Assembly (NCBI GenBank): GCA_012729225.1
Contig: JAAYDO010000001.1
Span: 1 to 35,377, forward strand
Length of the DNA: 35,377 nucleotides
Direction of reading: 5' to 3'
Source: Bacteroidales bacterium
Lineage (GTDB): Bacteria > Bacteroidota > Bacteroidia > Bacteroidales > Bacteroidaceae
Shown: positions 1 through 35,377 of the stretch, one piece after another
Layout of the letters: each line of letters starts with the position of its first letter
Numbering within the stretch: the first letter of the stretch is position 1
Made by a program: the position numbers and the translations under genes
Notes under the pieces: model-generated
Seen by the model: only the letters and a program-made list of their open reading frames with translations
Told to the model about the DNA's origin: nothing
Databases searched by the model: none

Positions 1-2
1 AC

Positions 3-107
3 AACTTCGCCACAAACTTGTTCGCCGGGATTATTGCCTATAACCTGCTGCCTAAGAAGCCGGAAATGAACATTGAAATCATTGACAAAAGCAGACTCAT
101 TGCGTAG
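3..107 (+). CDS. C-terminal tail of a probable insertion-sequence transposase (5' end outside window)
   Basis: An open frame enters from the left edge and ends at TAG 105-107, giving 34 residues with the stretch NFATNLFAGIIAYNLLPKKP. An N-rich helix ending in an AYxxxPKKP motif resembles the C-terminal tails of some DDE transposases, possibly of the IS982 type; this is from memory and the visible piece is short. No start codon is visible. A possible terminator follows about 50 bases downstream. The piece could instead be the end of another chromosomal protein. Confidence 0.45.
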   Translation, partial: NFATNLFAGIIAYNLLPKKPEMNIEIIDKSRLIA

Positions 108-113
108 GGCTTA

Positions 114-128
114 CGTCGAACTCACGTT
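114..128 (+). repeat. Copy 1 of a 15-bp direct repeat CGTCGAACTCACGTT
   Basis: CGTCGAACTCACGTT lies just after the transposase tail. A copy matching at 13 of 15 positions (CGCCAAACTCACGTT) is at 468-482, where it overlaps the stop codon of the DUF4834 gene. The pair brackets a roughly 340-bp gene-free block that holds the 22-bp tandem repeats. It could be an IS end, a dispersed repeat or chance. Confidence 0.35.
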
Positions 129-153
129 CTTCCAAGCAAGAGAACGATGCTAT

Positions 154-175
154 CCCGAATTCTTGGGCTCTTTTT
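154..175 (+). terminator. Possible rho-independent terminator after the transposase tail
   Basis: CCCGA-ATTC-TTGGG can form a 5-bp stem (one G-T pair) with a 4-base loop, followed by CTCTTTTT. The stem is short, so this is only a candidate. Its position, about 50 bases past the stop codon, fits. Confidence 0.35.
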
Positions 176-245
176 ATCATCTTTATATACAATGCTTTAT
201 GGAGAACTAAGAACCCAATGCTTATGAGGAAAAAACGCACGCATG

Positions 246-355
246 GTTCATGGGTCATCGAACAATTGTTCATTGGTCATTGAACAATTGTTCGTTCGCC
301 ATCGAAGCATTGTTCATTTGTCACCGAACCATTGTTCATTGGAACTTGAAGAACG
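246..355 (+). repeat. Degenerate 22-bp tandem repeat, about five units
   Basis: Five consecutive 22-bp units begin at 246, 268, 290, 312 and 334, each starting GTTC and following the pattern GTTCATTGGTCATTGAACAA plus TT. The first two junctions create perfect 12-bp palindromes GAACAATTGTTC at 260-271 and 282-293. Later units are progressively diverged. There are no unique spacers, so this is not CRISPR. The rest of the 108-480 interval holds only the putative terminator and the two 15-bp repeat copies. I see no convincing gene in it; the plus-strand open frames there are repeat-encoded and do not look like proteins. Confidence 0.85.
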
Positions 356-467
356 TTTCAACCATATGGGGTGTCAAATGGCAGGGAAACCCTACCATTT
401 CATCCTCTCGCACGCACACATTTTATTCACCCTCTTCGATGACCATAGAGGTATGGTGTTGCGATTC

Positions 468-482
468 CGCCAAACTCACGTT
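468..482 (+). repeat. Copy 2 of the 15-bp direct repeat (CGCCAAACTCACGTT)
   Basis: Matches copy 1 at 114-128 in 13 of 15 positions and overlaps the last bases of the DUF4834 coding sequence on the opposite strand. See copy 1. Confidence 0.35.
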
Positions 483-777
483 ATTTTACATCCTCAAAAT
501 CCACATACGTACCTTCGTTCCGCCCAAATACTTTTCTATCTGTTGTGCTGTCTTCATTGCTGTGAGAGGATTGTGCACTCGATGAGTTGCTTGAGGTGGA
601 TTGGTTCTGCTGTCCACGAGGATTGGCGTTTGAGTTGTTCTTGCCCTTGAAAGCGCGATAGATGGATTTCAGATTGCTGAAACCTCCCACCATCTTGCTT
701 AATAGGTAGAGTCCTGTCGCTATCAGTGCCAGGACAAATAGAAATGTTATAAATAAGAATGAGAAGAATTCTGTCAT
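481..777 (-). CDS. DUF4834 family small membrane protein
   Basis: A 98-residue protein. A single hydrophobic N-terminal segment (about residues 4-29) is followed by a basic stretch (KSIYRAFKGK), a long Ser/Asn/Gln-rich low-complexity linker and a conserved-looking C-terminal block ending GTYVDFEDVK. That arrangement matches the DUF4834 family of Bacteroidetes, which I recall as commonly encoded beside phosphatidylserine synthase, as here. Function is unknown. The anchor suggests an inner-membrane protein with its tail in the cytoplasm or periplasm. It is the last gene of a three-gene minus-strand unit behind psd and pssA, 39 bases after pssA. ATG start at 777. Confidence 0.75.
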   Translation of the reverse strand: MTEFFSFLFITFLFVLALIATGLYLLSKMVGGFSNLKSIYRAFKGKNNSNANPRGQQNQSTSSNSSSAQSSHSNEDSTTDRKVFGRNEGTYVDFEDVK

Positions 778-816
778 GTTTAAGCTGACGTGTTAGAAAA
801 GAAGGTTTGTTCCTCC

Positions 817-1569
817 TTACTCTTCGTGCTTAGGCAAAACTGATGCCCCGATTGACATCAAGACATAAAGTCCGATGCATCCACACACTCCTCTGCAGAG
901 TCCCTGCCAAACTGTACCATATTCATCTATATACCCTGCCAAAGCACCACATGCAAGGATGATGATGGCAAGTGTGAGGAAGATGAATTTGATGCGGTCT
1001 TTCTTCCATGACATGCTCTTGAAGGCAAACATGGGTACTTCACATACCAAAAGCCAGCAGAAGAGGATGACGAACAGGAAGAGGAAAAAAGCATTGAATC
1101 TTGGGCTTGTCAGCCACCCCTCGCTACTTGAGAGAAGTGCTCCCCAGAAGATTGCATTGGCGGGCGTAGGCATGCCTATGAAGCTTGTGTGCTGACGTTC
1201 GTCAATATTGAATTTAGCAAGTCTCAATGCAGAGAAAGCAGCAATGAGGAAAGCGGTAAATGGCATGGCACGGAAAAAGAAATCGCTGGCCATAAAAGTA
1301 GGGTAGGCTACTCTGGTGAACAGAGTGAATACCATGGCCGCTGGTGCTACACCAAAGGTTACGCAGTCTGCTAAAGAGTCCAGTTCTACCCCCATTCTGC
1401 CACTCACACCAAGTGCTCGTGCTGTCATGCCGTCAAAGAAGTCGAAGAAGGCTCCCAAGAGGATGAAAAGGAATGCGAACTGATAGCCATGATGAAATGC
1501 TGCATAGGTGGCAGTGCATCCACAGATGAGGTTGCAGCAGGTGATAATATTTGGAATATGCTTTTTCAT
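817..1569 (-). CDS. pssA: CDP-diacylglycerol--serine O-phosphatidyltransferase
   Basis: Makes phosphatidylserine from CDP-diacylglycerol and L-serine, the first committed step to phosphatidylethanolamine; an integral inner-membrane enzyme. The CDP-alcohol phosphatidyltransferase signature DGxxAR(x8)GxxxDxxxD is complete: DGMTARALGVSG, then RMGVELDSLAD. Several hydrophobic segments follow, consistent with the multi-pass family fold, and the length (250 aa) is normal for the Bacteroidetes enzyme. The frame opens further upstream only through a TTG codon at 1581, so the ATG at 1569 (MKKHIPNIIT) is preferred. It lies 61 bases downstream of psd, the next enzyme of the pathway, so the two are probably co-transcribed from the promoter at 2360-2395. 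Confidence 0.95.
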   Translation of the reverse strand: MKKHIPNIITCCNLICGCTATYAAFHHGYQFAFLFILLGAFFDFFDGMTARALGVSGRMGVELDSLADCVTFGVAPAAMVFTLFTRVAYPTFMASDFFFRAMPFTAFLIAAFSALRLAKFNIDERQHTSFIGMPTPANAIFWGALLSSSEGWLTSPRFNAFFLFLFVILFCWLLVCEVPMFAFKSMSWKKDRIKFIFLTLAIIILACGALAGYIDEYGTVWQGLCRGVCGCIGLYVLMSIGASVLPKHEE

Positions 1570-1630
1570 GGTAATAATCAACTGATGGTGTGTTAAGTCT
1601 GGAGATTTTAAGAATGGAAAATGGTGGAAC

Positions 1631-2338
1631 TTACTTCAGGCGTGCAATCAAAGTTTCATCGCCCACGGTTGCTTGCCCCATCTTAACCAGTACCTCAGTA
1701 CCTAATGGCAAATAGACATCCACACGACTGCCAAACTTGATGAATCCCATGTGGTCATCAATATAGCACTCCTCTCCAGCCTTTGGATAGGTAACAATAC
1801 GACGTGCCAATGCTCCTGCTATCTGGCGCACCATCACTTCTTCTCCATGAGGAGTGCGGATGACAACCATGGAACGCTCATTCTCTGTGCTTGCTTTTGG
1901 CAAATATGCTTTATGATAATTTCCATCTTGATGTTCCACTTTCGTCACAACTCCTTCGCAAGGAATCCAGTTGGCATGTACATTTGTCAAACTCATGAAG
2001 ATGGAAAGCATCAATCTCTTGTCGTGGAAATATTCTCTTTCCTCCACTTCCTCAATCACCACCATGTGACCGTCGCAAGGTGCAACGATTGATTTGTTGG
2101 TAGGACCATTGAACATGCGGATAGGGCAACGGAAGAAATTCAGCAGGATACCATACACCACCAATACCGCAGCAATGATGAGGTATGACAAAATCCATAA
2201 AGATTCTCTCGAGAACCAAGCCAAACTGATAATTACAGCGGCTAAAACTCCCGAGTATAGGAGAGTGTGTTTACCCTCGTGGTGTAATCGTATCTTATTC
2301 CTTCTCTTATTGTGTATAAGTGGTTTCTCTTTTGGCAT
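1631..2338 (-). CDS. psd: Phosphatidylserine decarboxylase proenzyme
   Basis: Decarboxylates phosphatidylserine to phosphatidylethanolamine at the inner membrane, using a pyruvoyl group formed by self-cleavage. The 235-residue chain has two hydrophobic N-terminal segments (about residues 28-44 and 48-67), the conserved region [11 protein letters not shown], and near the C-terminus [13 protein letters not shown]. The Gly-Ser pair there is the expected self-cleavage site, with the Ser becoming the pyruvoyl residue, as in the short bacterial/archaeal-type enzymes (LGST is the E. coli equivalent). First gene of the psd-pssA-DUF4834 unit. The ATG at 2338 lies just 22 bases from a strong promoter match. 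Confidence 0.95.
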
Positions 2339-2359
2339 AATATAATCTCTTATCTAATG

Positions 2360-2391
2360 CAAAGGTATGTAATATTTGGCTAAGACACAAA
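2360..2391 (-). promoter_or_regulatory. Bacteroidetes sigma-ABfr-type promoter for psd-pssA-DUF4834
   Basis: On the minus strand, TTTG (2391-2388) and TACCTTTG (2367-2360) are separated by exactly 20 bases. This fits the Bacteroidetes -33/-7 consensus TTTG-N19-21-TAnnTTTG. Transcription would start only about 15 bases before the psd ATG at 2338, giving a short leader. Confidence 0.8.
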
Positions 2392-2427
2392 CAAAAGCCA
2401 TTTTTTCCGCATTTTTCATTAAAAGTT

Positions 2428-2459
2428 TTTGGGAAATCCAAATTAAAGTCATAACTTTG
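2428..2459 (+). promoter_or_regulatory. Bacteroidetes promoter for the tRNA-Gln/tRNA-Met unit
   Basis: TTTG (2428-2431), 20 bases, then TAACTTTG (2452-2459): a full match to the -33/-7 consensus on the plus strand. It is divergent from the psd promoter, with the two -33 boxes 36 bases apart. Transcription would begin near 2466, about 65 bases before tRNA-Gln. Confidence 0.8.
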
Positions 2460-2529
2460 CACCCGCATTCGGGAAGAGTGTTTCTTTTTTGAGGCAACAT
2501 CTTCATTTCTCCGAACGCTTTTTTAGGAT

Positions 2530-2600
2530 TGTGCTATGGTGTAATGGCAGCACTAGAGTTTTTGGTTCTCTCAGTCTAGGTTCGAATCCTGGTAGCACAA
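2530..2600 (+). tRNA. tRNA-Gln (anticodon TTG)
   Basis: 71-nt cloverleaf. Acceptor arms TGTGCTA (2530-2536) and TAGCACA (2593-2599) pair fully. The anticodon loop TTTTGGT carries TTG at 2562-2564, and the T-loop is GGTTCGAATCC. The anticodon stem has a T-T mismatch next to the loop (2559/2567). The CCA end is not encoded. First gene after the promoter at 2428-2459. Confidence 0.92.
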
Positions 2601-2655
2601 CTTGCGAGAAGGTTTTTCCCTTGAAGTTGCATGATGCAATCTTTATCTCGCTATC

Positions 2656-2729
2656 GGACTTGTAGCTCAGTTGGTTAGAGCAACAGACTCATAATCTGGA
2701 GGTCCTTGGTTCAAGCCCAAGCTGGTCCA
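2656..2729 (+). tRNA. tRNA-Met (anticodon CAT)
   Basis: 74-nt cloverleaf with D-arm AGCTCAGTTGGTTAGAGC, anticodon CAT at 2690-2692 in the loop CTCATAA, and T-loop GGTTCAAGCCC. CAT could also mark tRNA-Ile2 (lysidine-modified) or the initiator. The general resemblance to Bacteroidetes elongator tRNA-Met makes that the favoured call. Two non-canonical pairs are visible: T-T at acceptor position 6 and A-G at the base of the anticodon stem. CCA is not encoded. A terminator follows directly. Confidence 0.88.
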
Positions 2730-2740
2730 CATTGAAAATC

Positions 2741-2776
2741 AAGCACTTACAAAGTTTTTGTAGGTGCTTTTTCTTT
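2741..2776 (+). terminator. Rho-independent terminator of the tRNA unit
   Basis: AAGCACTTACAAA and TTTGTAGGTGCTT form a long, near-perfect stem (one C-G to T-G change), followed by TTTTCTTTT. It lies 12 bases after tRNA-Met. Confidence 0.85.
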
Positions 2777-2780
2777 TCTT

Positions 2781-2986
2781 GGTGAACATGAGGTGAACAT
2801 AGAGAGCCCGAAGTGACCTTTAGGCGACCTTCCGAAATTCAATGTGATTTCTTGTGAGTTCAAGAAATTTATTCATGGCATACTGCGCCAAATAGACATC
2901 TCTCACGCTATGGATAAGTGGGAACATTTTGGGAACAACAACCCCACTGACAATCGGCATTGTTTCTAAAAATCAGTGGGGTTGTT
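2781..2986 (+). other. Possible relic of a tRNA-associated integrase attachment site
   Basis: The 355-base interval between tRNA-Met and the LRR gene has no credible gene but is structured. GGTGAACAT occurs at 2781-2789 and 2792-2800 (11-bp period), and TGGGAACA at 2919-2926 and 2930-2937 (again 11 bp). This gives four GKGAACA copies in two pairs one helical turn apart. Between them is an inverted repeat ATTTCTTG/CAAGAAAT (2847-2854/2861-2868). The right end is a 14-bp perfect hairpin AACAACCCCACTGA/TCAGTGGGGTTGTT (2937-2950/2973-2986). Paired short direct repeats beside a tRNA 3' end are what arm-type sites of tyrosine recombinases look like. No integrase lies beside it. Confidence 0.35.
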
Positions 2987-3084
2987 CGTTTCGTTGTCAA
3001 TCTTGAAAAGATGATTACAAGTAATTCAGATAAGTTCGTACTCTTCAATTAAAACAGCTAAACTTAGAATGGAAGATCATCACT

Positions 3085-3795
3085 TTAGCTATTCATTGTA
3101 TTTGTTAACAACTTAACTGATTGCTCATTGAATAATTCCTTATATTTATCAAAATCTTGTTTTACATATACTTCTGTCAATGATATACCACTGAAAGACG
3201 AGAATCCAAGAGAGGAATATGGACATCTTATTGTCAATGACTTCAGGTTATCACAACCATAAAACGTATCGCTATCTATATATCTAATGTTTTCTGGAAT
3301 ATCGATACAATTTATCGAACATCCAGAAAAAGCACTTCTTCTAATATATTTCAAACCATATGGTAAAATAACACTTAAAACCTCTTTTGCCCCTTCAAAT
3401 GCTTCCTTTCCAATAGTTTCAATAGTGTTTGGCAAAACAATTGTTTCTTGTTTTGATAAGCATGCGATAAGAGTTTTTTTGTCAGCTGTCATAAGTAAAC
3501 CATGTTCAAAAAGAAAATGCTCAGATCTACAATCAATATATTCAATGCCAGATTCACGGAAAGGATTACCTTCAATTTCTATAATGCTTTCAGGTAGCGT
3601 AAAACTTTTCAGTGAAGTGCATCCCCAAAGAAAATTGGAAGGTATTTGTTTGATTGTTTTTGGAATCTTTATTTTTTCTAATGAACTACAGCAACCAAAG
3701 TTATTGTCAGCTAATTGTTCAACGCTATCAGGAATATCTACGGACTTAAGTGATTTGCATATTGTATCTTCACAAATGACAAAGATTCGTATTAT
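3085..3795 (-). pseudogene. BspA-type leucine-rich-repeat protein fragment lacking a start and signal peptide
   Basis: The frame is open from a stop at 3796-3798 to TAA at 3085-3087 (236 codons). It encodes LRR_5 (BspA/TpLRR) repeats throughout, e.g. SLEKIKIPKTIKQIPSNFLW, SFTLPESIIEIEG and TIVLPNTIETIGKEAFEGA. The first ATG is only at 3492, in the middle of the repeat array. Starting there would discard about 100 residues that carry the same repeats. Intact members are secreted, with a signal peptide and usually a C-terminal sorting or surface domain; neither is present. The likely reading is a 5'-truncated remnant abutting the end of the DUF5686 gene. A non-ATG start (ATA/ATC region near 3795) is less likely. 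Low-GC codon use resembles imported surface-protein genes. Confidence 0.65.
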
Positions 3796-3826
3796 TTACA
3801 TTTCGCTGTTTGTGGTGAAATATATG

Positions 3827-6385
3827 TTAAAACTTAAATTCTAATGCAAATTTGACTGCTTGCTTTTTCGCTGTGGGTAAATCCAAATAATTAAGCCTTC
3901 GAATATATTCCACATGCAATATATTCAAGATGTTATGTACACCGATAGACAATTCCCAGTAAGGATTATTAGAATCCATTATATAACTGCCATCAGGAAA
4001 AGGCATCAGAATACTAGAAGAAATATTATTCCTTAAATATGGATTATTTTTATCGGAAAGATCGCCCCATAGGCATTTTAATCCAAGGCATTCTCTACAT
4101 TTCATCATTTTTAGAATAGGTATTCGGTTAAATAGTTTGCCTTGCAAATCCCATGTGAGCTCCCATGAAAGGAATCTGTCATTGAGGAACTCCATATTAT
4201 TAATTAGGTCAAAAGTATTTGGGGACTTGTAAATGCTAACATTAGTTGCTGGCATTATTAATAATGGGAATGGGACTTGATTCCATTGGACTCCAACTAA
4301 CAACCTGCCTTCAATGCATCCAAAACCCATGGGCAACCAGAATGGCTTTGTGAGTTCCATTTCCGTATAATTGTAGTTGTATTGTCCACCTAACAGACCT
4401 TCGAATCCCTTTGTATGTTGCAATCTTATTATTGGCGAACTATAATTGATAGCCCATCGTTGTTGCTTGGTTGTAAAATAGGTTTCGTTAGGTGCATATC
4501 TCAGACCTATTGTTCCTTCTGAATAGCGAATGGATGAAAGTTGCGTTATTCTACCCATTGGTTTGAAAGCAATAATCCCTAAGGGTCTTACTTTCTCGGT
4601 CCTCATTTCCCCATACACTTTGAATCCATTCAACCATTCGTAATCGAGACGAACAGACTGACGATTATACAGGAACATCTTGTCAATGTCAGTTGTCTTT
4701 ATAGAGGTAAAAACATTGTCCTTGTCGGAATCTAGAAATTTGTCGCTTGGCAGAGCAACATCACGCATAGATTCAATAGTGAGGGTACGTTTAGGATATT
4801 CGTATGGCTGGTACTTAGGAGAACTAAAACTATAAATGAGCTGGACATCGTAGTAATTCTCTTTTGATTTGAATGCATGAGCATAATATCCCTTTAAAAA
4901 AAGATGAGGATGGAGGTTAGCCGTGGTTTGTCCTCCAAATCGGAATCTCAGGCCATCATTGAAATTACTGGAGAGAGTGCTGAATACTGGTCCAATGTCG
5001 AACTTGCTAGGGGAATACTCACTGCCTGTTTCGATAAAGTTCTCAAACAACATTTTCATGCCTATCATCAGGTTCTTAAACCCACGTATTTTGTACATCT
5101 CCGTCACCAAGGAATCAACAGCATACTCCCCACGTGTCATAGTTCCCTTCCTATAATTCTCCCAATAAAGGAATGGACGTTTTTCTGCATCTATGGTACT
5201 TACAACGGACCTGTTGTCGTGCATCAAGGAATCAGGCAATGGAGAGAAGGAGAAATTAGAACGTCGAGTGTTTCGAATAATGATGGCTTTAGCAGCATTC
5301 TTGGTAATGTCCATTTCTGCTATCATGTCATCATGCCCCAGAACCCATTCGCCTGTATCTAGCAAAACAAACTCCTGGATGCAACGCATGTTGTCTATCC
5401 AGTTCACATCACTACTTTTCGGAAAAGACATTTCACATCGTCTTACTTGGTATGAACCATCTGCCATGACAAGCAATTTCCCTTTAAATCCGAAGTCCTG
5501 CTGATTGACAGGAAAGAAGTCTACTTGATAGCAGGTGTCCCGTGCAACAAGAATTGTGTCGGTGATGTAGTAATGGTAGAAAGTGATAGCATCGCGGCCT
5601 ATGGGACTGGAAAAGGCATGATGCAAGAAGCGTATCTCGTTGTCGTAAATATCAATGTCGTTGAAATAGTCCTTTAATATGACGTTGATTATCTCGCCCG
5701 TCTGAAACAAGTTGCTTATGCCAGAGATACGATGGGCATGAACTATCTCTTTCTCGAATCGAGAAGACTTACAATAAAGCCGCTCAATTACAGTTTCTTC
5801 TACCATAACTGGCAACGTTAGTTTATTGTTGTATTGAGAAACCTCTAAGTGGTTGTTCAGCCAAGGACGATCCTTGAAGAGACCTCTTTGTAAATCCTCC
5901 TGCTTTAAGTCGTTAAATCCGGCACTTATCTTCTGGTAATTCGTATATCTATAATAGTCCCTATTTCGTAAACTTGTTTTTTGCTTAGCAGCAATCACTT
6001 TTCTCATGAGTTCCACGGCTGGATTGTTCTTGCGTTGGTATCTCTCGCGTTTAGCCTTCACGGTCACTTCGTTTAGTTGCATGGTTACGGGTTCCATAGC
6101 TATGATAGCTTCGTATGGCTCACTCTTAAAGCTATATTCCAAACGCTTATACCCTACAGATGTTACTATGACGCGTTGCTCCATATTTTGAGGCAAAATG
6201 AAACGGCCTTCCATATCTGCCTTGGTGAGAACTCTACCATAAAAGTCGCTGACTGTCGCCCCTGCTATAGGTAGACTGTCAGAGCTGTCAATAACGATTC
6301 CTCTTAATTGTGCTATTGCAGGCTGTATGCTAACACTTAGCAGGAAGAACGTTATCAGTGTAATATTTCCTATTAATCTTGCCAT
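3827..6385 (-). CDS. DUF5686/carboxypeptidase-regulatory-like outer-membrane protein, last gene of the APE operon
   Basis: About 852 residues from ATG 6385. The longer frame begins at a TTG at 6400. The signal peptide runs MARLIGNITLITFFLLSV to IQPAIA, then QLRG. Residues about 25-110 form a CarboxypepD_reg-like beta-sandwich (GIVIDSSDSLPIAGATVSD, ITSVGYK-like VTSVGYKRLEYSF). The remainder matches the DUF5686 layout, with many alternating aromatic strands in the C-terminal third and a terminal ...KFALEFKF, suggesting an outer-membrane barrel. Function of the family is unknown. It overlaps the ligase gene by 56 bases in a different frame, so it is tightly coupled to the pigment operon. Inference: an outer-membrane partner or final-location factor for the pigment. 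It could instead be an unrelated passenger, as DUF5686 proteins are common outside APE loci. Confidence 0.8.
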   Translation of the reverse strand: MARLIGNITLITFFLLSVSIQPAIAQLRGIVIDSSDSLPIAGATVSDFYGRVLTKADMEGRFILPQNMEQRVIVTSVGYKRLEYSFKSEPYEAIIAMEPVTMQLNEVTVKAKRERYQRKNNPAVELMRKVIAAKQKTSLRNRDYYRYTNYQKISAGFNDLKQEDLQRGLFKDRPWLNNHLEVSQYNNKLTLPVMVEETVIERLYCKSSRFEKEIVHAHRISGISNLFQTGEIINVILKDYFNDIDIYDNEIRFLHHAFSSPIGRDAITFYHYYITDTILVARDTCYQVDFFPVNQQDFGFKGKLLVMADGSYQVRRCEMSFPKSSDVNWIDNMRCIQEFVLLDTGEWVLGHDDMIAEMDITKNAAKAIIIRNTRRSNFSFSPLPDSLMHDNRSVVSTIDAEKRPFLYWENYRKGTMTRGEYAVDSLVTEMYKIRGFKNLMIGMKMLFENFIETGSEYSPSKFDIGPVFSTLSSNFNDGLRFRFGGQTTANLHPHLFLKGYYAHAFKSKENYYDVQLIYSFSSPKYQPYEYPKRTLTIESMRDVALPSDKFLDSDKDNVFTSIKTTDIDKMFLYNRQSVRLDYEWLNGFKVYGEMRTEKVRPLGIIAFKPMGRITQLSSIRYSEGTIGLRYAPNETYFTTKQQRWAINYSSPIIRLQHTKGFEGLLGGQYNYNYTEMELTKPFWLPMGFGCIEGRLLVGVQWNQVPFPLLIMPATNVSIYKSPNTFDLINNMEFLNDRFLSWELTWDLQGKLFNRIPILKMMKCRECLGLKCLWGDLSDKNNPYLRNNISSSILMPFPDGSYIMDSNNPYWELSIGVHNILNILHVEYIRRLNYLDLPTAKKQAVKFALEFKF

Positions 6386-7673
6386 TGAAAGTTCGTTCAA
6401 CCTTCTCCACCTGACTATACAACATGGGTATCTTATATGGTTCCAACTTCGATTTCAGATACAGTGCCAATTCCTTTCGGTTTAGCTCTTTACCTTCCTT
6501 CATGACAACCAATAGTTTCAAGGCTTTGCCTGTAATGATGTGATCAACGGGCAAACAAACACAATCTTTTACATCTGGAAAAGAAAGAACAGCATCTTCC
6601 ACTTCCGTGGGAGCCACCTTAAATCCACCAACGTTAATAACATCATCCTCACGACCAGTAAGATGTAGCATACCCTCAGCATCCAGTTTCCCAATGTCTG
6701 AAGTATAGATAACACTTTCTTTCAATACAGATGCCGTTCGCTCAGGATCCCCAACATATCCAGACATCAAGGTTTTTCCTTTACAAGCTATTAATCCTTT
6801 GTCGGTAATCATAATCTGGGAATGTTTCATAGGTTTACCCAAGCAACCAGCTTCACACCTTCCATCATTATAATTATAAGTGCTGATGATTCCAGTTTCC
6901 GTTGAAGCGTAGGTATTGTATAGCCGTGTGGTCGGCAATAATTGACATAACGTCATCATGTCGGAATGTGATATCGCTGCGGCCCCTGTTTCAATAAAGT
7001 CTATCTTGTTTGACAGTGAGGACAAACGTTCAGCTCCAAACTGGATAAGAATACGAATGCTGGCAGGGACCAAGAATGTTGCCATTTTGGATGCAGAATA
7101 ATCAAAGGCATCAAAGAACTTGTTCAGGTCTTTCAGACCATCTACAATGATGATTGTTGCCCCCAGCATGATAACTGGATAGATTTTGGACAGGCTTCCA
7201 ATATGATTCAGTGGACCATTAACTACAAATGCCAGTTCATGAGAGAACCCCTGGCCATCAATCAGATTCTCTGCATCGGCAATGATGGTCTGATGACTAA
7301 TGATTACTCCTTTTGATTTTCCTGTTGTCCCCGTCGTATATAGTATATCTGCAGAACCCTTCGGAACGTTATGAGGACACAGTTCACTAGAAATCTTTTG
7401 GAATGAGGATTCTGGCAAATCCTTTTCCAAAGGCGCAACGACACATCCTATCATGTGAAATGCAAAGTACTCCACAAGAAAACCGATAGAAGGAATTGCT
7501 CTCAGACATACTATTTGACCATCTTGATAATTTGCCTCTTTTAGTTCAATGGTTTTTCTTTTAATTCTTTCATGTAGTGCTTGGTATGTACACTTTTCAT
7601 TACCACACACGACAGCTATTTTGTCTGGGTAAGTTGTCGCATTGCGTTCGATATAATCCTCTATGGTCATCAT
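6330..7673 (-). CDS. AMP-forming acyl/aryl ligase (ANL superfamily), ApeH-like starter-activating enzyme
   Basis: Adenylates a carboxylic acid and passes it to a pantetheine thiol. Visible core motifs (numbering from ATG 7673): the phosphate-binding loop YTTGTTGKSKG (about 112-122), NTYASTETG (about 253-261), YTSDIGKLDAEG (about 323-334), LTGREDDVINVGGFKVAP (about 338-355), and the C-terminal catalytic Lys in FNGKINRKYY (Lys about 432). At 447 residues it is compact for the family. The ATG at 7673 is chosen because it follows the TGA of the upstream ACP by one base; the longer frame would run through the ACP gene. Adjacency to a dedicated ACP suggests it loads an aryl acid starter such as 4-hydroxybenzoate or a coumarate. 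The substrate is inferred. Confidence 0.85.
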   Translation of the reverse strand: MMTIEDYIERNATTYPDKIAVVCGNEKCTYQALHERIKRKTIELKEANYQDGQIVCLRAIPSIGFLVEYFAFHMIGCVVAPLEKDLPESSFQKISSELCPHNVPKGSADILYTTGTTGKSKGVIISHQTIIADAENLIDGQGFSHELAFVVNGPLNHIGSLSKIYPVIMLGATIIIVDGLKDLNKFFDAFDYSASKMATFLVPASIRILIQFGAERLSSLSNKIDFIETGAAAISHSDMMTLCQLLPTTRLYNTYASTETGIISTYNYNDGRCEAGCLGKPMKHSQIMITDKGLIACKGKTLMSGYVGDPERTASVLKESVIYTSDIGKLDAEGMLHLTGREDDVINVGGFKVAPTEVEDAVLSFPDVKDCVCLPVDHIITGKALKLLVVMKEGKELNRKELALYLKSKLEPYKIPMLYSQVEKVERTFNGKINRKYYTDNVLPAKC

Positions 7674-7674
7674 G

Positions 7675-7899
7675 TCATTTCTCTGATAGTTTCTTCTCAA
7701 CAAGTGCCACGATACTGTCAAGTGTCTTTAGATTTTTGGGAGTTGCATCTGTGGCTTCCAGCTTTATGTTGTATTCATCTGATAGCATCATCAGAATCGT
7801 TGTAACACCTAACGAATCTAACTCACTGAACAGGAAATCCGAATCGAAATCAACAAGAGGAAGAGCCTCCTCCAACATTGTTCTTATTTTTTCTTTCAT
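7675..7899 (-). CDS. Acyl carrier protein, probably dedicated to the starter ligase
   Basis: A 74-residue acidic helical protein with the phosphopantetheine attachment motif ELDSLGVTT (Ser29). It lacks the usual GxDSL glycine before the motif (it reads SELDSLG), so it is a divergent member beside the two other ACPs of this operon. Its gene ends one base before the ligase ATG and starts 7 bases after the esterase stop. This close pairing suggests it receives the activated aryl acid from the ligase. Confidence 0.85.
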   Translation of the reverse strand: MKEKIRTMLEEALPLVDFDSDFLFSELDSLGVTTILMMLSDEYNIKLEATDATPKNLKTLDSIVALVEKKLSEK

Positions 7900-7906
7900 A
7901 TCTTTG

Positions 7907-9223
<1,317 letters not shown>

Positions 9224-11743
9224 TCATTTTAAAATTAGAGGGTTAAGATATGAATATTTTTTGATATCATCATCTGTCGGATTAAGAAGAATTGTTTGTA
9301 TTTCTGTATTGATATCTCCAGGCAGACATATATCATTATTATTTTTATTGATAAAGGATATGTTTGAAACACGATTTTCTGCAACATTTTTTGCCACACA
9401 AAACTTGTCATAATCGTTATCTATAGAAATAAAATCCATATTAGGTCTTTGTATCGCATAATAAAATACTAATTCTCCCCAACCACTATTAACAAAAACA
9501 ATTGTCTTGGTTGATGGCAACAATTTATCATCTATAAGTTGGAAGTAGCCCCTATTCTTATATCTTCTTAGTCTTTTATTAACAGCTGTAATAATCTCTA
9601 CACCTCTGTAACGATAACAATCTGAAACGAAAGCAAGAGCGTGGGTGTTTTTTCTTTTTATCAAATTCTTAATAGTAAGAGGCTGTAAGCGCTCTTTCCC
9701 ATGAGAATACACTAACCAACGGAATATTAGAGGCGGGAATAAATACGCCATTAGGACAACCGAGAACATTCCTATAATGGTTACCTCTGCCAAGGAATAA
9801 AGGGCAGGATGTTTCGCAATAATCAGGGCACCAATACCAATAAACATGATTAGAGCTGAGATAATGATACTATGCTTATAAGAACTAAGCATCTTACGAC
9901 GATAAGCATATTCGTACTGACAGCCTTCGGTCATAAAGATTGTATAGTCATCCCCTTGTCCAAAGATAAAGGTTGCCAATATAATGTTGACAACATTAAA
10001 CTGAATACCCAATAACGACATGATACCTAATATCCATACCCAGCTGATAGCCATCGGTAAGAAAGATATTAGGGCCAATTCTATGCTGCCTAACGAAAAC
10101 CAGAGGAAAAAGAATACAATAAATCCACATGCCCACCCAATATAGTTAAAATTATCCGAGAGGTTGTTGACAATAGCAGAAGTAAGTGATTGTGTTTCAT
10201 CCGCTGGTGCAGTGGAAACAAGTGTATAAAAGTCATCAAAAGAATCATCTGCGAATCCTCGCTTAGCACTTTCCTCTCTCAGCTGCTGACATAAAGTTAC
10301 TCCTTTACTCATGCGCCATTCATTCCATTGTTTAACGTTTGAGTCAGCTGAATTAAAATGTGTAATTTGCTCTAAATACTGCATATCTTGCTTCTGTTCA
10401 TCCGTCATATAATTTATGTTGCGCAAATCAGCATCGAAAGAAGTCTGAAGACTGAAATACCCCAATACAATAGTCAGGGTTACAACCGTCCAGACAATCC
10501 ATGATTTGTTTTCCACCTGCACATCACCTATTCTGCTCAAAATCTGATGAGTTGCCTTGGGAACTCGACGTACCATGTGTGGTAGCCATAAAAGGACGAA
10601 AATGATGGTGCCAACAAGTAAGAACGAACTGAAAAGTCCCAAGTCACGCAATGCTACAGATTCCAGTGGTAAAAGAGCCAGAAAAGCACCAACAGTAGTA
10701 ATATTGCCAACAACCAGAGGCATTACAATCTCTTTAAGCGCAGAACGTATGTTGACCGTATGAGAGAGATGAGCGATGAGATGCAGCGGATAGTTGACAG
10801 CAATACCCAAGATAGAAGAGGATATACCTATTACGATGATAGAGACATCATTGTGAACTAGTGTCAGACATCCCATTGCAAAAAGCCATCCCCATCCAAT
10901 ACTGACTGCGATTAGCAATAGGTTACGTACGTTATGGAATACTAACCACAGCAAAAGGAGAATCAGAATCACAGCAATGGTTATTGCAATTATGCTATCT
11001 TGCTTTATTTGCTGAGCATTGCCGACAGCAATTACAGGACCTCCCGTTAGGCGTACCGTAACATTAGGGTATTGATTGCTGACGCTGTCACATATCTGTT
11101 GTAGCATTGACACCAACTTGGCATTATGCTCAGTTTCGCTAGCTCCAAAAGGCGAATCAACCAAAAGCATAGCGCTATTGGCGTTTTTTTGTGGTTTTTG
11201 ACGTTCCAAAACAGACCCAAACAAATTTAGAGGGTCGTGCTGAATTTGTAAAGACATCATACCAGCACTGGGAAGCATCAACATTTGCTTGTCGTTTTCC
11301 AATTGACGGGCAATAAAGTCCGGAACTTTTGTCAAACTATCTATACGGGCATAGTCATCCTTTGTTAGCAGGTACGGAATACGAGTATATAAGGTGTTCA
11401 TTGCCTCTTGCATGACTTCAGGGTCGTCATCATATAGATAATCAATAATATGTGCGGAATCAGCTTTTTCTAATTTATCTGTAAAAAAGTCAATGGCAGG
11501 CTGACACGAATTGCTAGGAGCTTGGAATATGACATAGATACGACGTGCACTCGAAGAATTTTGATATTCCATAAAAGCTTTTTGTTGCTCATTTTCAAGG
11601 GGGAGAAAGTCAGAAATATCTTCCTTATACGACTGCCCGACCGTCAGCAACACCAATATAATAGTAAACACCATTAATGATGTCCAGCGCAATATTGTAT
11701 GTGCCTTTAATGCTTCGAATATTTGTAGTATCAACTTAGTCAT
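9224..11743 (-). CDS. MMPL/RND-family exporter with a C-terminal methyltransferase-like domain
   Basis: 839 residues. The first 680 or so have the MMPL layout: one membrane helix near residues 19-37, a periplasmic loop, about five helices (roughly 250-390), another helix near 415-430, a second loop, and a second helix bundle (roughly 525-680). This fits the ApeM-type exporter of aryl polyene clusters. Residues about 685-839 are an extra cytoplasmic domain with a Rossmann look: FVNSGWGELVFYYA (motif I position, SGWGEL 753-758) and DFISIDNDYDKF (acidic strand-end, IDND 774-777). It resembles a class I SAM methyltransferase with a degenerate glycine loop. In many Bacteroidetes an MMPL-acyltransferase-methyltransferase trifunctional protein exists; here the acyltransferase is a separate gene 10 bases upstream. 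Confidence 0.85.
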   Translation of the reverse strand: MTKLILQIFEALKAHTILRWTSLMVFTIILVLLTVGQSYKEDISDFLPLENEQQKAFMEYQNSSSARRIYVIFQAPSNSCQPAIDFFTDKLEKADSAHIIDYLYDDDPEVMQEAMNTLYTRIPYLLTKDDYARIDSLTKVPDFIARQLENDKQMLMLPSAGMMSLQIQHDPLNLFGSVLERQKPQKNANSAMLLVDSPFGASETEHNAKLVSMLQQICDSVSNQYPNVTVRLTGGPVIAVGNAQQIKQDSIIAITIAVILILLLLWLVFHNVRNLLLIAVSIGWGWLFAMGCLTLVHNDVSIIVIGISSSILGIAVNYPLHLIAHLSHTVNIRSALKEIVMPLVVGNITTVGAFLALLPLESVALRDLGLFSSFLLVGTIIFVLLWLPHMVRRVPKATHQILSRIGDVQVENKSWIVWTVVTLTIVLGYFSLQTSFDADLRNINYMTDEQKQDMQYLEQITHFNSADSNVKQWNEWRMSKGVTLCQQLREESAKRGFADDSFDDFYTLVSTAPADETQSLTSAIVNNLSDNFNYIGWACGFIVFFFLWFSLGSIELALISFLPMAISWVWILGIMSLLGIQFNVVNIILATFIFGQGDDYTIFMTEGCQYEYAYRRKMLSSYKHSIIISALIMFIGIGALIIAKHPALYSLAEVTIIGMFSVVLMAYLFPPLIFRWLVYSHGKERLQPLTIKNLIKRKNTHALAFVSDCYRYRGVEIITAVNKRLRRYKNRGYFQLIDDKLLPSTKTIVFVNSGWGELVFYYAIQRPNMDFISIDNDYDKFCVAKNVAENRVSNISFINKNNNDICLPGDINTEIQTILLNPTDDDIKKYSYLNPLILK

Positions 11744-11753
11744 TTTCTTAACT

Positions 11754-12887
11754 TTATCTGTTATCTACTGGATTAGCATAGATTCCAACAAATATATCAC
11801 GTAACCGCTCTATATCACAAGTGTCCTCATAACGATCAAGTGCCGTAAGATGCTGAAGGAACACATTGTATTCCTCATTGGTATACATGGATTGATAACG
11901 AGTGTTACCATATAAAATATCATGAGCTATATAATTGTTGGGAAATAAACGATAGGCAGTGTTGATACGACTGTCTATTAATCGAGCAACAGACTTGTGA
12001 TATTCATTATTAGTTTGCCCTTCGAAAGCGGATAACTCCACCATACGTATAGGTTGACATATAGCTATGTGAACTCTACCTTTAGGTTGCAAAATTCCAG
12101 TAAGAATACTGTTCAAATCCTCACCAGGCTTCTTCGTATATTTGGTGTATTGTGATTCGTATAACTCCAAGGCTTTCAAAATGTCACAAGATTCCCATTC
12201 ATATGAAATAGCAATGGGTACGATGTTCAATTCCGCTAAGGCTTTAATCTTATCTTTGCTCTCACTCATGCAGAACATCTTTATAATGCCTTGATCCGTC
12301 TGGTCGATACCATTCTTAGTACGACCATTACGCTGAGCTATCCATACCGACTGACCTTTCTCCTTGATCGTATAGCGAATATACTCCGAAAGATGCATTG
12401 AACTATGATAGAACTCCTTAATATCTCCGCCAGGACGAGCCACCTTAAACATTTTGTTACTCTTGCCAACGTCTATGACAACAGGATGCATCATCAGGTT
12501 GGCTCCAAAGGTTATCTCAGTGGTGTCAAAACCATTCAATACAAAGTAGTATTGCAGCAGACTGGCATCAAGCATAATATCGCGATGGTTAGAAACAAAC
12601 AGGTAATGTTTATCAGGACTAAGGCGCTCAAGGCCTGAGACGGAGAACTCACTGATACTACGAGTAATGATTTGTTCATTGACACGTCGCATGGTATCAT
12701 GCTGAAATTCATGAACCGTCTTAAACGAACGTATTCGTTCACGAGTAGCTTCTAATGTCTCTGAAGGATAAACGTAAGAAGCAAGGAGTGGGAACACGTC
12801 ACTGTTGGCTATACGCTGCATGGCAGCTGATATCTCTTCTTCGTAATAAGGACGAATATCGTCAAATTTGGAAATTCTCGGTATCAT
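11754..12887 (-). CDS. Lysophospholipid acyltransferase-like protein (PlsC superfamily)
   Basis: 377 residues. The acyltransferase block begins near residue 92: HYLFVSNHRDIMLDASLL carries the His of the HX4D-type motif, but the Asp (107) is six residues after His101 rather than five. VWIAQRNGRTKNG takes the place of the usual FPEGTRS motif. I recall SNHRDI...LD and AQRxGRxKxG as typical of a Bacteroidetes subfamily. It likely moves an acyl group onto a (lyso)lipid or glycolipid during assembly of a membrane-anchored pigment. It sits directly before the MMPL exporter gene, consistent with the two being separate parts of the usual fused protein. Confidence 0.8.
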   Translation of the reverse strand: MIPRISKFDDIRPYYEEEISAAMQRIANSDVFPLLASYVYPSETLEATRERIRSFKTVHEFQHDTMRRVNEQIITRSISEFSVSGLERLSPDKHYLFVSNHRDIMLDASLLQYYFVLNGFDTTEITFGANLMMHPVVIDVGKSNKMFKVARPGGDIKEFYHSSMHLSEYIRYTIKEKGQSVWIAQRNGRTKNGIDQTDQGIIKMFCMSESKDKIKALAELNIVPIAISYEWESCDILKALELYESQYTKYTKKPGEDLNSILTGILQPKGRVHIAICQPIRMVELSAFEGQTNNEYHKSVARLIDSRINTAYRLFPNNYIAHDILYGNTRYQSMYTNEEYNVFLQHLTALDRYEDTCDIERLRDIFVGIYANPVDNR

Positions 12888-12890
12888 ATG

Positions 12891-13727
12891 TTATATCATT
12901 TTTATCCATTCTAAAAACAATGCCATCCACTGGCGGCTTTCATCTGATCCCTTCTTCATACTTGCGCCAAAGCCATGCCCACCAGTCTCAAACTGAATAT
13001 AACGATGGGGAATTTTTTTAACAGTCAGAGCAGAATCGAGCAATACCGAATTGCGGTAATCAACAATCGGGTCATCCTTACAGTTGACAAGGAATACCGG
13101 CGGACAATCTTCTGGAACACGCTTTTCTAACGACAACAGTTCGCGTAGCTCATTGTTCCTTGTACGCGAATCGCCCAACAATCCGCGACGAGAACGCTTG
13201 TGAACACAAGGGGCTGTCATTGTGACAACTGGATAGATTGGTGCTACGAACGCTGGACTGTCGTCCTTGTCGAACAGTTCAGCAGCAGACATCACTAAAT
13301 GACCTCCTGCCGAGAAGCCCATAGCTCCGACCTTACAGGTGTCAATATGATAGGTGTCTGCATGTGCCTTCACATAACGTATTGCTTGGCGGAGGTCATC
13401 CTGTGGGTCTGGATAACGATTCCCGCGAAACACCATGCGATAGTGAATGATAAAAGCAGGAACATATGCTGTACGATAGTACAAGACAAATGCCGATATT
13501 CCATTCTTTTGCAACCATCGTCCGACCTCATGACCCTCCGTTTCCATATCATGCCAGAAATAGCTGCCCCCAGGACACACTATTACGGCAACATTCTCTC
13601 CGTCATTATTCGCCAAATATGGAGTCATCATCACACTTTTATGATGCGCCATACCCTCCCAGATATTCACCTGAGGCATCGCCTTGATGGTGACGACGAG
13701 CAATATGATGATAATTATTCTGCGCAT
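12891..13727 (-). CDS. Secreted alpha/beta hydrolase (acetyl-esterase/xylan-esterase-like)
   Basis: 278 residues with a short hydrophobic N-terminus (RRIIIIILLVVTIKAMPQ) acting as signal peptide. Hydrolase features in order: VIVCPGGSYFW (about 48-58, oxyanion loop in the HGGG position), YYRTAY, PDPQDDLRQAIRYVK, nucleophile Ser139 in GAMGFSAGGH, VFLVNCKDDPIVDY with the acid near 218-219, and His251 in TGGHGFG. This is the layout of small acetyl/carboxyl esterases often annotated as xylanase-associated. It overlaps the upstream flavoprotein gene by 13 bases and lies 3 bases before the acyltransferase gene. It is the second secreted hydrolase of the operon. Role inferred: deacylation or transfer during pigment assembly. 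Confidence 0.8.
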   Translation of the reverse strand: MRRIIIIILLVVTIKAMPQVNIWEGMAHHKSVMMTPYLANNDGENVAVIVCPGGSYFWHDMETEGHEVGRWLQKNGISAFVLYYRTAYVPAFIIHYRMVFRGNRYPDPQDDLRQAIRYVKAHADTYHIDTCKVGAMGFSAGGHLVMSAAELFDKDDSPAFVAPIYPVVTMTAPCVHKRSRRGLLGDSRTRNNELRELLSLEKRVPEDCPPVFLVNCKDDPIVDYRNSVLLDSALTVKKIPHRYIQFETGGHGFGASMKKGSDESRQWMALFLEWIKMI

Positions 13728-15223
13728 GCGTTTACCTTATTAATAATATAGTTGACACCTAATATGGCTTCACATGTAGTAATAGCCGTAAGTGGCACAC
13801 CACAGAATCCATGCAAGTTGTTATTTTGGCCTGTCAGCAACAGATTGCTAACCTTTGTGACCACAGGAACCTGAGACAATACGATATTCTGACAATTCTT
13901 GGCAAAGCCACAGATGCTGCCATCCTTAACGCCATAGAAATCACGTATAGTCAATGGTGACGATGTGTTAATAGCCTCAATACACTCTCGGAAGCCAGTA
14001 TGAATTTCTTCTATTTGGTTCAAAAGTAGTTCTGCACACTTCGTTTTCCATGCTTCATACTCAGTACCACGATGCCCGACAGAGGTATTCTCCCATCGCT
14101 TTACCATATCAAAGGGCATTGGTGCAGTTATCAGCACCTTTGTTGCATAACGCCCTTGATGACTGTTGGGTGGAGTCATCATTAGGAATCCTAATGGCCA
14201 TGGTTTATCCGTACGACTGAAGTTCCACACATCAGCATAACGGGTCATATAGTATTCCGAATGATTGATGTATGGGAAAGCCTCTGGCTTAAGCTTTATA
14301 TATAATGCGAAAGCGGAATGAGTGTTGGGGATGGTTTCAAGACGCTCACGATATGATTGGGGAAATGCTTTCTTATCCATCAGTTTTATCAGCGTACATG
14401 GGTGAATATCAGAAATATAGTAGTCGGCTGTATATTGCTTTCCGCTCTTTGTACGTACATACTCCACCTTCCTGTCAACAACATTAATCCACTCGACAGC
14501 GTTGCCAGGTATCACCTGCCCACCATTGGAAGTAATAACATCAGAAAGAAGCTGTGCGAAATGATAGCTGCCATCAACGAAACGACTGGCACCCTTGATA
14601 TAAAGCGTGCTAATAATAGCATGCACGTATGCTGGGGTCTCATGGGCACGACCGCCATAAAGTGGATTCATATATGCCAACACACTACGCAGTCGCTCGT
14701 CTGTGATATATTTGGCAATGAAGGCATCTGCCGCCATCAGGAAATCATTGGACTCGGCAAAGAGGCTAATCTGCCCTGTAGAAGGACGTAAATTGAACAG
14801 GTCCACCTTGTCGGCGATAGCTAATACAGCATCGACATAACGTTCTAGATTGCGCTGCTCATCAGGAAACGACCGTGCCAGTGATCTGACAAAGCCGTCA
14901 CGACCTTTAGCAATGGTATAGTAAGACTTGTCTTCTGCAAAATACAGCCTATCGGTACATTCATCATCTACATTACGGATTTTTACGCTATCAAGAATTC
15001 CAAGATAATGGCATAACTTCCATATATTTTCACCGGGCTGCATGCCGCCAATAACATGCATTCCTGTATCGAAATGCTCGCCAAAGCGCTGGAATGTCTG
15101 CAACCCACCACCAATCATTGCATTTTTCTCCAGGATGGTGACATGGAATCCCTCTTTACTGAGTATAGCACCAGTAAAGAGTCCTCCTAATCCTCCACCT
15201 ATGATGATCACATGTTGCTTCAT
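13715..15223 (-). CDS. FAD-dependent oxidoreductase, phytoene desaturase (CrtI)-like, copy 2
   Basis: 502 residues from ATG 15223, which forms an ATGA overlap with the stop of the preceding paralogue. The longer frame to 15283 reads into that gene and is rejected. The N-terminal dinucleotide fold is HVIIIGGGLGGLFTGAIL, then VTILEKNAMIGGGLQTF. The C-terminus has the CrtI/retinol-saturase-like LLLTGQNNNLHGFCGVP. It is alignable to the 500-aa protein next to it along its length (FDTGMHVIGGMQPGEN against FETGMHFIGSASEGQT), so the pair arose by tandem duplication. Likely acts on a conjugated chain or its lipid carrier (desaturation or isomerisation). Such enzymes are recalled from resorcinol/aryl polyene loci of Bacteroidetes, but the reaction is unknown. 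Confidence 0.85.
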   Translation of the reverse strand: MKQHVIIIGGGLGGLFTGAILSKEGFHVTILEKNAMIGGGLQTFQRFGEHFDTGMHVIGGMQPGENIWKLCHYLGILDSVKIRNVDDECTDRLYFAEDKSYYTIAKGRDGFVRSLARSFPDEQRNLERYVDAVLAIADKVDLFNLRPSTGQISLFAESNDFLMAADAFIAKYITDERLRSVLAYMNPLYGGRAHETPAYVHAIISTLYIKGASRFVDGSYHFAQLLSDVITSNGGQVIPGNAVEWINVVDRKVEYVRTKSGKQYTADYYISDIHPCTLIKLMDKKAFPQSYRERLETIPNTHSAFALYIKLKPEAFPYINHSEYYMTRYADVWNFSRTDKPWPLGFLMMTPPNSHQGRYATKVLITAPMPFDMVKRWENTSVGHRGTEYEAWKTKCAELLLNQIEEIHTGFRECIEAINTSSPLTIRDFYGVKDGSICGFAKNCQNIVLSQVPVVTKVSNLLLTGQNNNLHGFCGVPLTAITTCEAILGVNYIINKVNACAE

Positions 15224-16722
15224 ATCTTGTTCGCCTCCATTATTTGATGGTAAATCTTCTCTGCAGTCAGCAGTTCGCTGCATGTAACTATAGTTCCAAC
15301 GATGACTCCGAGAATTCCGTGTGAGTTGATGTTCTGACCAGTCTGCAACAGGTTGGGTATTTTAGTGCGATGAGGAACTCTGCATGCAGCGCCTAATTTT
15401 ATGTTACGGGCAACGCCATACATACCGCCCCCCTCTGTACCAGTATAGTCTTGATAAGTTAATGGAGTAGAAGTATAGTAATGCTTGATGTGTGAGCGCA
15501 GACCCGGAAACTGTTTTTCAACCGATTCCAAAAGTAGTTCTGCCTTCTGCCGTTTAAAGGCTTCATAGTCGTCACCTCGATGCCCTACTTTCGTACCAAC
15601 CCACTGCTCCACATCTTTCATCTGCATATACGATATAATGACTCCTGTTTGGGCAAAAAGATGGTTGACATCGTTACAGAAATGCATATACAAATAGCCC
15701 TTTGGCCACGAAATTGTATCGTATTGTTCACAATTCCAAGGTGTCCCATAGTTATATCCGTAAAAGTTATAGTTTTGATATGGCACAGAATTATCCTTAA
15801 ATTCAAGATATACTGAGAATCCACCAACAGTTTGAGGTATTGTATTGATACGATTGCGGAATGCAGGACGTATAAGTTTTGAGTCCGTCAGTTCCAAAGT
15901 CCGCATAGGATGAGTGTCAGAAATAACGATATCGCAAGGTATAAACTCGCTTTCATTGACTTCAACACCTGTGGCATGAGTGTCGTCACATAATATTCGA
16001 GTGACTTTGCTGGATGAAAGTACGCGACCGCCATAATACTCAATAGTGTTTACCATAGACTTTGCGATAGCGTCACTTCCCCCTACAATACGATATGCAC
16101 TCTGGTTGTAAAAATCCATGATAAAGGCATGGGTGGAGAATGGCGTCTTGTCGCGCTCTGCAGCATATAGTGGCAGAGAACCCACTAACACTTTTGCTAG
16201 TTCTGGATCAGAGATGACACTATCGATTACTTCGTTGATGGAACGTAACTGATATTCGGTGTTGATGGCTGCATCACTCTCTGCGTGTTTCAAAGAATGC
16301 AACGATGAAGCGCCAGCAACCTTTTCAACTAAATCGAAATAACGGTTTAGTTCTTCCTTCTGACGGGGAAAATAGCTAGTCATCTGTTCAATGAATTTTT
16401 CACGTCCATTAGCAAAACGATAGCATTGTCCGTTAAGAGCAACAACGTCATATCCATCACTATCCAATGGTGATAGTTGTATGTCTTTCTTTATCTCCAA
16501 GTACTGCAGCAAGCGGTCAAGAGTCTGACCTTCGGATGCACTGCCAATAAAGTGCATTCCTGTTTCGAAACGCGCTCCACGACGAGTAAAGCACTGTAGA
16601 CAGCCACCTATCTGGGCTCCCTGTTCCAGCACGGTGACGTCATAGCCATTTTTTGCCAAAATGACTCCACAGGACAAACCGCCCATACCACTTCCTATTA
16701 TAATGACTCTCTTCTTATACAT
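15220..16722 (-). CDS. FAD-dependent oxidoreductase, phytoene desaturase (CrtI)-like, copy 1
   Basis: 500 residues. The FAD-binding fold is at the N-terminus (RVIIIGSGMGGLSCGVILAK, glycines at 10, 12, 14, 15), then VTVLEQGAQIGGCLQCF. The conserved C-terminal block is LLQTGQNINSHGILGVIVGT. Its start overlaps the glycosyltransferase/acyltransferase gene by 8 bases and its stop is translationally coupled (ATGA) to its paralogue. The carotenoid-desaturase fold fits work on a polyene, but no carotenoid synthase is present. With the ketosynthase machinery building the double bonds, a desaturase is not required for the polyene itself. A tailoring, ring-oxidation or lipid-modification role is therefore equally possible. 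Confidence 0.85.
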   Translation of the reverse strand: MYKKRVIIIGSGMGGLSCGVILAKNGYDVTVLEQGAQIGGCLQCFTRRGARFETGMHFIGSASEGQTLDRLLQYLEIKKDIQLSPLDSDGYDVVALNGQCYRFANGREKFIEQMTSYFPRQKEELNRYFDLVEKVAGASSLHSLKHAESDAAINTEYQLRSINEVIDSVISDPELAKVLVGSLPLYAAERDKTPFSTHAFIMDFYNQSAYRIVGGSDAIAKSMVNTIEYYGGRVLSSSKVTRILCDDTHATGVEVNESEFIPCDIVISDTHPMRTLELTDSKLIRPAFRNRINTIPQTVGGFSVYLEFKDNSVPYQNYNFYGYNYGTPWNCEQYDTISWPKGYLYMHFCNDVNHLFAQTGVIISYMQMKDVEQWVGTKVGHRGDDYEAFKRQKAELLLESVEKQFPGLRSHIKHYYTSTPLTYQDYTGTEGGGMYGVARNIKLGAACRVPHRTKIPNLLQTGQNINSHGILGVIVGTIVTCSELLTAEKIYHQIMEANKI

Positions 16723-18220
16723 TCTGCTCTATCTGGTTTGCTATCTGTTCGTACTTCTCGATATAATGCTTACGCAACTGTGAGGCCTGCGACTTTGTAT
16801 CACCCATAGCTTTCAACTGAGCATTTGTTATGGGCTCGCCAACCTCGATGTATATCGGACCTTTGCGGAGATGATATGTTTTCTTGGGCAATATCTTTCC
16901 CGGCCCATAGAGATACATCGGAACAATATTGATACCTAATTGTTCTGCGATATGGAATGCCCCTTGATGGAAACGTCCGATGGTGCAGTCTTTCGAACGT
17001 GTTCCCTCAGGATATACAGCTATGCTATAGCCTCTATGGACAAGCGATTGCAGCTTAGGCATCAATTCGTCGATGCCCTCTGCTACGGGATAGAACTCCG
17101 CATTGCGTATCAGCAGTCCATATAGCGGATTATGCCATACCCATTGATTGGTTAAGAAGATAATGTTTGGCGTAAAGATAAGCTGACATGCAAGGTCTAT
17201 ATGCGACTGATGATTACATATTACCACTGACGGTTTGTCGAAGTCAACGCTTTCAGCAATCTTATATCTGAAACGAGTGCCTGGAATTCCATGATGTAAC
17301 ATAACGAAACGTGTAGATTTGTATATCAGCCGATGCAAGTTATGTCGCTTCTTTTCGGTCATCTTGCCAATCTTGACATATACCCAAACGGCAGGTGTAA
17401 TAACACAAAAACAGAAAAAAAGCACGAACAACAACGAATAAACAGTACGGACAACATTTGACAATAAGCGGAACAACCGTAGCGGAAGCCCGTATACAAT
17501 AGCCAAGAAACACAACAGCGTATTGAGCACACTGATACGAGCAAAGTCAATTCCTGGCCGGAAGTGGCTGACTCGCTCTTCACGTGGCGGATAATACACA
17601 TTGATGTCAACAGGTTCTATCTCTATTCCGTGCCAAGAGGCAAAGACCAACAGTTCTAACTCTGCTTCATAGCGTGATGTCACGAAAGAAAGTCCGTAAA
17701 GTTTCTTCAGCGGATAGAGGCGATAGCCTGATTGAGTATCTGGTAATATGCGCCCTGTCTGTACACAGAACCAGAAATTTGAGAACTTATTAGCAAATTT
17801 GCTGCCTTCGGAACGTTCTACCCCTTCCAACTGCCGGCTTCCAATAATCAATGCGCCCGGATGCTTTTGATTGGCAGTCAAGAAATGATGTATATCGCTA
17901 GGATAGTGCTGTCCGTCGCCATCAAGCGTGATTGCATAAGAGAATCCCATATCCAATGCGCGTTTAAAACCTTCTCTTAGTGCATAGCCCTTGCCACGAT
18001 TGGTGGTATATTCTACAAGAGTGATACCTGCCACCTGATGCAGTTCTGCAGACGTATTATCAGTAGAACCATCGTTAACGACAATGACATCGCGACACTC
18101 TCGCAGGGCATCGCGAACCACAACAGTTATAGTCCCACCATTGTTATATGTGGGAATCACGACACATATTCCGCGGTCATGAAGTGTCTGCTGTTGTTTG
18201 TCCTTGTCAGTTTGCTTCAT
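16715..18220 (-). CDS. Family 2 glycosyltransferase fused to a lysophospholipid acyltransferase (ApeJ-like)
   Basis: 501 residues in two parts. Residues about 18-235 are a GT-A glycosyltransferase of family 2: VVIPTYNNGGTI, VVNDGSTDNT, and the DxD-type metal site LDGDGQH (100-105), with DTQSGYRLYP typical of DPM/GT2 proteins. A membrane segment lies near 255-283. Residues about 295-500 are a PlsC-type acyltransferase with CNHQSHID (His337, Asp342: exact HX4D) and YPEGTRSKD (403-411). This fusion is a hallmark of aryl polyene clusters (ApeJ), so it probably glycosylates and acylates the lipid part of the pigment. ATGA overlap with the upstream dehydratase gene. Confidence 0.88.
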   Translation of the reverse strand: MKQTDKDKQQQTLHDRGICVVIPTYNNGGTITVVVRDALRECRDVIVVNDGSTDNTSAELHQVAGITLVEYTTNRGKGYALREGFKRALDMGFSYAITLDGDGQHYPSDIHHFLTANQKHPGALIIGSRQLEGVERSEGSKFANKFSNFWFCVQTGRILPDTQSGYRLYPLKKLYGLSFVTSRYEAELELLVFASWHGIEIEPVDINVYYPPREERVSHFRPGIDFARISVLNTLLCFLAIVYGLPLRLFRLLSNVVRTVYSLLFVLFFCFCVITPAVWVYVKIGKMTEKKRHNLHRLIYKSTRFVMLHHGIPGTRFRYKIAESVDFDKPSVVICNHQSHIDLACQLIFTPNIIFLTNQWVWHNPLYGLLIRNAEFYPVAEGIDELMPKLQSLVHRGYSIAVYPEGTRSKDCTIGRFHQGAFHIAEQLGINIVPMYLYGPGKILPKKTYHLRKGPIYIEVGEPITNAQLKAMGDTKSQASQLRKHYIEKYEQIANQIEQNV

Positions 18221-18594
18221 ATTTCTTGGCAGGTGAATGACAGTTTAGCCAATAGTGCTTCTTCTGCAAGTACTTGAACTTGTAGATGGCAGGTCTTGTT
18301 CGCTTCATCAACAACTATCTTGTCCAAGACATACGTTATGTGAGGTGTAGTCACTGGCGATATGACGTTCAGGAACTTGACGTTCTTGATGTTCTTTATA
18401 GTATAGTTTTTTTGTGCATAATCCTCCAACAGCTCTTTCGCTATCTGGATAATGCATACGCCAGGTGTGATGGGTTCATCTGGGAAGTGGACTTTATAAA
18501 TAAAGCTTTTCTCATCGAGACAGACACCGTATCGTGCACAAAAAGATGTTGTCTCTCTCTCAGAAATAACATATAGATTATTGAGTAACTTCAT
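18217..18594 (-). CDS. FabZ-like hot-dog dehydratase with catalytic His but Gln in place of Glu (ApeI-like)
   Basis: 125 residues. The (3R)-hydroxyacyl-ACP dehydratase signature is plain: VHFPDEPITPGVCIIQIAK aligns with FabZ HFPGRPVMPGVLIIEAMAQ. His36 matches the catalytic His, but the catalytic Glu, expected 14 residues later, is Gln50. Alone it should be catalytically crippled. The other dehydratase of the operon (24103-24567) has the opposite pattern, so the two probably form a heterodimer with a shared active site. This is in line with the ApeI-ApeP dehydratase pair described for proteobacterial aryl polyene systems. The gene overlaps its neighbours by 17 and 4 bases. Confidence 0.8.
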   Translation of the reverse strand: MKLLNNLYVISERETTSFCARYGVCLDEKSFIYKVHFPDEPITPGVCIIQIAKELLEDYAQKNYTIKNIKNVKFLNVISPVTTPHITYVLDKIVVDEANKTCHLQVQVLAEEALLAKLSFTCQEI

Positions 18595-19003
18595 CTGCTA
18601 TTGGTGTAAATAGATATGATATATTACGACGCACATTCTGGTAGCTTGTCTCGCTTCGCTGTAGACAACGCATCAGTTGCGCCAAGTCTTTCTTCAGAAC
18701 ACGACGGATATACCACTTGTCCATCATGGTTATAACGCTATATAAGTGTATTTTCTGGCGACGAGGGTCGTAGCTGAAGTCTAGAGCCGTAATACCAAAC
18801 TCATTGAAAATACACCCCTTGATGATTCCCTCGTCGTTGACTAATATACAAACCCCGCTGACATACCCGCGAGACATCTCGATATATGCCGAATAGCGTG
18901 CGCGTTCTCCTTCATTAGAAGGGAACGTCACCTGTGCATGAGCAGTTATGACATACATCAGCAGGTTAATGCACAGAAAATATCGCAGCATTGATAGTCT
19001 CAT
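18578..19003 (-). CDS. Secreted protein of unknown function in the APE export module
   Basis: 141 residues (or 137 from the ATG at 18991). A signal peptide ends near AHAQ (LRYFLCINLLMYVITAHAQ). No lipobox Cys is present, so it is predicted periplasmic rather than a lipoprotein. The mature part has alternating strands (YVSGVCILVNDEGIIKGCIF, DFSYDPRRQKIHLYSVIT) and looks like a small beta-rich domain, with no motif I recognise. It overlaps the LolA-like gene by 38 bases and the dehydratase gene by 17. In proteobacterial clusters a small DUF3261 lipoprotein (ApeN) sits beside LolA (ApeL). This could be its positional counterpart, but sequence identity with it is not evident. Confidence 0.65.
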   Translation of the reverse strand: MRLSMLRYFLCINLLMYVITAHAQVTFPSNEGERARYSAYIEMSRGYVSGVCILVNDEGIIKGCIFNEFGITALDFSYDPRRQKIHLYSVITMMDKWYIRRVLKKDLAQLMRCLQRSETSYQNVRRNISYLFTPIADEVTQ

Positions 19004-19586
19004 TAGTACGTATGTTCTTGAGGTTTATCACCGTTTTGTCACCACTCTTTTCTACCATCTCCACACAGTTCACTACGGCACGTTGCTGGTTGAAGTGTAG
19101 CACTATTTTCTGAAACATCTGTCGCATATCCTTACGTTGGGGGACCAGTGTGGCTATCCATTCGCCATTAGTGGTAGCTATCGTTGTCTTAAACGTCTTG
19201 TCGTCTAAAAGACAGTTACCCACCACACTACTCATCATAACACGAGCTATTTCACGGAACATTTTGTTCTGGTTGACATCAATGACATCGTTGCGCTGTT
19301 TGTTCTTCAGCAACACTTTGTCGCCATTTAAAACAAATACGTACGCATAAGGAATTGTATATTCCCAACGCAGTTTGCTGCTCTGTTGATAGTACATCTT
19401 ACCATGAGCCACTATATCATCGTTGAGCATCTTAAGATGCTTGGTCTGGACGAAATCGCACTGCATGGTTTTCATCGCGGCAGCTGCCTGATTGACACGT
19501 TGGCGAATCTGTGCGTCGTTAAGTGTCTGTGCCGATATTGACACAATACTCATGAAAGTCCAAAGAAGTAACAAATATCTCTTCAT
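18966..19586 (-). CDS. LolA-like periplasmic carrier protein (ApeL-like)
   Basis: 206 residues: signal peptide MKRYLLLLWTFMSIVSISA, then the LolA pattern of an amphipathic helix (IRQRVNQAAAAMKTMQCDF) followed by the beta-strand half-barrel: FVQTKHLKMLNDDIVAHGKM, YYQQSSKLRWEYTIPYAYVF, LNGDKVLLKN. The family shuttles lipidated molecules across the periplasm. A dedicated LolA homologue is characteristic of aryl polyene clusters, where it should receive the pigment lipid from the MMPL exporter. The last 38 bases overlap the next gene; 4 bases separate it from the EamA-like gene upstream. Confidence 0.85.
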   Translation of the reverse strand: MKRYLLLLWTFMSIVSISAQTLNDAQIRQRVNQAAAAMKTMQCDFVQTKHLKMLNDDIVAHGKMYYQQSSKLRWEYTIPYAYVFVLNGDKVLLKNKQRNDVIDVNQNKMFREIARVMMSSVVGNCLLDDKTFKTTIATTNGEWIATLVPQRKDMRQMFQKIVLHFNQQRAVVNCVEMVEKSGDKTVINLKNIRTNETINAAIFSVH

Positions 19587-19590
19587 ATTA

Positions 19591-19944
19591 CTATTTTGCT
19601 ATTAAAAAACACCCCGTCATAATAAATGCCACACCCAGCCACTTCGCAGCCGACACCTCTTCATGGAAAAACATGATGGCCGCAAACATGCCGAAGATAT
19701 AACTCAAACTGACCATTGGATAGGCTGTACTGAGTGGAAAGGTTTTTACGATATACGCCCACAATATCGATGCGGCACCAAAGAACAATCCACATGCAGC
19801 AAACTGCCAGTTGACAAGCATCTTTGCAAAAAAATCACGCGACCAACTGAATGCCGGCATACGCATCATGGCGTATTTTAGGAACACCTGCCCACCTGTG
19901 AGCAGGATGCTCTGTAATATTGCGTATGGTATTATTCTCCACAT
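19591..19944 (-). CDS. EamA/SMR-like four-helix membrane protein
   Basis: 117 residues with four predicted membrane helices (about residues 5-22, 45-63, 69-89 and 95-115) and no large loops. This is the size and layout of half-length EamA or EmrE/ArnE-type transporters. The motif PLSTAYPMVSLSYIFGM resembles the PLSxAYxxxxL segment of undecaprenyl-phosphate-aminoarabinose flippase subunits and SMR proteins. It overlaps the ketosynthase gene by 13 bases. Inference: a lipid or precursor flippase acting with the exporter. Such small proteins usually dimerise; no partner gene is present here. Confidence 0.75.
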   Translation of the reverse strand: MWRIIPYAILQSILLTGGQVFLKYAMMRMPAFSWSRDFFAKMLVNWQFAACGLFFGAASILWAYIVKTFPLSTAYPMVSLSYIFGMFAAIMFFHEEVSAAKWLGVAFIMTGCFLIAK

Positions 19945-21704
19945 GTCAGTACTATTGATGTTGATTTGATGACAGACTGCTCCTGTTCACCCATACGGTG
20001 CAACAATTCACGATACATGGGTGTTGTCTCATCGTGACAGCCAACCAATACTGTTTTACATTTTCCACCACGTAACAACAATTCAGCATCGCGCAATGCC
20101 CATTTCAGCGAAGCTTCATCCTGCGTGTATGTTATGTTATATCCATGACACCCAAGACGTATTGCTATATTGCTACCGATGGTGTTGTGAGTGCTTTGCA
20201 TGAAATACGTAGGTTTCAGCATTACCTCACCTTCTTCAGTCATTTGGCAAAGCAACTGTTCTGAATTCTCCAGGCATCCTAACGCGGTACCGGTAATAAT
20301 AGCATCAGGTTGTTCTACACCTGCTTTCCTCAGTGCTTTCAACGAAGACAACAACGAACTTTTCATGATTTTTCCCATACGTCGAGCTTCCAATGGCTTC
20401 ACATAGTCGCGAATCTCGGCCAACTCGTCTTCTGATGTAATTTCAACTCTTGCAAGTTCTTTAACTGAGAGGTGCTCATTATTGTTAATTTCTAATTCAT
20501 CGTTTCTGCTTAGGCTAAGAACCAGAGACGTGTCATTGCCCCCAAAGCCAAACGAGTTGCAGACGACATTACGCAAATCATAATCAACCTCACCCATCGT
20601 CGGCACAATACCATTATTCATTGGTGTTGTGAAACCTAAGTTGGCAGGTACAAAATGGTGGTGCATAGCCAATAGACAAATCACCGTTTCAATACATCCT
20701 GATGCACTAGTTGTATGACCTGTAAACGACTTGGTACTGCTGACCTTTGGCATCATGTTGCCAAAAACACGCTGAAGTGCAATACTTTCCGACATGTCAT
20801 TGTTGGGAGTTCCTGTTCCGTGTGCATTGACATATTGAATATCGGTTGGTTCCAAGCCAGCCATCTGCAATGCTTCAGTCATAGCACGATAGGCTCCTTC
20901 ACCATTCTCTGACGACGCGGTTTGATGGAAAGCATCGCAAGCATTGCCGTAACCACGAAGGTAGGCATGTATTTCTGCTCCTCGTTTTGTTGCAGACTCT
21001 TCTCTTTCCAACACCACGAATGCTGCTCCCTCTCCGAGGTTTAGACCCGCACGATTATTATCGAAAGGTCTGCACTGCTCATGGTCAAGAATCATCAGCG
21101 AGTTAAAACCGTTAAGGTGAAATATTGACAATGCTTCGCAGCCTCCAGCAATAACCATGTCACACTGACCAGCTTTCAGCATGTTAGCACCTAATATCAA
21201 TGCATTGGCAGCAGAAGAACATGCAGTAGATATTGTCGTGTACTCGTCAAAAAGGCCGAAATAGTCAGCAATCATCCGTGTGGTACGGCCACAACTGTGA
21301 TTCTTGACGCATGCTAAATGCTCATTAGATGTCTTTAGACTATCAAAGAAACGTTCTGTGATATCCATACCAGCAACGGTAGTACCTGAGACGAGGACTA
21401 TGCGCAAATTATTTTTACCAACGGTCTGTTTGTCTATACCAGCATCTGCCAACGCCTGTTTCACAGCCAACATACCCATCAATGATGTACGATTGGAATA
21501 GGAGTCCGTGATTCCAAGTTCGTTACGCATCTCGTCGTTTGACAGCGGAACCTCGCCAACGGGGAGTTCAAGGTGTGTAGAGCGCAGATGCTTCATCACA
21601 CCAATCCCCGTGTGCTTGTGCTGCAACGACTGCAGTACCTGCTGCTTGTCCAAGCCCACGGCACAGACTATTCCTTCACCAGTTATGACGATATTACTAT
21701 TCAC
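19932..21704 (-). CDS. Beta-ketoacyl-ACP synthase with a C-terminal ketosynthase-like extension
   Basis: 590 residues. Residues 1-405 are a complete FabF/type II PKS ketosynthase: nucleophile Cys162 in TISTACSSAANAL, His295 in VNAHGTGTPNND, His330 in TKSFTGHTTSASG, and CNSFGFGGNDTSLVL near the end. Residues about 430-590 (IMKSSLLSSLKALRKAG, IITGTALGCLENSEQL, FMQSTHNTIGSNIAIRLGC) look like a ketoacyl-synthase N-terminal-like domain (the PF13723 kind), which proteobacterial APE loci encode as a separate short protein. The start is GTG at 21704, forming a GTGA overlap with the stop of the ACP gene, which argues for tight coupling. Expected role: one of the chain-extending or initiating condensing enzymes. 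Confidence 0.88.
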   Translation of the reverse strand: MNSNIVITGEGIVCAVGLDKQQVLQSLQHKHTGIGVMKHLRSTHLELPVGEVPLSNDEMRNELGITDSYSNRTSLMGMLAVKQALADAGIDKQTVGKNNLRIVLVSGTTVAGMDITERFFDSLKTSNEHLACVKNHSCGRTTRMIADYFGLFDEYTTISTACSSAANALILGANMLKAGQCDMVIAGGCEALSIFHLNGFNSLMILDHEQCRPFDNNRAGLNLGEGAAFVVLEREESATKRGAEIHAYLRGYGNACDAFHQTASSENGEGAYRAMTEALQMAGLEPTDIQYVNAHGTGTPNNDMSESIALQRVFGNMMPKVSSTKSFTGHTTSASGCIETVICLLAMHHHFVPANLGFTTPMNNGIVPTMGEVDYDLRNVVCNSFGFGGNDTSLVLSLSRNDELEINNNEHLSVKELARVEITSEDELAEIRDYVKPLEARRMGKIMKSSLLSSLKALRKAGVEQPDAIITGTALGCLENSEQLLCQMTEEGEVMLKPTYFMQSTHNTIGSNIAIRLGCHGYNITYTQDEASLKWALRDAELLLRGGKCKTVLVGCHDETTPMYRELLHRMGEQEQSVIKSTSIVLTCGE

Positions 21705-21958
21705 TTTGTTCGATGATTACTTACATATTCTGCAATTGTGCGTATGCTTTTGAAAATAGCCTTACCTTCGGCAGGACTTGCCAACTTGATGCCGTAGTCT
21801 TTCTCCATGAGCACAATCAGTTCTAGCGCATCGATAGAGTCAAGGCCAAGACCATCGCCAAATAGTGCATCGTCAGCATTAATATCATCTGGTGTCATCT
21901 CTTCCAAATTAAGCGACTCAATGATTTTCTTTTTTAATTCTAAAATTAAATCTTCCAT
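21701..21958 (-). CDS. Acyl carrier protein (polyketide/fatty-acid type)
   Basis: 85 residues. A canonical ACP fold with GLGLDSIDALEL (Ser41 as phosphopantetheine site) and an acidic helix II/III region. It lies between the two large ketosynthase genes, 13 bases after one and overlapping the other (GTGA). This suggests it carries the growing polyene chain between them. One of three ACPs in the operon. Confidence 0.92.
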   Translation of the reverse strand: MEDLILELKKKIIESLNLEEMTPDDINADDALFGDGLGLDSIDALELIVLMEKDYGIKLASPAEGKAIFKSIRTIAEYVSNHRTK

Positions 21959-21971
21959 ATTTTATATTCTT

Positions 21972-23669
21972 TTATTTTTTTACAATTAGTTTTAATTCTG
22001 CTTCAAAATGACTTTCATCCACATAGTCTATCCATCCAGCTAAAATGCTTTGTATACTATGATCTAGGAATGTCGACGTCAACACGCGGTGCATCATGTC
22101 CTCATTCTTAAAGGGCAAGATATAGAAAGATGTCTCAGCATGATAACCATTGCGGACTGCAATCTCACCACATACGATGTTGGGTAAGGTGTATACAAAC
22201 AGCGAAGGACTAGGGAAATAGTCATCGCCAAGAACAATGCTTCTGGCATATTCGCGATCAACCCACAGCGATGATGTGTGATTAAACAGTACCACAGCTC
22301 TGTCTGCACAATGCTGAAGACGTGGATGCTCTTGGTTCAGTAACAATTCACTGGCGACAAATCCTAACTGGCTCAACCGATCCATCTTGTAGAACTTGGG
22401 ATAAGAGCCTATGTGGCGTTTATAGACTTCGGCCAAAATGTTGCCTGCTGCTATGTCAGTTTCAATCTGTTTCTCGTCGACAATGACGCTATGAGGTGTT
22501 ATGTTGACGCTATGAGTAACGCTATAATCACATATTTTGCCAACCCTAAAATCTTCACTATCGTTACTTGCATTTATATATACTGCAGCATTGCATCCCC
22601 CAAAGCCTGAGATTATTTTTACAAATGACCGTTTGCTGACACTTACAGGCTTAGACGAGATATTGACTTTTCCAGATACTCCAATCTCACTGAACCCGAG
22701 AGTTGCCAATAACTCCCCATGACTGACGGAATGCATGGTGATGATGGTCTCCAGAATGCCTGAAGCACCCAATGTGTGACCATAATAGCCTTTCAGAGTG
22801 TTGATGGGAATGTCGGACAATCCTGAAGATTCTATAGCCTTCGATTCCATCTGGTCGTTATACATGGTAGCTGTACCATGCACATTGACTGCAGAAAGAG
22901 TGTCGGAGGCGATACCTTCGGTGACATGTTTGATGACACTCGCACATCCCTCTCCTTTTGGCGATGGACTGGTAATATGATATCCGTCATTGCGAATGGC
23001 TCCTCTAACTATCTGCCACGAAACGGTTTCGGGCTTGTTTACACTCAAAATCATTGTTGCAGCCGCTTCGCCTAAATTCAACCCCAAGCGCTCGATATCA
23101 AATGGACGACAAGGTTCGGGCGACAAGGCTTTCAACGACTGGAAGCCTGACACCACGAAATGACTGATGACATCGCAGCCTACAACGATGGCTGTGTCAT
23201 AACAGCCATTCTCCAACATACGTTGAGCTGTAACGAGAGCAGCTACACCAGATATGCATGCATTGCATACCACAAGTGGTTGGATGGTGAGTCCTAATAA
23301 TGACGCTATACGTTTGGCAGATTCTGCCGGTTGTAATGAATTATAATCAGCAGAAGAGATGTGGTCGATGTTGGCTTTAGTGGTACTGACAATGAACAGG
23401 ATACGATGGCTGCTAATGTCAATGCAACAATCCTTTAATGCCCGATTGACACTATGATAAACCAGCGATTCAAACCATGTCAGACCACTGATCATCAGTT
23501 GTTGGCGTTGCTGCTCTGTGAATCGCGAAGCCACGTAGTCATCTTCACTCCTACCCGAATAACTGGCATAAGATGTCAGCGCAGAACATCCCTCACGAAG
23601 GGCTTGATAGTTCTCCGCTGTTGTCACCCCTAATGGCGACATCACATTATCTGCAAAACAATATACCAT
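21972..23669 (-). CDS. Second beta-ketoacyl synthase with C-terminal extension (chain-length-factor position)
   Basis: 565 residues. The ketosynthase part (1-365) is diverged but keeps all three catalytic positions: Cys138 in VCNACISGVAAL, His264 in VNVHGTATMYND, His298 in KGYYGHTLGASG, and ISGFGGCNAAVY. Residues about 425-565 form an extra domain (MDRLSQLGFVASELLL, SPSLFVYTLPNIVCGEIAVR) that parallels the tail of the other large ketosynthase. In type II systems the partner of a ketosynthase is a chain-length factor that usually lacks the Cys. By position this would be that partner, yet its Cys is intact, so an active enzyme is possible. 13 bases from the ACP gene. Confidence 0.85.
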   Translation of the reverse strand: MVYCFADNVMSPLGVTTAENYQALREGCSALTSYASYSGRSEDDYVASRFTEQQRQQLMISGLTWFESLVYHSVNRALKDCCIDISSHRILFIVSTTKANIDHISSADYNSLQPAESAKRIASLLGLTIQPLVVCNACISGVAALVTAQRMLENGCYDTAIVVGCDVISHFVVSGFQSLKALSPEPCRPFDIERLGLNLGEAAATMILSVNKPETVSWQIVRGAIRNDGYHITSPSPKGEGCASVIKHVTEGIASDTLSAVNVHGTATMYNDQMESKAIESSGLSDIPINTLKGYYGHTLGASGILETIITMHSVSHGELLATLGFSEIGVSGKVNISSKPVSVSKRSFVKIISGFGGCNAAVYINASNDSEDFRVGKICDYSVTHSVNITPHSVIVDEKQIETDIAAGNILAEVYKRHIGSYPKFYKMDRLSQLGFVASELLLNQEHPRLQHCADRAVVLFNHTSSLWVDREYARSIVLGDDYFPSPSLFVYTLPNIVCGEIAVRNGYHAETSFYILPFKNEDMMHRVLTSTFLDHSIQSILAGWIDYVDESHFEAELKLIVKK

Positions 23670-23680
23670 CTACGTCCTAG

Positions 23681-24103
23681 TTATTTTTCAAATACGTTCC
23701 AGCGTTTTTGCCATTCTTCATAGAACTTGGGACTGTACAGCACTAACTGATAATCCGTGTCCATGAACACCTGCACACTATGACCTGTGGCTATTAGACT
23801 CTCGTCGGTTGTGTCGCAAATCTCGTAATCGAACACAATTTTTGCAGCCTCCGTAGGTTTATAGATAATATCAATACGAGGTCGCATACCATATCTAATA
23901 GGTTTTTTATATTGGAAAGACAACTCAACAAGTGGAGCATAATAACCCTTATCAAAGAACCCTGTATATGTCAAGTCAAACTGTTTTCCAAATTCCTCAC
24001 GGGCATCTTCAAAATACAAAGCATACGAACCATGCCATACAACATTCATTGAATCCACTTCGCTGAAACGAATATTTAGTTCTTTTGATGTTTTTAATTT
24101 CAT
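23681..24103 (-). CDS. Hot-dog acyl thioesterase, 4HBT family (ApeK-like)
   Basis: 140 residues in the 4-hydroxybenzoyl-CoA thioesterase (4HBT) layout: N-terminal RFSEVDSMNVVWHGSYALYF, with Asp17 at the usual catalytic aspartate position, followed by the central strands and GHSVQVFMD. It would hydrolyse thioesters, proofreading stalled chains or releasing the product from ACP, as proposed for ApeK. Its ATG overlaps the TAA of the preceding dehydratase gene by one base (TAATG), a typical coupled arrangement. Confidence 0.87.
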   Translation of the reverse strand: MKLKTSKELNIRFSEVDSMNVVWHGSYALYFEDAREEFGKQFDLTYTGFFDKGYYAPLVELSFQYKKPIRYGMRPRIDIIYKPTEAAKIVFDYEICDTTDESLIATGHSVQVFMDTDYQLVLYSPKFYEEWQKRWNVFEK

Positions 24104-24567
24104 TAGGCATTTCCTCCTTCCTTGACGGCTATTTTCATTTCAGTTTCCAAAATTTGATTCTCATCACAAGTAATAACCGCCCTTGCAAGGAGCATCCCAA
24201 AGATTTCTTCTTGTACATCAACGGTCGTAGTTATCAAATCTCCAACTTTGGGAAGAGTGAAAATTTCCATATTACGAATTGCTCCTATAAAACCAATCTG
24301 AATACCCTTTTTAAGGATGTATTTATTAATATATCCAATACGAGCCGCACATGTTTGAGCCACATTTTCAATTAATCCAAAAGCACCGAAGTAATCATCA
24401 TTGACAAATATATTATTCGGCACGATAATCGTTTCAGTAACTGTTTTCCTCATATCGAAATGAGTCAGTTTTCCAATCATCACGAAGGGTTCCTTCTGAG
24501 GTAACAGCTCGTGAACATCGACTCCCATCAGAAATTCTTTAGGTGGCTTTTGTGTATTAATTTCCAT
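24103..24567 (-). CDS. FabZ-like hot-dog dehydratase with catalytic Glu but no His (ApeP-like)
   Basis: 154 residues from ATG 24567, which overlaps the preceding TAA by one base; the track's longer start is a TTG. ELLPQKEPFVMIGKLTHFD corresponds to the FabZ LPHRYPFLLVDRV segment. IFVNDDYFGAFGLIENVAQ aligns without gaps to the FabZ active-site block HFPGRPVMPGVLIIEAMAQ: the Glu is kept (Glu67), while the His position is Ile53. By itself it cannot form the His/Glu dyad. The 125-residue dehydratase of this operon supplies the missing His and lacks the Glu. In FabZ dimers His and Glu of one active site come from different subunits, so a heterodimer is expected. Confidence 0.8.
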   Translation of the reverse strand: MEINTQKPPKEFLMGVDVHELLPQKEPFVMIGKLTHFDMRKTVTETIIVPNNIFVNDDYFGAFGLIENVAQTCAARIGYINKYILKKGIQIGFIGAIRNMEIFTLPKVGDLITTTVDVQEEIFGMLLARAVITCDENQILETEMKIAVKEGGNA

Positions 24568-25448
24568 TATTTCCAAAAATCAAAATAATTATACCATTGA
24601 GTAGGATACATTCTAACCATTCTTTCTAATTCTCGTACATATTTATTTGAAATTTCGCGTATTTGTTCTGTACGAGAAGCGGTCTTCTCATAAGACAATG
24701 GGGTAACATAAACTTTATACGTCTTCATTGCTGTTTTCATTACATTGACAGCCAAAACGTCATAGCAATCCATCGTCGCCACACTGAATGGCCCCATCGG
24801 AAATTTTGTTTTCTCTCCGAGAAAATCTATTTCCACATACTTTTTTGAACCTAACATTCTATCAGAGGGCATACTTACTATTTCGCCACCACTAAGAACC
24901 CTGCTTATCTCAAACAGATGGCTCATGTCATTCTCTATTGGAATCATATGTATATTAGTTCCAGAAAACATTTTACTTCTGTTACGCATTACAGATTTCT
25001 TCTCCCCCCCAAATACTAATGCATTAAAAGGCTTATTTTTCGCCACAAGTGTATAACCAGCTAATTCATAGTTCCCAATGTGAGAGCTTAATTGTATGAA
25101 ACCTTTTTCTTGTGAAGCAAGCGAAAGAAAATGTTCATACCCGTCCATATCAATATTGAACTTCTGTCCTGCATACATGGCAAATTTATCTATTACGACT
25201 TGACTAAACTGACAATGATTAATATATGTGCTCCAGAAAGATCTAATCGGAGAATATCCCAAATGATTTCGGAAAAAAGCATACATTATGCCATAACTTG
25301 GATTGAGAATAAGGCAGGCTGGTACAATAAAGATTGATACAAAGATGTACAAAACACGAACATCCATGTATCGAAGTATACGAATAAGCCATAAATGCAT
25401 CCATTCGTTACCATATGTTGTACCAGCCCACTTTTTCTCTTCCTTCAT
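24567..25448 (-). CDS. LpxL/HtrB-type lipid acyltransferase (ApeD-like)
   Basis: 293 residues with one hydrophobic segment near residues 32-50, then the lysophospholipid acyltransferase domain: LSSHIGNYELAGY holds the HX4E catalytic motif (His123, Glu128), SMPSDRMLGSKKYVEIDFLG follows, and TQWYNYFDFWK ends the protein, as in LpxL-family enzymes (WYWxxxxW-like tail). It would transfer an acyl chain, possibly the polyene itself, to a lipid at the cytoplasmic face of the inner membrane. It lies 5 bases after an ACP gene, consistent with an acyl-ACP donor. Confidence 0.87.
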   Translation of the reverse strand: MKEEKKWAGTTYGNEWMHLWLIRILRYMDVRVLYIFVSIFIVPACLILNPSYGIMYAFFRNHLGYSPIRSFWSTYINHCQFSQVVIDKFAMYAGQKFNIDMDGYEHFLSLASQEKGFIQLSSHIGNYELAGYTLVAKNKPFNALVFGGEKKSVMRNRSKMFSGTNIHMIPIENDMSHLFEISRVLSGGEIVSMPSDRMLGSKKYVEIDFLGEKTKFPMGPFSVATMDCYDVLAVNVMKTAMKTYKVYVTPLSYEKTASRTEQIREISNKYVRELERMVRMYPTQWYNYFDFWK

Positions 25449-25453
25449 TATCG

Positions 25454-25696
25454 CTAATTTACCTTGCTGTCAATATAATCATAAAATTGACGTAATGTAG
25501 TTACACCCACCATTTCTTCGGGTTTGATCTTGAAACCAAAATTCTTTTCGACAATCACAACTATATCGACAAAATCAAGGCTGTCAATCCCCATATCCTC
25601 CTTTAATTTTGCGTCATCAAAAATTTTATTCTCATCGATTTCAAGATCGTCAATGAGAAATGCTTTCACTTTTGTTTCAATTTCTTGTCTATTCAT
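25454..25696 (-). CDS. Acyl carrier protein
   Basis: 80 residues. Standard ACP with MGIDSLDFVDIVVIVEKNFG (Ser39 modified by phosphopantetheine) and strongly acidic helices. It is flanked by the methyltransferase gene (14 bases upstream) and the LpxL-like acyltransferase gene (5 bases downstream). It may present the finished chain to the acyltransferase. No phosphopantetheinyl transferase is encoded in the window. Confidence 0.92.
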   Translation of the reverse strand: MNRQEIETKVKAFLIDDLEIDENKIFDDAKLKEDMGIDSLDFVDIVVIVEKNFGFKIKPEEMVGVTTLRQFYDYIDSKVN

Positions 25697-25710
25697 ACTG
25701 AATCTGTCAA

Positions 25711-26826
25711 TTAATATTGATTATTATTTTTTACACACACAATTATTGAGTGTCCTTGCCCTAAATGGTCATGGATAGTTTCAATCTTCAATCCTGCTTT
25801 GTTGATACAATATTCCAGATCTTCCGTATTGTACATCTTTGAATTCCCGTTGGCGATAGCTGCAAAGTAGAGACTCGTCATTGTAAGACAAAATGCCGCT
25901 GGTTCGAACCTTTGCCTGTCCCACAAAGTTTCCATAATAAAAATACGAGTCTTATCCGTCATTGCTTCTTGAGCACGTTCCAATATACTTATTATTTCAT
26001 CCATACTAAAGCAATCAAGAAATTGGCTCATCCAAATAGCATCAAGTCCATCCTTGCGAACAGGGAATTTCGCAGAATTATCCAACAGATTTATACTATA
26101 TCCTTCTATTCTTTCTGCCCCTTCCTTCCCATTGATGTTAGTGAGCATCATCTCAATCTGTTGAGGCAAATCAAGGACTGTAATATTCACATTTTTATTA
26201 TATGACACACACTGTAATGCCCACTTTCCTGTATTACCTCCGACATCGTAAAGAGACTTGACTTGATACATGTCAAAAATAATCTTCAACGCTTCAGGAA
26301 ATGACGAATCACTATAAAAATGATCAAAACCGAACCAGCTATTTTGAACTTCTTGTGGCAATGCAGATAGTGCTTCGTAAACCGTTGGCCAATCACCAAA
26401 ATGTTTCAATCCCTCTGGCTTACCTTTTAGCAGCGATTCTTCAAGCTTAAACCAACCTTCATAATTAACGTGATGGTTAAAATCTATATTCACACGAGTC
26501 GCTGGATCGTTTATAAGGAACCAACCAGTTTTTGAAATTATATAACGGTTCGTTTCTGTATCTATGAGAAGAGTTCCTATACATAGAGATGCTTCTAAAA
26601 GACATTTCACAGCATAGTCAGACATTGTGGTTTTCTCACAAATGTCTTGTCTGGTAAGACCGTTGGAGGACTCTCGAATCATGTCAAAGATTCCTAACTT
26701 CAACATAATACGGGACACCTGAAATACGGCTGGTCCCCACGCAATGAACTCCGCCAGCCTTTGAGCTTCGCGGGCTGACAGAGATTCATGCGTGTATTTT
26801 TCTTTTAGTGAAGGGAACAAATCCAT
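25711..26826 (-). CDS. SAM-dependent O-methyltransferase (plant/bacterial family 2 type)
   Basis: 371 residues. An N-terminal winged-helix dimerisation domain (about 15-110: SRIMLKLGIFDMIRE, GLTRQDICEKT, YAVKCLLEASL) precedes a class I methyltransferase domain with motif I SLYDVGGNTGKWAL (191-204) and motif II NITVLDLPQQIEMM. The segment WMSQFLDCFSMDEI lies where family members carry the catalytic His (LHxxHDW); here no His is seen, so the base may differ. Likely methylates the aryl head group or a lipid hydroxyl, as aryl polyenes often have methoxylated or methylated heads. One base separates it from the secreted-protein gene upstream. Confidence 0.85.
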   Translation of the reverse strand: MDLFPSLKEKYTHESLSAREAQRLAEFIAWGPAVFQVSRIMLKLGIFDMIRESSNGLTRQDICEKTTMSDYAVKCLLEASLCIGTLLIDTETNRYIISKTGWFLINDPATRVNIDFNHHVNYEGWFKLEESLLKGKPEGLKHFGDWPTVYEALSALPQEVQNSWFGFDHFYSDSSFPEALKIIFDMYQVKSLYDVGGNTGKWALQCVSYNKNVNITVLDLPQQIEMMLTNINGKEGAERIEGYSINLLDNSAKFPVRKDGLDAIWMSQFLDCFSMDEIISILERAQEAMTDKTRIFIMETLWDRQRFEPAAFCLTMTSLYFAAIANGNSKMYNTEDLEYCINKAGLKIETIHDHLGQGHSIIVCVKNNNQY

Positions 26827-26827
26827 G

Positions 26828-27343
26828 TTATTTTGTTCCAGCTAATTCGGAACCCAAATCTGTCATAGATTCCGTGAAACTATCAAAGATGGAGAAATCA
26901 CGACCACCTTTGAATTCATCAACTAAATATTTGCAGATTACTTCTCCAGTCCTTTTATCTGTTACAACTATCTCGCCCCATATCTTATGTTTATTTCCAG
27001 GAACAAGACTCATAACACTGTAAAATCTATCAAAATTGGAGAAATTCACAGTCATAACATAATCAGCAGAAGTATCTTTTACAATCTTCACCTTTTTACT
27101 TGTCTTGTTGAAGCCTTCGATAAAAAATGCCTCCCCTTTCTCAACATAAGCATCATATTCATCATTCCACTGCTCTTTAACAGGCTTCTCATTATTCCAC
27201 ATTGCATCTTTCCAGTTAAAAACGACATTTACAGTCCCTTCGTTTTTCATAAAAGAGGCTTTACCCTGGCTTACTTTTATTCCACCAGCAAACGCAAACA
27301 CTGTCATAAGTGCTAAACACAAAGTTAAACTACTTCTTTTCAT
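26828..27343 (-). CDS. Secreted protein of unknown function (paralogue of its neighbour)
   Basis: 171 residues from the ATG at 27343, chosen because a clean signal peptide starts there (MKRSSLTLCLALMTVFAFAG); the longer frame begins at 27370. The mature part is beta-rich (VNVVFNWKDAMW, YVMTVNFSNFDRF, HKIWGEIVVTDKRTGEVICK). It ends with GGRDFSIFDSFTESMTDLGS, reminiscent of periplasmic or outer-membrane-associated DUF4136/DUF4410-like folds, but no family is certain. Its pattern runs parallel to the 177-residue protein 40 bases upstream (strand - [I/V]xVTDxxG - strand), suggesting an old duplication. No lipobox. Probably periplasmic, with a role in pigment handling or outer-membrane placement. 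Confidence 0.7.
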   Translation of the reverse strand: MKRSSLTLCLALMTVFAFAGGIKVSQGKASFMKNEGTVNVVFNWKDAMWNNEKPVKEQWNDEYDAYVEKGEAFFIEGFNKTSKKVKIVKDTSADYVMTVNFSNFDRFYSVMSLVPGNKHKIWGEIVVTDKRTGEVICKYLVDEFKGGRDFSIFDSFTESMTDLGSELAGTK

Positions 27344-27410
27344 TTTCTTGAACTTTTTAAAATTAAACATATTGAATAAACACGCTCTTTGTCTTATATT
27401 ATATCTGGAG

Positions 27411-27944
27411 TTATTGGTCTAAATACTCGGACTTTAGAATACCTCCCAACGAACGTCCTGTCAAACTTGCCCATATTTTTATTTTTGCGAGTTTTGTCCC
27501 AGGCAAGAAAGGAGGTTCTGCACCACCATTGACATTTTTAACAGCGAATAAAATTTGCCCATTATCATCTGTTATAGTGACATCACAAAAAATATTTCCA
27601 ACATCCGAGATATTTTTCACAGTCACCATGAGAGTGTAGGGCGAATCCATATATGTCCCTATATTTAGTAACCCATCAAGTTTATTATTAATACCTTTTT
27701 GAAACTTAGTGATAATCGAAAACTTGTCTTTATTCCAATCTTTCTCATAGTTAGCGAAATCCGTCTCACTCAATCCCATGATAATGCTATGCGAAAAGTC
27801 AATCACATAGTTAATCTTAGAACCTGGTTTAATAGATGATAATTTATATTCATTCTGCGCAGATAGAACTATACTACAGAAGCAGAATAATGTTAAAATG
27901 ATAAATTTATAATTTAGTGTAAGAGCATTTTTCATATCAATCAT
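27411..27944 (-). CDS. Secreted protein of unknown function
   Basis: 177 residues. A signal peptide ends at VLSAQ (alternative ATG at 27935). The mature part contains INYVIDFSHSIIMGLSETDF, TLMVTVKNISDVGNIFCDVT and ITDDNGQILFAVKNVNGG, a beta-sandwich-like layout similar in order to the next protein downstream. The ATG overlaps the stop of the ketosynthase gene (ATGA), so it is firmly inside the pigment operon. A following 40-base gap, the largest in the operon, separates it from its presumed paralogue. I recognise no catalytic motif. Confidence 0.7.
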   Translation of the reverse strand: MIDMKNALTLNYKFIILTLFCFCSIVLSAQNEYKLSSIKPGSKINYVIDFSHSIIMGLSETDFANYEKDWNKDKFSIITKFQKGINNKLDGLLNIGTYMDSPYTLMVTVKNISDVGNIFCDVTITDDNGQILFAVKNVNGGAEPPFLPGTKLAKIKIWASLTGRSLGGILKSEYLDQ

Positions 27945-29164
27945 TGTTTTTTTATAATTAAAGCAGAATTAGTCCCTCCAAAACCAAAAGAATTACTCAA
28001 AACCGTATTTACTTCCATATTAATAGTTTGAGTTGCCAGATTAAGTTTCTCTGAATATTCATCTGGATTTTCGAAATTAAGATTCGGAGCAATAAAGTTG
28101 TTTTGCATCATTATGATACTGTAAACGATCTCGCTGGCACCCGCCATCCAACACTCATGTCCTGTCATTGACTTAGTTGAACTAATGAGTGCTCGTTGAC
28201 CATGAAACATCCTGTCAAGAGCAATAGCTTCGTACATGTCACCCTGTCGAGTTGATGTTGCATGGGCATTAATATAGTCAATATCATCAAGTTCAACGCC
28301 TGCATCTTTCATTGCACGACTCATTGCTATCACAGAACCATTGTCGCTTGGCTCTGAAATACCACCACCATTGCTCGAGAATCCATAACCCACTACTTCT
28401 GCGAGAATTGTGGCTCCGCGGGCAACAGCATGGTCATAGTCTTCAAGTACAAGGGCAGCAGCACCACCACTTGGGATCAAACCGTCACGATCTTTATCGA
28501 ATGGACGACTTGCCTTTGTTGGTTCGTTCATACGGATGGAGAAAGCGCCAAGAGCATCAAACGAAGCCATTGAATAATAGTTGGTTTCCTGGGCACCACC
28601 ACAAAGAACCATTTCTTGTAGACCTTGCTTTATAAGCATATAACCTAATCCAATAGAATGACTACCACTTGCACATGCAGCACTGATGGTGAAATTGACA
28701 CCGCGTAGATGGAAAATAGTACTCAGATTCATATTTACAGTCGAGTTCATAGACTGAAATATCAATCCGTAGCCCAACATCGCTGAGTCGTGTTTCTCAT
28801 CCATGATCTTCGATGATTCTATTACAGGCTTAGCTGATGAGTCATTACCAAAAATACATCCCACTTCATTCTCACGAAAATACTCGTCGCTAATTTGAGC
28901 TTGTGCAAAAGCCTGACAACTTGCCATATAAGCATACTGGGCCTCTTCAGACATACCTGCACGAGTATGTCTATCCAACATTTGTTTAGTGATAATGGGT
29001 GCTTCTACAATGCCAGTGAGTCCCGATCTATAGCCATATTCAAGTCTCTCTGATTGTAGACCAATACCAGATTTACCCTCAAAAAGAGACTTTCTAACTG
29101 TTTCTATGTCTGTTCCAAGGCAGGACCAAATGCCCATGCCAGTAATTACTACACGTCTTGCCAT
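27941..29164 (-). CDS. Beta-ketoacyl-ACP synthase (FabF/FabB type)
   Basis: 407 residues, the normal size for a stand-alone ketosynthase. The triad is complete: Cys164 in ISAACASGSHSIG, His301 in YINAHATSTRQGD, His336 in TKSMTGHECWMAGASE, and the C-terminal NSFGFGGTNSALII. The FabB/ApeR-like HECWMAGASE loop differs from the usual HSLGAAG. It follows the ketoreductase gene by 6 bases and overlaps the next gene by 4. In proteobacterial systems ApeR is the stand-alone ketosynthase thought to start the chain; this is the best local candidate for that role. Confidence 0.9.
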   Translation of the reverse strand: MARRVVITGMGIWSCLGTDIETVRKSLFEGKSGIGLQSERLEYGYRSGLTGIVEAPIITKQMLDRHTRAGMSEEAQYAYMASCQAFAQAQISDEYFRENEVGCIFGNDSSAKPVIESSKIMDEKHDSAMLGYGLIFQSMNSTVNMNLSTIFHLRGVNFTISAACASGSHSIGLGYMLIKQGLQEMVLCGGAQETNYYSMASFDALGAFSIRMNEPTKASRPFDKDRDGLIPSGGAAALVLEDYDHAVARGATILAEVVGYGFSSNGGGISEPSDNGSVIAMSRAMKDAGVELDDIDYINAHATSTRQGDMYEAIALDRMFHGQRALISSTKSMTGHECWMAGASEIVYSIIMMQNNFIAPNLNFENPDEYSEKLNLATQTINMEVNTVLSNSFGFGGTNSALIIKKQ

Positions 29165-29170
29165 TGCAAA

Positions 29171-29902
29171 TTATGTATATAATCCTCCGTTAATATTTAT
29201 TACTTCTCCTGTTATATATGATGCTTCATCAGATGCAAGAAAAGCAACTAAAGCAGCAACTTCTTCTGGTTTGCCAAATCGACCAATAGGAATCAACTTC
29301 TTCAAGCTTTCCTCTGGCAAATTTTTAGTCATGTCTGTTTCAATAAATCCTGGTGCTATGGCATTTACTGTGACATTGCGTGGTGCAACCTCCTGAGCTA
29401 AAGCTTTTGTTGCCCCAATTAATGCCGCTTTGGCTGCACTGTAATTTGTTTGGCCTGGCAATCCTTTCACACCTGACAATGAAGCAATATTAATAATTCT
29501 TCCCCCACGTTTACGAGGCATCATGTGTTTTAGCAGTCTTCTTGTAAGGTGAAAGAACCCATTTAAGGTTGTATCTATAACACTATGCCAATCCTCATCA
29601 GACATCATAAACATAACATTGTCGCGACGAATACCGGCATTGTTAACCAACACCTCAATATAATCATCCTTATGCTTCTCTTCCCATCTATTAATTGCAT
29701 CATCAACTTCTTCTTTACTACATACATTAAATTTCATTAATTCCGCACGACCGCCAGCCCGTTCAATCTCATCTTTAGCATCCTCTGCGGCGTCCTTGTT
29801 TGACTGAAAATTAATTAATACAGGATAACCCATAGAAGCCAATTTGATACAAATTGCCCTTCCAATGCCTCTTGATCCTCCTGTAACCAATGCGTATTTC
29901 AT
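29171..29902 (-). CDS. 3-oxoacyl-ACP reductase, FabG type (ApeQ-like); first gene of the operon
   Basis: 243 residues from ATG 29902. Short-chain dehydrogenase features: MKYALVTGGSRGIGRAI (NADP-binding glycines 8-14), LVNNAGI, Ser in INIASLSG, catalytic YSAAK, and the C-terminal GGLYT. This is the FabG ketoreductase of the polyene cycle. The frame stays open to 30079, but the extra 59 residues run through the inverted-repeat segment and have no resemblance to FabG, so they are rejected. As first gene of the 26-gene run its transcription depends on the 29903-30126 region, where the promoter motif is in the wrong orientation. An alternative is a promoter I cannot see. Confidence 0.92.
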   Translation of the reverse strand: MKYALVTGGSRGIGRAICIKLASMGYPVLINFQSNKDAAEDAKDEIERAGGRAELMKFNVCSKEEVDDAINRWEEKHKDDYIEVLVNNAGIRRDNVMFMMSDEDWHSVIDTTLNGFFHLTRRLLKHMMPRKRGGRIINIASLSGVKGLPGQTNYSAAKAALIGATKALAQEVAPRNVTVNAIAPGFIETDMTKNLPEESLKKLIPIGRFGKPEEVAALVAFLASDEASYITGEVININGGLYT

Positions 29903-29952
29903 ATTAAAAAGATGATGTTTTTTAATGATCCAATATGTCTTTTTCTTATCTG

Positions 29953-29967
29953 TCTCTTTCCAAGAGA
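29953..29967 (+). repeat. Left inverted repeat of a putative invertible promoter segment
   Basis: TCTCTTTCCAAGAGA, itself a near-palindrome (GTCTCTT-TCC-AAGAGAC). It is repeated exactly, in reverse complement, at 30127-30141. It lies 50 bases upstream of the fabG start. The 3-base asymmetric centre (TCC here, GGA in the other copy) is what shows the two copies to be inverted rather than direct. Confidence 0.7.
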
Positions 29968-30126
29968 CGAATTGATTGGGAGGCCTCTTGATAATCAGTG
30001 CTTTTTGTAATCGTTCGAGTTCAAATTGCAAAACAAAGAACAAAAGTGGCACAAGAAAAGTTGTTTTTCTCATGCCCAAAGGTTAAAATGTACAATATTT
30101 TGACTATCTTTGCACACAAATATCCA
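29968..30126. promoter_or_regulatory. Putative 159-bp invertible promoter segment (currently pointing away from the APE operon)
   Basis: The segment between the 15-bp inverted repeats is gene-free. It carries TATCTTTG (30105-30112, plus strand), a full match to the Bacteroidetes -7 box TAnnTTTG in the common context ACTATCTTTGCAC. The -33 position has no TTTG (GGTT there), so the promoter is weak by consensus. It points right, toward the 3' end of the integrase gene. Inversion would bring the box to about 29982-29989 on the minus strand, starting transcription about 70 bases before fabG. On the minus strand in the present orientation I find only AACCTTTG (30084-30077), one mismatch off and without a -33 box. 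This is the arrangement of phase-variable promoters in Bacteroides. Confidence 0.6.
30105..30112 (+). promoter_or_regulatory. Bacteroidetes -7 promoter box inside the putative invertible segment
   Basis: TATCTTTG matches TAnnTTTG exactly and is followed by CACAC, as is common in Bacteroidales. A -33 TTTG at 19-21 bases upstream is absent. The box lies 15 bases from the right inverted repeat, so any transcript would begin close to or within that repeat. Confidence 0.55.
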
Positions 30127-30141
30127 TCTCTTGGAAAGAGA
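30127..30141 (+). repeat. Right inverted repeat of the putative invertible promoter segment
   Basis: TCTCTTGGAAAGAGA, the exact reverse complement of 29953-29967. The repeat ends 28 bases from the integrase stop codon and overlaps by 3 bases a second inverted repeat (30139-30147/30163-30171). It could instead be the attachment core of the mobile element. Confidence 0.7.
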
Positions 30142-30171
30142 TTGAGATTTTTGCTAAACAATTCTCAATCT
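30139..30171 (-). terminator. Hairpin at the 3' end of the integrase gene
   Basis: AGATTGAGA (30139-30147) and TCTCAATCT (30163-30171) form a perfect 9-bp stem with a 15-base loop, starting within the integrase stop codon. Downstream on the minus strand there is only CTTTCC, not a clear T-run, so it may be a weak terminator or a recombinase-related structure. Confidence 0.4.
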
Positions 30172-31363
30172 ACAACAACCCCAATATCATCTTGTTTGCC
30201 TTATCGACCACAGAAGTTTCTAATGAGGCAAGGTAAATCTGTGTTGTTGTCTCAGAATCATGTCCCATTCCTTCACTAATAACCGATAGCGGTACATTCT
30301 TAGCCTTGGCTATACTAGCCCAGGAGTGACGTGCCACATACATGGTCAAAGGACGCTGGAGTTTCAACTTCTTCGAAAGGTCTTTCAAACGATAATTGAC
30401 CAAATGAAGGGCGTTATCATATTGCTTTCGCTCATTGCCAACTTCTTTGATGATAGGGAGAAGAAAGTCTGTTTTGTTGTCGGGGTATTTGGAGATGATT
30501 TCCGACATACACTTTTCCCATTTGATACTCAGCTCTTGTCCAGTTTTTCGTCTACGATAAGTTAGGATGCCATTCTTCAAGTCGGACTTCTTAAGGTATG
30601 CCATGTCCACAAAGGACATTCCTCTTGTGTAGAAACTGAACATAAACATATCACGAGCAAAATCCAATGAGGATTTCATTGACAAGTCCAAATCTTTCAA
30701 AGCCTTGATTGCTTTAATGGGTATGGCTCGTTTAACCGTCTTGTCAACTCCTGTATAGACGTGACGGAATGGATTATTTTGCTCGGTAAGTCCTTTCTCC
30801 ACAGCCCGGTTATAGACAGCCCGAAGGTTTCGCATATAGAACGATATAGTATTCATGCGCACTCCTCTGGTTTTCAGATGTGCCTCATACAGAAGCATCA
30901 AGTCGGAGGTTATGCCGTCAAGAGGGACATCCTGTTCTTCACGAAATGTTATGAAACTTTTCAACGTGGCAGTGTAGGTTTCTGATGTCCTGACCTTTCC
31001 CAACTGTTTCAATTGGGCTATAACACCATGCATAAAGTTGAAGAAGGAGGCTTCCTTGGTCATTCTATGGAACATCGAGGCAACATCGTCTGCCGTAAAT
31101 CTGCGACGTTCCATTTCTAACTGCCGAATAACTTTTTCCAATCGGGCAATGTCCCATTCCAGACGTTCTTTTATGCACAACAAAGTGTTAGAACGATTAC
31201 CGCTGATTATGACGGACTCGGCCTTTTCATCCCATTCGTCCGCAAAGATTTTGTAGTCCGTATTCAATTGTCGAACTATACGCTTATGAATAATCTGGAA
31301 GTATATGCTTCCCTCTTTGCCTTCAACTGTGGAAGGTCTATATTTTACCTTTATTGATGTCAT
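30170..31363 (-). CDS. Bacteroidetes-type tyrosine recombinase (integrase or invertase)
   Basis: 397 residues. N-terminal arm-binding domain (about 1-85), SAM-like core-binding domain (about 105-205), and catalytic domain with Arg247 in FYTRGMSFVDM, Lys273 in RRRKTGQ, Arg345 in YVARHSWAS (Tyr at the usual first His), His368 in GMGHDS and Tyr377 in TQIYLAS. All nucleophilic and activating residues are present, so it should be active. Two contexts fit. It may be the integrase of the mobilisable element (relaxase gene 23 bases upstream). It may be the recombinase that flips the inverted-repeat segment next to its 3' end; Bacteroides Tsr invertases belong to the same family. Both roles may apply. 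Confidence 0.92.
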   Translation of the reverse strand: MTSIKVKYRPSTVEGKEGSIYFQIIHKRIVRQLNTDYKIFADEWDEKAESVIISGNRSNTLLCIKERLEWDIARLEKVIRQLEMERRRFTADDVASMFHRMTKEASFFNFMHGVIAQLKQLGKVRTSETYTATLKSFITFREEQDVPLDGITSDLMLLYEAHLKTRGVRMNTISFYMRNLRAVYNRAVEKGLTEQNNPFRHVYTGVDKTVKRAIPIKAIKALKDLDLSMKSSLDFARDMFMFSFYTRGMSFVDMAYLKKSDLKNGILTYRRRKTGQELSIKWEKCMSEIISKYPDNKTDFLLPIIKEVGNERKQYDNALHLVNYRLKDLSKKLKLQRPLTMYVARHSWASIAKAKNVPLSVISEGMGHDSETTTQIYLASLETSVVDKANKMILGLL

Positions 31364-31386
31364 AATTCTTGTTTTATATTAGTAAA

Positions 31387-33444
31387 TCAGCAGATTCCCC
31401 AGCCATTCCGTTTCTTTGTTCCATCCCAGTTGGTGAGTTCGCTGTAGGAACCACCACCACATGTGCTGATGCCAACACGACCACCTGCGGCAAGGAGCAG
31501 GTTCTTCATCAGTTCCTTAGGGACTTCCATTTCCTCACATAGTTGTATGGTACGAGATGCTGTCAGGCTGGCTTTGAACTCGGATACACCTGTCCAAGAC
31601 ATCTTCTCCAACAAGTGGTTTGTAGCCGACTTGCGCTGCTCTATATCAGCAGGATCAAGGTCACGCTTGAAAGCTTCGGCTATGATGCCCATTGCCACTG
31701 TGTTGCCCTGCTTGGGCTGGAAATCATTGTCCTTATGCAGTGCATAGTCGTTGATGGCAGCAATGGCATCGTCAATCCATCGGTCAATCTGTTGCCGGAA
31801 GGCTTTCTTATTATGCTGAATGGTGTCCAAAATCTGTTTTATCTCAGGGACATCCAGTATTTCCTTGACTTGGCTTTCGGCTTTGTCGGCTCTTTGGCGT
31901 TCGCTGTTCAGTGCTTCATTGGTTTTTCGAGTTTCGGCATTAGTCTTATCAAGCCTTGCTTGCAGTCCTTTGATTTCTTCGTCTTTCTCGCTTCTGAGGG
32001 CAGCAATGGCATTCTCGTCGATGGAGTCGAGGCGCATCCTTAGATATGAGTTGGTTGCCGTCAACTCTGCATTCTCCACTTGGAGTGTCTTGTTCTTCTC
32101 AATGATGATACTGGCCTCCTTCATGGCTTTCTGATAGAGAGCCTTTCCCGTTTTGAGGATTTCCGAATTCTGCGCCTCCTTGGCCTTGAGCAACTTATCT
32201 TGTGCTTTTGTGAGTATGGACTTGATGGCCTTGCGCCTGTCCTCCTGCCACTGCTTCTTTCCGCCAATGGCAGGAACGGGTATAGCAAGTTCTTCTTGAA
32301 TGTCTTCCCAGGCATCCTCAAATAACTTGTCTGTCTCTATAGCGGGAGGTGTCAGGTCTTCCGGCTTGATGTCAATCGCTTTAGCATACTGTTCATAGAT
32401 TGATGCTCGTTCACGGGCTCTTGATGTTCGGTCATAGGCATGTTGGGTTTCCTCTTCCAACTTTTCTATCTCGCCTTCCAGATCCTTTTTCTCCGTCTGA
32501 GCCTGAGCGATTGCGTCCCTGGATTGCCGTTCGGCTTCAAGCACCGCCTTGTCCTTATGAACACGACTGCGCTTCTCTTCAACTGGCAACATGGCAATGT
32601 CATCCCCTCGTTCCAGTCCGTACTTTCGTCCGACCTGATTGTAGTAGTCGGTGTGCATCTGGTAGTAGGTTCTGCCAACGGCATACTTGTCTTCGCCCCA
32701 TACACGGGCGTATGATACACATTCCTTTTCCCTCCGTTCGACTTCCGTTCTTACGAAGTCGTTGCGGATTTCCTCAGGAAGTTTCTTCCATTCCTTATGC
32801 GTGAGTACGTTAGTTGGGGCGTCCTTATGCACATACTTGACAGATGCGCGACCTCTTGCTTTTGTCTTTGCAACAGGAATAGTCTGGATATGTATGTGCG
32901 GCGTGGTCTCATCAAGATGAACATCAAAACCGATAATGTTCTCTGCTCCCCAACGGTCACATGCCCAGTGGTAGGTGTCCATTGCCCAGTCCTTGATGCC
33001 TTGTTTCAGTTGAATTTGGGCGTTACTTCTTTGAAGGGTGAAATCTACTTCTTGGTTTCCGTATGCGAGACGCGTCAGCACATCATGGTCACCGCTGACG
33101 ACGATGCCAACGGTATAGTTCGGGCTGTTGTCTGAGTTGCCCAACGGATTGTCTTTGTCCTTGTATGGTTTGAAACCGAGTTCATCAAGACGTTTCTGCA
33201 AGCGTTCATGCAATGGCATTGGATTGGAACCGAGGGGAACAATTTCGCCTTTGCCGTTTATCTCAAAATTGAGGTATTTGCGTGAGAAATCGTAGTGGTT
33301 GTTCGTGTCCAGATTCTTTAGACGATAGGTTTTCTCGTTCCATCCACGCCGTTCAGGTTCATAACCTTCAGCTGCGGAAAAAGATTTGGCTGGTGCGCCT
33401 ACATGTATGGCGGCACGGGGTATATTGTTTCTTGCTTTAGACAT
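31387..33444 (-). CDS. MobV/Pre-family relaxase for plasmid or element mobilisation
   Basis: 685 residues. The N-terminal relaxase domain (about 1-250) has the HUH metal site FDVHLDETTPHIHIQTIPV (His176, His183, His185), diagnostic of MobV/Pre. It would nick one strand at oriT and lead it to the recipient cell. The middle and C-terminal parts have long charged coiled coils (about 315-360 and 430-545), common in large Bacteroidetes MobV proteins, and a Gly-rich tail (LLAAGGRVGISTCGGG). No transfer apparatus is encoded nearby, so mobilisation would rely on a helper conjugative element. The likely oriT lies just upstream in 33480-33690. Confidence 0.93.
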   Translation of the reverse strand: MSKARNNIPRAAIHVGAPAKSFSAAEGYEPERRGWNEKTYRLKNLDTNNHYDFSRKYLNFEINGKGEIVPLGSNPMPLHERLQKRLDELGFKPYKDKDNPLGNSDNSPNYTVGIVVSGDHDVLTRLAYGNQEVDFTLQRSNAQIQLKQGIKDWAMDTYHWACDRWGAENIIGFDVHLDETTPHIHIQTIPVAKTKARGRASVKYVHKDAPTNVLTHKEWKKLPEEIRNDFVRTEVERREKECVSYARVWGEDKYAVGRTYYQMHTDYYNQVGRKYGLERGDDIAMLPVEEKRSRVHKDKAVLEAERQSRDAIAQAQTEKKDLEGEIEKLEEETQHAYDRTSRARERASIYEQYAKAIDIKPEDLTPPAIETDKLFEDAWEDIQEELAIPVPAIGGKKQWQEDRRKAIKSILTKAQDKLLKAKEAQNSEILKTGKALYQKAMKEASIIIEKNKTLQVENAELTATNSYLRMRLDSIDENAIAALRSEKDEEIKGLQARLDKTNAETRKTNEALNSERQRADKAESQVKEILDVPEIKQILDTIQHNKKAFRQQIDRWIDDAIAAINDYALHKDNDFQPKQGNTVAMGIIAEAFKRDLDPADIEQRKSATNHLLEKMSWTGVSEFKASLTASRTIQLCEEMEVPKELMKNLLLAAGGRVGISTCGGGSYSELTNWDGTKKRNGWGIC

Positions 33445-33479
33445 AATTCTGTTCTATTGAAGTTGTGATTATAAGTGAT

Positions 33480-33690
33480 TAGATGTTATTCGGGTCTCGA
33501 GTAGAACCTGAGTGGAGGGTCGAGGGAGAGAGTCACTCCCTCGCAGATGCACGGCTTTATGGAAGCGGCTCAAACCCTCGGAGAGCATAATGGGACTTTT
33601 TAAGGGAGCAAAGCGAATCTAAAAGTCCATATTATGTTATGGGATTATTCGGTAATCCCCTGCGCCATGCGACAGACTTCCCTTGGGAAA
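33480..33690. other. Candidate origin of transfer (oriT) region
   Basis: The 249-base interval upstream of the MobV gene has three stem-loops: CGAGGGAG/CTCCCTCG (33521-33543); a larger imperfect one with GGACTTTT/AAAAGTCC core (33593-33600/33621-33628) extended by CATAAT/ATTATG (33586-33591/33631-33636); and GGGATTA-TTCGG-TAATCCC (33641-33659). MobV oriTs usually lie directly upstream of the relaxase gene and have inverted repeats next to the nick. The nick site cannot be named from sequence alone. Part of the structure could be a terminator for the DUF6371 gene, but no T-run follows on the minus strand. Confidence 0.5.
33521..33543 (+). repeat. 8-bp inverted repeat in the candidate oriT
   Basis: CGAGGGAG (33521-33528) and CTCCCTCG (33536-33543) are perfect complements around a 7-base loop. 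Sited 80 bases upstream of the relaxase start. Confidence 0.7.
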
Positions 33691-33693
33691 GTT

Positions 33694-34749
33694 TTACGAA
33701 TCGTCCTCAACGATTTCAAGTTCAAGAGCGTCTATGAGTTTCTGGAGGGCTGGATTTAGTTCTATCATTCTGGCCAGAAGCATCTGCTTGGTCTCCTGCA
33801 TCAACAGGAAGTCAGCTATGTCAAGTCCTGCCATGCGCTGCTCATAGGTTGCCGTTTTCTCCAAAACATCAGACACCATCAAACTATGACAAATAGGTTT
33901 GAGTATATCAGACTTCACTTGCCATTTTTCCGTAGCTCCAAGGTCGGGCATGAGAATCACGTCTCTGCCCATAAGCACTTGCAGGGCATCCTCATTGAAA
34001 CAGCCGTTTTTTCCGCCAGTTGCCAACCAGAGGAAATCTGGCATAAAATGTGACGCAATGAGACAGGTCTTCTCACTTTCCACGAGCATGATGGGAGTGG
34101 TTGGATGGGAGTTAAGCAAGTGTTCACCAAACAAACATTGCTTCAGGTTATAGTTGGGTAGTTTCAACAGGGAGTGAACCCAACTGACGTATGCCAGTGG
34201 TTCTTTGATGCGATGTCCGTTCTGCGGATTGTATGCCATGACTTTTCCTCCACGAATGTTGTTATTCACATCAATCTGCCAGAATACAGTCGAGCCATTC
34301 CACTTGTTGGAAGTGCCCACGCAATAGCGTTCAAACTGAAGGTTCGTAGCATTGCTTCCGATCGTCTTGCACAAGTAACGGTGTAGAGGATTAATCTCAT
34401 AATGTGAAAGAGACTTTCTCATTAGCTCCTCAGAAATGAAAGACGGAGCCAAAGGTTCGGTCTTAACTTTTTCGGGGTTGCGTGACATATGTGGCTTATC
34501 AATGATACCGTCATTGTCCTTTGCATCAGGTTTTGCATCTGGGTTATCATGGAAGTAATCCTTGGGAGTATAGTGGTAACCACAAGCATCCTCATGGTCG
34601 CATCGACCCACATAGTCAGGGAAGATGATAATACCTTCCTCGTCAACATACTTGACGAAGCAATTACGTTTGCCACATTTGGGGCAGGTGAGCTTGTTGT
34701 TTCTCCTGCTCGTATCATATTTCTTCAGATGGAATCTATACTGGTTCAT
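33694..34749 (-). CDS. DUF6371 protein with zinc ribbon and Toprim-like region (mobile-element replication)
   Basis: 351 residues. The N-terminus has a zinc-finger pattern (CPKCGKRNC at 22-30, then CDHEDAC at 50-56). The middle carries a Toprim-like segment: PIMLVESEKTCLIASHFM with the conserved Glu, then ATGGKNGC and DVILMPDLGATEKW with the acidic site. This is the DUF6371 layout of Bacteroidetes mobile elements, resembling a primase without its helicase. It is probably involved in replication or priming of the transferred element. Its ATG overlaps the stop of the DUF3987 gene (ATGA), so the two act as a unit, and it is followed by the oriT region. Confidence 0.82.
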   Translation of the reverse strand: MNQYRFHLKKYDTSRRNNKLTCPKCGKRNCFVKYVDEEGIIIFPDYVGRCDHEDACGYHYTPKDYFHDNPDAKPDAKDNDGIIDKPHMSRNPEKVKTEPLAPSFISEELMRKSLSHYEINPLHRYLCKTIGSNATNLQFERYCVGTSNKWNGSTVFWQIDVNNNIRGGKVMAYNPQNGHRIKEPLAYVSWVHSLLKLPNYNLKQCLFGEHLLNSHPTTPIMLVESEKTCLIASHFMPDFLWLATGGKNGCFNEDALQVLMGRDVILMPDLGATEKWQVKSDILKPICHSLMVSDVLEKTATYEQRMAGLDIADFLLMQETKQMLLARMIELNPALQKLIDALELEIVEDDS

Positions 34750-35377
34750 ATTGTTGGAGTTTGATTTTGGTGATTATTATCGTTACACTTTGGAACTATG
34801 GTATTTGGGGTACTTTGGGAACTTTCGGAATCAGCATGAGCTTCTGAAAGTGGAAAAGTACCCAAAGTGGAAAGAGTTTGGAGAGAGCAAGAGGGAACTT
34901 TCTCATATAACCCATGTGCCTTTTTGGAGATATACTTCTGGTGAATCAGCTTAGGCAAATTCTTCTTGACTCCACTTGCCGACATGCCAACCTCCACACC
35001 AGCAGCGATTGCTTCAGCTGTGGTAAAAGAATTACCCAGCAAGTCAAGGAACTCCTTCTTGTCAGGTTCTATGCTGTGCGCATCAACTATGTCTAAGATT
35101 CTCGTATATGATTCCTCCATGAAAGCATGCATACGCAAAGCACAACGGATGGACTTTTCATCAACAAGCGTGTCGGTTGTTTCTCCACATGCCCAACGGA
35201 GCATCTGGAAGATAAGAGCCAAGCGTCCGACATTCGCCTCCATCTTGGCTGTGCGACGCACCAAACGGTTTGCTTCCATGCTTCCCTGCCGACCGATGGC
35301 AAAAGCCTCCTCCTTTAGTTTGTTGCGCCAGTTATAAAACAAGCATTTGGCATCATAAGTCATATCAAGGACTATAG
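34746..35377 (-). CDS. DUF3987 protein, C-terminal part (continues beyond the right edge)
   Basis: The frame is open to the last base; the ATG at 35363 is internal (IVLD precedes it). The visible 210 residues match the C-terminal part of DUF3987 primase/helicase-like proteins: RLVRRTAKMEANVGRLALIF (KxxxxxxRLALI-type), then ALRMHAFMEESYTRILDIV, and a winged-helix-like end (SASGVKKNLPKLIHQKYISK). The acidic, Ser/Asn-rich tail of about 40 residues is poorly conserved. It pairs with DUF6371 downstream in the same element type. The nucleotide-binding part lies off the window, so activity cannot be judged. Confidence 0.75.
   Translation of the reverse strand, partial: IVLDMTYDAKCLFYNWRNKLKEEAFAIGRQGSMEANRLVRRTAKMEANVGRLALIFQMLRWACGETTDTLVDEKSIRCALRMHAFMEESYTRILDIVDAHSIEPDKKEFLDLLGNSFTTAEAIAAGVEVGMSASGVKKNLPKLIHQKYISKKAHGLYEKVPSCSLQTLSTLGTFPLSEAHADSESSQSTPNTIVPKCNDNNHQNQTPTI

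Follow-up and report, generated by a model that had tools for sequence, protein, structure and literature searches.

Upstream of a large pigment operon in a Bacteroidales bacterium lies a short stretch of gene-free DNA between two inverted repeats, and the question is whether this stretch is a promoter that inverts, and if so by which enzyme and on what carrier. The window, that is, the whole stretch of 35,377 nucleotides analysed here, comes from a 2.89-Mb draft genome. A sequence-only reading had proposed an invertible promoter in front of the operon. The proposal is supported by an adjacent tyrosine recombinase gene, which that reading left unmentioned, as it did the mobile element, and by the same cassette in 26 relatives, where it occurs in both orientations. 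We consider it very probable that 29953-30141 is an invertible promoter that switches the operon by means of the local recombinase, and that the whole is carried on a mobile element.

The segment in front of the pigment operon

The features of the switch region and of the operon are the following.

3827-6400, minus strand: DUF5686 protein of 857 aa, downstream of the operon on the same strand
6330-29902, minus strand: flexirubin/aryl polyene operon with flxB first, gene order largely conserved in relatives
29953-29967, plus strand: distal arm of the inverted repeat and recombination core, TCTCTTTCCAAGAGA, with 50 bp between it and the flxB ATG
29968-30126: invertible inner segment of 159 bp, drawn OFF, homologous segments flipped in relatives
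30025-30035, minus strand: internal arm-like site TGTTTTGCAAT with 2 mismatches, 91 bp from the proximal core
30048-30076, minus strand: terminator-like hairpin with a 12-bp stem and a T-rich tail, which faces flxB only while the segment is OFF
30105-30112, plus strand: -7 box TATCTTTG, 14 bp from the proximal core, facing the recombinase gene
30127-30141, minus strand: proximal inverted repeat (recombination core), the identical 15-mer
30150-30160, minus strand: arm-like accessory site TGTTTAGCAAA, exact, 8 bp outside the proximal core
30170-31363, minus strand: tyrosine recombinase of 397 aa, presumed invertase, with the domains Arm-DNA-bind_5, Phage_int_SAM_5 and Phage_integrase

The perfect 15-bp repeat claimed earlier is there, TCTCTTTCCAAGAGA being exact at 29953-29967 (+) and 30127-30141 (-), and the spacing between the arms measured the claimed 159 bp. 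In the entire window this is the only pair of perfect inverted repeats of at least 15 bp with arm starts no more than 400 bp apart, and in the whole draft genome the exact 15-mer has two sites only, the two repeat arms. Such a repeat had been called improbable by chance; when the 267-bp intergenic sequence was simulated 2000 times by a Markov model, that length was reached once, and a chance palindrome was rejected. The anatomy of the segment is established by sequence. The locus itself was present in one draft genome (88.8% complete) among the genomes searched, in the OFF form. No matches were found to phage records, and the junction had no match among viral contigs. A third site in the genome, TCTCTTnnnAAGAGAC on contig C30, was considered as a further switch and rejected, as it is a single site without a second copy there; by eye, its flanks resemble coding sequence.

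The promoter within the repeats was recognised by its -7 motif alone. TATCTTTG is the single TAnnTTTG in 29880-30250, so the earlier description of a sole -7 box pointing away from the operon was accurate, and since the box is directed at the recombinase gene and away from flxB, the drawn orientation would be OFF, also as proposed. A virtual flip moves the box to 29989-29982 (-), 79 bp before the flxB ATG; flipping does bring it near flxB, but the distance had been put at about 70 bases. The -33 region of the flipped promoter is a weak match to the Bacteroides consensus. A sigma-70 scan found 5 sites against 3.7 expected, inside the range of the shuffles. We also considered whether the operon has a native promoter in the DNA that separates the distal repeat from flxB, and rejected this, there being just 50 bp between that core and flxB, with no other TAnnTTTG box.

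We compared the region with 14 other flxB loci, 13 of them with further operon genes and one (L150) with flxB only. TAnnTTTG stands within 130 bp before flxB in 7 of the 14, so a promoter at this place seems usual. The 450 bp ahead of flxB (360 bp in L142) contain no pair of widely spaced repeats at any of the 14; L146 has a 13-bp hairpin there.

The hairpin at 30076-30048 (-) has a fold z of -3.3, and from its position and direction it would halt read-through towards flxB in the OFF form only. The region is not enriched in terminator-like sites over shuffles (2 found against 1.3 expected, both strands). Hairpins similar to 30048-30076 are not general among the cassettes of relatives, and a terminator-like hairpin was rejected as a conserved part of the switch.

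FlxB scores 412 bits against the flexirubin model NF053542 (cut-off 340), and further domains follow in a conserved order: ketosynthases, ACP, thioesterase, acyltransferases, LolA and MMPL proteins. The order from flxB to the acyl-CoA ligase is largely kept in relatives, with flxB leading, and the predicted product is a yellow aryl polyene pigment. The sequence-only reading was right about a large pigment operon, but its 26 genes are not clearly borne out: we count 24 same-strand ORFs when three short ones that are nested in or overlap others are omitted, and 25 if the DUF5686 gene, which overlaps the operon, is included. The DUF5686 protein had no match in the regions of relatives that were compared. 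The flxB frame can be extended upstream to a TTG at 30079, inside the segment, and the alignment of FlxB to its model begins at residue 2 of the protein read from the ATG at 29902.

The adjacent recombinase and its relatives

The recombinase gene at 30170-31363 (-) is the next gene upstream of the segment and is a full-length open frame. Residues R247, K273, R345, H368 and Y377, which we take to be the catalytic R-K-HxxR-H-Y residues, are invariant in 14/14 aligned recombinases, and all 14 have Y342 in place of the first H of HxxR; L070 was omitted from this alignment because of a stop in its frame. Plasmid records held only distant relatives of the protein (85 records, best 57%). A scan of genome contigs returned 169 recombinase relatives, the best 80 of which were kept; with 29 from another search and the window, 110 loci were examined, at identities down to 44%. 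By rule, 67 of these 110 have a repeat pair, some of the pairs being plainly spurious. The counts below are for a narrower set, the 36 loci from the contig scan with at least 66% recombinase identity; two duplicates from the other search, L028 and L030, were dropped.

A repeat pair was found within 1.1 kb downstream of the recombinase in 26 of the 36. Among the pairless loci, the sequence stops at most 180 bp downstream in five (L057, L059, L067, L078 and L084), the recombinase lacks its C-terminus in L104, and L065 counts as pairless through one arm mismatch, its longest perfect stretch being 11 bp. L080, L081 and L083 have no repeat pair in the 1.1 kb downstream, although at least 5.5 kb of sequence is present. 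In L083 a core-like pair with 2 mismatches to the consensus was seen on the upstream side of the gene, at roughly 1600 and 1425 bases ahead of the point where the recombinase frame ends.

Together with the window, the 26 relatives make 27 cassettes laid out as recombinase, repeat, promoter, repeat. Their core is TCTCTTnnnAAGAGA or near it. The central 3 nt of the core come in 10 variants among the 27 cassettes, yet the arms agree in 27/27, and the 7-nt core centres are likewise identical between arms in every case. The identity of the arms is partly built in, because the cassettes were chosen for an inverted repeat of at least 12 bp; that choice leaves the conserved ends and the variable centre unexplained. 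In the 23 cassettes that could be oriented, the distance from the core to the start of a -7-like box is 13-14 bp; 18 of them are OFF (window included) and 5 ON, all being related loci and not independent samples. Four cassettes (L069, L075, L077 and L102) were left unassigned by the orientation rule, and L074 was oriented by CATCTTTG (CAnnTTTG) instead of TAnnTTTG. Cassettes in both orientations are thus a matter of record.

The comparison of related genomes that had been called for gave a reversed homologous segment. L063 and L090 both have the window's own 15-mer as their repeat. Between these two loci a segment of 188 bp is 99.5% identical in opposite orientation only, and its flanks are colinear (2.1 kb upstream at 89%, 1.9 kb downstream at 94%). 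As read from these sequences, the two loci represent one natural inversion of a near-identical segment. L090 is in the ON form, and its recombinase gene, with matches in two frames (L090:2678-3848), looks broken, so its state may be fixed or locked. The recombinase gene of L070 (L070:3903-5093) looks broken by one stop, the cassette being otherwise intact. In L075, which is Segatella albensis DSM 11370, the assembly has a run of 170 N (L075:9238-9407) precisely between both cores; a mixture of both orientations would be expected to give such a run and is possibly its source, masking by the collection being an alternative. This strain and Prevotella sp. tf2-5 (L062) are cassette-bearing relatives that are apparently cultured.

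In 26/26 cassettes, the window counted and L075 excluded because its segment reads N, the spacing between the proximal core and the best match to TGTTTAGCAAA outside it is exactly 8 bp. The match is exact in 22 of the 26 and within 2 mismatches in 25 (L069 has 3), where shuffles predict 0.41 of 26 at up to 2 mismatches. The distance from the core to the end of the recombinase frame ranges from 26 to 766 nt, while the spacing of TGTTTAGCAAA stays at 8 bp; as the motif was picked after inspecting these same sequences, this fixed spacing is a stronger point than the match itself. An internal copy with at most 2 mismatches is present in 22/26 cassettes (2.34 expected); in most of them its distance to the proximal core in the OFF form is about 90 bp. 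From its placement TGTTTAGCAAA is likely an arm site of the recombinase, and the N-terminal arm domain would be the part that binds it.

The genes behind the cassette differ. For 24 relatives of the 66% set (L065 included) we compared one or two genes downstream of the cassette with the PADLOC models, and matches at E 1e-10 or better, which are to single-gene models and not to whole systems, were obtained in 19 (L058, L060, L061, L063-L065, L068, L069, L071-L073, L075-L077, L079, L082, L085, L090 and L132). The models matched were HKD with SNF2 helicase, BREX BrxC, DndC with DndD/PbeC, and type III and type II methyltransferases. The other five of the 24 (L062, L070, L074, L086 and L087) had no PADLOC match; Pfam finds leucine-rich repeats in L070 and a pair of ResIII and N6_N4 methylase in L086. 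Two L066 ORFs matched no Pfam family, L102 has a PCMD match under the curated cut-off (Pfam only), L088 has 320 bp of downstream sequence only, and L089, at 64% identity, has a weak methyltransferase match. Relaxase genes adjoin several of the PADLOC-positive cassettes. When five proteins of the operon, FlxB among them, were searched for in the window and 35 relatives, they were found in the window only, the sole exception being a 32% FlxB-like match on the opposite side of the recombinase in L074.

The mobile element and the rival explanations

The remaining features of the window belong to the element or mark where it is inserted.

2656-2730, plus strand: intact tRNA-Met (CAT), whose 3' end is the insertion site (attL)
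2731-3013: conserved end of the mobile element, from similarity to genomes G024 and G018
31387-33444, minus strand: MobV relaxase
33694-34749, minus strand: element-borne DUF6371/Zn-ribbon (PG0870-like) protein, with 98% identity in G024
34746-35363, minus strand: C-terminal part of a DUF3987 protein, continuing on contig C103 as a 531-aa ORF

The tRNA-Met (CAT) stands beside a tRNA-Gln at 2530-2601, and a tRNA-Gln/tRNA-Met pair was found beside psd in 8/8 psd regions of the same genus that were compared; psd and pssA, beyond the operon, are outside the mobile element. Past the tRNA-Met, similarity to the window ends after 11-22 bp in G026, G003 and G010, after 58 bp in G025 and after 145 bp in G011, and extends for about 283 bp in G024 (96.6%, 358-bp match) and G018 (84%, 359 bp). 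At the right end, contig C103 of the same genome (L232, genome G000) overlaps the window by exactly 127 bases, a sequence that occurs nowhere else in the genome, and the DUF3987 frame runs through the join to 531 aa, the same length as in G024. C103 carries a separate tyrosine integrase of 494 aa and, at 85-127 (attR), a repeat of the final 43 nt of tRNA-Met that is 41/43 identical and not part of a complete tRNA. From the overlap, the integrase and the tRNA-Met copy it follows that the element measures about 38.6 kb and has its own integrase, distinct from the switch recombinase; the join consists of one 127-base overlap and frame continuity in a draft genome. With an integrase, a MobV relaxase and att direct repeats at a tRNA, the features of an integrative mobilizable element are present and its ends are established. 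We read the switch, the recombinase and the operon as cargo of this element in tRNA-Met, which is predicted to be capable of excision and transfer.

Nearly the same element backbone is found in G024, another species of the same genus (L200, L213 and L233), with the C-terminal part of the DUF3987 protein at 100%, DUF6371 at 98% and MobV at 67% identity to the window. The element ends in the same way in G024, where a second contig bears an att of this kind together with an integrase frame of 441 aa that shows only a SAM-like domain by Pfam. At the ends of one part of the G024 element a direct repeat was not found, the partial tRNA being on the other contig. The similarity falls off inside MobV, at about window position 32457, and after MobV the cargo is different, an alginate-lyase-domain protein coming first, with no invertase cassette. 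This suggests that a block of MobV, invertase and cargo may have been exchanged between elements. Second recombinases were also seen upstream of the invertase in other relatives: about 500 aa long and about 6.5 kb away in L060, L062 and L132, and of 394 aa about 8 kb away in L068; in L090 the upstream side is ended by the contig end.

These data bear on the possibility that the repeats are attachment sites of the mobile element and the recombinase its integrase, with no promoter switch at all. The recombinase does adjoin a relaxase gene and further parts of a mobilizable element, and it is common for an integrase gene to be next to its own att site. The other integrase on C103, beside the 43-nt duplicate of the tRNA-Met 3' end, contradicts this, a separate integrase and att sites speaking against the repeats as insertion ends of the element. 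The repeats are moreover inverted and span 189 bp, homologous segments are flipped in place, and G024 has a near-identical backbone without this recombinase after MobV, so we regard an attachment-site origin as highly improbable. Quite unlikely, too, is a former switch that has become locked OFF, the segment being inert in this lineage and the operon silent or otherwise driven. OFF is the single form seen here, the internal arm-like site has 2 mismatches and the -33 region is poor; against this, the recombinase is full-length with its catalytic residues conserved, both cores are perfect and the outer arm-like site is exact.

It is also unlikely that the segment inverts while the operon is mainly expressed from elsewhere, by read-through or from internal promoters, so that inversion just modulates it. 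As the recombinase gene and mobV are co-oriented with flxB and transcribed towards it, read-through could add to flxB expression. However, 29880-30250 holds no flxB-facing TAnnTTTG in the drawn state, a terminator-like hairpin (of a kind not enriched over shuffles) is turned towards flxB when the segment is OFF, and half of the other flxB loci have the box close to flxB.

We thus return to the promoter inversion. In the mechanism that we infer, the tyrosine recombinase would bind both 15-bp cores and catalyse the reaction, probably assisted by arm-type sites (TGTTTAGCAAA) located beyond the proximal core and within the segment, and strand exchange within the short variable core centre would invert the 159-bp segment. 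In the drawn orientation the sole TAnnTTTG box would fire towards the recombinase gene and the pigment operon would be silent (OFF). After inversion the box, 79 bp before flxB, would drive the flexirubin/aryl polyene operon (ON). Flipping at the window locus, control of the whole operon and phase variation of the pigment would follow from these steps. Because the switch, its likely enzyme and the operon share one mobile element, the trait could be acquired already set to switch.

Comparison with known systems

More generally, it seems somewhat more probable than the contrary that the recombinase and the invertible promoter form a portable phase-variation gate at the cargo junction of small mobilizable elements, which would give new hosts a randomly switching, mostly OFF trait, the cargo usually being phage-defence systems and here a membrane-pigment operon. 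If so, pigmentation would be a horizontally acquired, phase-variable surface character, the membrane pigment would join the phase-variable surface features, and the locus would be an example of an element that keeps costly cargo silent in most cells. That such cassettes stand before genes with matches to BREX, Dnd-like, type II/III methyltransferase and HKD-SNF2 models points to a common bet-hedging device for mobile defence.

As to the carrier, NBU1 is a tRNA-integrating mobilizable element of Bacteroidales, and elements of its type share with ours an integrase at one end, mobilization genes and insertion at a tRNA 3' end. Unlike these, the window element adds a second recombinase with a promoter switch at the cargo junction. 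As to the switch, in B. fragilis one master serine invertase, Mpi, acts in trans on many of the PSA-PSH promoters, whereas here a local tyrosine recombinase goes with one exact site pair in the genome. The B. fragilis PSA-PSH polysaccharide promoters invert, and both systems have ON/OFF promoter inversion ahead of a biosynthesis operon (PMC10939037). The likeness to Bacteroides polysaccharide promoters that had been pointed out thus holds for the kind of switch, but the related cassettes mostly precede genes matching phage-defence models instead. Promoter inversion in Bacteroidales is described for capsules, surface proteins and resistance genes (PMC8748976, PMC10333322, PMC10939037, PMC12118408, PMC5729914).

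Closer in layout are the invertible promoters of capsule operons in B. xylanisolvens, P. distasonis and B. thetaiotaomicron, which have internally palindromic repeats near integrase or invertase genes, "tyrosine-type" being stated for B. thetaiotaomicron (PMC12118408). Those promoters and ours have in common short repeats with an internal palindrome, a recombinase gene alongside and a promoter region ahead of a biosynthesis operon; the repeat TCTCTTnnnAAGAGA, the span of about 188 bp and the downstream genes differ here. The nearest counterpart in carriage is provided by Yan et al. 2022, where invertases and invertible promoters on Bacteroidales ICEs control resistance and glycan genes (PMC8748976). 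Their modules share with ours a local site-specific recombinase with an invertible promoter just downstream, a mobile carrier and variable genes behind the promoter (PMC8748976). Likened by description, the carrier here differs from those ICEs in being a smaller MobV mobilizable element in tRNA-Met, and the cargo differs in being a flexirubin/aryl polyene operon, which stands behind the cassette in the window only, the relatives having mostly phage-defence-model genes. A literature search of titles and abstract starts, covering few subscription papers, returned no phase-variable aryl polyene or flexirubin operon. Set against these systems, the locus combines a known mechanism with a new cargo and a different carrier.
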